Shown one piece after another: positions 1 through 64,000 of a DNA stretch of 64,000 nt; position 1 is the stretch's first letter; each line of letters begins with the position of its first letter. The stretch is from Nitratireductor aquimarinus (GTDB lineage: Bacteria > Pseudomonadota > Alphaproteobacteria > Rhizobiales > Rhizobiaceae), in the NCBI RefSeq assembly GCF_017255295.1, contig NZ_JAFKDE010000003.1, positions 372,001-436,000 of the forward strand, written 5' to 3'. The notes beneath the pieces are model-generated. The model saw only the letters and a program-made list of their open reading frames with translations, did not search any database and was not told the DNA's origin. Position numbers and translations under genes: made by a program.

Positions 1-238
1 TGTTGCCCGCCAGTACGGCGCCAATCAGCACCACCTGCGCAGGCAGGGCCCAGACAGCCCCTGTCATGAAAACGGTTTGGGGAAGCGAAAGCCCGGCCTC
101 GCGCGCCAGACCGGCGAAACCGATAAAGGCGCTGACCAGCACCAGACCCGGAATGGAGAAACAGCGGCGCACGCCCCGCAGATACCAGGTGACGTGCTTT
201 TCCTGACTGTCCGATTCGACTTCCGTGTTCTCGCTCAT
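1..238 (-). CDS. AzlC-family branched-chain amino acid permease, N-terminal part
   Basis: This is the first 79 codons of a gene that runs off the left edge of the window. A hydrophilic N-terminus rich in Glu and Ser leads into RGVRRCFSIPGLVLVSAFIG and then LAREAGLSLPQTVFMTG. The latter matches the conserved early region of AzlC proteins (LAREAGLSPLEALLMS in typical members). AzlC is the large subunit of a branched-chain amino acid exporter and normally works with a small AzlD partner, which would lie outside the window. The start ATG at 238 is the first in frame. The family call is by recollection of the motif; the rest of the protein cannot be seen. Confidence 0.7.
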   Translation of the reverse strand, partial: MSENTEVESDSQEKHVTWYLRGVRRCFSIPGLVLVSAFIGFAGLAREAGLSLPQTVFMTGAVWALPAQVVLIGAVLAGN

Positions 239-281
239 CGGTCAAATGATTTAGCACAGCGCATGCAGGCCTGCGATACAA

Positions 282-316
282 CGAAGGCGTGAGTGCTTGG
301 GGCACCCACGCCTTCG
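282..316 (-). terminator. Hairpin downstream of clpA, likely terminator
   Basis: CGAAGGCGTG at 282-291 is exactly complementary to CACGCCTTCG at 307-316, and GTGC/GCAC pairs inside it, giving about 14 base pairs with one A-C mismatch and a 5-nt loop. On the minus strand it lies 53 bases after the clpA stop codon and is followed by a weak T-rich stretch (TTGTATCG). It sits between clpA and the AzlC gene, so it probably ends the clpS-clpA transcript. Confidence 0.55.
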
Positions 317-368
317 AAATTGGACCAGTTCCGAGACCGGACTTGCCTGTCAGTACCGGGCCTGCCTG

Positions 369-2828
369 TCAGTCCTTGCGCGGCAATTGCGGCACAAGGC
401 TGCGCTTTGGCGGATCCTTGGGCTTCTGCGCCTTCGGCTTGGCCGCTGCCGCCTTGGGCTTGCGGGTCCGTTTGGCCGCCGGCTTCGCCTTCTTCTCGGG
501 CACCTCGTCGCGCGGCTTGATCGGTGCATCATCGGGAAGCGCATCGAGTTTGAGGTGGCTCTTGCCCGCCTCGTCCTTCTCGACGCTGACGCGGACCGTG
601 CCGCCCTTCTTGAGCTTGCCGAACAGCACTTCATCAGCCAGCGGCTTCTTGATGTGCTCCTGGATCACGCGGCCAAGCGGCCGTGCGCCCATCCGCTCGT
701 CATAGCCCTTGTCCGCCAGCCAGGCGATGGCGTCATCCGACAGGTCGAAGGTGACGCGACGCTCGGCGAGCTGCGCCTCGAGCTGCATGACAAATTTCTG
801 CACCACCTGGTGAATGACCGGAACCGGCAGCGAGCCGAACGGGATGACCGCGTCGAGACGGTTGCGGAACTCCGGCGTGAACAGCCGGTTGATCGCTTCC
901 ATGTCGTCGCTGTCGCGCTTCGTCGATCCGAAACCGATGGCCGGCTTGGCGAGATCGGCCGCACCCGCATTGGTCGTCATGATGAGGATGACATTGCGGA
1001 AGTCGATGCTCTTGCCGTTATGGTCCGTCAGCTTGCCGTGATCCATGACCTGCAACAGGATGTTGAACAGATCCGGATGCGCCTTCTCGATCTCGTCGAG
1101 TAACAGCACGCAATGCGGATGCTGATCGACACCGTCCGTCAGAAGGCCACCCTGGTCGAAGCCCACATAGCCGGGCGGCGCGCCGATCAGGCGCGACACG
1201 GTGTGGCGCTCCATATATTCCGACATGTCGAAACGCAGGAGTTCGACACCCAGCGAAGCGGCGAGTTGCTTGGCCACTTCCGTCTTGCCGACGCCCGTGG
1301 GGCCGGAGAACAGGTAGGAGCCAATCGGCTTTTCAGGCTCGCGCAGACCGGCCCGCGCCAGCTTGATCGCCGACGACAGCGCCGTGATCGCGGCATCCTG
1401 ACCGTAAACAACGCGCTTCAGCTCGTCCTCGAGCGTCGCCAGCACCTTCTCGTCATCGGCCGAAACGGTCTTCGGCGGAATGCGGGCCATGGTGGCGATG
1501 GTCGCTTCGATTTCCTTGACGTTGATCGTCTTGCGACGCTTCGATTCCGGCAGAAGTTTCTGCGATGCGCCGGTCTCGTCCAGAACGTCGATGGCCTTGT
1601 CCGGCAGCTTACGGTCGTTGATGTAGCGCGCCGACAGTTCCACCGCGGCCTTCACCGCCTCGTTCGTGTAGCGAACCTTGTGGAAGTCCTCGAAGTAAGG
1701 CTTCAGCCCCTTCATGATCTCGACAGCGTCCTCAACGGAGGGTTCGGCGACGTCGATCTTCTGGAAGCGGCGCACCAGCGCACGGTCCTTCTCGAAGAAC
1801 TGTCGAAACTCCTTGTAGGTGGTCGAGCCGATGCAGCGGATCGAGCCGGACGATAAGGCCGGCTTCAGGAGGTTCGATGCATCCATCGCGCCGCCCGACG
1901 TTGCGCCCGCGCCGATAACCGTATGGATCTCGTCGATGAACAGAACCGCGCCCGGGAAATCCTCAAGCTCCTTGACGACCTGCTTGAGGCGTTCCTCGAA
2001 ATCGCCACGATAGCGCGTGCCGGCCAGAAGCGTGCCCATGTCGAGCGCGAAGATGGTGGCGTCCGACAGAACATCCGGCACATCGCCCTCGACGATGCGC
2101 TTGGCGAGCCCCTCGGCGATGGCCGTCTTGCCGACGCCGGGATCGCCCACATAGAGCGGATTGTTCTTCGAACGGCGGCACAGAACCTGGATGGTGCGGT
2201 TGACCTCGGCCGTGCGACCGATCAGCGGATCGATGCGGCCGGCCCGCGCCTTGTCATTCAGATTGACGCAGTAAGCCGTCAGCGCGTCCTGCGCCTGTTT
2301 CTTCTTGGCGCCCTCTTCCGCCTCGGCGCCCGGTGCGCCGGCATCATCGTCCTCGGCCCCGCGCGGCGTGCGCGCTTCAGAGCCGCCCGGCCGCTTGGCA
2401 ATGCCATGGCTGATATAGTTGACGGCGTCATAGCGCGTCATCTGCTGTTCCTGCAGGAAGTAGGCGGCGTGGCTCTCGCGCTCGGCGAAAATGGCCACGA
2501 GCACATTTGCGCCCGACACCTCTTCACGACCGGAAGACTGCACATGGATGACCGCCCGCTGGATGACCCGCTGGAATCCGGCGGTGGGCTTGGAATCCTC
2601 GTCATAGCCCGTGACGAGATTGTCGAGCTCGCTGTCGATATATTTGACCACGGTCCCCTTGAGCGCATCGAGATCGACATTGCATGCGCGCATGACGGCG
2701 GCGGCATCGGCATCATCGATCAGCGCCAGGAGAAGATGCTCCAGCGTCGCATATTCGTGGTGGCGCTCATTGGCAAATGTGAGCGCCTGATGCAGAGCCC
2801 GCTCCAAGCCTTGGGAAAAAGCCGGCAT
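369..2828 (-). CDS. clpA: ATP-dependent Clp protease ATP-binding subunit ClpA
   Basis: AAA+ unfoldase that feeds substrates, including N-degron proteins delivered by ClpS, to the ClpP peptidase. The 819-residue product has the Clp N-domain repeats (about 1-150), a first AAA+ module with Walker A GDPGVGKT and Walker [10 protein letters not shown], and a second with Walker A GPTGVGKT, Walker [11 protein letters not shown] and the GYVGFD pore-loop motif. It lacks the long middle coiled coil of ClpB. It is longer than E. coli ClpA (758) because of an acidic/alanine linker near residue 160 and a Lys/Pro/Ala-rich tail of about 50 residues. It follows clpS by 8 bases, so the two are co-transcribed. 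Confidence 0.97.
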
Positions 2829-2836
2829 TCAGTACC

Positions 2837-3187
2837 TCATTTCTTTTCCATCACGCATTGAAGTGGATGCTGGTGCTGTCTGGCGAAGTCCATCACCTGC
2901 GTTACCTTGGTCTCGGCCACTTCGAACGTGAACACGCCACATTCACCAACACCGTGATTGTGTACGTGCAGCATAATTCGCGTCGCAGCCTCGCGGTCCT
3001 TCCTGAAGAACCGCTCGAGCACATGAATGACGAACTCCATCGGCGTGTAATCGTCATTCAACAACAGAACACGATACAGACTCGGCTTCTTTGTCTTGGT
3101 CTTCGTGCGCGTGATGACAGCCGTTCCGCGATCGGATTCGTCGCCATCGCCCTCACCATCCTGCAATCGCCAATCGTAACGCTGCAT
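2837..3187 (-). CDS. clpS: ATP-dependent Clp protease adaptor ClpS
   Basis: Adaptor that binds N-degron substrates and hands them to ClpA. The conserved core is complete: the [13 protein letters not shown] substrate-pocket segment, the [15 protein letters not shown] helix and [12 protein letters not shown]. The stop lies 8 bases before the clpA start. The N-terminus is uncertain: ATG at 3187 gives 116 residues, ATG at 3217 gives 126 and TTG at 3292 gives 151. None has a convincing Shine-Dalgarno sequence. The 3187 start is chosen because it matches the usual length of the family; the residues ahead of [16 protein letters not shown] are acidic and probably disordered. Confidence 0.93.
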
Positions 3188-3522
3188 GGCTTCGCTGCCG
3201 GTGCTCAAAAATTCCATTCCCTTTGCCGAGCCCTTACGTAGGACATGTAGGTACCCTTCCGACAATTTTAAGACCTTCTCAGTTCCTGACAATACGGCGC
3301 AGGGGCTTTTACGTTCAAAACTACGCCATCAAACGGATAGACGATTCTCTACCCCCAATTCCCCTGCGGAATGGCTCAATTTCGCTTCAATGTTAAGAAA
3401 TTCCGTCAACGTTTGGGTCACCATAAACGGATTGGTAACGCCGCTCGCACTAAAGTTTCGGGAAATGGGCCTGTGGGTTGGGATGCCCCGCGGCCTGAAA
3501 CCAGGTGCAAATAGGTGTTGTT

Positions 3523-4878
3523 GTGCGTCAGGCGTTGTTGGGTAGAGCGAATCTTGTGCGGCTCCCGGGCAAGATTCTCACCGCACTTTTTCTTTCATGT
3601 CTCATGGTATTCGGTGTGATTGGGCAGGCTTCGGCCAACTCCAAATATGCGGGCATCGTGATGGACGCCAAAACCGGCAAGGTCCTCTATGAGTCCAATG
3701 CCGACTCGCTGCGTTATCCGGCCTCGCTCACCAAGATGATGACCGCCTACATGCTTTTCGAAGCCATGGAGAGCGGTCGCATCAACAAGAACACCCGCAT
3801 TCCCGTTTCACGCAACGCGGCAGCAGAGCCGCCAACCAACATCGCGCTCAAGCCCGGCGACAGCCTGACCGTCGACCAGGCGATCCGCGCGCTGGTCACC
3901 CGCTCGGCAAACGATGTGGCAACGGCAGTGGCCGAGTTCCTCGGTGGCTCGGAAGCGAAATTCGCGGCCATGACGACCGCCAAGGCCCGCCAGCTCGGCA
4001 TGTCCCGCACCACGTTCAAGAACGCGCATGGCCTGCCCAACAGCAAGCAGAAGACCACTGCGCGCGACATGGCGAAACTCAGCATCGCACTGCGTGAGCA
4101 CTACCCGCAGTATTACAGCTATTTCCAGACCAGCTCCTTCACCTACAAGAAGCGCCGTTACGGCAACCACAACCGGCTTCTCGGTCGCGTCAAGGGCGTG
4201 GACGGCATCAAGACCGGCTACACGCGTGCCTCCGGCTTCAATCTCGCCAGCTCCGTGCAGGCAAATGGCCGCAGCATCGTTGCCGTCGTCATGGGCGGGC
4301 GCACCTCCCGCAGCCGTGACGCACACATGGCCGACCTCATCAAGCGCTACCTGAACAAGGGTTCGACCGGTCGCGACCGCATGCTGATCGCCAAGGCGCC
4401 CGGCGGCGCCCGCACAGCACTTGCCGCGATGATCCCCGGCAGCGATGTTCCGCTTCCGACCGATCGCCCCGAGGCGCAGCCGCAGACCCTGACCGCCTAT
4501 GCGCCCGAGCCGCCCGTCAAGGCAGCTGCCGTGGTGAACGCTGCCGTTCCGCGTCCGCGTGTTGCCGTCGCAGCCGTCGACCCGATGCCGACGGCCTCCA
4601 CCAATGCCGCGGCAACCGAGACCGCCTCCATGGGTGGCTGGGTCATTCAGGTTGCGTCGCTTCCCACCGAGGATGAGGCCCTCATGGTTCTCGCCCAGAC
4701 GGAGCAGAAGGCCGGCAGTGTTCTCGCCCGCGCCGTTCCGATCACCGAGACCTTCGAAAAGGGCGGCGTCGTCTATCACCGCGCCCGCTTCGTCGGCTTC
4801 AACAGCAAATCCGACGCCTGGGGCGCCTGTGCGTCTCTGAAGAAAAAGAGCATCTCCTGCTACGCGGTGCAGCAGTGA
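3523..4878 (+). CDS. D-alanyl-D-alanine carboxypeptidase with C-terminal SPOR domain
   Basis: Penicillin-binding protein of the peptidase S11 (DacA/DacF) family that trims peptidoglycan stem peptides in the periplasm. The catalytic motifs are all present: SLTK (SxxK nucleophile), SAND (SxN) and KTGYT (KTG). An N-terminal signal peptide (LTALFLSCLMVFGVIGQASA) precedes the mature start NSKYAGIV. A Pro/Ala-rich linker leads to a SPOR domain (about 375-451, starting GGWVIQVAS), which binds denuded septal glycan and suggests a role at division. GTG at 3523 is preferred, with AGGTG a few bases upstream; GTG at 3505 would add six residues. It is divergent from clpS. Confidence 0.92.
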   Translation: MRQALLGRANLVRLPGKILTALFLSCLMVFGVIGQASANSKYAGIVMDAKTGKVLYESNADSLRYPASLTKMMTAYMLFEAMESGRINKNTRIPVSRNAAAEPPTNIALKPGDSLTVDQAIRALVTRSANDVATAVAEFLGGSEAKFAAMTTAKARQLGMSRTTFKNAHGLPNSKQKTTARDMAKLSIALREHYPQYYSYFQTSSFTYKKRRYGNHNRLLGRVKGVDGIKTGYTRASGFNLASSVQANGRSIVAVVMGGRTSRSRDAHMADLIKRYLNKGSTGRDRMLIAKAPGGARTALAAMIPGSDVPLPTDRPEAQPQTLTAYAPEPPVKAAAVVNAAVPRPRVAVAAVDPMPTASTNAAATETASMGGWVIQVASLPTEDEALMVLAQTEQKAGSVLARAVPITETFEKGGVVYHRARFVGFNSKSDAWGACASLKKKSISCYAVQQ

Positions 4879-4925
4879 GAACCAGTTTGAAGAACAGCAA
4901 GGAAAGTGTCTTGCCCACCGGGAGT

Positions 4926-5621
4926 TCAGTTGTGAGTGGAGAGCAGAACGTCGCGCGCCTCGTTGATACGGGCGGCAAGAGAAGAGGTTCCTCCCATGTC
5001 GGGATGCAGGCGCTGCATCAGGCGGCGGTGAGCCTGTCGGATCTGCGCAACGGACGCACCGCGTTCAAGACCAAGGATCTCATAGGCCTCCTCCTTGGTC
5101 ATGGGGCCCGTGCCCGCCGCACGTCCCTGCCCCGCGTCTCCGTGCGTGTCCGCGCTGTCGCGCCAGGCGGGGAATTCTCCGTCAAGGTAGGTTTCTAGGA
5201 GCCTCAGGCTCTCTTCGTCGCTGGCAAGTTCAGCGTACAGATCAAGCAGTTCATCCTGCGTCATCTCGCCGAGCCGGCGTCCTTCATGCCGGCCGGCAAG
5301 CACCACACCGGATAATTTGCCAGTGTCGTGATCAAGCTCCATTTCGAGCGCTGCCGAACGAACGGTGGACCTTTGCCCAGGCGTTTTGCTCTGCCCCATC
5401 TTGAGGCGTCCAGAGCCATACCAGGCGGCAGCGCCCGACAGGAGCATTCCTCCCAGGCCCGCCCTTCCGATGAAAAGCATCGCCACGCCGACCACCGCCA
5501 TGAGCGCCGGCCCGGCGATCCGCAGCGTGTTTGCGATGCTGCGCGGGCTGGACTTCACAAACGCCATGCCCGCCAGAAGCATGAGCAGGACAAGTGCGAA
5601 GAAGAAAAACGGATAGGTCAT
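4926..5621 (-). CDS. Membrane-anchored J-domain (DnaJ-like) protein
   Basis: The 231-residue product begins with two hydrophobic segments (FFFFALVLLMLLAG and IAGPALMAVVGVAMLFIG), continues with a polar central part, and ends in a J domain of about 60 residues (EEAYEILGLERGASVAQI, then HRRLMQRLHPDMGG). The HPD motif needed to stimulate Hsp70 is intact. The layout, membrane anchor first and J domain last, resembles DjlA/TIM14-type proteins that recruit DnaK to the inner membrane. The ATG at 5621 overlaps the stop of the upstream VWA gene in an ATGA arrangement, so the two are translationally coupled. A longer open frame upstream is an artefact of GC content. The substrate is unknown. Confidence 0.85.
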   Translation of the reverse strand: MTYPFFFFALVLLMLLAGMAFVKSSPRSIANTLRIAGPALMAVVGVAMLFIGRAGLGGMLLSGAAAWYGSGRLKMGQSKTPGQRSTVRSAALEMELDHDTGKLSGVVLAGRHEGRRLGEMTQDELLDLYAELASDEESLRLLETYLDGEFPAWRDSADTHGDAGQGRAAGTGPMTKEEAYEILGLERGASVAQIRQAHRRLMQRLHPDMGGTSSLAARINEARDVLLSTHN

Positions 5622-6361
5622 CGCTCTTGTCCGCCGCGCAGATGCTCCAGCATCCTGCGGTCTTCGGGCCGGTTGCGGTCGCTTAATGCCTTGAGCCCGC
5701 CAGTCGCATAGACCGCGACGGCTGAAAGGAGCTTCCCAAGCTCTGCGGCCGCGCGCGCATCGAACCGGAACCATGCGCCTTTGGAAAGCCGCGCGATCTC
5801 GCGGAAGGCGCGTTCGGCTGTCGGGTCATGCCCTTCCTGGAAGACGAACACCGGCACGCCGCCCAGCCCCAGCCTGCCCGCCTTCTCGGCAAGGTCATCC
5901 ACGCTCTCTTCCATCGCATCCCCGATATAAACGAGCGCGTTGACCTTCTCGCGTCCGGTCTCCTTCAGCGCATGCGACAGCACCTTGCCGATCTGCGTGT
6001 GGCCGCCACGGCAGTCGATCTTCGTCATCAGCGTCTTGAGCGCATCCGTGTCGCGCACGAAGCGCGAGGCGCGGCTTTCGCCAAACCCGCGAAAATAGAC
6101 GAGCTGGACGTTGAGCGAACCGGCCTTGCCCACCGCATCGAACATCTCGGCCTGCAGCTTGCAGGCCAGATCCCAGGTGGGCTGCCGGCTCATCGTCGCA
6201 TCAAGCGCCAGAATGAGCCGGCCACTCCCGGCTTCTCCGCCGCGCACGGGTGCGACGGCGCGCGCATGGCGCACGAAGGCATCAATCGCTCCCGATGACG
6301 ATCGGGTCTTGGCGATGTCCGATTCGACGCGGCGCGGCGCAGGCGTTTTCTTGTCGTTCAT
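5618..6361 (-). CDS. VWA-domain protein coupled to a J-domain gene
   Basis: A 247-residue soluble protein, with no signal peptide, whose core resembles a von Willebrand A fold: LILALDATMSRQPTWD stands where DxSxS usually binds metal, and LVYIGDAMEES forms the later strand with an acidic residue. The MIDAS is partly degenerate (DATMS instead of DxSGS). The gene overlaps the J-domain gene by four bases, so the pair probably acts together, perhaps as a protein-handling module at the membrane. The function is not known; the fold call is by motif only. Confidence 0.75.
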   Translation of the reverse strand: MNDKKTPAPRRVESDIAKTRSSSGAIDAFVRHARAVAPVRGGEAGSGRLILALDATMSRQPTWDLACKLQAEMFDAVGKAGSLNVQLVYFRGFGESRASRFVRDTDALKTLMTKIDCRGGHTQIGKVLSHALKETGREKVNALVYIGDAMEESVDDLAEKAGRLGLGGVPVFVFQEGHDPTAERAFREIARLSKGAWFRFDARAAAELGKLLSAVAVYATGGLKALSDRNRPEDRRMLEHLRGGQER

Positions 6362-6427
6362 GATGAAAAAGATGGGCTCGTTGAGAGCAGTTGCAAGACT
6401 ATCCCGCAGCCTGCGCCAGAACAGCGC

Positions 6428-6862
6428 TTACAGCAAGCCGAGTTCGGTGAGTTCGCGGCGCAGTTCCGGCGGCATCTCCGCATCGTCTCCAGCCGCGCCA
6501 AGATCAGCCGGCGCATCCTTGGGATCGAGATAGCGCCAGCCCTGAAACGCGCGGCGCGGCTGAAACTGCGTGCGCACAAGCTTCGGCTCCAGCACCAGAT
6601 GGCAACGCGACACGCCTTCCGCATCGCGAAACGGGCGGATGTCGATGAGCTTCTGGCGGCACTGCACCGTGCCCTTGATGACCCAGTAGAGCGAACCGCC
6701 ATCGGTCAGCTCTTCAACGCGCTTGGGCACCATGCGGGTCGTGTGAAACTGCTCCGCCGGTTCGCCCAGCGCCCGCTGTTCCTGCGTGCGCAGCCTGATC
6801 CAGTCCTGCAATTGCTCGACGCTTTCGCAGCCGACGCACAGTTTTATGAGATTTAGTGCCAT
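6428..6862 (-). CDS. DUF1489 family protein
   Basis: A 144-residue cytoplasmic protein recognised as DUF1489, a family found mainly in alphaproteobacteria with no assigned activity. Typical features are the opening MALNLIKLCVG, the TTRMVPKRVEEL segment and GSLYWVIKGTVQCRQKLIDI. It lies 71 bases after sdaA and 66 bases before the VWA gene, all on the minus strand, so read-through is possible. Confidence 0.85.
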   Translation of the reverse strand: MALNLIKLCVGCESVEQLQDWIRLRTQEQRALGEPAEQFHTTRMVPKRVEELTDGGSLYWVIKGTVQCRQKLIDIRPFRDAEGVSRCHLVLEPKLVRTQFQPRRAFQGWRYLDPKDAPADLGAAGDDAEMPPELRRELTELGLL

Positions 6863-6933
6863 GCTCTAAATGTCGGGCGCAGCTCCACCAAGGTCAAGCA
6901 CGATAGCCGGCTCTCCACAGCGCGAAATGTCGC

Positions 6934-8334
6934 TCAGCACTCCACCACATTGACCGCCAGACCGCCAAGACTGGTCTCCTTGTAGCGTTCATTCATGTCG
7001 ACGCCGGTCTGACGCATGGTTTCGACTGCGGCATCAAGTGAGACGAAGTGCTTTCCGTCGCCCTTCACCGCAAGCGATGCTGCCGTCACGGCCTTTACCG
7101 AGCCCAGCGCATTGCGCTCGATGCACGGCACCTGAACGAGCCCGGCCACGGGATCACAGGTCATCCCCAGATGATGCTCCAGCGCGATCTCGGCCGCATT
7201 CTCCACCTGTTCCGGCGTGCCGCCCAGAACCGCTGCCAGCCCGGCCGCCGCCATCGCCGAAGCGGAGCCCACCTCGCCCTGGCAGCCCACCTCTGCGCCG
7301 GAGATCGAGGCATTGTGCTTGACGATTCCGCCAATGGCCGCCGCCGTCAGCAAGAAGTCGCGGATGCCGTTCTTGTCCGCATCCACGTGGAATTTCTGCC
7401 AGTAACGCATGACTGCCGGCACGACGCCCGCCGCGCCATTGGTCGGCGCGGTGACTACACGGCCACCGCTGGCGTTCTCCTCGTTCACCGCCATGGCGAA
7501 AACCGCCAGCCAGTCGTTTGCGGCAAGCGGGTTGGGCCGGTTCTGGCGCCAGTCCTCGTCAAGCCGGTCGTGAAGCTGGCGCGCACGGCGGCGCACATTG
7601 AGCCCGCCGGGCATGATGCCGTCCTGGGAAAGCCCGCGCTCGATGCACGAATCCATCGCCTGCCAGATCTCGTCGAGCCCCGCGTCGAGCGCGGCGCGAT
7701 CCATCTTCACTTCCTCATTGGCGCGCTTCATCTCGGCAATGGAAAGCCCGCTCTCGGCTGCCATCGCCAGCATCTCGCGCCCGTTGGCAAACGGATATGG
7801 CACAGTGCTGCCCTCGGGCCCGGCCTTCTGGGCCTTGAGGGTCTGAAGCTCCTCTTCGGAAACGACGAAGCCGCCACCGACCGAATAATAGATGCGCCGC
7901 AGAAGAAGGCGGTCGTCTGCATCATAGGCGTTGAAGGCCATGCCATTGGCGTGACCGGGAAGCGGCTGCTTCTTGTCGAGCACAAGATCGCTTTGCGGAT
8001 CGAAACGATAGGCCGGATGGCCCTTTGGCCGCACCATCTTTTCCCCGGCGATGGTGGCCAGTTGCCCGTCCATGCGATCCGGATCGACCGTCAGCGGGTT
8101 GAAGCCCGCAAGACCGAGGATCACGGCGCGGTCGGTGCCGTGCCCGATGCCCGTGAATGCAAGCGAACCATGCAGGCTGACCGAAAGACGGTCCACTTCG
8201 CTGCCTGCCGGGCGCGGCCAGTCATCGCCTGCAATCTCCGCCAGAAAGCGCTCTGCCGCCGTCATCGGCCCCATTGTGTGCGAACTCGACGGTCCGATGC
8301 CGATCTTGAACAGGTCGAAAACGGAAAGAAACAT
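6934..8334 (-). CDS. sdaA: L-serine ammonia-lyase (iron-sulfur dependent)
   Basis: Converts L-serine to pyruvate and ammonia using a [4Fe-4S] cluster. The 466-residue single-chain form contains the beta domain at the N-terminus ([16 protein letters not shown]) and the alpha domain at the C-terminus. The cluster cysteines lie in [23 protein letters not shown] and [10 protein letters not shown]. The ATG at 8334 has a CGGAG sequence nine bases upstream. Just before that ribosome binding site the leader can form a tight hairpin (8358-8376), which may affect expression. Confidence 0.96.
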
Positions 8335-8357
8335 GGGCGAAGGCTCCGGGATTTCAC

Positions 8358-8376
8358 CGCTGGAAGCATTCCAGCG
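8358..8376 (-). promoter_or_regulatory. Perfect 8-bp hairpin in the sdaA leader
   Basis: CGCTGGAA and TTCCAGCG are perfectly complementary around a 3-nt loop, 24 bases ahead of the sdaA start and directly upstream of its Shine-Dalgarno sequence. It could be a leader stem that controls ribosome access or, as DNA, a 19-bp dyad operator. No known riboswitch core (for example glycine) is visible next to it. Confidence 0.35.
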
Positions 8377-8460
8377 ATCAGTTGCCGTGGCGGGCTATCG
8401 CGCGGCACGGGCTGGCGTGAACGCGACAGGAAAGATGTAGGCGATTTCCCTGAACAAGCA

Positions 8461-8488
8461 AAGGGCGCAGCGATTGCGCTGCGCCCTT
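8461..8488 (-). terminator. Strong 12-bp hairpin terminator
   Basis: AAGGGCGCAGCG at 8461-8472 pairs perfectly with CGCTGCGCCCTT at 8477-8488 around a 4-nt loop. On the minus strand it is followed by TTTGCTTGTT, a usable T tract, and it lies 40 bases after the stop of the 43-codon gene at 8529-8660. It therefore probably ends that small transcript and insulates sdaA. Confidence 0.7.
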
Positions 8489-8528
8489 CAACTTCTGTGA
8501 ACCGATGTTGTGCGGTTTTGCTGGTTGT

Positions 8529-8660
8529 TCAGCCTGCCGTTGCTACGACCGCTGCCGTCTCGGCGCCAATCAAGAGCCATGCCAGAAAGATGATTCCCGC
8601 AAGCCCGATCACTGCCTTGGCGGTTACGCCCCAGCAGGATCTCTCAACGCTATCGTCCAT
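8529..8660 (-). CDS. Small single-pass membrane protein, 43 residues
   Basis: A short frame starting MDDSVERSCWGVTAK, followed by one hydrophobic segment (AVIGLAGIIFLAWLLIG) and a small Ala/Val-rich end. A modest GGGAT sequence precedes the ATG, and a strong terminator lies just downstream, which supports a real transcript. In-frame codons extend upstream to 8768 but include no better start. I do not recognise the family; it could be a stress-induced membrane microprotein. Confidence 0.4.
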   Translation of the reverse strand: MDDSVERSCWGVTAKAVIGLAGIIFLAWLLIGAETAAVVATAG

Positions 8661-8789
8661 GCATATCCCGTTTGTTATCCGATCTCCGACCGGGATGATC
8701 CCGACCGCCGATCCGTGACGGCGGGAGATACTCCTAAGCACATGCTTCCGCAAGTCCAAAAACGGCAAAATGACGGCATTTGAACTGTT

Positions 8790-8810
8790 AAAAACCCGCA
8801 GAAAACGGGG
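8790..8810 (-). terminator. Possible terminator after the YdcF-type gene
   Basis: Read on the minus strand, a short CCCG/CGGG stem with a T-rich loop is followed immediately by TTTTT. The stem is short (4-5 pairs), so this is tentative. It sits 114 bases after the YdcF-type stop codon, in a 263-base gap that otherwise holds only AT-rich sequence and the upstream region of the 43-codon gene. Confidence 0.3.
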
Positions 8811-8923
8811 CTTTCCGTGTCTAATCAGGCACTTGCACGCATAAAGGAATTTTCAATACATGCGACCAAAAAAGGACAATATTGCTGCACTGCACCATCA
8901 GACAGGGAAAGCCGGTCCGAAAC

Positions 8924-9733
8924 TCAGTCTGTGCGTGTATCGGAAGCCGGCAAAAACACGTCCGTTCTGCCTGCGAACCAGTAGGCGGCGAGCCCCAGCC
9001 ATTCCCTTATGCCCACTGTGAGATTGCGCAGGGAATCGAGCGCATTGTCCTCGGCAAGGCCGGGCTTCTCATTGCCGGCGGTCTTGTAGTCGACCGGCCA
9101 CGGCGTCACAGGGAACCCCGCCTTGCGGAACACGCCCACCGCGCGCGGCATGTGAAACGCGGATGTGACGAGCAGCCATGTCTCGCCTTCGGCCGGTTGC
9201 ACCATCTCGCTGGAGAAGCGCGCATTCTCATAGGTATCGCGTGAGCGGTTCTCCAGAATCAGGCGTTCCGGATCGACGCCAAGCGCCGTCAGCAGACGCG
9301 GCGCCGTATCCGCGTCGCCCTCACCGGCCAGGAAAACGGCTCCCTGTCCGCCAGAAATCAGGATTTTCGCCTGCGGGAAGCGGCGCGCCAGGATGGCGGT
9401 CTCAACGAAACGGTCGCCACTGGCATTCAGTTCGTGGCCGCCGCGCGCACTGTTGATGGAACCTTCCAGCCCGCCGCCCAGAACGACGATGCCGTGAACC
9501 GTCTCAGGCACGGGGTCGGGCTTCTGGAAGCGGTCTTCGAGCGGTCCGAGAAGAAGCGCGCCGAGCGTCGTCCAGGCCGACAGAAAGAGAACGATAAAAG
9601 AAAGGCCGCCTGCCGTCATGGACAGGCGGCGCCAGCCAAAAAAGGCGGTGACCACCGAAACCGCAATCAGGATCGCGGCAAGGCCGAGCGGCTGCAGGAA
9701 CAGCCAGCCAATTGCGGAGACGAAATGGAACAT
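8924..9733 (-). CDS. YdcF/ElyC-like DUF218 membrane protein
   Basis: A 269-residue protein with two N-terminal membrane segments (LAAILIAVSVVTAFFG and FIVLFLSAWTTLGALLLG) followed by a periplasmic DUF218 domain: GIVVLGGGLEG, ILISGGQGAVF, RSRDTYENARF and LLVTSAFHMPRAVGVF. These match the ElyC/YdcF/SanA group, which is linked to cell-envelope integrity and the undecaprenyl-phosphate carrier cycle. The ATG at 9733 has AAGG at suitable spacing. It follows gatA by 41 bases on the same strand. Confidence 0.88.
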   Translation of the reverse strand: MFHFVSAIGWLFLQPLGLAAILIAVSVVTAFFGWRRLSMTAGGLSFIVLFLSAWTTLGALLLGPLEDRFQKPDPVPETVHGIVVLGGGLEGSINSARGGHELNASGDRFVETAILARRFPQAKILISGGQGAVFLAGEGDADTAPRLLTALGVDPERLILENRSRDTYENARFSSEMVQPAEGETWLLVTSAFHMPRAVGVFRKAGFPVTPWPVDYKTAGNEKPGLAEDNALDSLRNLTVGIREWLGLAAYWFAGRTDVFLPASDTRTD

Positions 9734-9774
9734 GACGCGGCCTTTCTCTCAGGAAGCGAGCCGCGCCATGGGCA

Positions 9775-11256
9775 TCACCACCACTTGTTCGGTGCGAAAC
9801 GCCCTGCGGCCTGTTCGATCACATGTGCTGTGCGGAACAGCGTTTCTTCTTCAAACGGCTTTCCGATCAGCTGCAGGCCGAGCGGCAGGCCCTTCGCGTC
9901 AAGACCGGCGGGCACGGCGATGCCGGGCAGGCCCGCCATGTTCACCGTCACGGTGAAGATGTCGTTCAGATACATCTTGACCGGATCGGACGCCATTTCC
10001 TGATCGGCGATGCCGAAAGCGGCCGACGGCGTTGCCGGCGTCAGGATCGCGTCGACGCCCTGATCGAAGACCTGCTCGAAGTCGCGCTTGATGAGCGTGC
10101 GAACCTTCTGCGCCTTGAGGTAATAGGCGTCGTAATAGCCGGCCGACAGCACATAGGTGCCGATCATGATGCGGCGCTTGACCTCGCGGCCGAAACCGGC
10201 GGCGCGGGTCTGCTCATACATGTCGGCAATGTCCTTGCCGGGCACGCGCAGGCCATAACGCACGCCGTCATAACGCGCGAGGTTGGAAGACGCCTCGGCA
10301 GGCGCAACGATGTAATAGGCCGGCAGCGCATATTTCGTGTGCGGCAGCGAGATGTCGACGATCTCCGCGCCCGCATCGCGCATCCAGTCAATGCCCTGCT
10401 TCCACAGCGCCTCGATTTCCTCCGGCATGCCGTCGAGACGGTACTCGCGCGGAATGCCGATCTTCATGCCCTTGATCGACTGGCCGATGGCGGCCTCGTA
10501 ATCCGGCACCGGAAGATCGACGGAGGTGGTGTCCTTTTCGTCAACCGAAGCCATGGACTTCAGAAGGATCGCGGCGTCGCGCACATCGCGCGCAATCGGG
10601 CCTGCCTGATCGAGTGAGGAAGCGAAAGCCACCGTGCCCCAGCGCGAGCAGCGGCCATAGGTCGGCTTGATGCCGACCGTGCCGGTGAAGGCTGCCGGCT
10701 GGCGGATGGAGCCGCCGGTGTCCGTTGCGGTTGCGCCGGCGCACAAAAGGGCGGAAACGGCTGCCGCCGAACCGCCGGAAGAGCCGCCCGGCACGAGATC
10801 GGCATTGGAGCCTTCGGCGCGCCACGGGTTGATGACCGGACCGTAATAGGAGGTCTCGTTGGACGAGCCCATGGCGAACTCATCCATGTTGAGCTTGCCG
10901 AGCATCACCGCGCCATCGGCCCACAGATTGGCCGTCACGGTGGATTCGTATTTCGGCTTGAACCCGTCGAGAATGTGGCTGGAGGCCTGGGTGTGAACGT
11001 CTTCGGTCGCGAACAGGTCCTTGATGCCGAGCGGAATGCCTTCCAGCGCGCCCGCCTCGCCCTTCGCGATCCGCTCATCGCTTGCCTTCGCCATGGCGCG
11101 CGCCTTGTCGTGGGTGACGGCGACATAGGCGTTGAGCTTTTCATTGGCCGTGTCGATGGCCGAAAGATAGGCCTCGGTCAGTTCCGTGGCGGTGAACGCC
11201 TTGGCAGCCAGCTTTTCGCGCGCCTCGGCAATGGTGAGTTTGGTGAGCTCTGTCAT
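9775..11256 (-). CDS. gatA: Glutamyl-tRNA(Gln)/aspartyl-tRNA(Asn) amidotransferase subunit A
   Basis: Glutaminase subunit of GatCAB, which amidates mischarged Glu-tRNA(Gln) (and Asp-tRNA(Asn)). The amidase catalytic Lys is in [10 protein letters not shown], and the Ser-cisSer pair is in [12 protein letters not shown] and [12 protein letters not shown]. The 493-residue length is normal. gatC lies just upstream on the same strand. gatB, the third subunit, is not in this window. Confidence 0.97.
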
Positions 11257-11319
11257 GGAAAATCCGTGAAAATCCGGGGGCCGGTCAGGGCAAATGGGTT
11301 TGGAAGCCTATGCCGGCTT

Positions 11320-11607
11320 CTATTCGACCACTTTCGGGACAACGAAGAAATTGTCCTCCGAAACCGGTGCATTGGCGACGATGTCGTCGGCCTTGTTGCC
11401 GTCGGTCACGCCGTCCTGACGCTTCTTCATCGCCATCGGGATGACAGACGTCATGGGCTCGACGCCCTCGACATTCACTTCGTTCAGTTGCTCGACGAAA
11501 CCGAGAATGGCGTTCAGTTCGCCTGTCATGCGCTCTGCGTCCGCATCGTCAACGGCAATGCGGGAAAGGCGCGCAACACGCTTCACGGTATCGATGTCCA
11601 CGGACAT
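11320..11607 (-). CDS. gatC: Glutamyl-tRNA(Gln) amidotransferase subunit C
   Basis: Small stabilising subunit of GatCAB, 95 residues. The sequence has the usual helices ([28 protein letters not shown]) and the conserved [10 protein letters not shown] segment that wraps GatA. The ATG at 11607 ([11 protein letters not shown]) has a GGAGA sequence upstream. The open frame continues upstream to 11691 but matches nothing in the family. gatA begins 63 bases downstream. Confidence 0.95.
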
Positions 11608-11773
11608 GGTTCTCTCCAGGCGCTTATTGGCTGCGCCACGGCTATAATCGGCGCGCGGGCGGCGTGCAACCGCCAACGCGCTCCGGCGCACCGGAATTGC
11701 TATAGGAAAGGCCTGAAAATCGGAAACGATTTCCAGAATACGTGATGCATCAATGCCCGATGCATCGCGGTCC

Positions 11774-12481
11774 CTAAAGCGAAATCGTCTCGCCCACCTT
11801 CAGCGCCGGCACATTCACGCCGGAGCCTTCCATGCCGTCGATGAATTTCTGCGCCGTCTGATCGATGATCGGGAATGTCCCGAAATGGCAGGGCAGCACG
11901 GTATCGAACTTGAAGTAGCGGCGGCAGGCGAGTGCCGCGACGGCACCGCCCATCGTGAACCGGTCACCGACCGGCACAAGACCGATTTCAGGCTGATGGA
12001 GTTCGTGGATCAGCGCCATGTCGCCGAAAATGTCGGTATCGCCCATATGATAGAGCGTCTTGTCCTCGGGGAAGTGAAGGACGAGACCGGCGGGATTGCC
12101 CAGATAGGTGTTTGCCCCGCCCTCGCCTGCAGACGACGAGGAATGCAGCGCGTTCACGAATGTGGTGGTGAAGCCGCCGCAATCGACGGTCCCGCCGTGA
12201 TTGCCGGGGTTGATGCGGTTCTGGTCGACGCCCTTGCCGACAAGGAACATGCAGATTTCGAAATTGGCGACCAGCATCGCGCCGGTCTTCTTCAGGATTT
12301 CGACCGCATCGCCGATATGATCGTCATGGCCGTGGGTGAGCAGCACATGCGTCACGCCCTCCGCCGGGCCTTCCCATCCATCGTTCCAGGAAGGGTTTCC
12401 GCTGAAGAACGGATCGATCAGGATGCGCGCATCGCCTGCATCCACGCGAAATGCGGAATGGCCGTACCAGGTCAGGTCCAT
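11774..12481 (-). CDS. UPF0173 metal-dependent hydrolase (metallo-beta-lactamase fold)
   Basis: A 235-residue protein beginning [13 protein letters not shown] with the metal-binding motif [11 protein letters not shown], and later histidines in [17 protein letters not shown] and LPCHFGTF. These are typical of the UPF0173 (YtkL-like) hydrolases. The substrate is unknown. AAGGAG stands eight bases before the ATG. The gene lies between gatC and ruvX. Confidence 0.93.
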
Positions 12482-12621
12482 GGGAAATACTCCTTGCTGA
12501 ATGTGGCGCGTTCAACGACGCCTGTCGCGCAGCGACTTCTTTTCGTGTAACCGCTGCAGCGTCATTAGACCACTTTGTCGTCCCGCGGAATCGGCAAAGT
12601 CGCCAAGTCATTGTTTTCAGG

Positions 12622-12670
12622 CAGTTCCGGACGGGAAACCGGTTTCCACTTTCCCTGGAATTGCTCTAGA
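12622..12670. repeat. Dispersed Rhizobiales-type intergenic repeat ending in TCTAGA
   Basis: This stretch contains GGAAACCGGTTTCC, an internal palindrome, and ends TGGAATTGCTCTAGA. Its reverse complement shares 27 of 29 bases with the element at 27744-27772. It lies in the 222-base gap between the UPF0173 gene and ruvX, just before the ruvX ribosome binding site. Similar short elements are scattered through Rhizobiales genomes. Confidence 0.6.
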
Positions 12671-12703
12671 ACCATCCCACAGTCGTAATTGGAGTGTACA
12701 GTT

Positions 12704-13189
12704 TTGTCAGTGGTCGACCTGCAGGAACTCCCCGCTTTTCTCACTGCGGGCCAGACGCTGGCCGGGCTCGACCTCGGCACCAAGACCATCGGGCTTTCGG
12801 TCTCCGACCGCGGACTGTCGCTGGCGACGCCGCGTCAGGTGGTGATGCGCAAGAAATTCACGCAGGACGCCGAAGCGCTGCTTGCCGCGTTCAAGCGCGA
12901 CAATGTCGGTGGCATCGTCATCGGCCTTCCGGTCAACATGGATGGCACGGAAGGCCCGCGCGCCCAGTCAACCCGCGCCTTCATCCGCAATCTAGAGCGG
13001 CTGACGGACCTTCCCGTCGCCTTCTGGGACGAACGCATGTCGACGGTTGCCGCAGAGCGGGCGCTTCTGGAGATGGATGTATCGCGCAAGAAACGGGCGG
13101 AGCGGATCGATTCGGCCGCCGCCGCCTTCATCCTTCAGGGCGCGCTGGACAGGCTGCGTGCTTCCGGGGCCGCTTCACCGGCCCGGTAG
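12704..13189 (+). CDS. ruvX: YqgF/RuvX-family putative Holliday junction resolvase
   Basis: RNase H-fold nuclease implicated in recombination intermediates and 16S rRNA 5' processing. Family motifs present: [17 protein letters not shown] (first catalytic Asp), [15 protein letters not shown] and [15 protein letters not shown], followed by an [12 protein letters not shown] end. The TTG at 12704 is chosen because GGAG stands nine bases upstream; a TTG at 12689 would add five residues. The last 55 bases overlap the convergent small membrane protein gene. Confidence 0.92.
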
Positions 13190-13467
13190 GCCGCGCGCTT
13201 GTCCTGATACCACGCCTTGATTGCGCGCCGGCGACGAAACGCGACAATGCCCGCAAGGATGAATGAGTCGACCACGCAGGCCCGCGCGACCATGCCGGGA
13301 ATCACCTGCGGATCGATGCCGAGAATATTGCCATAAATCCTGAACAGCAGATCATTCATCTCCCGGCTCAGGAATGTGAAGCCGAAGTTCAGATCGTTGT
13401 ACGACAGGCCGTACCATCCCCAGAACAGGCCCATGGGTAATGCCCATAAGATAAGCAGCAGACGCAT
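13135..13467 (-). CDS. DUF6105 family membrane protein
   Basis: A 110-residue protein beginning [20 protein letters not shown], followed by [19 protein letters not shown] and [21 protein letters not shown], then a second hydrophobic segment and a basic tail ([15 protein letters not shown]). This pattern is recognised as DUF6105, found in Rhizobiales; the function is unknown. Its start overlaps the stop of the upstream gene (TGATG), so the two are coupled. The 3' end overlaps ruvX tail to tail. Confidence 0.8.
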
Positions 13468-14051
13468 CAGTGGCTCCTGTCGTCATTGGCGGGTGGGGAA
13501 AACTGAAAGCCCCGGCGGGCGACAAGCCGGGAAGCAAGGCGCGCGGTCATGGCTTCGTGCGCGGCATCGACAAGGCGCATCGCCGAGAAGCGGTTCACCG
13601 GAACCGGCTGAAGCTGTTGCTCCGCGCCATTGTCCGCAAGCTCTTGGCGACGCAGCACCAGATGGGTTGCCAGGATGGCGAGGAATTTCACCGTCACCGC
13701 TCCCGTTGGCGTCGGAGCCGTCGCATCCGCGACGAAGCCGGCCTGAACCGCATCCACGATCAGCATGAGAAGCGCGCCGGCGCAGGCAAGCTGCGCCACG
13801 GTCGCGGTCTCCCGCGTCTCCCCCTTTTCCAGCACGGACACCACGAAGGTCCACAGGAACAGCACCGCAACGAGCGCGTTTCCAAGCACCACGCCGAGCT
13901 GGCCAAGGAGATGTGAAAGCTGCAACGCCCCCTCGGCAGCCGACGCACCGACAGGCATCAAAACGCCGTCAGCAAGCGCTGCCGCCCAGGCAGAGGCTGC
14001 GAAAGTGATGGTCCAGAAGACCGTCAGGAGGGTTGCGAATGTACGATTCAT
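13467..14051 (-). CDS. Hypothetical multi-pass membrane protein
   Basis: A 194-residue protein with about four hydrophobic segments: an N-terminal one (LLTVFWTITFAASAWAA), then GVVLGNALVAVLFLWTFVVS, LACAGALLMLIVDAVQAG and VKFLAILATHLVL, and a polar C-terminal third. The ATG at 14051 (MNRTFATLL) is preferred; longer frames start at 14060 and 14114. It is coupled to the DUF6105 gene by a one-base overlap. I do not recognise a family. Confidence 0.65.
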   Translation of the reverse strand: MNRTFATLLTVFWTITFAASAWAAALADGVLMPVGASAAEGALQLSHLLGQLGVVLGNALVAVLFLWTFVVSVLEKGETRETATVAQLACAGALLMLIVDAVQAGFVADATAPTPTGAVTVKFLAILATHLVLRRQELADNGAEQQLQPVPVNRFSAMRLVDAAHEAMTARLASRLVARRGFQFSPPANDDRSH

Positions 14052-14216
14052 GGCTCTCATTCTCGAATGCGAACCACAGTGAACTGCGGGAAAATCCGCC
14101 GCAACGCTTACCAATTGTTAAGGTTAATTTTCACAAGCGACCGAATCCGCCGTCGCTTTACAGGCGCAGCCCCGGCCACTAGCTAATGAGGCTTCCTCTC
14201 GCCTGCCGGATTCTCC

Positions 14217-15155
14217 ATGTTCGCGATCTTTGAAAGTATTCTGCCAATCTTCCTGCTGATCATCGCCGGCAATGTGCTGCGCCGCACGCCGCTGATCAAT
14301 GATGAGACATGGCCCGGCCTCGAACAGCTCTGCTACTGGTTCCTCTACCCGTCGCTTCTCTTCATAACCATCGCGAACGCAGACTTTTCCGAGCTTCGGC
14401 TGGACGCGATGCTCGGCGCGCTGATCGTCTCCGTTCTCTCTTTCATAGCGCTCGTTCTGGCGCTCTGGCCTGCGCTGCGCGCAACCGGCCTCGTGCGCCA
14501 CGCACAATATTCCTCGGTTTTCCAGACGGCGGTGCGCTGGAACGGTTTCATGGCGCTGGCGGTGGCCCAAAAACTCTTTCCGCCGGAAGGGGCGGCCGTT
14601 GTGGCGCTGGTGATGGCGACGATCATCATCCCGATCAACATCGCCTCTGTCTTTGTGGTGACGCGCTTTGCCGACAGCACCGCTTCGCTCTCCAAAGTGA
14701 TGCTGGATGTCGCGCGCAACCCGATGATCCTGGCGGCAGCGACGGCAGTCCTGCTGCGCTTCATGCCCTTTGATCTCTACCCGCCGCTCAACCAGACGCT
14801 CGATCTGGTCGGACGGGCAGCGCTTGGCATGGGGCTGCTGACCATTGGGGCCAGCCTGCAGACGGACGATTTCCGCGCCGCAGGCGCGTCGCTCTGGATC
14901 TCATCCTTCCTGAAGCTTTTGTTCTTCCCGGTCTTGATGATTGCCGTGGCGCTCGGCTTCGGTGTGTCCGGGCCGGCACTCAGCTATCTGGCCCTGTGCG
15001 CCGCAGTCCCCACCGCCATGAACGGGTTTCTGCTGGCGCGTCAGCTTGGCGGCGACGCGCCGCTTTACGCCAGCATCACGACGGTACAGACCGCCCTCGC
15101 CTTCTTCACGATCCCGCTCGTTCTGACGCTCGTTTCTCAGTTCGTTTCCGGATAG
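14217..15155 (+). CDS. AEC (auxin efflux carrier) family transporter
   Basis: A 312-residue integral membrane protein with about ten hydrophobic segments in two halves. Characteristic pieces are FESILPIFLLIIAGNVLRR at the start, the RWNGFMALAVAQKLF region and LGMGLLTIGASLQ. The AEC family includes malonate (MdcF) and other organic-acid or auxin carriers; the substrate cannot be told from sequence. The 3' end overlaps the convergent acyl-CoA dehydrogenase gene by 19 bases. Confidence 0.88.
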   Translation: MFAIFESILPIFLLIIAGNVLRRTPLINDETWPGLEQLCYWFLYPSLLFITIANADFSELRLDAMLGALIVSVLSFIALVLALWPALRATGLVRHAQYSSVFQTAVRWNGFMALAVAQKLFPPEGAAVVALVMATIIIPINIASVFVVTRFADSTASLSKVMLDVARNPMILAAATAVLLRFMPFDLYPPLNQTLDLVGRAALGMGLLTIGASLQTDDFRAAGASLWISSFLKLLFFPVLMIAVALGFGVSGPALSYLALCAAVPTAMNGFLLARQLGGDAPLYASITTVQTALAFFTIPLVLTLVSQFVSG

Positions 15156-16765
15156 AGCACATCGAGAATGGACGCCGCGTCATGGCGCGCGTCCAGCATG
15201 CCGTAGGTGCTGCGCCACTGGCCGGCGAGGCGCGTCTCGATGAAGGCGTCGGCGACCCGGCCGCCGCCCATGCGCCGCAGTTCGGCAGCCGCTGCCGCGA
15301 GCGCCAGCTGCTCGGTCAGGATGCGCGCAGAGCCTTCATCCGTCTGGCACACGCGGGCCGCAGCCGCCAGCACCTCAAGCGTTGCGCCGCCCTTTTCGCC
15401 AAGATCATTTCCGATCATGCCCAGCACATCGTCAAAGAGCCCGGCATTGCGATCCAGCACGCGCAGCACATCAAGGCCCATCACATTGCCAGAACCTTCC
15501 CAGATCGCGTTGACCGGGGCTTCGCGGTAATGGCGCGCAAGCGGCGCTTCCTCCACATAGCCATTGCCGCCAAGACACTCCATCGCCTCATAGGTGACGG
15601 CTGGCGCAAGCTTGCAGACCCAGTATTTCACGACCGGCGTCATCACGCGGGCAAAGGCTGCCTCGCCGCGATGATCCGCAGCCTCGTCGAAAGCGCGCGC
15701 AAGGCGCATGGAAAGCGCCGTCGCCGCTGCCACATCCAGCGCCATGTCGGCCAGAACGCGCAGCATGAGCGGCTGCTCGATCAGCGTTTTTCCGAAGGCG
15801 GAACGATGACGCGCATGATGAACCGCCTCTGCAAGGCTCGCCCGCATGATGCCCGCTGATCCGAGCGCGCAATCGAGCCGCGTCAGCGTGACCATGTCCA
15901 TGATGGTGCGCACACCGGCTCCCGGCTCCCCCACGAGTTCGCCCATCGTGCCGTCGAACTCCACTTCGGCGGATGCATTGGAGCGATTGCCAAGCTTGTC
16001 CTTCAGGCGCTGAAGACGCAGCCCGTTGCCGGCATTGTCTTCCAGAAGACGCGGAACGAGGAAGCATGACAGCCCCCGGTCCGTCTGTGCGAGCATGAGA
16101 AACGCATCCGACATGGGGGCGGACAGGAACCATTTGTGGCCCGACAGACGGTAAATCTTGCCTTCCAGCGGCTCGGCGCGCGACGTGTTCGCCCGCACAT
16201 CCGTTCCGCCCTGCTTTTCCGTCATTCCCATGCCGATGGTGATGCCGGCCTTTTGCGCAAGCGGCTTGCTGGTGTGATCGTATTTGCGCACCGCCACGCG
16301 CGGCGCCCAGCGCCGGAAGAGCGATGTATCGGCCATCAGCGCGGCCAGTGACGCATTGGTCATGGTCAGCGGGCACAGATGCCCGCTCTCGAGCTGCGCC
16401 GTCATGAAAAAGCGGGCCGCGCGAATCTGGTGGCGCATGCCGGATTCGGATGCCGTTTTCTCCCAGATGGAAGAATGCAGGCCGTTCGCCGCAGAACGCC
16501 GCATGAGCGCGTGATAGGCCGGGTGATACTCCACCAGATCAAGCCTGTTTCCGTAACGGTCATGGGTGCGAAGCTGGGGAATTTCGGAATTTGCAAGCCG
16601 CGCCAGATCAAGCGCTTCCTGATTGCGCACGAAACGGCCAAGCGTGTCGAGATCCTTGCGCACGGGTTCGGAAAAATTCTCCGCCGCCTGCATCAGCAGC
16701 GGGTCGCTGCGCCAGGCGTTCGTACCGGCGATCGGAGGCGACTGGTTCATTACTTCGTGCGTCAC
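15137..16765 (-). CDS. AidB-like acyl-CoA dehydrogenase
   Basis: A 542-residue flavoprotein of the acyl-CoA dehydrogenase superfamily, AidB subgroup. Family marks include IGMGMTEKQGGTDVRANTS (FAD binding), LSGHKWFLSAPMSDAFLMLA and CLGGNGYVEEAPLARHYREA. AidB is part of the adaptive response to alkylation in E. coli, but many homologues lack a proven role. The frame opens with GTG at 16765; ATG at 16750 would give a product five residues shorter and is also plausible. It is divergent from pyrB. Confidence 0.9.
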   Translation of the reverse strand: MTHEVMNQSPPIAGTNAWRSDPLLMQAAENFSEPVRKDLDTLGRFVRNQEALDLARLANSEIPQLRTHDRYGNRLDLVEYHPAYHALMRRSAANGLHSSIWEKTASESGMRHQIRAARFFMTAQLESGHLCPLTMTNASLAALMADTSLFRRWAPRVAVRKYDHTSKPLAQKAGITIGMGMTEKQGGTDVRANTSRAEPLEGKIYRLSGHKWFLSAPMSDAFLMLAQTDRGLSCFLVPRLLEDNAGNGLRLQRLKDKLGNRSNASAEVEFDGTMGELVGEPGAGVRTIMDMVTLTRLDCALGSAGIMRASLAEAVHHARHRSAFGKTLIEQPLMLRVLADMALDVAAATALSMRLARAFDEAADHRGEAAFARVMTPVVKYWVCKLAPAVTYEAMECLGGNGYVEEAPLARHYREAPVNAIWEGSGNVMGLDVLRVLDRNAGLFDDVLGMIGNDLGEKGGATLEVLAAAARVCQTDEGSARILTEQLALAAAAAELRRMGGGRVADAFIETRLAGQWRSTYGMLDARHDAASILDVLYPETN

Positions 16766-16928
16766 GGTTTCACTCTATCAGAACTGCGGCGGCGCGTCGG
16801 GAATCAACGCACTTTTAACGATGCATGATGGCAACCACACCTTGCCAATCCATGAAAACGGGGGCGATCCATGAAAACAGAAACCTGTTACTTTTGCCGG
16901 ATTAATCAAGTGCGCGCGTGATGCGCGC

Positions 16929-16957
16929 TTGCAGGCTTGCCGGGCGGGGCCTATAGC
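16929..16957 (+). promoter_or_regulatory. Predicted pyrB promoter
   Basis: TTGCAG (16929-16934) and TATAGC (16952-16957) are separated by 17 bases, a good sigma-70 layout. The predicted start of transcription is near 16964, only about five bases before the pyrB ATG, so the mRNA would be nearly leaderless. A GC-rich partial dyad (GCGCGC repeated at 16912 and 16923) lies just upstream. Confidence 0.45.
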
Positions 16958-16968
16958 AAACTCTTGAG

Positions 16969-17931
16969 ATGACAAACACTTCTTTCCCGCTCTATCCGCA
17001 CCGCCACCTGCTTGGCATCAAGGGCCTGTCGCCGCTGGATATCGAGATGCTTCTCGACCGGGCCGACGCCGCTGTTGCCATTTCACGACAGCAGGAAAAG
17101 AAAACCGCCACGCTGCGCGGCCGCACCCAGATAAACCTGTTCTACGAAGCCTCGACGCGCACGCAGTCCTCGTTCGAGCTGGCTGGCAAGCGGCTTGGCG
17201 CTGACGTGATGAACATGTCCGTCGCCAGTTCCTCGACCAAGAAGGGCGAGACGCTGCTGGACACGGCCATCACGCTGAACGCGATGCGCCCGGACATTCT
17301 GATAATCCGCCATGCGGCGGCGGGCGCGGCTGCGCTTCTTGCCCAAAAGGTCTCCTGCTCGGTCGTGAATGCCGGCGATGGCGCGCACGAACATCCGACC
17401 CAGGCCCTGCTCGACGCGCTGACCATCCGCCGCGCCAAGGGCCGGATCGGTGGGCTGACGGTTGCGATCTGCGGCGACGTTCTGCATTCGCGCGTGGCGC
17501 GCTCGAACATCGTTTTGCTCAACGCGCTGGGTGCGCGGGTTCGGGTGGTCGCCCCCTCCACGCTTCTGCCTTCCGGCATCGACCAGATGGGCGTCGAGCC
17601 GTTCACCCGCATGGACGAAGGCCTCAAGGGCGCGGACATCGTGATGATGCTGCGCCTGCAGCGCGAGCGCATGGCCGGCTCTCTGGTTCCGTCCGTTCGC
17701 GAATATTTCCGCCATTTCGGGCTTGATGCGGAAAAGCTGAAAGCGGCGAAGGATGACGTCCTTGTCATGCATCCCGGCCCCATGAACCGCGGCGTCGAAA
17801 TCGCCTCGGAAATCGCCGACGGGCCGCAGAGCCTCATTCAGGAGCAGGTTGAAATGGGCGTTGCCGTGCGCATGGCCGTGATGGATGCGCTGCTCGATCC
17901 GCGACGCAACGCGGAAGGAGGCGCAGCATGA
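16969..17931 (+). CDS. pyrB: Aspartate carbamoyltransferase catalytic subunit
   Basis: Second step of de novo pyrimidine synthesis: carbamoyl phosphate plus aspartate gives carbamoyl aspartate. The 320-residue chain has the carbamoyl-phosphate motif [20 protein letters not shown], the KKGET loop, [14 protein letters not shown] and the [13 protein letters not shown] segment. The stop overlaps the pyrC start (ATGA). No pyrI is nearby. The partner PyrC homologue looks non-catalytic, so this is probably the dodecameric ATCase type that needs a pseudo-dihydroorotase, as in Pseudomonas. Confidence 0.97.
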
Positions 17932-19214
17932 GCGCGACGGTTTTCCAGAACGCCCGCGTGATCGACCCGTCGCGCGGCATCGATGAGCGCGGCGCGGTGA
18001 TCGTCATCGACGGCGCTATTGCCGCCGCCGGCGCTGATGCGCTGAACCAGGGTGCGCCCGACAATGCAACGATTGTCGACTGCCAGGGCCATGCCGTCAT
18101 GCCGGGCCTCGTGGATTCGCGTGTTTTCATCGGCGAACCGGGTGCCGAGCATCGCGAGACCATCGCTTCAGCCAGCCGCGCGGCAGCCGCCGGCGGCGTG
18201 ACATCGCTGATCATGATGCCCGACACCAAGCCCGTCATCGACGATGTGGCGCTGGTGGAATTCGTCAAGCGCACGGCGCGCGAGACGGCCGTGGTCAACG
18301 TGTTTCCCTCCGCCGCCGTCACCAGAGGCTTTGCCGGCAAGGAGCTTTCCGAGTTCGGCCTGCTCAGCGAGGCAGGCGCGGTGATGCTCACCGAAGGTCG
18401 TGCAACAATTGCCAATGCGCTGGTGATGCGGCGCGCCCTCACCTATGCGCGCGATTTGGGCATCACCATCGCCCATGAGACGCAGGATCCGCATCTTGCC
18501 TCCTCCGGCGTGATGAATGAGGGGCTTTTTGCAAGCTGGCTCGGCCTTCCGGGCATCCCCCGCGAGGCGGAGACCATTCCGCTCACCCGTGACCTGATGC
18601 TCGCAGGCCTGACGGGCGGGCGCTATCATGCGGCGAAGATTTCGACCGCCATGTCAGCGGCTGCCATCGCCCGCGCCAAGGACGAAGGCGCGCAGGTGAG
18701 CGCCGGCATTTCCATCAATCACCTGACGCTCAACGAAAACGACATCGGCGATTACCGCACCTTCTTCCGGCTTTCGCCGCCACTGCGCACCGAAGACGAC
18801 CGGCTTGCCATGGTGGAAGCGCTGAAATCGGGCGCGATCGACGTGATTGTCTCCTCGCACGACCCGCAGGATGTCGACACGAAGCGCCTGCCCTTTGCCG
18901 AAGCCGAAGCCGGGGCCATCGGCCTCGAAACCGTTCTGGCTGCTGCACTGCGTCTCTATCACAATGGCGACCTGCCGCTGCTGCGCCTGATCGAGTGCCT
19001 GTCGACCGCGCCGGCACGGCTTTTCGGCCTGCCCGGCGGCACGCTGAAGACCGGCGCGCCTGCCGATCTGGTGCTTGTCGACATTGATGCGCCGTGGATC
19101 GTGCGCGAGGCAGACATTCGCTCGCTGTCCAAGAACACCTGCTTTGAAGGCGCGCGCATGCAGGGCCGGGTCTTGCAAACAATGGTTGCAGGCCGCACAG
19201 TGTTCAGCGCCTGA
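17928..19214 (+). CDS. pyrC: Dihydroorotase-like protein PyrC, probably non-catalytic
   Basis: A 428-residue amidohydrolase-fold protein of the dihydroorotase family. The usual zinc motif DxHxH after PGLVD is replaced by DSRVF (residues 63-67), so both histidines are lost. The late metal aspartate region, normally TDHAPH, reads SSHDPQD. It overlaps pyrB by four bases. In Pseudomonas an inactive PyrC' is required to assemble active aspartate carbamoyltransferase, and the same structural role is likely here. If so, a true dihydroorotase must be encoded elsewhere. The fold call is firm; loss of activity is inferred from the missing ligands. Confidence 0.9.
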
Positions 19215-19244
19215 GCACTCCGAAACACCGGGGGAGAGAGTCGG

Positions 19245-19859
19245 ATGCCAGATCCCATCAGTTGGCAAGTAGCCTTGCCCTATCTCATTGCCGCGCTTGT
19301 CTTCGGATATCTGCTCGGCTCCATCCCGTTCGGCCTCATCATCACGCGGCTTGCGGGCAAGGGCGATGTGCGCAAGATCGGCTCAGGCAATATCGGCGCA
19401 ACCAATGTGCTGCGCACCGGCAGCAAGAAGCTCGCCGCCCTCACCCTTCTGGGCGATGCGCTCAAGGGCACGGTGGCAGTTCTCCTGGCCGGGCTCTACG
19501 GGCCTGATCAGGCGGTCGCAGCCGGGCTTGGCGCGTTTCTCGGCCACCTCTTTCCCGTCTGGCTCGGCTTTCGCGGCGGCAAGGGCGTGGCAACCTATCT
19601 CGGCGTGCTCGTCGCCATCGCCTGGCCCGGCGCGCTGATCTTCGCCGCAGTGTGGCTCTCCGTCGCCTTCCTCACCCGCTACTCTTCACTGTCGGCGCTT
19701 GTCGCCGCCGTCGCGGTGCCCATCGGGCTTTACCTGCTTGGATATGTGCAGGCGGCGGAACTGTTCGTTCTGATGAGCCTGATCGTCTTCATCAAGCACC
19801 GCGCAAACATTGCGCGCCTTCTATCCGGCACGGAAACGCGCATCGGGGGCAAGGGGTGA
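19245..19859 (+). CDS. plsY: Glycerol-3-phosphate acyltransferase PlsY
   Basis: Inner-membrane enzyme that acylates glycerol 3-phosphate from acyl-phosphate, the first step of phospholipid synthesis. The 204-residue chain shows [15 protein letters not shown], the signature [14 protein letters not shown] and the later [21 protein letters not shown], with several membrane segments. The stop overlaps the dprA GTG start by four bases (GTGA). Confidence 0.96.
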
Positions 19860-20989
19860 ACGCGCCCCGGGGCGGTGTGCGGCTCAGTGACCGACAGCGC
19901 CTCGACTGGCTGCAGCTCCTGCGCAGCGAGAATGTCGGGCCGGCGACCTTTCGCCAGCTCGTCAATCATTTCGGCTCGGCCGCAACCGCCCTTGAGATGA
20001 TTCCCGAACTTGCGCAGCGCGGTGGCGCCAATCGGCGCATCGTGATCGCGACGCGCGAGGACGCCGAACGCGAAATGGAACAGGCCCGCCGTTTCGGCGC
20101 GCGCTTCGTCGCTGTGGGCGAGCCGGAATACCCGCCCCTGATGCGCCGCATGGACCAGCCCCCGCCGCTTCTCGCCATGAAAGGCGATCCCGCAATCGCC
20201 CAGCGCCCGACCATCGCCATGGTTGGCGCGCGCAATGCATCCATCACCGGCATCAAGATGGCCCAGCGCCTGGCCTCGGACCTTGGCAGCGCCGGCTTCA
20301 CGATTGCTTCGGGCCTCGCGCGCGGCATCGACGCTGCCGCCCATAAGGGCAGTCTGGAGACAGGCACCGTCGCCGCGCTGGCCGGCGGGCTCGACAAGCC
20401 CTATCCGCCCGAGAACGACAGGCTCTATGGAGAGATCGCCGAGCGCGGCGTGGTGATCAGCGAAATGCCGTTCGGCTGGACGCCCCGCGCGCGCGATTTC
20501 CCGCGCCGCAACCGCCTCGTTGCCGGCATTGCCTTCGGTCTCGTGGTGGTGGAAGCCGCCAAGCGGTCCGGTTCTCTCATCAGCGCCAGACTGGCAGGAG
20601 AGATGGGACGGCTGGTTTTCGCGGTGCCCGGTTCCCCCTTCGATCCAAGGGCGGGCGGCGCGAACGCGCTTTTGAAAGATGGCGCGATCCTCGTGACCGA
20701 GATGGATGACGTGGTGTCGCAAATTCTGCCGCTTCTGGACACGCCGCCCGTGAGAACGGAAAGCTTTGAAGAGCCGGAGCCCCTGATCTCCGCTCCGCCC
20801 CCAAGCGAAAGCGAGCGCGACCACATCGTCAACACGATGGGACCGACGCCCGTGCTTATCGATGATCTCATTCGCCATACCGGGCTACACCCGGCACAGG
20901 TCATGACCATATTGCTTGAACTTGATCTGGCGGGCCGGCTCGAACGGCACTCAGGAAGCGCGGTCTCGCTTGTTCCCACCGACATCTAG
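19856..20989 (+). CDS. dprA: DNA-processing protein DprA (Smf)
   Basis: Loads RecA on incoming single-stranded DNA during natural transformation. The 377-residue product contains an N-terminal SAM-like region, a Rossmann-like DprA core with [38 protein letters not shown] and [19 protein letters not shown], and a C-terminal winged-helix ([20 protein letters not shown]). The GTG at 19856 couples it to plsY. Its last 39 bases overlap the small gene on the opposite strand. Confidence 0.95.
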
Positions 20990-21199
20990 CTCAAGACGGC
21001 ATTCCCCGACCCCGCGACCTTGCCCGACCCGATGCGGTCGTTCGCCACGAATGATGTCGCTGGCCTCAAGATAGGCCATTTCGATCAGGTAGGCGAGCAT
21101 ATCGCACCGTTCGGAAAGCGCCATCGTCCGCAATTGCCCGAGCATCGCCTGAACGTAATCAAGCGTCTCGGTACGTCTCCTTCCATACTGTTCGCCCAT
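20951..21199 (-). CDS. Small conserved-looking hypothetical protein overlapping dprA
   Basis: An 82-residue soluble protein (MGEQYGRRRTETLDYVQAML, then a helical segment ending AYLEASDIIRGERP). The ATG at 21199 has an excellent AAGGGAG sequence nine bases upstream, which favours a real gene over a chance frame. The sequence is rich in predicted helix and resembles short hypothetical proteins I recall next to dprA in Rhizobiales. The final 39 bases are antisense to the end of dprA. Function unknown. Confidence 0.6.
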   Translation of the reverse strand: MGEQYGRRRTETLDYVQAMLGQLRTMALSERCDMLAYLIEMAYLEASDIIRGERPHRVGQGRGVGECRLELDVGGNKRDRAS

Positions 21200-21510
21200 T
21201 CGCCGACACTCCCTTCCAGCGCGCGGCACCCCTCTTCACAGCCCCGATGCTCCTGTTGTGCAGCCCCAGTGTTGCCTGTTTCCCCGGTACTTCTCCATTA
21301 AGGACCCAGATGGAGTATACATGCCGTTATAAACAAATAAACGATAAATTTACGATAAACGCACCGCCGTCCACAGCCCTTCGCCAGCGGACGAAATTCC
21401 CATTGGCCCTTGACCGCGGGGTAAAGCACGGCCATGTGACGGGGCTGGATTCGTTCAAAATGCGGGGCGCGGCGACAAAGCCGGAAGCCTGCGGGGAAAT
21501 CTGAAAGCTT
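21200..21510. promoter_or_regulatory. Gene-free stretch between the small gene and topA
   Basis: This 311-base gap separates two divergent genes and must hold both promoters. It contains an AT-rich island (about 21315-21360) in a GC-rich background, with ACGATAAA at 21341-21348 repeated at 21352-21359, 11 bases apart (one helical turn). No convincing coding frame, RNA gene or terminator is seen. Confidence 0.35.
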
Positions 21511-24132
21511 ATGGATCTCGTTATCGTCGAGTCGCCTGCCAAGGCGAAAACCATCAACAAATATCTGGGCTCGAACTATAAGGTTCTCGCCTCCTTCGGC
21601 CATGTGCGCGATCTGCCGGCCAAGGACGGGTCCGTTCGCCCGGACGAAGACTTCGCCATGTCGTGGAGTGTCGACAGCCCTTCCGCCAAACGCCTGAGTG
21701 ATATCACCAAGGCCGTGAAGGAGGCTGACACCCTTATCCTCGCCACTGACCCGGATCGCGAAGGTGAAGCGATTTCCTGGCATGTGCTTGAGGTTCTGAA
21801 ACAGAAGAAGGCGCTGAAGGACAAGCCGGTTCGCCGCGTCGTCTTCAACGCCATCACCAAGAAATCGGTTCTCGATGCGCTCGCCAATCCGCGCGACCTC
21901 GACACGCCGCTGGTGGATGCCTATCTCGCCCGCCGCGCACTCGATTATCTGGTAGGCTTCACCCTGTCGCCGGTTCTGTGGCGCAAGCTGCCGGGCGCAC
22001 GCTCGGCCGGCCGCGTTCAGTCCGTGGCGCTCAGGCTCGTCTGCGACCGCGAAGCCGAGATCGAGCGCTTCATCCGCGAAGACTACTGGCAGATCGCGGC
22101 AAAGCTCGCCACGCCCCGCCAGGAGAGCTTCGAGGCACGCCTGACGACGCTTGAAGGCAAGAAGCTCCAGAAGCTCGACATCAAGAGCCAGGAGCAGGCC
22201 GACGACATCAAGGCCATGCTGGAGGGCGCGACCTTCCGCACGCTGTCCGTCGAGGCCAAGCCGACGCGGCGCAACCCCGCACCGCCCTTCACCACCTCGA
22301 CCATGCAGCAGGCCGCCTCCTCGCGCCTCGGCTTCGGCGCATCGCGCACCATGCAGGTCGCGCAGCGCCTTTATGAGGGCATCGATATTGGCGGCGAGAC
22401 CGCCGGTCTCATCACCTATATGCGTACCGACGGCGTGCAGATGGCGCCCGAGGCGCTTGATCAGGCCCGCAAGGCGATCGGCGACAATTTCGGCGAGCGC
22501 TACCTGCCCGAGAAGCCGCGCTTCTATTCGGTCAAGGCCAAGAACGCCCAGGAAGCGCACGAAGCGATCCGCCCGACGGATTTCTCCCGCACGCCCGACC
22601 AGATGCGCCGCTATCTCGATCCGGATCAGGCCCGTCTCTACGAGATGATCTGGAAGCGCGCCATCGCCAGCCAGATGCAGCCGGCAGAGATCGAGCGCAC
22701 CACGGTCGAGATCCTTGCCGAGAACGCTGGCCGCAATGCGGGCCTGCGCGCCGTTGGCTCGGTGATCCGCTTTGAAGGCTTCCTTGCCGCCTATGCAATC
22801 GACAAGGACGAGAACGCCGACGACGAAGAGAGCCGCCGCCTGCCCGAGATCCGCGAGGGCGAGGAGCAGACCCGCGAGACCATCGACGTCACCAAGCACA
22901 CGACCGAGCCGCCGCCGCGCTATTCCGAAGCCTCGCTCATCAAGAAGATGGAAGAGCTCGGCATCGGCCGCCCGTCCACCTATGCCGCGACGCTGAAGAC
23001 GCTTGAGGATCGCGATTACGTGATCATCGAGAAGCGCCGGCTCATGCCGCAGGCCAAGGGCCGTCTCGTCACGGCGTTTCTGGAGAGCTTCTTCGAGCGC
23101 TACGTGGAATACGACTTCACGGCCAGCCTTGAAGAGAAGCTCGACAAGATCTCCGACGGCCAGCTCTCCTGGAAGGATGTGCTGCGCGATTTCTGGCAGG
23201 ACTTCTCCGGTCATGTGGACGAGATCAAGGAACTGCGCGTCACCAATGTTCTCGATGCGCTGAACGAGGAACTTGCTCCGCTCGCCTTCCCGGCAAAGGA
23301 AGACGGCACCGATCCACGCGCCTGCCCGCGCTGCGGCACCGGCCAGCTTTCGCTAAAACTTGGCCGGCACGGCGCATTCGTCGGCTGCTCCAACTATCCC
23401 GAATGCGGCTTCACCCGCCAGTTCGGCGAGGCTGGAAACGGCGAGAATGGCGAGAACGGCGTCGACGGCGACAAGGTGCTCGGCAAGGATCCGCAGACCG
23501 ACGAGGACATCACCCTGCGCTCGGGCCGTTTCGGCCCCTATGTGCAGCGTGGCGAAGGCAAGGAAGCCAAGCGCGCCGGTCTGCCCAAGGGCTGGTCTCC
23601 GGCCGACATGGATCTGGAAAAGGCGCTCTCGCTTCTCGCCCTGCCGCGCGAGGTGGGCGAGCATCCCGAAACCGGCAAGATGATCTCCGCCGGCATCGGT
23701 CGCTATGGCCCCTTCCTGCTTCATGATGGCGCTTACGCCAATCTGGAAAGCGTCGAGGATGTGTTCACCGTCGGCCTCAACCGCGCGGTGACCGTCATTG
23801 CCGAGAAGAAGGCCAAGGGCGGTCGCGGCCGCTCCACGCCATCGGCGCTCAAGGAGCTTGGCGATCATCCCGACGAGGGCGGCAAGATCACCGTGCGCGA
23901 CGGCCGTTATGGCCCCTATGTCAACCACGGCAAGATCAACGCCACGCTTCCCAAGGGCAAGGACCCGATGGAAGTGACGCTTGAGGAAGCCGTGGAGCTG
24001 ATCGCGGCAAAAGCGGCCAAGGGCGGAAAAAAGAAGCCGGCTGCCAAGAAAAAGCCTGCTGCGAAGAAGACAACGACGGCAAAGAAAACCACCGCGGCCA
24101 AAAAGAAGACCGCAGCCAAGAAAGAGGAATAA
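21511..24132 (+). CDS. topA: DNA topoisomerase I
   Basis: Relaxes negative supercoils by single-strand passage. The 873-residue product starts with the Toprim domain (MDLVIVESPAKAKTINKYLG and ATDPDREGEAISWH), followed by the type IA core with the active-site tyrosine in LITYMRTDGVQM. One intact C4 zinc finger (CPRCGTGQ then CSNYPECG) follows, then several Topo C-terminal repeats (GRFGPYVQ, GRYGPFLL, GRYGPYVN). It ends in a Lys/Ala/Pro-rich tail, common in alphaproteobacterial TopA. rnr starts four bases later. Confidence 0.97.
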   Translation: MDLVIVESPAKAKTINKYLGSNYKVLASFGHVRDLPAKDGSVRPDEDFAMSWSVDSPSAKRLSDITKAVKEADTLILATDPDREGEAISWHVLEVLKQKKALKDKPVRRVVFNAITKKSVLDALANPRDLDTPLVDAYLARRALDYLVGFTLSPVLWRKLPGARSAGRVQSVALRLVCDREAEIERFIREDYWQIAAKLATPRQESFEARLTTLEGKKLQKLDIKSQEQADDIKAMLEGATFRTLSVEAKPTRRNPAPPFTTSTMQQAASSRLGFGASRTMQVAQRLYEGIDIGGETAGLITYMRTDGVQMAPEALDQARKAIGDNFGERYLPEKPRFYSVKAKNAQEAHEAIRPTDFSRTPDQMRRYLDPDQARLYEMIWKRAIASQMQPAEIERTTVEILAENAGRNAGLRAVGSVIRFEGFLAAYAIDKDENADDEESRRLPEIREGEEQTRETIDVTKHTTEPPPRYSEASLIKKMEELGIGRPSTYAATLKTLEDRDYVIIEKRRLMPQAKGRLVTAFLESFFERYVEYDFTASLEEKLDKISDGQLSWKDVLRDFWQDFSGHVDEIKELRVTNVLDALNEELAPLAFPAKEDGTDPRACPRCGTGQLSLKLGRHGAFVGCSNYPECGFTRQFGEAGNGENGENGVDGDKVLGKDPQTDEDITLRSGRFGPYVQRGEGKEAKRAGLPKGWSPADMDLEKALSLLALPREVGEHPETGKMISAGIGRYGPFLLHDGAYANLESVEDVFTVGLNRAVTVIAEKKAKGGRGRSTPSALKELGDHPDEGGKITVRDGRYGPYVNHGKINATLPKGKDPMEVTLEEAVELIAAKAAKGGKKKPAAKKKPAAKKTTTAKKTTAAKKKTAAKKEE

Positions 24133-24136
24133 CGCC

Positions 24137-26479
24137 TTGGCGCGCAGCATCTCCGGCAAGTCCAGATCCAAGCCCCGTTCGGCAAAATCATCCGGCGCGA
24201 AAGGGGCATCTGGCGCAAAAGGGCCTTCCGATACGCGACTGCCCAGCCGCGACGAGGTGCTGCGCTTCATCACCGACAACCCAGACCGCACGGCGAAGCG
24301 CGACATTGCCAAGGCGTTCGGCCTCAAGGGCGGCGACCGCATCTGGCTGAAAGATATCCTGCGCGACCTGCAGGATGAGGGGCTTTTGAAGAAAACCCGC
24401 AAGCGCCTGCTGCGCCCCGGCGCGCTGCCGCATGTGGTGGTGCTCGACATCTTCTCGCGTGACGCATCGGGCGCATTGCTCGCGCGCCCCGCAGAGAAAG
24501 ACGATCAGGACGAGGGCGAAGGCCCCCTGCCCCTGGTCGAAATCCGCACCCAGAAGGGCGGCAAGGCCGCCGGCATTGGCGACCGCGTTCTGGCCCGCGT
24601 CTTTCCGACCGAAAGCAAGGATGGTCCGGCCTATACGGGCCGTGTCATGAAGGTCTTCGAGAAGCGCCGGCAGAATGTGCTCGGCGTCGTGCGCAAATCG
24701 AAGGATGGCGGCTTCCGCATCGAACCGGTGGAGCGCACGCAGCGCGAACTGGTGATCGACGCGGATTATCTTAACGATGCCCAGGACGGCGATCTGGTCG
24801 AGGTCGAACCGGTCTCCGGCGGGCGCTACGGCCCCTCGCGCGGCAAGGTCACCTCGGTCATCGGGTCGCTGTCGAGCGAAAAGGCGGTCTCCATGATCGC
24901 CATTCACGCCCATGAAATCCCCCATGTCTTCCCCGATAAGGTGATCGCGGAGGCGGAGGCCGCTGAACCGATCACGCTTTCGGGCCGTGAAGACTGGCGC
25001 GACCGCCTTTTGATCACCATCGACCCGGCTGACGCCAAAGACCATGACGACGCGGTCATGGCCGAGCCTGATCCGGACGAGAAGAACCGTGGCGGCTTCA
25101 TCGCCACCGTGGCCATTGCCGATGTCGCGCATTATGTGCGTCAGGGATCTGCGCTCGACCGCGAAGCGCTCAAGCGCGGCAATTCGGTCTATTTCCCCGA
25201 CCGGGTGGTGCCGATGCTGCCCGAGCGCATCTCAAACGATCTGTGCTCGCTCCGTGAAGGCGAAGCCCGCCCGGCCATGGCCGTGCGCATGCGCTTTACC
25301 GCGACGGGCCGCAAGATCGGCCATTCGTTCCACCGCGTCATCATGCGGTCTGCGGCAAAACTCTCCTACCAGCAGGCTCAGAGCGCCATAGACGGCAATC
25401 CCGACGACAAGACGGGTCCGCTTCTGGAAACGATCCTCCAGCCGCTGTGGGACGCCTATGGCGCGCTCAGGCGCGGCCGCGAGGAGCGCCAGCCGCTCGA
25501 ACTCGATCTGCCGGAGCGCAAGATCCTTCTGAAAGAAGATGGCACGGTCGACCGCGTTGTCGTGCCGCCGCGCCTCGATGCGCACAAGCTCATCGAAGAA
25601 TTCATGGTGCAGGCCAATGTGGCCGCTGCTGAAACGCTGGAAGCCAAGCGTCAGGCGCTTGTCTACCGCGTGCACGATGCGCCCTCGCTCGCCAAGCAGG
25701 AGGCGCTGCGCGAATTCCTGCAGAGCTTTGAGATTTCGCTGGCGCGCGGCGCACAGCTGAACCCCTCGCAGTTCAACGCCATTCTCTCCCGCGTGCGCAA
25801 CACCGAGCACGAACAGCTTGTCAACGAGGTGGTCCTGCGCTCCCAGAGTCAGGCCGTTTACGCGCCGGAAAATCTCGGCCATTTCGGTCTGAACCTGCGC
25901 CGCTACGCACACTTCACCTCGCCGATCCGTCGCTACGCTGACCTGATCGTTCACCGCGCACTGATCTCCGCACTCGGTCTGGGCGATGATGGCCTGAAGC
26001 CCGAGGAAGAGGCGCGGCTTGAAGAGACCGCCGCCCTGATTTCCGCCACCGAGCGCCGCGCCATGGCCGCCGAACGTGACACGGTCGACCGGCTGGTCGC
26101 CGAACACCTCTCCAGCCGTGTCGGCGAGGAATTCGACGCCCGCATCTCCGGTGTCGCCAAGGCCGGCCTCTTCGTTCAGCTGCCGGATTACGGCGCGGAC
26201 GGTTTCGTTCCCGTTTCCACTTTGGGCGACGAATACTATATCTATGACGAAGCGCGCCACGCCATGGTGGGCGAGCGCAGCGGCCGTGGCTTCCAGCTTG
26301 GCGATTCCGTCTCGGTTCGCCTCGTCGAAATCGCGCCGATGGCCGGCGCGATGCGCTTCGAGATGCTGAGCAAGCCCGACAAGCTTCCCGGCTCCATGAA
26401 ATCCTTCCACAAGGCCAAGGGCCGCCGTCGAAGCAGCCAGGGCAAAAGCCGCCGCGCCAGCCAGAGCAGGAGACGGTAA
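24137..26479 (+). CDS. rnr: Ribonuclease R
   Basis: 3'-5' exoribonuclease of the RNB family. The 780-residue product has an N-terminal winged-helix region, cold-shock-like segments, the RNB catalytic centre (TIDPADAKDHDDAV, with the metal-binding aspartates, and YAHFTSPIRRYADLIVHR) and a C-terminal S1 domain followed by a basic tail. It opens with TTG at 24137, with GAGGAAT upstream inside the end of topA. Its stop overlaps the next ATG (TAATG). Confidence 0.96.
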   Translation: MARSISGKSRSKPRSAKSSGAKGASGAKGPSDTRLPSRDEVLRFITDNPDRTAKRDIAKAFGLKGGDRIWLKDILRDLQDEGLLKKTRKRLLRPGALPHVVVLDIFSRDASGALLARPAEKDDQDEGEGPLPLVEIRTQKGGKAAGIGDRVLARVFPTESKDGPAYTGRVMKVFEKRRQNVLGVVRKSKDGGFRIEPVERTQRELVIDADYLNDAQDGDLVEVEPVSGGRYGPSRGKVTSVIGSLSSEKAVSMIAIHAHEIPHVFPDKVIAEAEAAEPITLSGREDWRDRLLITIDPADAKDHDDAVMAEPDPDEKNRGGFIATVAIADVAHYVRQGSALDREALKRGNSVYFPDRVVPMLPERISNDLCSLREGEARPAMAVRMRFTATGRKIGHSFHRVIMRSAAKLSYQQAQSAIDGNPDDKTGPLLETILQPLWDAYGALRRGREERQPLELDLPERKILLKEDGTVDRVVVPPRLDAHKLIEEFMVQANVAAAETLEAKRQALVYRVHDAPSLAKQEALREFLQSFEISLARGAQLNPSQFNAILSRVRNTEHEQLVNEVVLRSQSQAVYAPENLGHFGLNLRRYAHFTSPIRRYADLIVHRALISALGLGDDGLKPEEEARLEETAALISATERRAMAAERDTVDRLVAEHLSSRVGEEFDARISGVAKAGLFVQLPDYGADGFVPVSTLGDEYYIYDEARHAMVGERSGRGFQLGDSVSVRLVEIAPMAGAMRFEMLSKPDKLPGSMKSFHKAKGRRRSSQGKSRRASQSRRR

Positions 26480-26940
26480 TGGAACAGAAGGTTTACGGCG
26501 GCGCAGCAGCCGGGCAGAAGCCGACACGCCCGCTTGGCGAGGCGATGAAGCGCGGTTTTCTGGGGCGCTGCCCCAATTGCGGCCGTGGCAAGCTGTTCCG
26601 CACCTATCTCAAGACCGCCGACGAATGCTCCGAGTGCGGCGAGGCCTTCCATCATCACCGCGCCGACGATCTGCCTGCCTATCTGGTGATCTTCGTCGTT
26701 GGCCATATCGTGGTCGGCGCGTTCATGGGACTGGAAGCCGTGACCGACTGGGCCGGCTGGGTTCATCTGGCCATCTGGGTGCCGCTCACGATCATCATGT
26801 CGCTGCTCCTCATCGAACCGATGAAGGGCGCAGTTGTCGGGCTGCAATGGGCCTATTACATGCACGGTTTCGGTGGCGAGGAAGATATCATCGAAACCCA
26901 CCCGGAGCTTGATGCTTCCGCCTCAGACGAGATGCGCTGA
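26479..26940 (+). CDS. DUF983 family zinc-finger membrane protein
   Basis: A 153-residue protein with two CxxC pairs (LGRCPNCGRGKLF and ADECSECGEAF), forming a zinc ribbon, followed by two membrane segments (YLVIFVVGHIVVGAFMG and IWVPLTIIMSLLLIE). This is the DUF983 layout, seen next to rnr in many Rhizobiales. The function is unknown. AGGAG precedes the ATG inside the end of rnr, so the gene is translationally coupled. Confidence 0.9.
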   Translation: MEQKVYGGAAAGQKPTRPLGEAMKRGFLGRCPNCGRGKLFRTYLKTADECSECGEAFHHHRADDLPAYLVIFVVGHIVVGAFMGLEAVTDWAGWVHLAIWVPLTIIMSLLLIEPMKGAVVGLQWAYYMHGFGGEEDIIETHPELDASASDEMR

Positions 26941-26986
26941 CGCCGCATCGATGCGGCACAGCGATGCGAGCTTTCAGGAGACAGCG

Positions 26987-27748
26987 ATGAGTGATCGGCC
27001 AAACCGTATGGACGGTCTCGACAAGGCGGCGGTGGACCGCGCCGAGGCAAAGGACTTTTCGCTTGGCGGAAAGCCGATGCGCCCGCGCGACGCGGCAACG
27101 CTCATCCTGCTCGACCGCAGCGGCGATCAGGTGCGCGTTCTGATGGGTCGCCGCCACCACAAACACGCTTTCATGCCCGGCCGCTTCGTCTTTCCCGGTG
27201 GACGCACGGACCCCGCCGACAGCCGCATTCCCGTCGCCTCCGGTCTCCACCCGGATGAAGAGCGTCGTCTCATCGGCACCGGATCGCGCGCCACGGCCGC
27301 GCGCGCCCGCGCCGTCGCCATGTCCGCAATCCGCGAAACCTATGAGGAAGCAGGGCTTCTGATCGGTGAAAAGGGTGCGTTTTCGACTGCTGCAAAGGAC
27401 TGGCAGGGCTTTGTCGAGCACGGCGTCTGCCCGTCGCTTTCGGGCCTTCGCTACATTGCCCGCGCCGTGACGCCGCCGCGCCGCGTGCGCCGCTTCGACA
27501 CACGCTTTCTCGCCGCCTGGCGCGATGACGTGGCCGTCGAACTGCCCGATGGCGGGCCGACCCACGAACTGGAAGAGCTGGTCTGGCTTCCCATTCCTGA
27601 AGCCAAGGAAACCGAGGTTCCGCTGATCACCTGCACGATCCTCGATGATCTAGAGGCGCGTCTCAAGGTCGATCCCGACCTTGCCCCCGGCGCACCCGTT
27701 CCTTTCTACGCAATGCGCCGCAACCGCTTCGAGCGGACGCTTATCTAG
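26987..27748 (+). CDS. NUDIX hydrolase
   Basis: A 253-residue hydrolase of nucleoside-diphosphate-linked substrates. The Nudix box is split by an insert: PGGRTDPADS lies well before AIRETYEEAGLLIGE, which carries the REXXEE core (RETYEEAG). This insert-containing form is common among larger alphaproteobacterial members. The ATG at 26987 has AGGAG six bases upstream. The TAG stop codon (27746-27748) lies inside a dispersed repeat. Confidence 0.88.
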   Translation: MSDRPNRMDGLDKAAVDRAEAKDFSLGGKPMRPRDAATLILLDRSGDQVRVLMGRRHHKHAFMPGRFVFPGGRTDPADSRIPVASGLHPDEERRLIGTGSRATAARARAVAMSAIRETYEEAGLLIGEKGAFSTAAKDWQGFVEHGVCPSLSGLRYIARAVTPPRRVRRFDTRFLAAWRDDVAVELPDGGPTHELEELVWLPIPEAKETEVPLITCTILDDLEARLKVDPDLAPGAPVPFYAMRRNRFERTLI

Positions 27749-27780
27749 AGCAATTCCAGGAAAAGCGGAAACGCTCTAGA
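27744..27780 (+). repeat. Dispersed TCTAGA repeat with hairpin, likely terminator
   Basis: TCTAGAGC at 27744-27751 and GCTCTAGA at 27773-27780 are perfect 8-bp inverted arms around 21 bases, and GAATTTTTCT follows on the plus strand. This gives a terminator-like structure at the end of the topA-rnr-DUF983-NUDIX block. The left part matches the element at 12622-12670 in 27 of 29 bases. The NUDIX stop codon is within the left arm. Confidence 0.6.
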
Positions 27781-27798
27781 GAATTTTTCTGAGCGGAA

Positions 27799-28620
27799 TC
27801 AGATCAGGCTCCAGCCGAAGCGGGCCGCAACGATGATCATGAAGATGCCGAACGCCGTTTCGAGCTTTCGCTTGTCGAGCGCATGGGCGATCCGCACACC
27901 GAGCGGCGCAACCAGAAGCGTGATCGGGATGATCAGGAACACCGCAATCCAGTTCACATAGCCGGTCGAGGCGACCGGCAGAAGCGGTTCGCCCCACCCG
28001 GCCCACACATAGCCAAACAGGCCCGGTATTGAGATCAGAACGCCGACGCCGGATGACGTCGCTACAGCCTGGTGCATGGGACGGTTGAACAGCGTCATGA
28101 AGGTGTTGTTCAGAACGCCGCCGCCAATGCCCATCAGCGTCGACAGGAAGCCGATCAGAACACCGACCATCGAGCGCACGGGATTGCCCGGAAGCTCCGT
28201 GCCGAGCCGCCAGCTCTCGCGGTTCAAAAGCAGCCGCACACCGACAAGAAGCGCGATCACCGCAAAGATGGCGCGCAGGCCGCCGCTCGACACATAGGCC
28301 GCAACGAGCGAGGCAAGCACCACGCCCACCGGCACCGCGATGACGAAACTCTTCAGGAGGTCCATATCCACCGCTCCGCGCAGATAATGCGCGCGGAACG
28401 AGCGCAGCGAGGTGGGCACGATGATGGCCAGCGAGGTGCCGACGGAAAGATGCATGCGCACCGCCTCGTCCACACCGACCAGCCCGAAGACCTGATAGAA
28501 CACCGGCACGAGGATCGCCCCGCCGCCAATGCCAAACAGCCCGGCCAGAACGCCCGCCACGACGCCCGCAGCCGCAAGGGCAGCGGCAAACATGGCGATC
28601 TCGCCAATCGGTAGGTTCAT
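27799..28620 (-). CDS. TauE/SafE-family anion (sulfite/organosulfonate) exporter
   Basis: A 273-residue protein with about eight membrane segments. The family signature appears twice: GLFGIGGGAILVPVFYQ in the N-terminal half and LMGIGGGVLNNTFM in the second. TauE/SafE proteins move sulfite, sulfoacetate or similar anions. No sulfonate catabolic genes are nearby, so the substrate is open. It lies 92 bases after dusA on the same strand. Confidence 0.9.
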   Translation of the reverse strand: MNLPIGEIAMFAAALAAAGVVAGVLAGLFGIGGGAILVPVFYQVFGLVGVDEAVRMHLSVGTSLAIIVPTSLRSFRAHYLRGAVDMDLLKSFVIAVPVGVVLASLVAAYVSSGGLRAIFAVIALLVGVRLLLNRESWRLGTELPGNPVRSMVGVLIGFLSTLMGIGGGVLNNTFMTLFNRPMHQAVATSSGVGVLISIPGLFGYVWAGWGEPLLPVASTGYVNWIAVFLIIPITLLVAPLGVRIAHALDKRKLETAFGIFMIIVAARFGWSLI

Positions 28621-28712
28621 GTCAGTTTCCTCTCCCGCCCCGGTTCGGCCGATCCGCTCGGCTGAAACACCCCATGGCTTGTTGCAGATTATGCGTGATG
28701 ATTGAACGCGCC

Positions 28713-29705
28713 TCAGGCCGCGTCACGCTGCGTGCTGAGATCAACGGCGGCAAACGCCGCGCGCAGCACCTCCGGCCCCGCGCCTGCCCGCGTCGCCTCG
28801 CTCGACAGGATCTGCCGGTAGCGGCGCGCGCCGTCATAGCCGTGGAACAGACCGATCATGTGCCGCGTCACATGCGACAGGCGTCCGCCTGCTTCAATGT
28901 GCCGCCCGGCATAAGCCGCCATGGCGTCGATCAGCCCTTCGAAATCAACCTTCTGCGGCGTGCTTCCGGCAAGGAGCGCATCGACGCCGGCCAGAACGAC
29001 CGGGTTCTGATAGGCCGCGCGCCCCATCATGACGCCATCCACATGCGCAAGATGCGCGGCGGCGTCCTCCAGCGTTGCAACCCCGCCATTGATGCCGATG
29101 AAGCGGTCTGGGTGCGCCGCCTTCAGGCGATAGACACGGTCATAATCGAGCGGCGGGATTTCGCGGTTTTCCTTGGGGCTGAGCCCCTGAAGCCAGGCCT
29201 TGCGCGCATGCACCCACAGCGCATCCGCACCAGCCGACCAGGAAGCCTCCGCCAGCGCATCAAGCGCTGTCTGCGTGTCCTGCTCATCCACGCCGATCCG
29301 GCATTTGACCGTGACGGGAACCGACACACGCTCCTTCATTGCGGCGACACACGCACCGACAACCTCCGGCGTCTTCATCAGACATGCGCCGAACGTGCCG
29401 GACTGCACCCGGTCGGAGGGGCAACCGACATTGAGGTTGATTTCGTCATAGCCAAATTCAGCGCCGATCTCCGCGGCCTGCGCCAGCTTCTGCGGATCGG
29501 AGCCGCCAAGCTGCAGCGCCACTGGATGTTCGCTCTCGTCAAAGCCCAGGAGGCGCGACCGGTCACCATGGATCGCAGCATCTGCAACAACCATCTCCGT
29601 ATAGAGCAGCGCGCGCTCTGTCAGCCGACGATGGAAGTAGCGGCAATGCCGGTCCGTCCAGTCGATCATGGGCGCTACGGCGAATTTTTGATTGTACTCA
29701 GCCAT
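28713..29705 (-). CDS. dusA: tRNA-dihydrouridine synthase A
   Basis: FMN enzyme that reduces uridines 20/20a in the tRNA D-loop. The 330-residue chain shows FAVAPMIDWTDRHCRYFHR, the active-site Cys in NVGCPSDRVQSGTFGACLM, KCRIGVDEQDT and the FMN-phosphate region GVMMGRAAYQNP. The start ATG at 29705 fits family alignments. Confidence 0.96.
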   Translation of the reverse strand: MAEYNQKFAVAPMIDWTDRHCRYFHRRLTERALLYTEMVVADAAIHGDRSRLLGFDESEHPVALQLGGSDPQKLAQAAEIGAEFGYDEINLNVGCPSDRVQSGTFGACLMKTPEVVGACVAAMKERVSVPVTVKCRIGVDEQDTQTALDALAEASWSAGADALWVHARKAWLQGLSPKENREIPPLDYDRVYRLKAAHPDRFIGINGGVATLEDAAAHLAHVDGVMMGRAAYQNPVVLAGVDALLAGSTPQKVDFEGLIDAMAAYAGRHIEAGGRLSHVTRHMIGLFHGYDGARRYRQILSSEATRAGAGPEVLRAAFAAVDLSTQRDAA

Positions 29706-29863
29706 TTACGGGTTCTGTCTGCAGTGTTTCATGATGCGGCGCGGTCACGCGCCTCTCTGCGCAGATATGTGCCCCATCGCGCACCATTTTTCAAAGGTAA
29801 CATGCGCTGGAGCACCGGACCGAAGGATGGAAACCGGATTTTGCCCCGTTTTTCAATCGCCCC

Positions 29864-31159
29864 CTAACCGGCGATGGCCCGGCGACTGCCTGTCAGATAG
29901 GCGGTGAAAGCGTAGACCATGGCCGCGAATGCGCAGCCCACCAGCGCCGCGGAATTCTGATCCACGGTGAGCAGAAGGAGCGTCACAATCACGCCCGCGT
30001 TCAGCGACAGGATGGCGGCAGGCGCACTGACCCGGTGGCCCAGGACCGCTGCAAGCACGGTCGGCAGGAACACGGCGAGCGATGAAAAGGCGGCGATGAT
30101 GGAAGACAGGAGGTCACCGAACAGCGCCCCGATCAGGGCCATGCCGGCGAAAACGGCGACCACCATCAGCTGTAACTGCCTGAGTGGCAGCATCGTGCGC
30201 TCAAGCCCGGTCATCAGCGGCATGACAAATGTGTCCATGGTCGACATGACCACGGCGATCAGCATCAGGTCGACGATCCAGCCATGGCCCGCCGGCACAA
30301 GACCGTGCAGGCCGCTCGTTATCGCGCCCTCCACTGCGCCGCCGAGCCCAAGCCAGACGATGCCGAGATAGCACAGGAGGCAAAGCGGGGCGCCGGCGAG
30401 AAATGCCCTGCGCGCCACCTGCGGATCGCGCGCCGTCGCCATGCGCTGCCAGTTGTCCACCGCCAGCACCGCGCTGACCGGGATGAAGAGCCAGACACCG
30501 ATAAGGAGCGGCAGCCGATAAGGGCCCAGATCGAAGAATGGCCCGGTCTGCGGAACCGCACCCAGATTGGCGAATGTCAAAAGCGCAATGCCGGCAACGA
30601 TGATGAGCGACTGCACGACATCCGTTTCCGTGGCCACGCGATAGCCGCCGATGGCCGTGTATGCGCCGGCGCAAAGGGCCGCGAGCCCCACCGCCGCGAG
30701 CTGTGATACGGGCAGGATCGTCATCAGGATCGCCGCCAGCGCCAGCAATTGCACGGTCGCGCGCAGCAGAAACACGAACGCAATGGGCAGCCAGACCAGA
30801 AGGGGCTGCCGGATGCGGTGGGTGACCACGATCAGATCGATCAGCCCCCTCACCCCGTGCCGTTCAGAGAGCGCATGCACGTTCGGTGCGATGATTGCGC
30901 AGATCACGAGGCCAAGCGTGTAGGCGAATGCCAGCGAAACGCCGATCACGGGGCTCGCCGCCGAAAAAAGCATGATCGCCACGAAGGTGCCGATTCCGAT
31001 ATTGCCGCAGACAATGCCCGCAAGCGTGCCCCAGAACCCCGTGCGGCCGGAATTGAAGATGAAATCGTCGCGCGTTCCCGAAGGCGCGCGCCAGAGCGCA
31101 TAGAGCGCCGGAAGCGCCAGAACCGCGCCGATCAGCGGCAATTGCAGATTGATGTCCAT
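29864..31159 (-). CDS. Sodium/solute symporter (SSS)-like membrane protein
   Basis: A 431-residue integral membrane protein with about 12-13 hydrophobic segments. The N-terminal part (DDFIFNSGRTGFWGTLAGIV and GNIGIGTFVAIMLF) resembles the first helices of SSS-family symporters such as PutP and SglT, where the unwound helix binds sodium. The ATG at 31159 (MDINLQLPL) is preferred over one ten codons upstream. The substrate is unknown. It is divergent from the LemA gene. Confidence 0.7.
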   Translation of the reverse strand: MDINLQLPLIGAVLALPALYALWRAPSGTRDDFIFNSGRTGFWGTLAGIVCGNIGIGTFVAIMLFSAASPVIGVSLAFAYTLGLVICAIIAPNVHALSERHGVRGLIDLIVVTHRIRQPLLVWLPIAFVFLLRATVQLLALAAILMTILPVSQLAAVGLAALCAGAYTAIGGYRVATETDVVQSLIIVAGIALLTFANLGAVPQTGPFFDLGPYRLPLLIGVWLFIPVSAVLAVDNWQRMATARDPQVARRAFLAGAPLCLLCYLGIVWLGLGGAVEGAITSGLHGLVPAGHGWIVDLMLIAVVMSTMDTFVMPLMTGLERTMLPLRQLQLMVVAVFAGMALIGALFGDLLSSIIAAFSSLAVFLPTVLAAVLGHRVSAPAAILSLNAGVIVTLLLLTVDQNSAALVGCAFAAMVYAFTAYLTGSRRAIAG

Positions 31160-31301
31160 CGTCGGTCTTCTGTCCCGGTTCCCGCCCACTGAAACGCCGA
31201 TTCGCGTGACGGGAGACTAGGCGTGCCGCCAGACCGGAAGCACCGTCTGAACGGACAGTGTGGCCCCGTTTCGATGCCACAAGCGCCATCTGAAAGTGCT
31301 C

Positions 31302-31323
31302 ACTCCCTCAAATGGGAGAGGCG
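31302..31323. repeat. CTCCC-N6-GGGAG motif, copy 1 (upstream of LemA gene)
   Basis: ACTCCCTCAAATGGGAGAGGCG occurs here and, identical over 22 bases, at 39408-39429; the 14 bases CAAATGGGAGAGGC also occur, inverted, at 35480-35494. The CTCCC and GGGAG arms form an imperfect dyad. The copy ends 57 bases before the LemA start codon, in the divergent gap with the symporter gene. It may be an operator, or a fragment of a dispersed Rhizobiales palindrome. Confidence 0.55.
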
Positions 31324-31380
31324 CTTGGTTTCCCCATTTGCTCGATTGCCGGCAGCATTCTGCAGAAAGTGAAAGCCGGC

Positions 31381-31956
31381 ATGACAACCATACTGATCAT
31401 CGTCCTCGTCCTGTTTGGCGGGTTCGTCTTCTTCCAGAACCGCCTCGCATCGGCCCGCAATTCCGTACTGAACGGCTTTTCCGGCGTTCAGGTGCAGCTC
31501 AAGCGACGACACGATCTGGTTCCCGCGCTCGTCTCGGCGGCGCGCAGCGCCATCGCACAGGAAAACCGCCTGTTCGACAGCATTCTGGACGTGCGTGAAA
31601 AGGCGGTCGCCGCACTCAATGGCAGGATGGAAGAGGTTCAGGAGGCCGAGGCCGAACTGACGGCGAGCCTGCGCAGCTTCTTTGGCTATACGGAAGATCA
31701 CCCGGAAATCACCTCGACGGGGAACATACTCGAGCTGCAGAAGCAGCTTGAAGAGACCGAAGACCAGGTCAGCGCCGCGCGCCGGCTCTACAATGGCAAT
31801 GTCGAGCGCTACAACACCATGCTCGATGCGATCCCCTCAAGCTGGGTCGCCGCCATGCTCCGTTTCGAGCGGGCAGACTTCTTCGCGCTCTCGGATGCCG
31901 AACGCAAACATGTCGAGGCCGTGCCGGCCATCGATCTGCCGGGAGCGCAGGCGTGA
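31381..31956 (+). CDS. LemA family protein
   Basis: A 191-residue protein with one N-terminal membrane anchor (TTILIIVLVLFGGFVFFQN) and a helical periplasmic body. LemA features include the FSGVQVQLKRRHDLVPALV segment and the later YNGNVERYNTML helix. LemA proteins are widespread, and their function is poorly known. The ATG at 31381 matches the family start. It overlaps the DUF3137 gene by GTGA, a pairing often seen for these two families. Confidence 0.92.
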   Translation: MTTILIIVLVLFGGFVFFQNRLASARNSVLNGFSGVQVQLKRRHDLVPALVSAARSAIAQENRLFDSILDVREKAVAALNGRMEEVQEAEAELTASLRSFFGYTEDHPEITSTGNILELQKQLEETEDQVSAARRLYNGNVERYNTMLDAIPSSWVAAMLRFERADFFALSDAERKHVEAVPAIDLPGAQA

Positions 31957-32978
31957 ACGCCGTCAGCGGCCACTGGGATCCCGTTCAGGGGACCATCTCG
32001 GTCGAAACCGACGACATCTCGCAGATCAAGACCGGCATCACCCTGCCCGCTCCGGTTCGGCGTTTCCTTCCCATCGCCGCGCTTGCCGCCATGTTGTGGA
32101 CCTTCGTGCAGGGTTTCCTCGCTGACGGGTTCCCCTTCATTCCGGTCGCCGTCACCACGGTTCTTTTCGGCGCATTCATCTTCGCCGCAGAGCTGGAGAA
32201 CGAAGATGGCCGAAAGACCCTGCGGCGCGTCAGGCTCGCACGGCAGAAGGGCTGGACCTACACCGGCAAGCTGATGGAGCGGGTGATGGCCTATCAAACG
32301 GCCTGGTCCTCGGATGGTGCGGAACGGCGCGCACAACGTGTGAAATCGGAACGCGCCAGAGCCGTCGAGACCCTTGTTCCGGAGCTGACGAAGCTTCAGG
32401 TCGGCGCGTTCATGGGCGCTGAGTTCGACGGCGAATTCTGGGGCAAAAGCACCAAAGACGACCTGCCTTTCTGGATGGCCATCGGCGCCATGCAGATGGA
32501 GGCCGGGCTTGCGGCAGACAAGTCGCTGCGTGAAGACGCGCATGGCGGCAAAGGCGGCTTCGGCGTCTTCTTCTCATTGCTCGGGGCCTACAGAATTGGC
32601 CGCAAGACAGGCGTTCGCGCCGTCATCCGCCCGGAAAACCTGGTCAACAGGGGGCCGCTCGACCGGGACATCAAGACCGAATCCGTGCAGTTCAACGCCG
32701 CCTTCAACATCACCGGAACAGCAAAGAGCGGTGATGAAAACGCGGTGGAGCACGACATTCTGCGCATTCTCACCCCCGCGACACAGGCGACCATGCTCGA
32801 CCTGCTTCAGCGCTACCACAATGTCGGTTTCGTGGTGGATGACGATGTTCTGTTCTTCATGGCGCAGGACAGGCTTGTGGGCAAGAACGCCAACCCCGAC
32901 CGGATCGACACACTTCTGGCCGGCATAGCGGCAGACTTCGAAGAAGCGAAATTCGCCATCAAGCGCTACGTCGAATAG
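31953..32978 (+). CDS. DUF3137 domain-containing membrane protein
   Basis: A 341-residue protein with two closely spaced hydrophobic segments (RFLPIAALAAMLWTFVQG and VAVTTVLFGAFIFAAEL) and a large soluble C-terminal domain. The domain is of the DUF3137 type, commonly encoded next to LemA; landmarks are GFGVFFSL and FNAAFNITGTAKSGDENAV. It starts with GTG overlapping the LemA stop codon. It probably acts with LemA at the inner membrane; role unknown. Confidence 0.85.
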   Translation: MNAVSGHWDPVQGTISVETDDISQIKTGITLPAPVRRFLPIAALAAMLWTFVQGFLADGFPFIPVAVTTVLFGAFIFAAELENEDGRKTLRRVRLARQKGWTYTGKLMERVMAYQTAWSSDGAERRAQRVKSERARAVETLVPELTKLQVGAFMGAEFDGEFWGKSTKDDLPFWMAIGAMQMEAGLAADKSLREDAHGGKGGFGVFFSLLGAYRIGRKTGVRAVIRPENLVNRGPLDRDIKTESVQFNAAFNITGTAKSGDENAVEHDILRILTPATQATMLDLLQRYHNVGFVVDDDVLFFMAQDRLVGKNANPDRIDTLLAGIAADFEEAKFAIKRYVE

Positions 32979-33168
32979 GCGCGTAGCCATCTGTATCCTG
33001 TTCCGGCTGGCATCGCTGATGCCGGCCCGGTCTGCGCATTCATGCGGACGTCTGGTGTTTCCACCTGACTGCAAAATGCTCTAGGTTTCCCCCGTTTCGG
33101 GGAATCTGCACGCCCCGTTCAGTGTCGGTTCAGCCGGCGTCTGCCAGAAGGGCATGCAGGAGGAACCC

Positions 33169-34989
33169 ATGGAAGCCAAATACTTAGCGCGTGTGAACGG
33201 CCCGCCGCTGTTCTACCGGAAATGGCGCTCGGCATCGCAGCCGCGCACTTCCGTCCCGCGCAGGGCCGTGTTCATCGGCCACAGCCAGCCCACCCATTCC
33301 GGCATGCTGTCGGATCTGGCGGAAGGGTTTCGCGCCGCCGGCTGGGATGCCCATTCCGGCGATATTCGCGGCCATGGCAAAAGCACGGACGCCCAGGTGC
33401 CGCTCGGCCATCTGGACACCGGCGATGGCTGGTCGCTGGCCGTGGACGACATGCGCCATCTTCTGGAACGCAGCTTTGATGGCGTCGGGTGGGAAGACCG
33501 CCTCGTCGTGGTGCCGAACATCACGGCGCTGATGACGCTTGAAGTGATGAAGACCTGGCACGACCTTGCCCGCCACATCGTGCTCATCTCGCCGGTTCCC
33601 AACCAGAGAACGCTTGCCCTGTTCGGCAAAGCCTTTTCAAAGGTCCGCATGCGTCTTCGCGCCGCCGACCAGCCGGACGAACAGATCCTGCATCACCTCT
33701 ATGCCTTTCTCGGCGCGCATCTGCGCGACCGGGAGCATCCGGCAGATGTCATCAGCACCGACCGGGACCTGATCCGCGAGATCGTGTCCGACCCGGAAGG
33801 CTGGCCCATTCCCAGCCCCGCCTACTGGTCGAACATCTTCTCGGGCATGCTGTCCGCCTGGAAATGGCCAAACAATGCGCGCCTCAAGCCCGGCACCCGG
33901 GTTCTGGTGATGTTTGGCGGTGAGGACGCCATGCTGCGCGATGGCGGGTTCCTGCCGCCCATCGAACGCTTTCTGGCTGAAGTCGGCATTGAGGACGTCG
34001 CCGCCGAACGTGTCGAAGGCGTACGCTCCGGCCTGTTTCTGGAAGAAAGGCGCTTCGGCATTTCAAAACGCATTCTCGACTGGGTCGGTCAGGATGGCGC
34101 AGCGACCGCTGACGCACGCTACAGCGAAGTGGACGTCGCACAGCTGGCGAGCGATGTGATCGCCCGCCTCGGCGGCGGAGCCGCGCCCGCAGACATGCGC
34201 CCCGACGAACTGGTCGAGCTCTGCTACAACGCCATTGATGACGAGACGCGCTGGACCGAGGTGATTTACCGGATCATCTACGAGGCCGAGCAGGATGGCG
34301 AGATGACGGAGGCCGAACTGGCCGAGCGCATCGAACGCCTGATGCCCCACTGGGAGCGGGCCTTCAGCCTCAACCGGCAGGTGATGATGAACGCCACGCT
34401 GGGCGTCCTGCTTCAGGCGGTCATCGACAAGCTGCAGATCGGCATTGCTATCCTCGATGCCGATGGCGCACTGCTGCACGCCAATACGACCTACCGGGAA
34501 ACGCTCTTACGTATTTTTCCCAAAACTTCCCCCGGTACCGATGGCGATGCCTTCAGCGCGGCTGCCACCCGCCGACTGTTCGTTTCAGGCGCATCCGCCG
34601 AGGACACCGGAAAGGTCAACAATGACCGGATCGTGCTGCACGACAATGCGCCGGTCGGCTTCCATTTTCACCCGCAGGCACTCCGGCAGACCGGACTTCA
34701 GCGCCAGGGCCCGGCAAGCATCCTCATCCTGCGGGCTACGGAACGCGACGATGACGACAACACGCGCCGCGTGCTCACCGAGCTGGCCTATGGGCTGACC
34801 GGCAAGGAAGCGGAAATCGCGCTCCTGATCGCCGAAGGGATGTCGCTGGATGAGATCGCCGGAGAACTGGGCATTCTTGTCAGCACCGCGCGCGGGCACC
34901 TGAAGAAGGCGTTTCAGAAGATGAGCGTTCACAGCCAGGCCGAGCTGACGGCCCGGATCATGTCCGGGCCGGTGGGCTGGCTGAAATGA
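33169..34989 (+). CDS. LuxR-type regulator with degenerate alpha/beta-hydrolase and PAS-like domains
   Basis: A 606-residue one-component regulator. Residues about 30-305 align with serine aminopeptidase-like alpha/beta hydrolases (AVFIGHSQPTHSGM, then GDIRGHGKST and VLVMFGGEDAML). The nucleophile elbow GHSMGG is replaced by PNITAL (116-121), and the usual His region reads GVRSGLF, so Ser and His of the triad are missing. A helical linker (345-410) and a PAS-like region (about 415-520: KLQIGIAILDADGALLHANT) follow. The end is a LuxR helix-turn-helix (about 541-597: LTGKEAEIALLIAEGMSLDE). The start at 33169 has AGGAGG five bases upstream. The hydrolase part is probably a ligand sensor. Confidence 0.85.
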   Translation: MEAKYLARVNGPPLFYRKWRSASQPRTSVPRRAVFIGHSQPTHSGMLSDLAEGFRAAGWDAHSGDIRGHGKSTDAQVPLGHLDTGDGWSLAVDDMRHLLERSFDGVGWEDRLVVVPNITALMTLEVMKTWHDLARHIVLISPVPNQRTLALFGKAFSKVRMRLRAADQPDEQILHHLYAFLGAHLRDREHPADVISTDRDLIREIVSDPEGWPIPSPAYWSNIFSGMLSAWKWPNNARLKPGTRVLVMFGGEDAMLRDGGFLPPIERFLAEVGIEDVAAERVEGVRSGLFLEERRFGISKRILDWVGQDGAATADARYSEVDVAQLASDVIARLGGGAAPADMRPDELVELCYNAIDDETRWTEVIYRIIYEAEQDGEMTEAELAERIERLMPHWERAFSLNRQVMMNATLGVLLQAVIDKLQIGIAILDADGALLHANTTYRETLLRIFPKTSPGTDGDAFSAAATRRLFVSGASAEDTGKVNNDRIVLHDNAPVGFHFHPQALRQTGLQRQGPASILILRATERDDDDNTRRVLTELAYGLTGKEAEIALLIAEGMSLDEIAGELGILVSTARGHLKKAFQKMSVHSQAELTARIMSGPVGWLK

Positions 34990-35004
34990 GGGGCCGCCCG
35001 GTTT

Positions 35005-35418
35005 TTAACGTCGCCCCGGCGCATAGACCTCGCAGCCCTGCCGAAGCGCGGCCCGCCTGTCCGGCTGGCATTCACAGACCGGCGTAATGCCCGAGCCGGT
35101 CACGCAGGAGACGCGTTTGACGTAACAACCCTGTGCGCGCACCGTGGCCGCATGATTGAAACGCCCGTCCCGCTGCCGCTTGGGAAAGCCGCGCGTTGAA
35201 CGCGCAAGCGCCACCGAGAAGCGTCGTCCGTGCTCATTGCGCATCTTGCCCTGCCAGTTGACCCAGGCCCGCGCCACGGCTCCCTTGCCGGTGCGGTGTC
35301 CCTTGCTGCTCGCCTCGACCGCCTGAATGGAACAGATCGTCTTGGCCATCGCGGCAGGCGCATGGCCGACGATGGCAAGGCCCAGCATGGCAGCCAGTCC
35401 AATCAAAAATCTTCGCAT
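35005..35418 (-). CDS. Secreted basic cysteine-containing protein of unknown function
   Basis: A 137-residue precursor with a clear signal peptide (MRRFLIGLAAMLGLAIVGHA then PAAMA). The mature part is Arg/Lys-rich with six cysteines. It contains an AVARAWVNWQGKMRNEHG segment like the A-x-x-W...G-x-x-F pattern I recall from small secreted alphaproteobacterial proteins. The ATG at 35418 has GGAG eight bases upstream. It is convergent with the LuxR-type regulator gene and downstream of a copy of the CAAATGGGAGAGGC motif. No enzyme motif is seen. Confidence 0.7.
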   Translation of the reverse strand: MRRFLIGLAAMLGLAIVGHAPAAMAKTICSIQAVEASSKGHRTGKGAVARAWVNWQGKMRNEHGRRFSVALARSTRGFPKRQRDGRFNHAATVRAQGCYVKRVSCVTGSGITPVCECQPDRRAALRQGCEVYAPGRR

Positions 35419-35479
35419 CTGGTTCTCCTTCACCCTGCGTTCTTCAATGCAGGCAGGAGACACGATCATGCGGCGCGTG

Positions 35480-35494
35480 GCCTCTCCCATTTGG
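35480..35494. repeat. CAAATGGGAGAGGC motif, copy 3 (upstream of secreted protein gene)
   Basis: On the minus strand this reads CAAATGGGAGAGGC, as in the copies at 31302 and 39408, but with ACCACC instead of ACTCCCT before it, so only one arm is intact. It lies about 62 bases upstream of the start codon at 35418, in the same orientation relative to the gene as copy 1 has to LemA. Confidence 0.45.
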
Positions 35495-35530
35495 GTGGTT
35501 TTGCGACGCAGTACTGCGCAACAATCGCCC

Positions 35531-36424
35531 CTATCGGCACACGATGAAGCTGAACGCCGCGCAGCCGCCACCCTGACAGTAAGCGCCCACATTGAGCGCC
35601 TGAGCTGCCGTCGTCACGCCAAAACAGGCTGCATTGCCATGCTGCCTTGTGAGGCAGAAAGCGCGGGCGGCAGGCAGACCGCAATCACTGAGCGCATTGC
35701 CTGCCATCCTGAGACAGAGGGCAACCTTGTACCCGGCCATATGCATGAAATCCGGGTTTTGGTAGACCTCGCCTGCGCAGGGCTTTTCGGCATAGCCTTC
35801 AAGCTGCGCGAAATCAGAACCCTCTGTGCTGCTTTTCTTCCGGTCCGGGCCGCCTTCCCCCTCAAACAGATCAATTGCCCTGGACGGTTCTTCGCTGCCA
35901 TCGAAAAGCTCGATCTCTCCGGACGTCTCGTCCGCGCTGTCGGTATCGAGTTTAACCGGATTGTCGCGCTGGCCTTCCGAGGGAAAGGCGTCTTCCAGAT
36001 AGGTTTCCGGAAATTCGCTTGCGTAGCGGTCACGCGCAGCGCTCCTGCTTTTCTCGCCCGAAAGGACCAGCGCATCGTCTGGCGAAACAGCCATACCCTC
36101 ACAGCCAAAGCCCGATGCGCAGCGCAGAAGATCGGCATCCGCCGTTTCCACGGGCTCGGCAGCCGTCTCCTTCGCCGCCTCAAAGGCATCCTCGACATAA
36201 AGATCGGGATGATCCTGCGCATAGCGGTCACGCGCTTCCTGCGCCGAGCGTACATCCACAAGGCCAAGCGCGTCCTCCTGCGACACGCCGCCCGCGGGAC
36301 AACCGAACCCGGCTGCGCATCGAAGCACCTGCGCATCCGGTTCCTGCCCATGGGTCACGGTCGTCATGGCCGCGAGCAGCATTGCACCTGCCAGATGCCG
36401 CCAGACCGTGTGGAGCGCGATCAT
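35531..36424 (-). CDS. Exported protein with an internal duplication and cysteine-rich C-terminus
   Basis: A 297-residue precursor with a signal peptide (about 1-26, cut near THG-QEPD). Residues 34-81 and 100-147 are diverged copies of one unit: LRCA-x-GFGC...DAL...ARDRYA...P-x-x-Y-x-EDAF. An acidic linker (150-200) leads to a C-terminal domain with eight cysteines (216-296) and a repeated G-x-x-x-A-x-x-C rhythm, suggesting disulfides. The start overlaps the stop of the VWA gene upstream (ATGA), so it is the last gene of a three-gene operon. I do not recognise the family. Confidence 0.75.
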   Translation of the reverse strand: MIALHTVWRHLAGAMLLAAMTTVTHGQEPDAQVLRCAAGFGCPAGGVSQEDALGLVDVRSAQEARDRYAQDHPDLYVEDAFEAAKETAAEPVETADADLLRCASGFGCEGMAVSPDDALVLSGEKSRSAARDRYASEFPETYLEDAFPSEGQRDNPVKLDTDSADETSGEIELFDGSEEPSRAIDLFEGEGGPDRKKSSTEGSDFAQLEGYAEKPCAGEVYQNPDFMHMAGYKVALCLRMAGNALSDCGLPAARAFCLTRQHGNAACFGVTTAAQALNVGAYCQGGGCAAFSFIVCR

Positions 36425-38418
36425 TCCGATCCGGCCTCAATCGTGAAGCGATCAAAGGCGATATGACTTTCGCCCGGACGCGCCTTGTGCCAGTGCCCGG
36501 CGAGAACGGCCGGCTGACCGGAAAGACGCAGCACGGTCATCGGTTCTGTCTCGAAGCGGAACGTGTCGGCCGGTCGTCCGTTGGCTTCGGGCAGCTCCAT
36601 GTCGATGGCCGCCGTCACCTGCCGTCCGCGCCGCTTGAGCCGCAGTTCCGCGCCCTGCGTGCCGAGCGCTTCCAGAACCCGGTCGCCATAAGCGCGGTCG
36701 CCGTCCTGACAGAGCCTGGCGACAATCGGCCCGTCAAAGAGGTTCGTATCGAACCTGGCTTCCTCCTTGCCATCGCTCACGCGGATCAGAGACAGGTTCA
36801 GATAGGCCCCGCAGCCCTTCCGCCAGACCCATGCCATCGCACCAATCTGGCTGTCCGCATCGTCCTGAACACTGAGCCAGACATTCTCATAACCGGTCTG
36901 CTCATGAATCCTGAAATCGAGCGCAAGGTCGAAATCCCCCCCAGGCAAGGCATGATCGAGCACATAGCGGTTCTGAGCCTTCGCATCGTCATGATTGGCA
37001 TAGCGGCCCAGCACCGAGGTGAAAAGCATGCCATCGCCGGTGAAGGCCGTGAGGTTTTCAGCCGGGTTTACCACCTGCCAGGCCGCATCCAGTTCCGGCC
37101 CGTCGAAATTCTCCTCAAACACAGCCTGAACCACCGGTTCAGGCTGTGGCGCAGGTTTCGGCTCGGGCATCTGTCGCTCGGCCTCGGCGACAACCTCGCC
37201 AACGGCGCGCGCAAATTCGTCCGCATTGCTGGCAGAGTAGTAATTGCCGTTCCCGTTATCCGCGATGCATTGCAGGGCTGCGTTTTCCTCATCGCTCAGA
37301 TCGAATCCGACCACATGCACCCGCGTGTTGATACCGCGCTCGGCAAGGGCTGCCGCCGCTGCGCACGGGTCCCCGCCGCAGGTTTCCAGACCATCCGAGA
37401 TCAGGAGTACATTGGCCGGACGGCCCGATTGCGGCACTGCGTCGGCAGCGCGCATGAGCGCGTCGGCAATCGGCGTCTTGCCGCGCGGCGTGATGCCTTC
37501 AATCGCCGGCTTCAACTGCCCGCTTTCATAATTGGCAACCGGATAAATGATCTCCGTATCGCCGCAGTCGCCCTCGCGGCGGTGGCCATAGGCCATCAGC
37601 CCCACATTCGTGTTGGCTGCCAGATCGCCCATCAGACCCGACAGAACCTGTCGCGCCGTGGTGATCTTCGCCACACCGTCGATCTGCCCCCACATGGAGC
37701 CTGAACCGTCCAGAACGAAAAGAAGATCGCTGCCGCCTTCGGCCAGACCATTGCCCGGCAGGTCTCCCTCTTCCATGCCCGGCACGATGGAAGACCGGTC
37801 GTCAGCGCCCGCACCCTCCGGCGTGCGGTCTCCGCCCGATCCGGCGCCGGAAGCCCCCCCGCCCGAAAGCGTTGCCTCCATGGCCGGATCGGAGCGGATT
37901 TCAAAACCCTGCCCTTGCGCCAGCTCCGACAGCGACCAGTTGTCATCCTCGGAATAGATGTCGTTGATCTGCCACGCCCCGTCCGGGGCCTCGATCAGCG
38001 TGTAGATGAAGTTGCGCGGCGCGCCCATATTCGTGAATGTCACGTGGATCTGCGCCGCACCGCGCAGAATGGGCGCATCCGCATCCGGCGCGATGTTCAG
38101 ATTGGCTATGTCCGCATCCTGTCCGCCATAAACCGGATCGAACATCAGCGCGCCCTGCAGATCGTCATGGGCAAGCCCGTCCACGAGAAAGCGTCGCGAG
38201 GCCTTGCCATCATTGAGAAGCGGCTCTTCATTGTTGTTGAAGCGGCGGCTGTGTTCGGCAAAGAACATGCGCACCACCTCCACGGCGTCATCAATCTCGG
38301 CCGCTTCCGCCTGCAGCGCCCCCATGGGAATGCAAACGGCCAGCGCCGTGCCCAGCATGGCGCGCCACAACCCTTGCGCGAAACACGTCTTGCCCATCAT
38401 TCTGCTCACCCTGCTCAT
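36421..38418 (-). CDS. Exported VWA-domain protein with C-terminal jelly-roll-like domain
   Basis: A 665-residue protein with a signal peptide (about 1-40), an N-terminal domain (41-175) somewhat like DUF3828, a Gly/Ser linker and a VWA domain (about 229-410). The MIDAS is complete: DGSGS in LLFVLDGSGSMWGQ, TP in GKTPIADAL, and the later aspartate in LLISDGLETCGG. After a Pro/Glu linker, residues 440-660 form a concanavalin-like domain that is clearly paralogous to the protein at 38415-39350. Start and stop both overlap neighbours by four bases. It probably mediates protein or surface interactions in the periplasm. Confidence 0.85.
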   Translation of the reverse strand: MSRVSRMMGKTCFAQGLWRAMLGTALAVCIPMGALQAEAAEIDDAVEVVRMFFAEHSRRFNNNEEPLLNDGKASRRFLVDGLAHDDLQGALMFDPVYGGQDADIANLNIAPDADAPILRGAAQIHVTFTNMGAPRNFIYTLIEAPDGAWQINDIYSEDDNWSLSELAQGQGFEIRSDPAMEATLSGGGASGAGSGGDRTPEGAGADDRSSIVPGMEEGDLPGNGLAEGGSDLLFVLDGSGSMWGQIDGVAKITTARQVLSGLMGDLAANTNVGLMAYGHRREGDCGDTEIIYPVANYESGQLKPAIEGITPRGKTPIADALMRAADAVPQSGRPANVLLISDGLETCGGDPCAAAAALAERGINTRVHVVGFDLSDEENAALQCIADNGNGNYYSASNADEFARAVGEVVAEAERQMPEPKPAPQPEPVVQAVFEENFDGPELDAAWQVVNPAENLTAFTGDGMLFTSVLGRYANHDDAKAQNRYVLDHALPGGDFDLALDFRIHEQTGYENVWLSVQDDADSQIGAMAWVWRKGCGAYLNLSLIRVSDGKEEARFDTNLFDGPIVARLCQDGDRAYGDRVLEALGTQGAELRLKRRGRQVTAAIDMELPEANGRPADTFRFETEPMTVLRLSGQPAVLAGHWHKARPGESHIAFDRFTIEAGSE

Positions 38419-39350
38419 TGCTGCCCCGGACGTTTGATGCTGAACCGGTCGAACTCGGCGAGTGTTTCCCCGCCCTTGGCCTTCTTGCCCTGCCCGACCA
38501 TGAAAGCGGGGCTGCCGAAACCGGCCATGCGCGCGACCCGGCCGCCGGAAAATTCCTGCACGCCGCCTACCGCCTCGCCTTCACCTGCGGGCAAATCGAG
38601 CGTGACCTTCGCCTGGTAGCGCAATCCGCGCCTGGAAAGCGTGAGAACGAATCCTTTTTCATAAAGATCGGCCAGGACCCGATCCCCGTAGGCGCGCCCG
38701 GTCTTGTTGCAGATATTCCGGGCTGCCGGCCCGTCAAAGAGGTTGACGGACATCGCAGAAGGCACGGCGGGTTCTTCCGGGTTGAGCGGCTGGTTTGCGA
38801 CCGTGCTGATATAGAGCGCCGGTCCACAGCCCTTGGTATGAACATAGAGATGCGCGGCGACGAAATTCTCATCGCTCTCGCGCAGTCCCAGCCACACTTC
38901 ATCAAAGCCGGTCTTGGCGTCGAGGCGGCCGCCAAGCGAGATGTCGAAATCGCCGTCCGGCATGGCGCCCTTCAACTGGTAGATGTTGCGCGCATCCACA
39001 TTGTCGAAACCGTCCCTGCCGCCGCTGGTGATGGCAAGCAGCATGCCCCGCTCGGCAACATACTGGTCGCGGTCCTCGTTCAGAACCTGCCAGTGCGCGG
39101 CGAGCCCGTCATCCTCGAAACGGTCCTCGAAAGGAAGGGCGATGGCGGTTGCGGGCGTCTCGCCTTCATCGGCGGCAGCAAGCCGCGCCTGCTCCTCCTT
39201 GCTCAGCGTCTGGGCACGGGCGTCCGCCCCGGCATTCACGAACGCCACGCCCGCAAGAAGCGCCAGAATAAGAGAGGATCTCAGCATTTCCCTGAGAGGG
39301 CTGCTGATCGCAAGCGAAGAAGTGCGCGGGATGGCTGCTGCGCCGGACAT
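38415..39350 (-). CDS. Exported paralogue of the VWA protein's C-terminal domain
   Basis: A 311-residue precursor: a long basic N-region, a hydrophobic core (SSLILALLAGVAFVNAGA) and a probable cut after ADARA. The mature part matches the C-terminal domain of the next gene at many points: HWQVLN, GDFDI, KTGFDEVWL, KGCG, NLFDGPAARNIC, GRAYGDRVL, RRG and FDRFSI. The fold looks like a LamG/concanavalin jelly roll; no catalytic residues are evident. ATG at 39350 has GGAG nine bases upstream; ATG at 39287 would start directly at the signal core. It is first in the operon with the VWA gene. Confidence 0.75.
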   Translation of the reverse strand: MSGAAAIPRTSSLAISSPLREMLRSSLILALLAGVAFVNAGADARAQTLSKEEQARLAAADEGETPATAIALPFEDRFEDDGLAAHWQVLNEDRDQYVAERGMLLAITSGGRDGFDNVDARNIYQLKGAMPDGDFDISLGGRLDAKTGFDEVWLGLRESDENFVAAHLYVHTKGCGPALYISTVANQPLNPEEPAVPSAMSVNLFDGPAARNICNKTGRAYGDRVLADLYEKGFVLTLSRRGLRYQAKVTLDLPAGEGEAVGGVQEFSGGRVARMAGFGSPAFMVGQGKKAKGGETLAEFDRFSIKRPGQQ

Positions 39351-39407
39351 GAAACGAATCTCCATCAATCGATCAGATTGATTGGTAGTCGCTCACGCTT
39401 GTGCTGA

Positions 39408-39429
39408 ACTCCCTCAAATGGGAGAGGCG
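39408..39429. repeat. CTCCC-N6-GGGAG motif, copy 2 (upstream of exported operon)
   Basis: Identical over 22 bases to 31302-31323, and preceded by GTGCT in both places. It lies in the 95-base gap between the oxidoreductase stop and the start of the exported operon, ending 58 bases before the start codon at 39350. Its orientation relative to the gene is opposite to copy 1, which is acceptable for a dyad. Confidence 0.55.
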
Positions 39430-39445
39430 GAGCTCCCCTCTCGCC

Positions 39446-40672
39446 TCAGGCTTTCCCCATAAACGCCGCCTTCAGCGCCGCCGGTCCTTCCAGTATCTGC
39501 GCCTCGCTCGGCGAGAATCCTGCCGCCAGCATCCGCCGGCCCAGCATGTGTTCTCCGGGCCGGTTCACGGTCTCGACCGCAACAAGCCGGTCTCCTGAAA
39601 ACAGATAGACGCTGAACGCGCCGCTCTCGGCCTCGCCCGCCACAATCTCGCGATCCACGCCGAAAGGCAGGCCAACCATCTGCAGCTTGCGTTCGCCCTG
39701 ATCCGACCAGAACCAGGCAACCGCATCGAAAGCGGTCTCCTGCCCCAGCATGGCCTTCGCCGCGCAGCGCGCCTGATCGGTCGCGTTCTGTACCGATTCC
39801 AGCCGCAGGAAACGCTCCGCCGCAACATGCGGGAACGAAACACAATCGCCAATGGCGTAGATGTCGGGCGCGCTGGTGCGGCACGCCGCATCCACGCGAA
39901 TGCCATTGTCGCAGACAAGACCTGCCTGTTCGGCAAGCGTGGTGTTCGGCAGCGCACCGATGCCCACCAGCACAAGATCGGCTGCAAGCTCCTGCCCGTC
40001 TGATGTCACCAGCGCCCGCACCCGCCCATTCTCGCCAATCAGGCGCTCGACGCCCGCGCCGGTGATGACTTCGCAGCCAAGGCTCTCGTGATAGGCCAGC
40101 ATATGCGCGGCAATCCGCGCACTCACCGCACGGCCCAGAAGGCGCTCTGCGGCTTCCACCACCCGGACCCGCTTTCCCGCCATTGCCATGGTCGCGGCAG
40201 CCTCAAGGCCGATGAAGCCGCCCCCCACGACGACGACGTTTTGGGCCGTTTCCGCAGCCTCGCGCAACTGCCGCGCATCGGCGCAGTCGCGCAGGTAGAA
40301 CACGCCATCAAGGTCCGCACCCGGCACCGAGAGAGGCCGCGCATGGGCGCCTGTCGCCAGCAGAAGCCGGCTCCAGTGAAGCACGCTCCCGTCTGAAAGC
40401 GTCAGCGTATGGGCTTCGGGGTCAATGGCCGTAACCGTTTCGCCGAGGCGCAGATCGATGCCCTGCGCATCATAAAAGGCCTGCGCCTTGAGGATCTGCG
40501 GTTCGGCATCCAGCGCCTTCAGAAAGGCCTTGGAAAGCGGCGGCTTGTGGTAGGGAAGTTCGGGATCAGCCGAAATCAGGGTCAGCTTCCCGGCATAGCC
40601 TTCCTCGCGCAGGCTTGCCGCCGCCTGCACGCCGCCATGCCCCGCTCCCACGATGATGATGTGCTCGTCCAG
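39446..40672 (-). CDS. FAD-dependent pyridine nucleotide-disulfide oxidoreductase (ferredoxin reductase type)
   Basis: A reductase that passes electrons from NAD(P)H to a ferredoxin, as in rhodocoxin or putidaredoxin reductases. The FAD motif is HIIIVGAGHGGVQAAASL, the NAD(P)H motif VVVVGGGFIGLEAAATM, and the second FAD motif DIYAIGDCVSFP. No ATG, GTG or TTG lies at the family's N-terminus. A CTG at 40672 gives MDEHIIIVG and has GGAG eight bases upstream, so CTG initiation is the best fit. GTG at 40708 or 40762 would add a Cys/Arg-rich leader unlike the family. It follows the isoaspartyl peptidase gene. Confidence 0.88.
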   Translation of the reverse strand: MDEHIIIVGAGHGGVQAAASLREEGYAGKLTLISADPELPYHKPPLSKAFLKALDAEPQILKAQAFYDAQGIDLRLGETVTAIDPEAHTLTLSDGSVLHWSRLLLATGAHARPLSVPGADLDGVFYLRDCADARQLREAAETAQNVVVVGGGFIGLEAAATMAMAGKRVRVVEAAERLLGRAVSARIAAHMLAYHESLGCEVITGAGVERLIGENGRVRALVTSDGQELAADLVLVGIGALPNTTLAEQAGLVCDNGIRVDAACRTSAPDIYAIGDCVSFPHVAAERFLRLESVQNATDQARCAAKAMLGQETAFDAVAWFWSDQGERKLQMVGLPFGVDREIVAGEAESGAFSVYLFSGDRLVAVETVNRPGEHMLGRRMLAAGFSPSEAQILEGPAALKAAFMGKA

Positions 40673-40768
40673 CGCTCTGTCTCCGCTCGTTTCAAGGCCG
40701 CAGCCCACGCCCGCCTGACATAGAGACGCCCGGCGGGCGCGGCAAGAGCAGCGCGCCTGCACCAGTCC

Positions 40769-41734
40769 TCAGACGGAAGCCTCAAGCGTCTCGACGCAGA
40801 ACACCTCGTCATGGGACGCCACGTAGAGCGCGCCGTCACTGGCAATCCAGCCACGGAACATGCCGGCGGTGTTGTAGGGCGCGCAGACATTGCCCGCCCC
40901 GTCCACCGCCACGGCCCCGGCACCGATCCCGTAGGATTTCAGGTCTTCGCGAATGACGCCGTTCGCCGCCATCTCCAGCGTTTCACCGCGATAGGCGATG
41001 CGGCTTGCGATTTCGTGGCCAACCACGTGACGGATGAAGAACTCGCCCTGCCCGGTGCCGGAAACCGCGCAGACGCCATCGCGCGCGTAAGTGCCCGCAC
41101 CGATGATCGGGGAATCGCCCACGCGTCCCTCCGGCTTGTTGTTGTATCCGCCGGTCGAAGTTGCGGCTGCGAGATGTCCGTCTGCATCGAGCGCCACGGC
41201 CCCCACCGTGCCGTGCTTCTCGGCTTCCGATGCAGCCGCAGCCGTTCCTGCCTTTGCGTGTTCTTTCATGGCGGCAAGCGCATCCTGCCTGCGCTTCGTG
41301 GTGAAATAGTCGGGCGCGACCATTTCAAGACCGCAACGCTCGGCAAAACGATCTGCGGCAGCGCCGGTGAGCAGCACCGCGCCGCTTTTCTCCATCACCG
41401 CCCGCGCCGCCTTGACCGGATTGCGAATGCGGCTTGCCGCCGAAACCGCACCCGCATCGAGGTCTGCGCCGTTCATGATAGAGGCGTCGAGCTCATGCTC
41501 CGCGTTCTCGTTGAGCGCTGCGCCGTAGCCAGCGTTGAAATGGGGCGAATCCTCCATCACGACAACGGCGGCTTCCACCGCATCGAGAGCCGAACCGCCC
41601 TTGCTCAACACGGCCCAGCCGGCTCGAAGCGATGCCGCAAGGTCTGCGCGCGCAGCCTCCCATTCCTCTTCACGCAGATCGCTCTTCGCCATGACGCCGC
41701 AACCGCCATGAATAGCCAGTGCAACAGGTTTCAT
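40769..41734 (-). CDS. Isoaspartyl peptidase/L-asparaginase (Ntn hydrolase)
   Basis: Plant-type asparaginase that cleaves isoaspartyl dipeptides and asparagine after autoprocessing. The 321-residue precursor opens MKPVALAIHGGCGV and contains HGTVGAVALDADGHLAAATS, in which GTVG carries the threonine nucleophile released by self-cleavage. TSTGGYNNKPEGRVGDSPI follows. The ATG at 41734 has AGGGAG upstream; a longer frame to 42061 does not fit the family. Confidence 0.93.
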   Translation of the reverse strand: MKPVALAIHGGCGVMAKSDLREEEWEAARADLAASLRAGWAVLSKGGSALDAVEAAVVVMEDSPHFNAGYGAALNENAEHELDASIMNGADLDAGAVSAASRIRNPVKAARAVMEKSGAVLLTGAAADRFAERCGLEMVAPDYFTTKRRQDALAAMKEHAKAGTAAAASEAEKHGTVGAVALDADGHLAAATSTGGYNNKPEGRVGDSPIIGAGTYARDGVCAVSGTGQGEFFIRHVVGHEIASRIAYRGETLEMAANGVIREDLKSYGIGAGAVAVDGAGNVCAPYNTAGMFRGWIASDGALYVASHDEVFCVETLEASV

Positions 41735-42067
41735 TGTCTCCCTTTCAAAACCATGCCCCGCGCGCCGCAATCGGCCGCCGGGTCTGGCAAATGCGTCGGG
41801 CCTGGCTTCATCGCGAGCCACAGGCGCATTTGCCCTAAATCCATCGCCGCGCAGGTCACGCACGGCGTGCTTCTTATTCGACAAGCCCCATGCCGCTGAC
41901 AAGCCCGTCGCCCCTGAAAGTAGGCGTGATCGACAGGCGCTTTCCCGCTCAGGGAAAAAAGAAGGGTCGCGCAATGCAAAGCCTGACACAGCGCATCGCG
42001 CGGCCCTTGGAAAAACTGCCCTCCGGCGGGGCTCGAGAGCCGGAGGGCAGCGCTGCAACAACCCTGC

Positions 42068-43720
42068 CTAGAACAGGGCCGCGGTCTTCTGCAGCGTTAT
42101 CCAGACACCCCAGAGGATCGGGATACCAACAACGGCCCATGCCATGAGCGCCTTGCCGTCAAAACCGCCCTTGCCGATGCCGAAGGAACCGGTCGGGCCG
42201 GAATCGGCAGCGGCAGACTTCGCCTGAAGCTTGGCCACTTCCTCATCCGACATGTACCATTTGTCCGAAAGCGGCTTGACCAGCATGTTGCAGATCAGGC
42301 CGAGCAGAAGCATTCCGGCCAGAATGTACATGGTGAAGTCGTAGACCTGCTCGCGCGGAATGCCCGCATTGAGCTGCGCTTCACGAATGTAGTTCACCAC
42401 CACGGGGCCGATGATGCCGGCCGTTGCCCATGCCGTCAGCAGGCGGCCATGGATCGCGCCCACGAACTGCGTGCCGAAAATGTCGGCCAGATAGGCCGGC
42501 ACGGTGGCGAAGCCGCCGCCATACATGGACAGGATGATGCCGAACATCAGCACGAACAGAACCTGGCTGCCCATATGCGCGGCTGAAGGAACGAGCGCAT
42601 AGAGCACGATGCCGATCAGGAAGAAGGCATAATAGGTGTTCTTGCGGCCGATCTTGTCGGAAAGCGAGGCCCAGAAGAAGCGTCCGCCAATGTTGAACAG
42701 CGACAGAAGACCGGCAAAGCCTGCCGCAATCGCTGCAATCGCGGTCTTCTGCGATGCGTCGAGTTCATTGAACGAGAGTTCGGGAAGACCGATCAGACGT
42801 CCGCCGAAGATCTCCTGAAGCATGGGCGACGCCATGCCGATCACGCCGATACCGGCGGAAACGTTGAGCGTCAGAACCGCCCAGATCAGCCAGAACTGCT
42901 TCGTCTTGTGGGCGTCGCGCAGATGCACATGGCGCGAGGTGATCATGGATTTCGCGCTCTTGGCAGGCGGGGTCCAGCCCTCGGGGCGCCAGCCGGCCGG
43001 CGGAATGCGGTAGCCGAAAGCGCCACCCATCATGAACACGAAATAGATCACCGCCATGACCAGGAAGGTCTGCCACACGCCAACGGAATCGGCCGTCTTG
43101 AACGTGTTCATCAGCATGTCGGCCAGCGGTGCGCCAATCATCGCGCCGCCGCCAAAGCCCATGATCGCCATGCCCGTGGCCATGCCGCGACGGTCCGGGA
43201 ACCATTTGATCAGCGTCGAAACCGGCGAAATATAGCCGAGGCCGAGGCCAATGCCGCCGATCACGCCAGCGCCCAGCCACATCAGCCAGAGCTGGTGCAT
43301 CATGACGCCGAGCGCTGCAACGGCGATGCCGCCGCACCAGCAGAAGGCTGCAACCACGCCGGCCTTGCGCGGGCCGGCGCGCTCCAGCCAGCCGCCCCAG
43401 ATGGCGGCAGCGGAGCCGAGCAGCACGAAGAACAGCGTGTAGATCCAGCCGAGATCGGAAACGCGCCAGTCGCAGCTCGTGGTGAACAGCGCGCCCACCA
43501 GCGTCATGTCTTCACAGACGACGCTCTCGGAAATGCCGATGGCCTGCGTCAGCGGCAGCCAGAACACGCTGAAGCCGTAGGCCATGCCGATGCACAGATG
43601 GATGGCGAGTGCTGCCGGCGGAACGAGCCAGCGGTTGAAGCCCGGCCGGGCGATGATTCTTTCCCTGTCGAGAAAGCCACCGGCGGGTGCGCCGGTTAGT
43701 GTTTCACTTGCTGCGGACAT
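42068..43720 (-). CDS. OFA-family MFS transporter (oxalate/formate antiporter type)
   Basis: A 550-residue transporter with 12 main membrane segments and a long periplasmic insert after the first pair (ESVVCEDMTLVGALFTTSCD). The OFA signature appears in GFSVFWLPLTQAIG and GIGLGLGYISPVSTLIKWFP. Members carry oxalate/formate, lactate or pyruvate; the substrate is not decided by sequence. GGAGGAGGAGAC precedes the ATG. The 282-base upstream gap holds a sigma-54 promoter and three activator boxes, beside an NtrC-type two-component pair, so expression is probably switched on by a carboxylate signal. Confidence 0.9.
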   Translation of the reverse strand: MSAASETLTGAPAGGFLDRERIIARPGFNRWLVPPAALAIHLCIGMAYGFSVFWLPLTQAIGISESVVCEDMTLVGALFTTSCDWRVSDLGWIYTLFFVLLGSAAAIWGGWLERAGPRKAGVVAAFCWCGGIAVAALGVMMHQLWLMWLGAGVIGGIGLGLGYISPVSTLIKWFPDRRGMATGMAIMGFGGGAMIGAPLADMLMNTFKTADSVGVWQTFLVMAVIYFVFMMGGAFGYRIPPAGWRPEGWTPPAKSAKSMITSRHVHLRDAHKTKQFWLIWAVLTLNVSAGIGVIGMASPMLQEIFGGRLIGLPELSFNELDASQKTAIAAIAAGFAGLLSLFNIGGRFFWASLSDKIGRKNTYYAFFLIGIVLYALVPSAAHMGSQVLFVLMFGIILSMYGGGFATVPAYLADIFGTQFVGAIHGRLLTAWATAGIIGPVVVNYIREAQLNAGIPREQVYDFTMYILAGMLLLGLICNMLVKPLSDKWYMSDEEVAKLQAKSAAADSGPTGSFGIGKGGFDGKALMAWAVVGIPILWGVWITLQKTAALF

Positions 43721-43864
43721 TAAGTCTCCTCCTCCTGCCGGAAACCCGGCAGCCGTCCTGCTGGTTACTTGTGCGAAAATCCCGCCTGCGCTGGTCCGGC
43801 GCCCTGCGCACCAGACACGGTCCCCGCTGCGGGATCAGGTGATTGAAAACGTCCTCCTCTTGCA

Positions 43865-43879
43865 TTACCCATTGGGTAA
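43865..43879. promoter_or_regulatory. 15-bp palindrome at the MFS transcription start
   Basis: TTACCCATTGGGTAA has perfect 7-bp arms around one base. It abuts the -12 element of the sigma-54 promoter and covers the predicted start of transcription (about -11 to +4). It is well placed for a repressor, or to form a hairpin at the 5' end of the mRNA. Confidence 0.5.
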
Positions 43880-43894
43880 GCAATGAGCGTGCCA
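43879..43894 (-). promoter_or_regulatory. Sigma-54 promoter of the OFA-family transporter gene
   Basis: On the minus strand the sequence TGGCACGCTCATTGCT matches the RpoN consensus (TGGCACG-N4-TTGCW) at every defined position, with the invariant GG at -24 and GC at -12. The predicted start of transcription is near 43868, giving a leader of about 148 bases. Confidence 0.88.
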
Positions 43895-43947
43895 GTCGGC
43901 ACATCTGAACGATTTCAATTGCTTATCGATTGAAAGAGTTTCTCTAT

Positions 43948-43995
43948 GGACAAATTGTCCATGGGACACGGACAAAATGTCCGGACATTTTGTCC
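43948..43995. promoter_or_regulatory. Three GGACA-N3-TGTCC activator boxes upstream of the sigma-54 promoter
   Basis: 13-bp dyads lie at 43948-43960, 43970-43982 and 43983-43995, centred about 86, 108 and 121 bases before the predicted start of transcription. A further half site (GGACA) lies at 43964. This is the usual position for enhancer sites of NtrC-type activators, and the candidate regulator is encoded nearby. The boxes lie just after the stop of the kinase gene. Confidence 0.8.
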
Positions 43996-44002
43996 AAAGG
44001 CC

Positions 44003-46021
44003 TCAGCTGGCCTCGGGCAACCAGATCGTGAAGCGCGTGCCCACGCCCTCTTCGCTTTCAGCCGAGATCTTGCCGCCCTGTCGCGAAATCAGCGTCTGGC
44101 TGATCGACAGGCCAAGCCCCGTCCCTTCCTGCCGCTTGGTCGTGAAGAAGGGATCGAACACCTTGCTTAGCATTTTCGCCGACATGCCGACGCCCGTATC
44201 GGCCACCTCGATCAAGACGCCCGGCTTGCCGTCCAGATCGCTGTCATGGCTGCGCAGCGAGAGCGTGCCGCCATCCGACATGGCGTGGATGGCGTTCACG
44301 ATCAGATTGACCAGAACCTGCTGCAGTTCCGTTCGGTTCATCAGAACCAGCCTGCTTGCCCGATCATCGCGTTCAACGACGATCTCGCTCTTATTGAGAA
44401 GATGCTGCACCAGCGGCAATGTGTCGGAAATCACGTCCGTCGGCGCGTGTCGTTCCAGAAACCCTGCATATTCCTCAGGTCTTGCAAACTGAAGCAGCTT
44501 GGTGACGATCTGGCTGATGCGGTGGATCTGTTCGTCCAGCAGGCGAAACTCTGTGCGCGCCTCTTCCGCCCGCTCGCCCATCACCTGCCGCACCACCTCC
44601 AGATTGCCCTGCATCACGGCAATCGGGTTGTTGATCTCATGCGCCACGCCAGCAGTGATCTCGCCGATGGCGGCGAGCTTTTCGGAGACGATAAGCTGGC
44701 GTGTCGTCGCTTCAAGCTGCCGGTTGGCAAGGCGCAGTTCCCGCGTGCGCTCTTCAACGCGCGCGTTCAGCTCCTCGTTCCAGGCGCGCAATTGCCGGTC
44801 GCGCTCCTGTAGCTGTTCCAGAAGCAGGTCGAGATGCTGGGCCACGCGGCCAATCTCGTCATCGACGCCGTGAATGCCCGTGCGCGCGCCAAGATCGCCG
44901 CTTTCCACTTCCGAAATCGTGCCGGCCATCCGCTCCAACGGCTTGAAGATGGAGCGCGCCCAGCGCAGGAAAAGCGGGACGCTGAGCGCCGTTATCGCCA
45001 GAAAGGCGATGGCGATCGTCAATAGCGTTGCGTATTTCGCCTGGGTGAACGGCGTTTCCAGAAAGCCGACATAGAGCATGCCGACGCGCTTGCCATAGGT
45101 GTCCGTGATCGGCTCATAGGCGGAGATGTACCAGTCATTCACGACAAAGGCGCTGTCGAGCCAGACGCGTCCCTGTCCCAGCACAGCCGAGCGCACAATG
45201 CTCGAAACACGGGTGCCCAGCGCCCTGCGCCCCTCGAAAAGGCGCACATTGGTGCTGATGCGCACATCGTCCAGAAACAGCGTCGCCGTTCCCTGACTGC
45301 CCTCCGGCAGGCTCGCCTCGCGGTAAACCAGATCATTGATCGTATCAATAAAGACGAGGTTCCGATTGAGCAGATTGCCGCCGACAAGTGCTGCCGCGCT
45401 TCCATCGGCAAGCCTCACCGGCGTTGCCGAATGCACGACCATGCCGCGCGTCTCCGCTGCGCGCTCCGTGGGAACGGCATTGGCGGTCGGCACCAGTTCC
45501 AGCCGGGCGCGGTCGGCAAGGGCGGGCGATATGTCGGCAAGCTCCTCACGGGAAAAGATGTCGACGCCCGTCATGGCCTCACCGGCATAGGCCTTTTCGG
45601 TGATCAGCCAGTCACGCCGGGGCGCGCCTGCAAGGTGCGGTGCGGAGGCAAGCACCCCGCCGTCTTCAGGCAGGAGATAGAGAAAATCGAGATCGAGCCT
45701 GCGGCGATGCTCTTCCAGAAGGGCTGAAAGTCCCTCACCGCCCGCGTCAAGCGTATCGCGAAAGCGCGCGGATGCGCCAAGCGCCGTCACGCGTTCCCCG
45801 GTGTTCTCAAGCAGGCGCGCGAAATACTGGTGCGCAATGGTCAGGTCGCCATTCACCTTGGAGATGAGCGCCGCGTCGAACTTGGCGTTCCAGCGATAAA
45901 CCGCCATGCCAAGCAGCAGCGGCAGGATCACCAGTGTCGGCAGGAGTGCGATCGCCAGAAGACGAAAGCGGACCGAACCGCCCTTTCCCCTTGGCTGGCG
46001 TGTCGCTAATCGCTCAGACAT
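44003..46021 (-). CDS. Cache-domain sensor histidine kinase (NtrB/DctB type)
   Basis: A 672-residue membrane kinase. A first membrane segment (LLAIALLPTLVILPLLLGMA) and a second near residue 345 (LLTIAIAFLAITALSVPLFL) flank a large periplasmic Cache-like sensor. That sensor contains VNDWYISAYEPITDTYGKRV and GMLYVGF, typical of Cache domains that bind small carboxylates. A HAMP domain, coiled coil, HisKA (VAHEINNPIAVMQ, phospho-His) and HATPase (LIVNAIHAM, DTGVGM, GTGLGLS) follow. The start overlaps the regulator stop by eight bases. It probably phosphorylates the NtrC-type regulator that controls the OFA transporter. Confidence 0.92.
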   Translation of the reverse strand: MSERLATRQPRGKGGSVRFRLLAIALLPTLVILPLLLGMAVYRWNAKFDAALISKVNGDLTIAHQYFARLLENTGERVTALGASARFRDTLDAGGEGLSALLEEHRRRLDLDFLYLLPEDGGVLASAPHLAGAPRRDWLITEKAYAGEAMTGVDIFSREELADISPALADRARLELVPTANAVPTERAAETRGMVVHSATPVRLADGSAAALVGGNLLNRNLVFIDTINDLVYREASLPEGSQGTATLFLDDVRISTNVRLFEGRRALGTRVSSIVRSAVLGQGRVWLDSAFVVNDWYISAYEPITDTYGKRVGMLYVGFLETPFTQAKYATLLTIAIAFLAITALSVPLFLRWARSIFKPLERMAGTISEVESGDLGARTGIHGVDDEIGRVAQHLDLLLEQLQERDRQLRAWNEELNARVEERTRELRLANRQLEATTRQLIVSEKLAAIGEITAGVAHEINNPIAVMQGNLEVVRQVMGERAEEARTEFRLLDEQIHRISQIVTKLLQFARPEEYAGFLERHAPTDVISDTLPLVQHLLNKSEIVVERDDRASRLVLMNRTELQQVLVNLIVNAIHAMSDGGTLSLRSHDSDLDGKPGVLIEVADTGVGMSAKMLSKVFDPFFTTKRQEGTGLGLSISQTLISRQGGKISAESEEGVGTRFTIWLPEAS

Positions 46022-47426
46022 TCCAGGCCGCGCATTTGCGGTCGATTGTCTTGCGCGAAATCCCCAATTGCTGCGCCGCCGCTTCCCGGTCACCGCCGGT
46101 GCGCTTCAGAACGGCCAGAATATGCCGGCGCTCGATGTCGGCCAGGCTTTCGCCGCCGACGGTCGCTTCGGGAACAATTGCGCCATTGCCGCCAAAGTCG
46201 TCCGGGAAACGCCCCAGAATGAGCGTGCGTTCGATCAGATTGCGCAATTCGCGCACGTTTCCGGGCCACGCATAGGCCGCAAGCGCGGCCCGCACATCCG
46301 CGCCGATAGGCACATCCGGCGTGCCGAGCTGCAGCGAGAGTTTGCTCATGAACAAATCCGCCAGTTCCTGAACATCGTCATCGCGATCCTTGAGCGGCGG
46401 CAGGTGGATCTGCATCACATTGATGCGGAAGAAGAGATCGGCGCGGAACTGGCCGGCCTCCACCTGTTTCTCAAGCTCTGCATTGGTAGCGAAGACGAAA
46501 CGCAGATCGACCGGGATTTCACGTTCCGAGCCGACCGGGCGGATGCGCCGGTCTTCGAGTACCCGCAGGAGTTTGCTTTGTGTCGCAAGCGGCAATTCGC
46601 CGATCTCGTCGAGAAACAGCGTGCCGTCCTGGGCATGCATGAAAAGGCCCTCGCGACCGCCTTCCGCCCCCGTGAACGCGCCCTTCAGATGGCCGAACAG
46701 CTCGGTCTCGATCATGTCTGGCGGGATCGCCGCACAATTGACCGGCACGAAGGGCTTGTCCGCGCGGTCCGACAGCGAGTGCAGCGAACGCGCCGCCACT
46801 TCCTTGCCCGTGCCCGACTGGCCGGTCAGCAGCACCGATGTGGGCAGCGGCGCGACGCGCGCAATCGTGTTGCGCACATCACTGATCGCCTTTGATCCGC
46901 CGATCAGCTTGTCGCGCAGCAACACATGGTCCGATGTGGATTTCAGCTCATAGCGCAGCACGTAATTTTCACGCTGGAGCCGCATCTGATCGAGACAGCG
47001 GGCCACCGCGTTCAGAAGCTGGTTGGAGCGAAACGGCTTCAGGATGAAATCGACCGCGCCCGCGCGCAGCGCCTGGATTGCGGTTTCGAGGTCCGCATAG
47101 GCCGTCATCAGGATGGCGTTGGAGAAAAAGCCGATGGCCCGCTGCTCCGCCAGCCAGTCGACGCCGTTCTTGCCGGGCATGATGTTGTCGAGGATCACCA
47201 CATCATAGTGGTTGGCGTCGAGCTTTCGGGAGGCTTCTTCCGTGTCGGCGGCTTCATCGAGCCGCTTGCAGCGCGGACCAAGTGTGCGCACGAGAAAGTT
47301 GCGCATGCCCGGTTCATCATCGATGACGAGAATCGAAGCCTGCGCAAGCCACGGCCCGAATTCCGGATCCGCCGCCATGTTGCGCTGCGCCTTTGCTGCC
47401 TGACCGCTCGCCATTTCCTCCCGCAC
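46014..47426 (-). CDS. Sigma-54-dependent response regulator (NtrC/DctD family)
   Basis: A 470-residue activator: receiver domain (about 30-145, phospho-Asp in DVVILDNIMPGKNG, Lys in FILKPF), AAA+ domain with Walker A GQSGTGKE, the sigma-54 contact loop GAFTGA, Walker B GTLFLDEIGE, and a Fis-type helix-turn-helix at the C-terminus (EAAAQQLGISRKTIDRKC). It can thus open the sigma-54 promoter found upstream of the OFA transporter gene. Starts at 47426, 47414 or 47378 are possible; the first is used. Confidence 0.94.
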   Translation of the reverse strand: MREEMASGQAAKAQRNMAADPEFGPWLAQASILVIDDEPGMRNFLVRTLGPRCKRLDEAADTEEASRKLDANHYDVVILDNIMPGKNGVDWLAEQRAIGFFSNAILMTAYADLETAIQALRAGAVDFILKPFRSNQLLNAVARCLDQMRLQRENYVLRYELKSTSDHVLLRDKLIGGSKAISDVRNTIARVAPLPTSVLLTGQSGTGKEVAARSLHSLSDRADKPFVPVNCAAIPPDMIETELFGHLKGAFTGAEGGREGLFMHAQDGTLFLDEIGELPLATQSKLLRVLEDRRIRPVGSEREIPVDLRFVFATNAELEKQVEAGQFRADLFFRINVMQIHLPPLKDRDDDVQELADLFMSKLSLQLGTPDVPIGADVRAALAAYAWPGNVRELRNLIERTLILGRFPDDFGGNGAIVPEATVGGESLADIERRHILAVLKRTGGDREAAAQQLGISRKTIDRKCAAWNV

Positions 47427-47487
47427 CTCTCCCCGTTTTTTGCGGCATGATTAGCCAAGGATGACGGGAAAGCAAATAGCGCGCCTT

Positions 47488-48570
47488 CTACTCTCCACCG
47501 CCCGCGCGAAAGGATTTGCGCCACTGGTCGAGAAACGCCTTGCGCTTTGCCTGGTCGAGCCCGACCAGAAGGGCCGGTGAAAGCCCGATGGGCCGGAAGG
47601 CCGCCGCCTCGGCAGACGGTCCGTCGCCCGTATCGATCCTGCCCAGCATTTCCGGCCCGCTCATCGAGGAGAACAGACGCGACGGGCCGGAAAAAAGCTC
47701 CTGTCCCTTGTCGCTGAGCGCCAGGGCGATCAGCGCATTGGCGGCGCGCTTGTTGCGGGCATGGCGCGAGACCAGTGCCGCGCGCGACAGCGCCAGCGTG
47801 TAATCGGACGGAAAGATGATGCCGATGCGCGGATCTTCCTGCTGCCGGGCGAGCGCATAGGACCCCAGAACATTGTAGCCGAGCACCAGCCGGCCGGTCC
47901 GCACGCCGTCGATCACATCGGAACTGCAACAGAAAAGCTGCGCCCGGTTCTGACCAAGACTCTCCAGAAGCCGCCCCCAGGTGGAAGCCTGCGCGGCGTC
48001 TTCGAAGGCGAAGATGTAGCCGACGCCGGAGCTTTCGATGTCATAGGTGCCGATGCGACCGCGAAAACGCTCCGTCTGGCGCAGAAGGTCGACCAGCTCG
48101 AAACGGTTGCGCGGCACCTCATCCGGTTCCAGCCCTTCCCGGTCGTAGACGATCACCGCGGGCTCGAAGGTGAGACCCACAAGCTCGTTGCGCCACGAGG
48201 CCCAGTCCGGCAGGTCGGGCGGCAGCGCAAAGCGGAACGGCTCCGAACAGCCATCGTTCACAAGGCGCACCTGTTCGGGAATGGCGGACGAAATCACCGC
48301 ATCGGCAAAGAAGCGCCGCTCCTCGCAGGCTTCCGCCGCAGCGCCATAAAGATCGAGGCTGGTCATCTGGCGATAGACGACCTCTGTTGTCGGATTGGTT
48401 CTCTGAAACTCCCGAATGAGCGGTTCGATGTGTTCGAGATCGGTCACGCTGCCGATAACCAGCGTTTCAGCCTTGCCGTCCGGCGCATCGAACACCGTGT
48501 CATTGGCGTGGGCCGGCAGCGCATGAAGGAGCGCGAACAGCGCCGAAACGCACAGGATGAAGCGTATCAT
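47488..48570 (-). CDS. Periplasmic binding protein, AfuA/PgtC-like, linked to a TctDE-type system
   Basis: A 360-residue exported protein (signal peptide LCVSALFALLHALPAHA) of the extracellular solute-binding family of iron/phosphoglycerate type (COG1840-like): VIGSVTDLEHIEPLIREF, then YNVLGSYALARQ. No permease or ATPase gene accompanies it. Its start overlaps the sensor-kinase stop (ATGA). In Salmonella PgtC, a similar protein, signals through a kinase rather than transporting; the same accessory-sensor role is likely here. Confidence 0.82.
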   Translation of the reverse strand: MIRFILCVSALFALLHALPAHANDTVFDAPDGKAETLVIGSVTDLEHIEPLIREFQRTNPTTEVVYRQMTSLDLYGAAAEACEERRFFADAVISSAIPEQVRLVNDGCSEPFRFALPPDLPDWASWRNELVGLTFEPAVIVYDREGLEPDEVPRNRFELVDLLRQTERFRGRIGTYDIESSGVGYIFAFEDAAQASTWGRLLESLGQNRAQLFCCSSDVIDGVRTGRLVLGYNVLGSYALARQQEDPRIGIIFPSDYTLALSRAALVSRHARNKRAANALIALALSDKGQELFSGPSRLFSSMSGPEMLGRIDTGDGPSAEAAAFRPIGLSPALLVGLDQAKRKAFLDQWRKSFRAGGGE

Positions 48571-49976
48571 GCCGGCTGGTCTCCCGGTGTTGCAAGCGGC
48601 AGATCGAGGCTGATGGAGAACGCGCCCTCCCCGCCATCAAGCGCGATATGCCCGTGATGAAACTCCGCCACCTCACGCACGATCGCGAGCCCGAGCCCCG
48701 CACTTTCCGGCTTGTTGGGGTTGATCGCAAAACGCTGGCCGATCTCGACGGGATCACGCACGGAGAGCCCCCCGCCGCGATCCGCGACGGTGACCCGCGC
48801 CCGTTCGCCATGGCTCGATACGCCAAGCGCGATGGGCGGCTTTCCATGGGCGTGCGCGTTGTTCAAAAGGTTCTTCACGGCTTCCCCCAGACTGAACGCA
48901 TCGCCGCGCACCATCACCGGTTCTTCCGGCAAGTCGAGACGGATGCGCGATCTGCCGCCACCCGCAAGCTGCGTGAACTCGCGTTCAGCGTCGACAGCGA
49001 TGCGCCGCAGGTCGAGCGGCTCCAGCGGTGCGGTGTCGGCGCGGTGTGTCACCAGCGCATGGCTGAGCAACTGGTCGGTCAGCCGGTTCAGCCCTATGGC
49101 GCGGCTGCGGATGCGTCGGTGCAGCACCTTCAGGCGCTTTGGATCATCCTCGTCCAGCGCCAGCTCGCTATGCGCCCGCAGAGCCGTGATCGAGGTGCGT
49201 ATCTGATGCGCGGAATCGGCCACATAGTCCTGCATGGCGCGCACCCGCCGGTCGAGCCGCCCCATGAAGCGGTTGATGGAGGCGACCAGCGCCGACACCT
49301 CGTCCGGCGCATGCATGGAAAAGGGCGAGAGGTCGAGCGGATCGCGTTCGAGGATCGCCGTTTGAATGCGCTCCAGCGGGCGCATCGCATAGCGCATGGC
49401 CAGAAGCGCCAGAACCAGAATGGCGACACCCGCACCGGCGATCACGGCGACGGCCTGTGTGGCCATGCTGCGGGCAAGCTGCTCGCGGCTTCCCGTGGTG
49501 TGCGCCACGACGATGTAGATATCGCCGCTCACCGCCCGTTCGGCCAGCCTGCGCAGGGTTGCAAGCGCGCGCACCCGCTCGCCGCCAAAATCCACTTCAT
49601 AGGCAAGACCGCCCTCGGGGACCTCGTCAGTTTCGGGCAGCGGGAAGTCTTCATAGCCCGTCAGCGTCGCGCCATCCGGCTGCGCGACCCGGTAGAAAAC
49701 GCGTTCGTCCTTGGCAAGCGAGAGAAGCTCGAACGCCGAAACGGGGATATCGACGCGCACCTCGCCTTCGATCACGAAAATGCGCTCCGCAATCTGAAGC
49801 GCCGCGCCCTGAAGCAGCCGGTCGAAGGCTTCGTTGGCCGCCTGCCGGCCATAGCCATAGGCCGCATAAATCGTCGCTGCCACGGCGAGCCCGAGCACCA
49901 GAGTCAGAGAAATGGCCAGTCGATAGGCAATCGAAAGGCTGCGGTCGGGCGCAGCCTCGCGCCCCTGATGCGCCAT
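48567..49976 (-). CDS. TctE-like sensor histidine kinase
   Basis: A 469-residue kinase with two membrane segments (LAISLTLVLGLAVAATIYAA and VAVIAGAGVAILVLALLAM) around a periplasmic 2CSK_N-type domain. HAMP, HisKA (DSAHQIRTSITALRA, with Ser in place of the common Pro after RT) and HATPase (VKNLLNNAHAHG, DRGGGL, GLGLAIVRE) follow. It overlaps the response regulator by one base (TGATG) and the binding-protein gene by four. It probably controls the divergent tctCBA operon. Confidence 0.92.
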   Translation of the reverse strand: MAHQGREAAPDRSLSIAYRLAISLTLVLGLAVAATIYAAYGYGRQAANEAFDRLLQGAALQIAERIFVIEGEVRVDIPVSAFELLSLAKDERVFYRVAQPDGATLTGYEDFPLPETDEVPEGGLAYEVDFGGERVRALATLRRLAERAVSGDIYIVVAHTTGSREQLARSMATQAVAVIAGAGVAILVLALLAMRYAMRPLERIQTAILERDPLDLSPFSMHAPDEVSALVASINRFMGRLDRRVRAMQDYVADSAHQIRTSITALRAHSELALDEDDPKRLKVLHRRIRSRAIGLNRLTDQLLSHALVTHRADTAPLEPLDLRRIAVDAEREFTQLAGGGRSRIRLDLPEEPVMVRGDAFSLGEAVKNLLNNAHAHGKPPIALGVSSHGERARVTVADRGGGLSVRDPVEIGQRFAINPNKPESAGLGLAIVREVAEFHHGHIALDGGEGAFSISLDLPLATPGDQPA

Positions 49977-50653
49977 CAGCCGCCCGTCTCCATCGTCACC
50001 GCCTGATAGCCGAGCCCCCGTAAGGTGCGGATTTCCAGTCCGGAACCCTCGATCTTGCGCCGCAGCCGCCCGACATAGAGCTCCACCGCATTGGGATTGC
50101 GCTCATCATCATGGCCGAAAAGGCGCAGGAGCAAATCCTCCTTGTCGAGAACACGATCCCGGTTTGTCAGGAAAATCTCCAGAAGCGTCTGCTCGCGCCG
50201 GGTCAGATCACAGGGCTGCCCGTCGATCAGAACCCGCCGCGCCGCCATGTCGAAAGTGAGTTTTCCGACCGAAAGCGTCCGGTCGGCCTCGCCGCTGCGC
50301 CGCCGGATGATGGCGCGGATGCGCGCTTCCAGCTCGCCGAGATCAAACGGCTTGATCATGTAGTCGTCCGCGCCGAGATCGAGCGCATCGATCTTGTCGT
50401 TGACCGCAAGCCGCGCTGTCAGAACCAGCACCGGGACCCGGTTTCCCGCAGCCCGCAGCGCTTTCAGAAACGCGATGCCCGACCCGTCGGGCAGGTTGAT
50501 GTCCAGAATGACGAGGTCGTGATGCGCCATCGCCACGAAGTGCCTTGCGTCTTCCAGCGTCTCCGCACGATCACTCACATGACCGGCCTTTTCCAGCCTT
50601 CTTTCAATGGCTTCTGCGACATCGCGCGTGTCTTCGACGATCAAGAAATGCAT
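49976..50653 (-). CDS. TctD-like OmpR-family response regulator
   Basis: A 225-residue regulator: receiver with acidic pocket (LIVEDTRD), phospho-Asp in LVILDINLPDGSG and Lys in YMIKPFDLGE, then an OmpR winged helix (LTRREQTLLEIFLTNRDRVL and VELYVGRLRRKIEG). It heads a three-gene operon with a kinase and a periplasmic binding protein, divergent from tctC. Confidence 0.94.
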   Translation of the reverse strand: MHFLIVEDTRDVAEAIERRLEKAGHVSDRAETLEDARHFVAMAHHDLVILDINLPDGSGIAFLKALRAAGNRVPVLVLTARLAVNDKIDALDLGADDYMIKPFDLGELEARIRAIIRRRSGEADRTLSVGKLTFDMAARRVLIDGQPCDLTRREQTLLEIFLTNRDRVLDKEDLLLRLFGHDDERNPNAVELYVGRLRRKIEGSGLEIRTLRGLGYQAVTMETGG

Positions 50654-50662
50654 TTTTCCCGA

Positions 50663-50682
50663 CTTTGACAGCTTTGTGACAG
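50663..50682. promoter_or_regulatory. Possible TctD binding direct repeat in the tctD-tctC gap
   Basis: CTTTGACAG is followed immediately by CTTTGTGACAG, a 9-base-period direct repeat of the kind bound by OmpR-family regulators. It sits 11-30 bases before the tctD start codon and about 145 bases upstream of tctC. A TATAGG sequence lies at 50691. The assignment is tentative. Confidence 0.3.
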
Positions 50683-50824
50683 GGACACCCTATAGGCTCT
50701 CCATCGTCATGAGAACAATCTCATTGGCGCACCGCTCCGGTTTCCGGGAGGACAGCGGTTAAAAAACAGGTTTGAGGAGAGTTCCGTCCACCATGTGGCG
50801 GAACTGCTTAACAGGAGGAATTCC

Positions 50825-51799
50825 ATGAAGAAGCTGCTTGGCCTTGCGGCCGTGGTCACACTTGCGTCCAGCCTTTCGGCGTTCGCGTTCGATCCCAACA
50901 ACACCGAGTGCATCGCGCCTGCAAATCCGGGCGGCGGCTGGGATTTCACCTGCCGCCAGGTTGGCAAGACGCTTCAGGACCTGAAGCTTGTTCCCGGCAC
51001 CATGCAGGTCGCCAATGTCGCCGGCGGCGGCGGTGGCGTGGCCTTTGCCGAAGTCGTCGGCAAGCGGAATGACGAGAACAATCTGATTGTCGCCGCCTCC
51101 TCGGCAACCGCCACCCGTCTCGCCCAGGGCGCGTTCCCCGGCAACACGATGGATCAGGTGCGCTGGGTCGGCGCAGTCGGCGCTGATTACGGCGTGATCG
51201 CCGTCGCCAAGGATTCGCCCATCAACACGCTCCCCGAGCTGATGGACAAGATCAAGGCGGACCCGTCCTCCGTCTCCGTGGCCGGCGGCTCTGCCGTGGG
51301 CGGCTGGGATCATCTGAAGGTTCTGATCGCCGCCTCCAAGTCCGGCATCGAGGATGTCCGTCAGGTCAAATATGTCGCCTTTGACGGTGGCGGTGAAGCC
51401 GTTACCCAGCTCCTCGCCGGCTCCGTGCAGGCGTTCACGGGCGATGCCTCGGAAGCCAAGGGCTTCGTCGATTCCGGCGACATCAAGGTCATTGCCGTCA
51501 TGGCGCCCGAGCGTCTTGAAGGCGATTTCTCCTCCTTCCCCACGGCCAAGGAACAGGGCATCGACGTGATCGGTGCGAACTGGCGCGGCTTCTATGCCCC
51601 CGGCAACATGTCGGACGAAGCCTATGACTACTGGGTCGATGCCGTCAGCAAGGTCTATGCCTCTGACGAGTGGAAAGAGGTCATGGCCAACAATGGTCTC
51701 GCACCGCTCGACCTGCAGGGCGCGGAATTCCAGGCCTTCGTGAAGGAATCCATCGATTCCATCACCGATCTGTCCAAACAGATCGGCATCGTGAAGTAA
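50825..51799 (+). CDS. tctC: Tripartite tricarboxylate transporter binding protein TctC
   Basis: A 324-residue periplasmic receptor of the Bug/TctC family, with signal peptide (KKLLGLAAVVTLASSLSAFA) and motifs ECIAPANPGGGWDFTCRQ, VANVAGGGGGVAFAEV and GADYGVIAVAKDSP. It binds citrate or a related carboxylate for the TctAB pump. AGGAGGA seven bases before the ATG is near-ideal. An imperfect hairpin (50781-50804) stands just ahead of this site, and another hairpin follows the gene. Confidence 0.95.
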   Translation: MKKLLGLAAVVTLASSLSAFAFDPNNTECIAPANPGGGWDFTCRQVGKTLQDLKLVPGTMQVANVAGGGGGVAFAEVVGKRNDENNLIVAASSATATRLAQGAFPGNTMDQVRWVGAVGADYGVIAVAKDSPINTLPELMDKIKADPSSVSVAGGSAVGGWDHLKVLIAASKSGIEDVRQVKYVAFDGGGEAVTQLLAGSVQAFTGDASEAKGFVDSGDIKVIAVMAPERLEGDFSSFPTAKEQGIDVIGANWRGFYAPGNMSDEAYDYWVDAVSKVYASDEWKEVMANNGLAPLDLQGAEFQAFVKESIDSITDLSKQIGIVK

Positions 51800-51816
51800 C
51801 GCACGAGCGAACCTAA

Positions 51817-51847
51817 TCGGGCCTGTCGGGACACCCCACAGGCCCGA
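51817..51847 (+). terminator. Hairpin between tctC and tctB
   Basis: TCGGGCCTGT at 51817-51826 pairs perfectly with ACAGGCCCGA at 51838-51847 around an 11-nt loop, with no strong T tract. Such stems after binding-protein genes commonly protect the upstream mRNA or reduce read-through, so that receptor is made in excess over membrane subunits. Confidence 0.55.
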
Positions 51848-51882
51848 ATTGTATCAAGAACAATCAGGGGAACACGTCTGTC

Positions 51883-52314
51883 ATGAGCGACCGCATCTTC
51901 GGCGTTTTCGGTTTCCTCCTCGCCGCCTTCTATCTCTGGCAGGCGACGCAGATCGAACTGAGCTTCATATCCGATCCGTTTGGCCCCAAGGCCTTTCCCT
52001 ACATGATCGGCACCGTGCTCGCGATTTCCAGCGTGGTCATTATTCTCAAGCCGGACACCGAGCCGGAATGGCCAGGCTTCGCGCGGCTGTTTGAAATCGG
52101 CGTCGCCACCGCCGTGATGATCGCCTATGCGCTGTTCCTGAAGGAATATGGCTTCGTGCTCTGCACGGCCATCGCAGCGAGCTACCTTTCCTGGCGTCTG
52201 GGGTCGCACCCCGTTTCCGCCATCATCGCCGGCGTTGTGATCGCCGTCGGCATCTATGTCATTTTCCATCTCGTCCTGGGGCTGTCGCTTGCACGCGGCC
52301 CCTGGGGCTTCTGA
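51883..52314 (+). CDS. tctB: Tripartite tricarboxylate transporter small permease TctB
   Basis: A 143-residue protein with four hydrophobic segments and the TctB start pattern (FGFLLAAFYLWQATQIELSF, DPFGPKAFPYMIG). It is the small membrane subunit, lying between tctC and tctA on the same strand; tctA begins 16 bases later. Confidence 0.92.
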   Translation: MSDRIFGVFGFLLAAFYLWQATQIELSFISDPFGPKAFPYMIGTVLAISSVVIILKPDTEPEWPGFARLFEIGVATAVMIAYALFLKEYGFVLCTAIAASYLSWRLGSHPVSAIIAGVVIAVGIYVIFHLVLGLSLARGPWGF

Positions 52315-52330
52315 GACGGGAGGCCCTATC

Positions 52331-53866
52331 ATGGACACACTAGCCTCTTTGGCAGACGGCTTTGCCGTCGCACTGACTTGGCAGAACCTCATGCTGGCGC
52401 TGATCGGCTGCTTTCTCGGCACCATCATCGGCGCGCTGCCGGGGCTCGGCCCTTCAAACGGCGTTGCGATCCTCATACCGCTCGCCTTCACCCTCGGCCT
52501 GCCGGCCACACCGGCGCTCATCCTGCTGACCAGCGTCTATTATGGCGCGATGTATGGCGGCCGCATCTCATCGATCCTGCTCAACATTCCAGGCGATGAA
52601 CCGGCCCTCATGACAACGCTCGACGGCCATCCCATGGCCAAGGCCGGCAAGGCTGGCGAAGCGCTCGCCATCTCCGGTCTTGCATCCTTCGTCGGCGCAT
52701 TCTTCGCCACCTGGGGCCTCGTCTTCCTCGCGCCGCAGCTGGTCAAGGTCGCGCTCCTGTTCGGTCCGGCCGAGTATTTCGCGCTGTTCGTGCTCGCCTT
52801 CGCCACGCTTGGCGGCATCGCCAGCCGCAATCAGGCCAAGGCGGCGCTGGCCGCGGTTCTGGGCCTTGGCATCGCCACCATCGGCGTCGATGGCCAGACC
52901 GGCGTTCCGCGCTTTTCCTTCGGCGAAGTGCATCTTTATGACGGCATCGACTTCCTCGTCGCCATTGTCGGCCTGTTCGCGCTCTCGGAAGTGTTCATCT
53001 TCCTCGAACACCGTGCCGGCGGCGGCGCAGACGACAAGGTGGTCAAGGTGGGCCGCATCGTGCCGCCGTGGAAGATGGTGCGCGAAACCATTCCCGCCAT
53101 GGGCCGTTCGACGGTCTTCGGCTTCATCGCAGGTGTTCTGCCGGGCGCCGGCGCTTCGCTCGGCTCCTTCATCTCCTACACGTTCGAGAAGCGCATCTCC
53201 GACCGCAACGGCACGTTCGGCAAGGGTGATCCGCGCGGCGTGGCAGCGCCCGAGGCCGGCAACAACTCGGCCGCCGGCGGCGCGCTGGTGCCCATGCTGG
53301 CGCTCGGCGTTCCCGGTTCCGGCACCACCGCCGTCCTGCTCGCCATGCTGCTCGCGCTCAACATCACCCCCGGCCCCCTGCTCTTCCAGCAGAACCCGGA
53401 TGTGGTCTGGGGCCTGATCGCCGCGCTCTTCATCGGCAACATCATGCTTCTGGCCATGAACCTGCCGCTGGTGTCGCTGTTCGTGCGCGTGTTGCTGATC
53501 CCGACCCGCTATCTGATGCCCGCCGTGGCGATGATCTCCTTCGTCGGCATCTACGGCATTTCCGGCTCCACCTTCGACCTTCTGGTGATGATCGCCTTCG
53601 GCGTTCTGGGTTGGGTTCTGCGCAAACTCGACGTGCCGCTGGTGCCGATCATCCTCGGCGTTCTTCTGGGCGACCAGATGGAGAAGAACCTGCGCCGCGC
53701 GATGACCATTCATGACGGCGACTGGACGATGCTGTTCAACTCGTGGCTCGCCATCGGGCTCTGGTCCTTCGCCATCATCGGCTTTGTCATGCCGCTGATC
53801 GTCGGCCGCTACTTCCGGCCCAAGATCGCCGACGAGGCGATTGCCGAAGGCGCCGATCCCGATTGA
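52331..53866 (+). CDS. tctA: Tripartite tricarboxylate transporter large permease TctA
   Basis: A 511-residue integral membrane protein with about 11-12 segments. The TctA signature GALPGLGPSNGVAILIPLAF appears near residue 40, and a second half-signature FGFIAGVLPGAGASLGSFIS near 270. It imports a carboxylate driven by an ion gradient with TctB and TctC. The ATG at 52331 is preceded by GGGAGG. It is convergent with the EamA gene. Confidence 0.95.
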   Translation: MDTLASLADGFAVALTWQNLMLALIGCFLGTIIGALPGLGPSNGVAILIPLAFTLGLPATPALILLTSVYYGAMYGGRISSILLNIPGDEPALMTTLDGHPMAKAGKAGEALAISGLASFVGAFFATWGLVFLAPQLVKVALLFGPAEYFALFVLAFATLGGIASRNQAKAALAAVLGLGIATIGVDGQTGVPRFSFGEVHLYDGIDFLVAIVGLFALSEVFIFLEHRAGGGADDKVVKVGRIVPPWKMVRETIPAMGRSTVFGFIAGVLPGAGASLGSFISYTFEKRISDRNGTFGKGDPRGVAAPEAGNNSAAGGALVPMLALGVPGSGTTAVLLAMLLALNITPGPLLFQQNPDVVWGLIAALFIGNIMLLAMNLPLVSLFVRVLLIPTRYLMPAVAMISFVGIYGISGSTFDLLVMIAFGVLGWVLRKLDVPLVPIILGVLLGDQMEKNLRRAMTIHDGDWTMLFNSWLAIGLWSFAIIGFVMPLIVGRYFRPKIADEAIAEGADPD

Positions 53867-53882
53867 TCGGCGCTTACAGGCT

Positions 53883-54770
53883 TCAACTGCCAGAGGCGGC
53901 GTGGCTTCTCAGCCGCGCCGTCCTCAATGTGAGAAACGCAGTGGCCGAAACGATGATGGCCGCGCCGATCACCGTGTTGAGGCTGGGCACCTCACCGAAG
54001 AAGACATAGCCCACCACGCCCGACAGGATCAGGCTCGAATAGCCGAGTGGTCCGAGAAACCCCGCATCGCCAAGCCAGTGCGCCCGCAGAAAACAGAACT
54101 GCGCGGCCTGCGAGAAGATGCCGACGGCCAGCAGAAACGGCCAGTGACCGGCCGCCACGTCCTGCCAGCCCGAAATGGCCGGCCAGGCGGTGATCAGCGC
54201 CAGACCGCCCGTATAGAACAGCATCATCACCACCGGCGGCGTGCCCTTGAGCTGACGCGTGACGATGATCGCCCCCGTGCCTGCCAGAACGGCGGCCAGC
54301 GCCGCGAGCAGGGCCGGCGTCCATTCCACATTGCCGGGGCTTGCGGCGATGAACGCGCCGACGAGCCCCAGCCCCGCCGCAAGCCAGCGCGAACCGGACA
54401 CCGCCTCGCGCAGGATCAGCGCGGAAAGCGCCACCAGCACGACGGGCCGCGTGAAATTCATGGTCATGTAAAGCGCCAGCGGCAGATGCGCGACGGCGTA
54501 GAAGCCGCCCGTCAGCGCCACAGCCGACAGGAACACCCGGAACAGATGCAGCGGAACGCGGTCGATCGACCACAGAACCTGCCGCTGACGCGCCAGCCAC
54601 GGCAGGATCAGGCAGAACCCGACCAGTGCCCTGAGAAAAACGAGTTGCCACGGCGGATAGCCCGCGCCCAGCGCCTTGACGATGGATATGGCCCAGATGT
54701 TGAGGCCCATATCCGCCAGAAGCCAGGCCCCGGCGCGCAGATTGTCCTTTGCCGTGGCAGGCGCACTCAC
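53883..54770 (-). CDS. EamA-family (DMT) transporter
   Basis: A 295-residue protein with ten hydrophobic segments in two EamA repeats (GLNIWAISIVKALGAGYPPW early; SLILSGVVGYVFFGEVPSLN in the second repeat). The family exports metabolites or imports nucleotide sugars and similar. It starts with GTG overlapping the PIG-L stop codon (GTGA), so it is translationally coupled and may move the product or substrate of that enzyme. Confidence 0.88.
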   Translation of the reverse strand: MSAPATAKDNLRAGAWLLADMGLNIWAISIVKALGAGYPPWQLVFLRALVGFCLILPWLARQRQVLWSIDRVPLHLFRVFLSAVALTGGFYAVAHLPLALYMTMNFTRPVVLVALSALILREAVSGSRWLAAGLGLVGAFIAASPGNVEWTPALLAALAAVLAGTGAIIVTRQLKGTPPVVMMLFYTGGLALITAWPAISGWQDVAAGHWPFLLAVGIFSQAAQFCFLRAHWLGDAGFLGPLGYSSLILSGVVGYVFFGEVPSLNTVIGAAIIVSATAFLTLRTARLRSHAASGS

Positions 54771-57121
54771 GGCCGCGCCAGAAGGTTCGCCATCAGGCGG
54801 AACGCGCCGGGCACCAGTTTCTCCATCTGGTGATGCAGGATCAGCGCCGCATGGGTGTGCCGCCCCTTGCCGATCCGCGCCGAGAGAAGCGCGCCCTGAT
54901 GCACATCCTCTTCCGGGTCGGCCATGGACAGAAGCGGTTCATAGGCCTCGTCCCAGCTCTTGGCGAAATAGAGCCCGCGCTCCTTGTGCCAGTCCTTCCA
55001 GTCCTCATCCGTGATGCGGTTCGGCGTGTTGAGCAGCGGATGTCCGGGCGCGAGATGGGTCACCTCGGCATTCTCATCCGTCACCCGCCAGCGCAGCGAC
55101 GGTTTGCCGATCTCCAGCCGGCGCGGCGGCACCGTCTCCGGATCCCACGCATCCCACGGGCGGTGATAGAGCGTGACCAGATTGCCGCCATCCTCGACCC
55201 AGGCTTTCACCGCGGGCATCGCTTCTTTAAGCGCCGGACGGGCGCGCATGGCGAAAATGCCCACCACCAGCGTGTCGATGTCCTTCAGCCCCTCAGCCGT
55301 CAGCGCCTCATCACTCATGTCGGTGACATCGAGGCCGAGCGCGCGCAGCCACAGTCCGACGCGGTCATTGCCGCCGCCCACATAGCCGACACGCACATCC
55401 GGCAGCGCCACGTCGAGCACCCGCACGGAGAGCTTGGCCGGAAAGGCGCGCGCCCGCGCGCCGATATGCGGATAATCGAACCGGTGAACCGTTTCGGCCG
55501 TCTGACCGTCAATCTCCAGCGGCAGCTCATAAAGCCCCGGCGCGATGGCCTCAGGCGCTGTAACCCGCAAGCCGCCCGTCACCGACGATGCAGTCCAGCC
55601 GTCCGGCAGTTCCAGCGCGGTTTCCGCCTGTGCCGGATGGAGTTCCGAAACACGCAGATCGATCGTGCGCGCGCTGGCTGCAACATTGATCAGCGCCCGG
55701 TCAGGCGCAAGCGTGGCCGAGCGCGCGGGCAGAACCACCGGCGCGCGCTCGAGCGGCAGGAGCGTTTCCGCCGAAACCCCGTCAATGGTCACGCCCACAC
55801 GCACCGCAGGCAGGCGCGCCCTGCCCGGCAGATAATGCGCGGGATAGCAGTCGGTGGGTTGCGCATCCTCCGGCACATGGACGAGGCCATCGGCAGCGCG
55901 CCAGCCCTCCGGCACGACGGGCGTCACTTCCGCCACGGGTCCGGCGCTCTCGATGGTCAGCGCCACGCTCTCGCCAGGGCGCAGAATGTCGCGCTCAAGT
56001 GCAGCGCGCACCTGCACCCCGCTTGCGATCCGCATCACGTGCGAAAGCTGAACTTCCTTGGCGGCAAGGCGGTGCTGCACCTCGTCATGGGCGTGCGCCG
56101 GGCAGGCATCGCGCGCCTCGCGAACGGCCCTGAGTGCCGAGGCTGCCTTTCGCGCCACGCTCTCCCTGTTCGGGAAAGCGGCAATGGCCGCCATGCAGGC
56201 CTCATGCGCAGTTACAAGTTGCGCGGCGATTTCCGGCGCACCGGCAAACGCCGCCAGATCGATCAGCGTGACCGGCAGGCCGTCCGTCACGCTGTCATCC
56301 GGGCCGGAAACCTCCGAGCGCACCAGATGGAGCGGCCAGTCGTTCGGCGCGCCATGCGCGACCCAGCGGCCCATGCCCTGCGTGCGATGGAACACGCGTG
56401 ACTGCTCGCCGATCTGCGCCCAGCTCCAGCCCGTCACCGGGTCTTCGCCGCCGCCTTTCACCGTCAGCGTGGCGCTCGGTGGCGGCAGATCGTCATCATA
56501 GGCGTCGCCCGCACCGGACCATGCCGGCAGATAGAGCTTCTTCACCTGCCATACCGGCAGATCCACATCGGGAAACGCCGGATCAGCCGCCGCTTCCATC
56601 ACCGCATGCGCCAGTTCCGTCATCGCCCGGTGATGGCCGTGCTGGCCCGGAATGTCGAGGAAAGTCGGACAGATGATGTCCGGGCGTTCGGTGCGTATGA
56701 TCTCGACGAAACGCTTCAGCGTGCGTTCACGTCCCCATTTGCCCAGCGTTTCCTTGCCGCTCTTGGAGAAACCGAAATCGAAGACGGCGTCGTCCGGCGT
56801 TTCGGAAAGCCAGTAGAGATTGAGGTTCAGCACATCGGCGGCGCGCTCCATCTCGGCAGTGCGCACCACACCCAGATCATGCGTGACTTCCGAGCCGATG
56901 GCGTTCTGCCCGCCCTCGCCGCGATTGGCGCAGGCGAATGACAGCGCCACGCCGTCCCGCAGCCCGAGTGCTGCCAGCATCTCGGATGTCTCGTCATCGG
57001 GGTGCGCACCCGTGTTCATGAAGGAGACGCAGGATTTCAGCGGCGCCAGCGCGCGCCACAGCTGGACGATACGCGGGTTGCGCATCTGCGCGTCAATACG
57101 CTCCTGATCGGACAAGGGCAT
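54767..57121 (-). CDS. Large PIG-L-family deacetylase
   Basis: A 784-residue protein. The N-terminal third is a PIG-L (LmbE-like) zinc deacetylase with AHPDDETSEMLAALGLRDG (HPDDE metal motif) and GQHGHHRAM supplying the second ligand site. The middle resembles beta-sandwich domains, and the last 230 residues (VRVGYVGGGNDRVGLWLRAL, VEDGGNLVTLYHRP) look like a ThuA/glutamine-amidotransferase-like fold. PIG-L enzymes usually remove acetyl groups from N-acetyl amino sugars. GGGAGG precedes the ATG at 57121. It probably forms an operon with ROK and EamA genes. Confidence 0.88.
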   Translation of the reverse strand: MPLSDQERIDAQMRNPRIVQLWRALAPLKSCVSFMNTGAHPDDETSEMLAALGLRDGVALSFACANRGEGGQNAIGSEVTHDLGVVRTAEMERAADVLNLNLYWLSETPDDAVFDFGFSKSGKETLGKWGRERTLKRFVEIIRTERPDIICPTFLDIPGQHGHHRAMTELAHAVMEAAADPAFPDVDLPVWQVKKLYLPAWSGAGDAYDDDLPPPSATLTVKGGGEDPVTGWSWAQIGEQSRVFHRTQGMGRWVAHGAPNDWPLHLVRSEVSGPDDSVTDGLPVTLIDLAAFAGAPEIAAQLVTAHEACMAAIAAFPNRESVARKAASALRAVREARDACPAHAHDEVQHRLAAKEVQLSHVMRIASGVQVRAALERDILRPGESVALTIESAGPVAEVTPVVPEGWRAADGLVHVPEDAQPTDCYPAHYLPGRARLPAVRVGVTIDGVSAETLLPLERAPVVLPARSATLAPDRALINVAASARTIDLRVSELHPAQAETALELPDGWTASSVTGGLRVTAPEAIAPGLYELPLEIDGQTAETVHRFDYPHIGARARAFPAKLSVRVLDVALPDVRVGYVGGGNDRVGLWLRALGLDVTDMSDEALTAEGLKDIDTLVVGIFAMRARPALKEAMPAVKAWVEDGGNLVTLYHRPWDAWDPETVPPRRLEIGKPSLRWRVTDENAEVTHLAPGHPLLNTPNRITDEDWKDWHKERGLYFAKSWDEAYEPLLSMADPEEDVHQGALLSARIGKGRHTHAALILHHQMEKLVPGAFRLMANLLARP

Positions 57122-57141
57122 TCCAAACCTCCCGGAAATTA

Positions 57142-58341
57142 TCAAGTCTTCGCGGCAATGCGCGGGGTAATGGTGTCGTGGATGACGAGGGCTGCCCCGC
57201 CAAGGGCGGCGGTCAGGCGGCCGCATGCGCCGCGCTGCACGCGCGGAGAAACGCGCCCCTCACGGGCCGCAACCGAGCCGCCGGGCAGATGCAGCGCGCC
57301 GATCAGGTGATCGAGCACTTCGTCGGGCATCGCCCCGCCGAGAATGACGGTTTCCGGATCGAACAGGTTCTCGATCATGCCGATGGCCTGCGAGAGCGGG
57401 CCGGCCGCCTCGCCGATCCACTCCATCAGATGCGGATTGCCTGCTTCATAAAGCTTCTCGATGTCGGTCGCGCTGTCGATCTCGACGCCGGCACAGGCCA
57501 GTTTGGAGCGCACGGAAATGCGGCTCGCATAGGTTTCCAGACAGCCCTTGTTGCCGCAGGCGCACTGGCGTCCACCCGGCGTCACGATCACATGACCGAT
57601 CTCGCCCGCATTGCCGAATGCGCCGCGCTGCACCTCGCCATCATTGACGACGCCAAGGCCGAGACCCGCGCCGAAATAGATGAAGCAGAAAGTCCTGAGC
57701 CCCGATGCAACGCCGCGCACGCGCTCGGCAACGGCTGCGGCGGTGGCGTCGTTCTCGACCACGACCGCCATGTCGAGCGCATCCTCAAACAGCGCGACGG
57801 GGTCCGTCTCCTCCCAGCCATGCAGGGCCGTCTGGCCAGCGCCGGAAATGCCGACCTTTCCGAACGGCCCCGGCATGACGACGCCAGCGCCCAGAATGTC
57901 CTGCTTTTCCGCATTCCGGCCATGGAGCGCCACCGTCCTGATGCGCCGGGCCACATCTGCAACCGTCTTGGGATCGTTCTTTGGCAGGGCTTCGCGCGTC
58001 GTGAAAAGCGTCTCGCCGGCAAGGTTCACCAGCGCGCCGAACATGGCATCCGGCCGCACCTCGATGCCGAGCGCCGCCGCGCCATCACCGTTCAGCCGGT
58101 ATTGGAGGACCGGAAGCCCCCGGCCCGCCGACTGGCGACCGGCCTCGACGATGAAACCGTCCTCCTCCAGCTCCGCGATGATGTTGCTCACCGCCTGCGT
58201 GGAAAGTCCCGAAATGCGCGCGATCTCGGCGCGCCCGATGGGCTGGCGCTCACGCACATGCCCAAGCACCACCTGTCGATTGTGCAGACGGGTGCGTTCA
58301 GCGTTCGATCCGACGATGCGGCGTGGGTGGACAATCTTCAT
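57142..58341 (-). CDS. ROK-family transcriptional regulator (NagC/XylR type)
   Basis: A 399-residue regulator: winged helix (GRAEIARISGLSTQAVSNII) followed by a sugar-kinase-like ROK domain with VVENDATAAAVAE and the zinc motif CACGNKGCLETYAS. Such proteins usually repress sugar genes and let go on binding the sugar. It is divergent from the ABC transporter operon, and two matching dyads lie in the gap between them. Confidence 0.93.
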   Translation of the reverse strand: MKIVHPRRIVGSNAERTRLHNRQVVLGHVRERQPIGRAEIARISGLSTQAVSNIIAELEEDGFIVEAGRQSAGRGLPVLQYRLNGDGAAALGIEVRPDAMFGALVNLAGETLFTTREALPKNDPKTVADVARRIRTVALHGRNAEKQDILGAGVVMPGPFGKVGISGAGQTALHGWEETDPVALFEDALDMAVVVENDATAAAVAERVRGVASGLRTFCFIYFGAGLGLGVVNDGEVQRGAFGNAGEIGHVIVTPGGRQCACGNKGCLETYASRISVRSKLACAGVEIDSATDIEKLYEAGNPHLMEWIGEAAGPLSQAIGMIENLFDPETVILGGAMPDEVLDHLIGALHLPGGSVAAREGRVSPRVQRGACGRLTAALGGAALVIHDTITPRIAAKT

Positions 58342-58354
58342 ACAGGCTTATTAA

Positions 58355-58386
58355 TTCAACTTACTTGAACATTCAACTTGATTGAG
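58355..58386. promoter_or_regulatory. Tandem TTCAA-N5-TTGAA dyads, probable ROK operator
   Basis: TTCAA-N5-TTGAA at 58355-58369 is perfect, and TTCAA-N5-TTGAG at 58372-58386 differs by one base; the centres are 17 bases apart. They begin 14 bases upstream of the ROK start codon, in the 152-base gap shared with the binding-protein gene, an ideal site for autoregulation and control of the transporter. Confidence 0.6.
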
Positions 58387-58493
58387 TTAATCGTTAACGA
58401 ATGAGCCGGCTGTCATTACCGGATGGCCGATCTGAGGGTGAATGCCGAAACCAGCCGGAAAGAGGCGGCTGGCGGTCAAAGGGAGCGAGTAAA

Positions 58494-59753
58494 ATGAAAT
58501 TGCACAGGTTACGGACTTACATCCTGGGTGCTGCGACGGCAGCGCTTACGGCTGCGGCCACCAGCGCTTCGGCTGTCGAGATCGAATACTGGCAGTACTT
58601 CTTCGACGCCCGCGTCAAGGCGATGGACCAGCTGATCGAGAATTTCGAGGCGGCCAATCCCGACATCACCGTCAAGATGACGCATTTCCCCTATGACAGC
58701 TATCGCACCAAGGTTGCCGCCGCCATTCCGGCCGGCCAGGGTCCGGACGTCGTGCAGCTGTTCTATGGCTGGCTGAACGACTATGTCGAGGCAGAGCTGA
58801 TCCAGCCGCTGCCGGCCGACACCTTCCCGCCGGAGAAGATCGAGGAAGAGTTCTTCCCCATGGTCAAGGCGATGCGGATGGGCGACAGCTACTGGGCGCT
58901 GCCCACGGCCGTGCGTTCGCTGGCGCTTTTCTACAATGAGCGCATGTTCGATGAGGCCGGTATCGAGAACCCGCCCACCAATCTCGACGAGTTCGTCGAG
59001 GCGGCAAAGAAGCTGACCAAGAAGGACGGTGCCGGAAACCTTACCGCCGTCGGCATCACCACCGGCATGACCGCGCAGGACCATCACTGGATCCGTGAAG
59101 TGCTCATCCGCCAGTTCGGCGGCGAGCCCTATCTCGATGATTACAAGAAGGTGAACTACGAAAACGAAGCCGGTCTCAAGGCTTTCGGCTTCTACAACGA
59201 CCTGCAGGCCAAACACGGCGTCACCAAGGCCGCGTTCATGGACGAGCCGCAGGCAGCCTTCAAGGCGGGCCGCGCCGGCATGCACATCGACGGTTCCTTC
59301 CGCATCGGCGCGCTGGAAAACGTGCGCGGCCTCAAATGGGGCGTGGCGGAGCTGCCGGCCGGTCCTGACGGCACCAAGTCGAACTATTCCTCCTACTGGG
59401 TGAACGCCATCACCTCCAAGGCGGAAGGCGAGAAGTTCGATGCGGCGGTCAAGTTCATGGAATACCTCACCTCCGACGAAGCCATGCAGATTTGGCTTGA
59501 GACCGTTGGCGAGCTTCCGGCCAAACCGTCTGCCGCAATGACCGACGAGAATGTCAACCACCCCGTCTACGGCCCCTTCATCAAGGGTCTCGAATACGCA
59601 AAGACCACGGTCTTCGCCAATGAGAGCGCCCAGCGCCAGACGATGGTGGACATGATGCAGCGCATCGAGCTGCAGGGTCAGGCGCTTGAAGAGAGCGTCT
59701 CCCAGGCCGCCGGGGAAGAGCAGAAAATCCTCGACGAGTATTACAACAAATAA
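58494..59753 (+). CDS. ABC transporter sugar-type substrate-binding protein
   Basis: A 419-residue exported receptor of the MalE-type extracellular solute-binding family 1. The signal peptide ends near TSASA and the mature part begins VEIEYWQYFFDARVKAMDQ; QGPDVVQLFYGWLNDY and AFKAGRAGMHIDGSFRIGAL are typical landmarks. GGGAG lies upstream of the ATG at 58494. It is the first gene of the importer operon; a hairpin follows it. Confidence 0.94.
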   Translation: MKLHRLRTYILGAATAALTAAATSASAVEIEYWQYFFDARVKAMDQLIENFEAANPDITVKMTHFPYDSYRTKVAAAIPAGQGPDVVQLFYGWLNDYVEAELIQPLPADTFPPEKIEEEFFPMVKAMRMGDSYWALPTAVRSLALFYNERMFDEAGIENPPTNLDEFVEAAKKLTKKDGAGNLTAVGITTGMTAQDHHWIREVLIRQFGGEPYLDDYKKVNYENEAGLKAFGFYNDLQAKHGVTKAAFMDEPQAAFKAGRAGMHIDGSFRIGALENVRGLKWGVAELPAGPDGTKSNYSSYWVNAITSKAEGEKFDAAVKFMEYLTSDEAMQIWLETVGELPAKPSAAMTDENVNHPVYGPFIKGLEYAKTTVFANESAQRQTMVDMMQRIELQGQALEESVSQAAGEEQKILDEYYNK

Positions 59754-59761
59754 GGCCTGTC

Positions 59762-59788
59762 GGGCGTCCGGACCATGTTCGGACGCCC
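59762..59788 (+). terminator. Hairpin after the binding-protein gene
   Basis: GGGCGTCCG at 59762-59770 pairs with CGGACGCCC at 59780-59788 around a 9-nt loop, followed by TTGCAGCGTTTTC. It lies eight bases after the receptor stop and 126 bases before the permease genes, and probably attenuates or protects the receptor mRNA. Confidence 0.6.
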
Positions 59789-59913
59789 TTGCAGCGTTTT
59801 CTGCCACCGGGTGAACACATCCGGCTTCGCATCGACGCATCGACAGACAGACAGGGTGGTTTCGCGGGCTTCGGCACGGGCGAAGACACTCTGGCGCCGA
59901 CCGGGACGGGGCC

Positions 59914-60807
59914 ATGCGCTTTTACAAAAACCTATCCATACCGCAGAAGCAGATCGTCTGGGCCTGGGCTTTCCTCGCCCTCCCCGTTCTCTTCTACGTC
60001 GTCATCCGTTTCTATCCGACGGCCAACGCCTTCGTTCTTTCCTTTCAGGAATGGAACCTGCTTGGCGACCGCAAATTCGTCGGACTGGAAAACTACGCAA
60101 AGCTGTTCAGCGATCCGGTCTTCTGGAAAGTGTTCAAGAACACCTTCATGTATCTGATCCTCGGCACGCCGATCAGCCTCGTCCTGTCTTTCATCATCGC
60201 CTATCACCTCGACAAGGTGCGGTTCATGCACGGCACGATCCGTGCACTGTACTTCCTGCCCTTCATGACGAGCGCGGTGGCGATGGCCTGGGTCTGGCGC
60301 TGGTTCTACCAGCCGGTTCCCATCGGCGTGTTCAACAATTTCCTGGCCAGCCTAGGCTTTGCGCAGATCGAATTCCTGAGTTCCACCACCAACGCCCTGC
60401 CTTCGGTGCTCGCACCGGCCGTGTGGGCTGGGCTGGGCTTTCAGGTCATCATCTTCATGGCCGGCCTGCGCGCCATTCCGCAGAGCTATTACGAGGCAGC
60501 CCGCATCGATGGCGTCTCCACCTGGACGGTGCTGACGGAAATCACCATTCCGCTCCTGAAGCCCACCATCGTGTTCCTGGTCGTCTTCTCCTCGATCGGC
60601 TTCCTGCGGATCTTCGATCAGGTGTTCAACATGACCACCAACAATCCGGGCGGTCCGCTGAACTCCACCAAACCGCTGGTGCTCCTGATCTATGACACCG
60701 CTTTCAACGGCTTCAACATGGGCTACGCAGCCGCGCAGACCGTTGTTCTCTTCACCATTCTGCTGGTCGTCAGCCTGATCCAGCTTCGTCTCCTGAAGGA
60801 TAGCTGA
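59914..60807 (+). CDS. ABC transporter permease (MalF/UgpA type)
   Basis: A 297-residue permease with six membrane segments. It begins FYKNLSIPQKQIVWAWAFLA and contains YYEAARIDGVSTWTVLTEIT, the EAA loop that docks with the ATPase, followed by IPLLKPTIVF. It is the first of two permease subunits of a carbohydrate-type importer, and the next gene starts one base after its stop codon. Confidence 0.93.
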   Translation: MRFYKNLSIPQKQIVWAWAFLALPVLFYVVIRFYPTANAFVLSFQEWNLLGDRKFVGLENYAKLFSDPVFWKVFKNTFMYLILGTPISLVLSFIIAYHLDKVRFMHGTIRALYFLPFMTSAVAMAWVWRWFYQPVPIGVFNNFLASLGFAQIEFLSSTTNALPSVLAPAVWAGLGFQVIIFMAGLRAIPQSYYEAARIDGVSTWTVLTEITIPLLKPTIVFLVVFSSIGFLRIFDQVFNMTTNNPGGPLNSTKPLVLLIYDTAFNGFNMGYAAAQTVVLFTILLVVSLIQLRLLKDS

Positions 60808-60808
60808 C

Positions 60809-61690
60809 ATGGCCAGTCAGGACATTGCAGTCAAAGCGTCCACGGACGCGCTCTTCTCCGGCTCCTCGCGCAATTCACGGCGCAATATGGGCCAGTTCAT
60901 CCGCTGGGTGCTCTTGTTCGGCGGCGGCATCCTCATGGTCATGCCGATCGTGTTCATGATCTCGACCTCGCTGAAATTTCCCTTCGAGGTCTACAATCTG
61001 AACCTGATCCCCGAAGAGCCGACAATCGAGAACTACACCTATGTTCTCGAAGACGGACGCTTCTACGGCTGGTTCATCAACTCGCTGGTCATTGCCATCC
61101 TCACCACCGTGTCGGCCGTCTTCTTCGACGCGCTGGTTGGCTACGCGCTCTGCAAGTTCAAGTTCCCCGGCCGCTATCTCGTCTTCATCGCCATCCTGTC
61201 GACGCTGATGATCCCGACCGAGATGCTGGTCATCCCGTGGTATCTCATGAGCAAGAGTTTTGGCTGGCTCGACACCTATTGGGGCATCATGTTCCCGGGC
61301 GTCATGACCGCCTTCGGCACCTTCCTCATGAAGCAGTTCTTCGAGACCGTTCCCGACGATTTCCTGGAGGCTGCGCGCATCGACGGGCTGAACGAATTCC
61401 AGATCTGGTGGCAGGTGGCCATGCCACTCGTGCGCCCCGCCCTTGCCGCCCTTGCGATCTTCGTCTTCCTCGGCAACTGGACCGCCTTCATCTGGCCGCT
61501 GATCGTCACCAACTCTGCCGAGATGTACACGCTGCCGGTCGGTCTCTCGAGCTTCGGCGACGAGGTGGACGTGGCCTGGGAACTGATCATGACGGGCGCC
61601 GCCATCTCCACGCTGCCGACGCTGGTCGTCTTCCTGATCTTCCAGCGCTTCATCATCCGTGGCGTCGTCATGGCCGGCCTCAAGGGATAA
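60809..61690 (+). CDS. ABC transporter permease (MalG/UgpE type)
   Basis: A 293-residue permease with six membrane segments and the EAA loop LEAARIDGLNEFQIWWQVAM followed by PLVRPALAAL. AAGGA overlapping the previous stop serves as its ribosome binding site. It is the second permease subunit of the importer. Confidence 0.93.
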   Translation: MASQDIAVKASTDALFSGSSRNSRRNMGQFIRWVLLFGGGILMVMPIVFMISTSLKFPFEVYNLNLIPEEPTIENYTYVLEDGRFYGWFINSLVIAILTTVSAVFFDALVGYALCKFKFPGRYLVFIAILSTLMIPTEMLVIPWYLMSKSFGWLDTYWGIMFPGVMTAFGTFLMKQFFETVPDDFLEAARIDGLNEFQIWWQVAMPLVRPALAALAIFVFLGNWTAFIWPLIVTNSAEMYTLPVGLSSFGDEVDVAWELIMTGAAISTLPTLVVFLIFQRFIIRGVVMAGLKG

Positions 61691-61697
61691 GTGAACG

Positions 61698-63185
61698 ATG
61701 AGTCTCAACGAGAAATTTCCCCATCCCGTCTACAAGGACACGGTGCTTGCGCCGCTCTTTGAAGGCGTGAAGGCCAATTATGTGGGTGCGTTCCGCGCCA
61801 TCAACCGGGCGCATCTGGTGATGCTCACCGAAACGGGCATCCTGACGCGTGAGGACGCCGCCCGCATCGCCGGCGCGCTCATCGACATCGACGAGACTGT
61901 CGATGTCGACGCCCTCACCTATACCGGCGAGGTGGAAGACTATTTCTTCCTCGTCGAGGCCGAGCTGAAGAAGCGGCTTGGACCGGATCTCGCCGGCATG
62001 CTGCACACGGCCCGCTCGCGCAACGACATGGACCATACGGTCTTCAAACTCACATTGAAGGCCCATGCCGACACGCTGATCGAAAAGGCGCAGGCCCTTG
62101 CCTCCGCCCTGATCGCCAAGGCTGAAGCCGAGCGCGACACGCTGATCGTTGCCTACACGCACGGCCAGCCGGCACAGCCCTCGACCTTCGGCCACTATCT
62201 GTCGGCTGCCGTCGAAGTGCTTCTTCGCGACATCGAGCGCCTTCAGGCCGCGCGCGCCAATATCGACCATTGCCCGATGGGCGCAGCCGCAATCACCACC
62301 AGCGGCTTCCCCATCGACCGCGCCCGCATGGCCGATCTGCTGGGCTTCTCCGAGCCGCTGCGCAATTCCTATGGCTGCATCGCCTCGGTCGACTATGTCA
62401 CCGGCCTCTACAGCGCGATGAAGCTGACCTTCCTGCATCTTGGCCGCCTGATCCAGGACATGCAGTTCTGGTCGGCCTTCGAGGTGGGACAGCTCCATGT
62501 GCCCGGCAGCCTCGTGCAGATCTCCTCGATCATGCCGCAGAAGCGCAATCCGGTGCCCATCGAGCACCTGCGCCACCTCGCTTCCATGACCTGTGGTCGG
62601 GCCGATGCGGTCGTCAACACGATGCACAACACGCCGTTCACCGACATGAATGACAGTGAGGGCGAGGTTCAGGTGGCCGGCTATGCGGCTTTCCAGAGCG
62701 GCGCGCGCGTGCTCGACCTTCTGGCAGCCCTGATCAGCGCCGTTTCCATCGATGGCGAGCGCGTGGCCAGAAACATCGACGCCGCCTGCATCACCGTGAC
62801 GGAACTGGCCGATACGCTGGTGCGCCGCGAGAACCTGTCCTTCCGGCAGGCGCATGAGATCGCAGCCGCCACGGCCCGCGCCGTCATTGCCGCCGGCAAG
62901 CCGCTCGCCGAAGGGTTCGAGGCGTTCTCCGAAGCCTTTACGGGCCTGACCGGCCGCGACAGCACGCTCGACCGCGCAGCCTATGGCGAAGCCGTCAGCG
63001 CGCGTCATTTCGTGACGGTGCGCGAACGTTTCGGCGGTCCCGCGCCCAAAGCCATGAACGAGGCGCTTGAAACCTACCGCGCCACGCTTGCCAGCCTTTC
63101 AGAACAACAGGCCGCGGCCCTTGCCCGCGCTGCCAATGCCGGGGCCGCGCTCGACGCCGCCTTTGGCGCACTCTTGCAGGAGTAG
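61698..63185 (+). CDS. Aspartase/fumarase-superfamily lyase, argininosuccinate-lyase-like
   Basis: A 495-residue lyase of the fumarate-releasing superfamily. The signature [12 protein letters not shown] is present (GSSLMPQKKNP in typical ArgH), but other ArgH hallmarks are altered: HTARSRNDM for [18 protein letters not shown] for YTHLQRAQP, and a different active-site loop ([20 protein letters not shown]). It lies inside a transporter operon rather than with arginine genes. It probably cleaves an imported N-substituted aspartate, as EDDS lyase of Chelativorans does, releasing fumarate and an amine. The superfamily is certain; the substrate is inferred. Confidence 0.85.
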
Positions 63186-63189
63186 ACCC

Positions 63190-64000
63190 TTGGCCACACT
63201 CAACCTTCGCAAACTCGTCAAAACCTATGGCAAGGTCGAGGTGCTGCACGGCATCGACCTTGATGTGGCGGATGGCGAATTCGTCGTCTTCGTCGGCCCT
63301 TCGGGTTGCGGCAAGTCCACCACGCTGCGCATGATCGCCGGCCTCGAAGAGGTTACCGGCGGCGAGATCCACATTGGCGACCGCCTGGTCAACAATCTGG
63401 AGCCCAAGGACCGCGACATCGCGATGGTGTTCCAGAACTACGCCATCTATCCGCACATGTCCGTGCGCAAGAACATCGGTTTCGGCCTGCGCACCTCCAA
63501 ACTCTCGAAAGAGGACAAGGACAGGCGCATTGACGAGGTTGCCGCCATTCTCGGCATGACCGACCTTCTCGAGCGCCGTCCCAACCAGCTTTCCGGCGGT
63601 CAGCGGCAGCGCGTCGCCATTGGCCGCGCCATGGTGCGCGACCCTGCCGTCTTCCTGTTCGACGAGCCGCTCTCCAACCTCGATGCGCAATTGCGCACGC
63701 AGATGCGACTTGAGATCAAGAAGCTGCATCAACGCGTTGGAAACACGATCATTTTCGTGACCCACGATCAGGTTGAAGCCATGACCATGGCTGACCGTAT
63801 CGTCATCATGAAGGACGGCTATATCCAGCAGGTCGGCACGCCGCTGGAGGTCTACCACAAGCCCGCAAACACCTTTGTCGCCCAGTTCATCGGCGCGCCC
63901 TCCATGAACATGCTGCCGGGCACCTGGAACGGCAATGGCGTGAAGCTCGGCGACGGTCTCGGCATCGAACTGCCCCACCGCAAGGCCACCGAAGGCGCTG
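63190..64000 (+). CDS. ABC transporter ATP-binding protein (UgpC/MalK type), partial
   Basis: The first 270 codons of the importer ATPase; the gene runs off the right edge. Walker A is GPSGCGKST, the Q-loop is [11 protein letters not shown], the signature is [19 protein letters not shown], Walker B is [12 protein letters not shown], and the H-loop lies in [11 protein letters not shown]-terminal regulatory domain begins near PSMNMLPG. The start is TTG at 63190, with AGGAG overlapping the lyase stop codon. Confidence 0.95.

Follow-up and report, generated by a model that had tools for sequence, protein, structure and literature searches.

The locus examined here raises the question of what a hydrolase fold that lacks its catalytic residues does when it is fused to a DNA-binding domain, and which genes such a protein would control. 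The window, meaning the whole stretch of 64,000 nucleotides that was analysed, holds one such gene, called REG here, for a regulator with pseudo-hydrolase, PAS-like and LuxR parts. The reading we prefer, and regard as fairly probable, is that REG is a one-component regulator in which a pocket of lipase origin senses the ligand, and that it governs a local regulon of membrane and exported proteins.

Domain architecture of REG

The open reading frame spans 33154-34989 (+) and encodes 611 aa from its first ATG. The likelier start is the ATG at 33169 (606 aa), with AGGAGG at 33158-33163, 5 nt upstream, and the Met at this start is invariant in a nine-row alignment. Residue numbers below follow the 611-aa reading frame, save for the PAS-like domain, which is given in model residues. 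The features of the gene are as follows.

33169..34989, + strand: REG, 606 aa (alternative ORF start 33154)
33256..34044, + strand: alpha/beta-hydrolase domain of the monoglyceride-lipase type (Pfam Hydrolase_4, residues 35-297; model and Foldseek)
33514..33531, + strand: dead nucleophile elbow PNITAL, with Ile123 at the Ser position (alignment with nine GHSMG hydrolases)
33925..33927, + strand: retained triad residue Asp258 (GGEDAML), invariant in the alignments
34027..34029, + strand: lost catalytic His, now Ser292 (GVRSGLF); Ser, Thr or Ala across 12 members
34438..34734, + strand: PAS-like domain (model residues 424-522, from secondary structure; Pfam PAS_8 below cut-off)
34795..34950, + strand: LuxR/GerE helix-turn-helix (Pfam GerE over cut-off)

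Pfam searches assigned Hydrolase_4 (serine aminopeptidase S33) to residues 35-297 (E 4e-13, 49.6 bits against a cut-off of 27) and GerE to residues 548-599 (E 1e-8, 34.8 bits against a cut-off of 23.5), and PAS_8 matched residues 419-450 at 14.9 bits, below its cut-off of 21.8. Autoind_bind, the TraR-type LuxR domain, was absent from the 15 Pfam families that matched REG up to an E of 1. An AlphaFold2 model built on a 42-row alignment (pLDDT 82.7, pTM 0.74) ran from an N-terminal alpha/beta-hydrolase through a long helical linker and a PAS-like sheet to a helical HTH at the C terminus, and the order of elements within the sheet was PAS-like as judged by eye. When the model was compared with the PDB using Foldseek, the best ten matches were eight monoglyceride lipases, one carboxylesterase and one lipase, with TM-scores by target of 0.72-0.79 in nine and 0.68 in one, and monoglyceride lipases (6eic, 7ozm, 7l4u) led the ranking. 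A profile of the hydrolase domain and its stand-alone cousins retrieved esterase 5o7g/5olu first, followed by lipase 6khk and monoglyceride lipases.

In an alignment with nine stand-alone S33 hydrolases, all nine of which carried GHSMG and RH at the same columns, the nucleophile Ser was replaced by Ile123 and the catalytic His by Ser292 while Asp258 was retained. The oxyanion-loop HG of S33 hydrolases reads HS in REG. Homologue searches yielded 12 distinct full-length members: that of the window, L001-L004, L006, L009, L010 and L048 (61-64% identical), L049 (45%), L035 (40%, a second copy in genome G001) and L050 (36%); L008 is the same gene as L003. Ser and His were lost and Asp258 kept in all 12, that is in the window and in 11 relatives at 36-64% identity. 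The elbow reads PNIT in nine members, PNIS in L049, PNIG in L035 and ANIG in L050, and the His position holds Ser in ten members, Thr in L006 and Ala in L050. As judged by alignment and by the predicted structure, the N-terminal domain of REG shows a monoglyceride-lipase-like, dead hydrolase fold.

A preliminary description of this DNA had read REG as a dead hydrolase fused to PAS-like and LuxR domains. The letters it quoted (GHSQPTHSGM, DIRGHGKST, PNITAL within VVVPNITAL, GGEDAML, GVRSGLF) are all present, and structure prediction with Foldseek confirmed the hydrolase fold. The loss of Ser (Ile123) and His (Ser292) proved common to the whole family, with the PNITAL elbow conserved as PNI or ANI in 12/12 and no intact-triad homologue of this architecture among the members. 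The fusion also stood, with GerE over its cut-off and the PAS-like part visible as a sheet in the model at a sub-threshold PAS_8 score.

Gene neighbourhood and a shared dyad

REG lies among genes for membrane and exported proteins, and a dyad site precedes three of these neighbours. Distances are counted from gene starts at 31381, 35418 and 39350 that were chosen by reading.

29864..31189, - strand: sodium:solute symporter-like protein (Pfam SSF marginally above threshold, 23.4 against 22.8 bits)
31304..31319, + strand: dyad TCCCTCAAATGGGAGA, in the gap separating lemA from the symporter-like gene, 61 bp upstream of lemA (likely start 31381)
31381..31956, + strand: LemA-family protein (Pfam LemA E 4e-39)
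31953..32978, + strand: DUF3137-like protein (sub-threshold, 14.5 against 26.1 bits)
35005..35418, - strand: small protein of 137 aa without family, predicted exported (by eye)
35483..35498, - strand: dyad CCACCCAAATGGGAGA, differing from the consensus at one position, 64 bp upstream of the small exported-protein gene (likely start 35418)
35531..36424, - strand: protein with internal repeats, predicted exported (by eye), no family over cut-off
36421..38418, - strand: von Willebrand A-domain (VWA) protein, predicted exported (by eye; Pfam VWA E 5e-15)
38415..39350, - strand: relative of the VWA protein's C-terminal third, predicted exported (by eye; overlapping tblastn matches of both queries)
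39410..39425, + strand: dyad TCCCTCAAATGGGAGA, 59 bp upstream of the exported-protein/VWA run, whose first gene probably starts at 39350

By eye, the 35531-36424 protein contains two internal repeats of the form LRCA.GFGC...DAL.L...ARDRYA...Y.EDAF, and the mutually related last third of the VWA protein and next exported protein (36421-39350) look LamG-like. A role in anti-phage defence was considered and rejected, as PADLOC gave no match for REG or seven neighbours up to an E of 0.01.

Conservation of the neighbourhood was assessed by tblastn of the window's genes against the relatives' loci, giving 12 loci with the window included. lemA and the DUF3137-like gene adjoined REG in 11/12 loci (the exception being the second copy of G001), and in nine of the 12 the three genes ran head to tail in one direction. 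The VWA-domain gene was found in 11/12 loci (exception L102) and the symporter-like gene in ten, with no match in L036 or L104. Gene order differed in the two distant members, L101 and L102, and neighbours were kept in relatives down to 36% identity. Relatives also carried additions, a canonical DUF3137 gene in L004 and L037 and a TMEM43 gene in L103 (2582-3736, +), and a dyad site lay about 90 bp before each of these added ORFs. A TMEM43 search of the window's own genome gave no match, with the controls likewise silent. TMEM43-like genes were also seen near REG's PAS-GerE sister genes L051/L052, at L160:2792-3883 (-) by Pfam and at L161:1212-2480 (+) by eye. In the second-copy locus of G001 (L104:11684-14097) two genes with SH3-like matches, one of them below cut-off, stand between the VWA gene and REG, and in G004 the DUF3137-like gene (L038:8367-9375, -) aligns as two overlapping pieces in different frames, pointing to a frameshift or an assembly error.

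The constant company of lemA and the DUF3137-like gene would also suit a different role for the dead hydrolase, as a platform for protein interaction or dimerisation that binds no small molecule, with LemA, the DUF3137-like protein or a membrane component as partner and the signal coming from the PAS-like domain or that partner. Many invariant positions hold charged or aromatic residues, which do not have to form the wall of a pocket, and this fits such a platform. The invariant elbow residues N122 and I123 and the invariant cap-region residues W217, P218, Y224, W236, W238 and P239 would instead suit a pocket, though the invariant positions are spread domain-wide. We consider the platform unlikely, yet a serious alternative to the sensing of a ligand by the hydrolase domain.

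Turning to the putative binding of REG to DNA, the motif shared by neighbouring promoters that the preliminary description had pointed out is real, and was found to be part of a 16-bp dyad, TCHCYCAWATGRGDGA. The REG loci served to define this consensus, so that finding it there was to be expected by construction, and the independent observations are its absence elsewhere in those genomes and its link to other members of the regulator family. In the window CAAATGGGAGAG occurred exactly three times, at 31309, 35482 and 39415; a shuffle comparison for the motif with up to 2 mismatches, which has exact matches outside its scope, gave 4 found against a mean of 4.8. Across the whole 4.57-Mb genome CCCAAATGGGAGAGG had three matches with at most 1 mismatch, all at the REG locus, and five elsewhere with 2 mismatches, while a backward control pattern gave three matches with up to 2 mismatches. 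Among 33 dyad sites with at most one mismatch, several of them from close relatives, positions 3 and 14 were complementary in 27 (C-G 15, T-A 7, A-T 5) and positions 5 and 12 in only 14. A sigma-70 promoter scan of 31150-39500 gave 0 matches against 1.3 in shuffles.

Exact dyads were then counted across genomes. The ten REG genomes, about 44 Mb together, contain 20 exact dyads, every one within 6.5 kb of a REG gene. In a draw of the order the exact dyad was present in 42/397 genomes, made up of all five REG genomes and 37 of the 392 others, and in a draw of relatives it was present in 10 of 94 genomes without a REG match. The backward control pattern matched in 16/397 genomes of the order draw, and a scrambled control dyad, CTHCCYAWATRGGDAG, was present in 5/199 genomes; the windows around its sites (n=5) held a weak regulator match in two (4e-13, 3e-7) and none below 1e-20, a sample too small for a verdict, and 120 control windows therefore served for the comparison. 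A regulator of the PAS-GerE family (E<1e-20) was found within 3 kb of 11/46 exact dyads in REG-less genomes as compared to 1/120 control windows (Fisher 3e-6), the control windows being three from each of 40 stretches in 21 site genomes at offsets picked by hand. At a looser threshold of E<1e-3 the counts were 14/46 and 3/120. The 11 regulator-linked dyads span 8 genera (two each from three genera), and one of the 11 sites (L138) holds a protein that was used in profile building. The adjacent regulator ORFs encode 240-423 aa and are therefore too short to include a hydrolase. The remaining 35 of the 46 exact dyads had no family regulator at E<1e-20 within 3 kb, and two REG-less genomes of the same genus (G003 and G008; L114 and L115) carry TCACCCAAATGGGTGA, a perfect dyad, in surroundings that lack all of the window's genes.

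The dyad could in principle be the site of another regulator, with REG beside it by chance, and its occurrence in REG-less genomes in both draws would agree with this. The enrichment of those REG-less dyads beside regulators with the same PAS-GerE part speaks against it, as do the ten REG genomes without exact sites elsewhere, and we judge this explanation improbable. Comparison across genomes shows the dyad to be tied to the REG locus and to REG's regulator family at the level of sequence; the motif behaves like an operator of that family, and we infer with strong confidence that REG would bind it. Taken as a whole, the interpretation given in the preliminary description is partly supported.

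Maintenance of the pseudoenzyme and exchange of the sensor domain

Selection on the hydrolase domain was estimated from G001 and G002, whose proteins are 97% identical, and this one pair gave dN 0.022, dS 0.458 and a dN/dS of about 0.05 for the domain. The domain is also 64-68% identical to that of four relatives. Because the site is dead in all members and dN/dS is low, the loss appears to be ancestral and the domain to have been maintained since; by its sequence it looks like an old, maintained pseudoenzyme.

Retention of some other activity, through a shifted nucleophile or Asp-based chemistry, would draw on the invariance of Asp258, His43, Ser44, His48 and Ser49 in the nine-row alignment. 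Against this, relatives carry Ser or Gly in place of Thr124, the neighbour of Ile123, the catalytic His has given way to Ser, Thr or Ala, and L050 does not keep His43, Ser44 or Ser49. No conserved nucleophile/base pair was seen, and such activity is most improbable. That the domain is a decaying, functionless relic of a fusion in which only PAS and HTH act is scarcely credible, as loss of the catalytic residues alone would fit decay but the low dN/dS (one pair), the 64-68% identity and the PNI/ANI elbow in 12/12 do not.

Full-length members were found in 6/100 relatives including the window's genome (7 genes), in five of ten genomes of the genus and in 5/397 genomes of an even draw of the order, window's included. 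In draws of the class (385 genomes) and the phylum (398) the window's genome was the only one with a full-length member; the order, class and phylum counts are lower bounds because only the three best candidates per genome were scored. The named matches came from two genera, Nitratireductor and Pelagibacterium, and from a metagenome bin that bears the label Rhodobacteraceae (L001); judged by such named relatives, the host stands close to Nitratireductor. Both genera belong to the Hyphomicrobiales, the window's order, and we read the family as belonging mainly to this order; the label of the bin, if right, argues against strict confinement.

The regulator half has many relatives that carry a different sensor. 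Stand-alone PAS-GerE regulators have an IYxA-W helix, then a domain of about 105 aa, then the PAS part. The spacing from IYxA-W to PAS was 109-121 aa in 28 of 82 proteins compared, a set in which the motif went unmatched in 44 rows, ten REG-family members and two C-terminal fusions included, and six matches were dropped as spurious or in the wrong frame or place (L006, L010, L068_3, L075, L150, L151). In REG the same spacing, taken by hand on the window's protein from the same anchor, is 13 aa. LuxR-type regulators with an alpha/beta-hydrolase at the C terminus were also observed (L014/L043, L041, L042, L076, L091, L096), the hydrolase being assigned by Pfam in L041, L042, L091 and L096 and by eye in L014/L043 and L076. 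Their spacing was 13-14 aa in L014, L041 and L096 and 35 in L091. By eye, Ser and His are gone in L041 and L042, Ser is gone in L091, and both appear intact in L043, L076 and L096. Hydrolase-bearing regulators of both architectures thus tend to be without the same domain of about 105 aa, which is expected if a hydrolase replaced an older sensor.

In a tree of 76 regulator halves the nine REG members included (of 12) formed a single clade with a support of only 0.65, and the six C-terminal fusions were scattered and not grouped with REG, the deep nodes being weakly supported. A two-gene form, with a separate pseudo-hydrolase beside a PAS-GerE gene, was not found around the sister genes L051 and L052 (12 kb and 4 kb). 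In L044 and L045 an S33-type hydrolase is fused, as seen by eye, to a methyltransferase-like C-terminal half.

Proposed mechanism and comparison with known systems

We propose that the N-terminal monoglyceride-lipase-type hydrolase lost catalysis long ago and would have been retained as a receptor. Its pocket and cap would hold a small molecule, probably one with an acyl or ester group, and leave it uncleaved; a lipase-like pocket that lacks nucleophile and base can hold such a ligand without turnover. Binding may alter the dimer, or how far the LuxR HTH that is linked to the PAS part is exposed, and the HTH dimer would bind the palindrome about 60 bp before three local genes. REG would in this way control its own operon (lemA-DUF3137-REG), the exported and VWA genes and perhaps the divergent symporter gene, which together would form a self-contained regulon related to the cell envelope. 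We infer with moderate confidence that REG senses a ligand, and the PAS-like domain rather than the hydrolase could be the sensor. The chemistry of the ligand and the choice between activation and repression are guesses; the position of the dyad would suit a LuxR-type activator.

A broader proposal, put forward tentatively and as possible rather than probable, is a class of bacterial one-component receptors in which a lipase-derived pseudoenzyme would read, in the cytoplasm, a product of membrane lipids such as an acylglycerol or a lysolipid, and would itself set the transcription of an envelope module. This module would comprise LemA, DUF3137, a symporter, VWA and further exported proteins and, in one relative, TMEM43. 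A single regulator family would have acquired hydrolases on more than one occasion, at the N or the C terminus, each in exchange for the same sensor of about 105 aa, and some of these hydrolases would have died to become pure receptors.

No description of a dead monoglyceride-lipase-like domain paired with a LuxR domain, of its conservation, operator or locus was found in the literature searched, partly with narrow queries, and passages of PMC2447327 and PMC4338825 held nothing relevant. Each half of REG is of a known kind, and the pairing, its conservation, the operator and the locus are what appears to be new. On the regulator side the closest systems are LuxR-family PAS-GerE proteins with the IYxA-W helix (about 370-440 aa), whose C-terminal half aligns with that of REG and some of which have the same dyad nearby; they carry the domain of about 105 aa and no hydrolase, and REG is the opposite. 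The C-terminal-hydrolase LuxR proteins share a regulator core of the same family and bear the hydrolase at the other end. BagY/FevT LuxR regulators, which are not known to carry a hydrolase, gave a weak PAS/GerE match to REG (NCBIfam NF041232, 36.5 bits, far below the cut-off of 700).

On the hydrolase side, the solved structures closest to the domain belong to S33 esterases and monoglyceride lipases. Rv0183, human MGLL and the B. coagulans esterase 5o7g have the same fold and motif order, but unlike monoglyceride lipases REG has lost Ser and His, reads HS for HG and carries a fused DNA-binding half. Plants use hydrolase folds as hormone receptors, and the likeness of REG to D14/KAI2, GID1 and RsbQ, in which a hydrolase pocket serves signalling, would be one of analogy only. 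Those proteins stand alone, signal via partners, have no known DNA-binding domain and keep most or all of the triad. A dead lipase fold joined directly to a DNA-binding domain would amount to a bacterial counterpart in a single protein, amenable to purification, crystallisation and screening. The three short palindromes offer a ready reporter, and the locus would open a way into LemA and DUF3137, about whose roles little is known.
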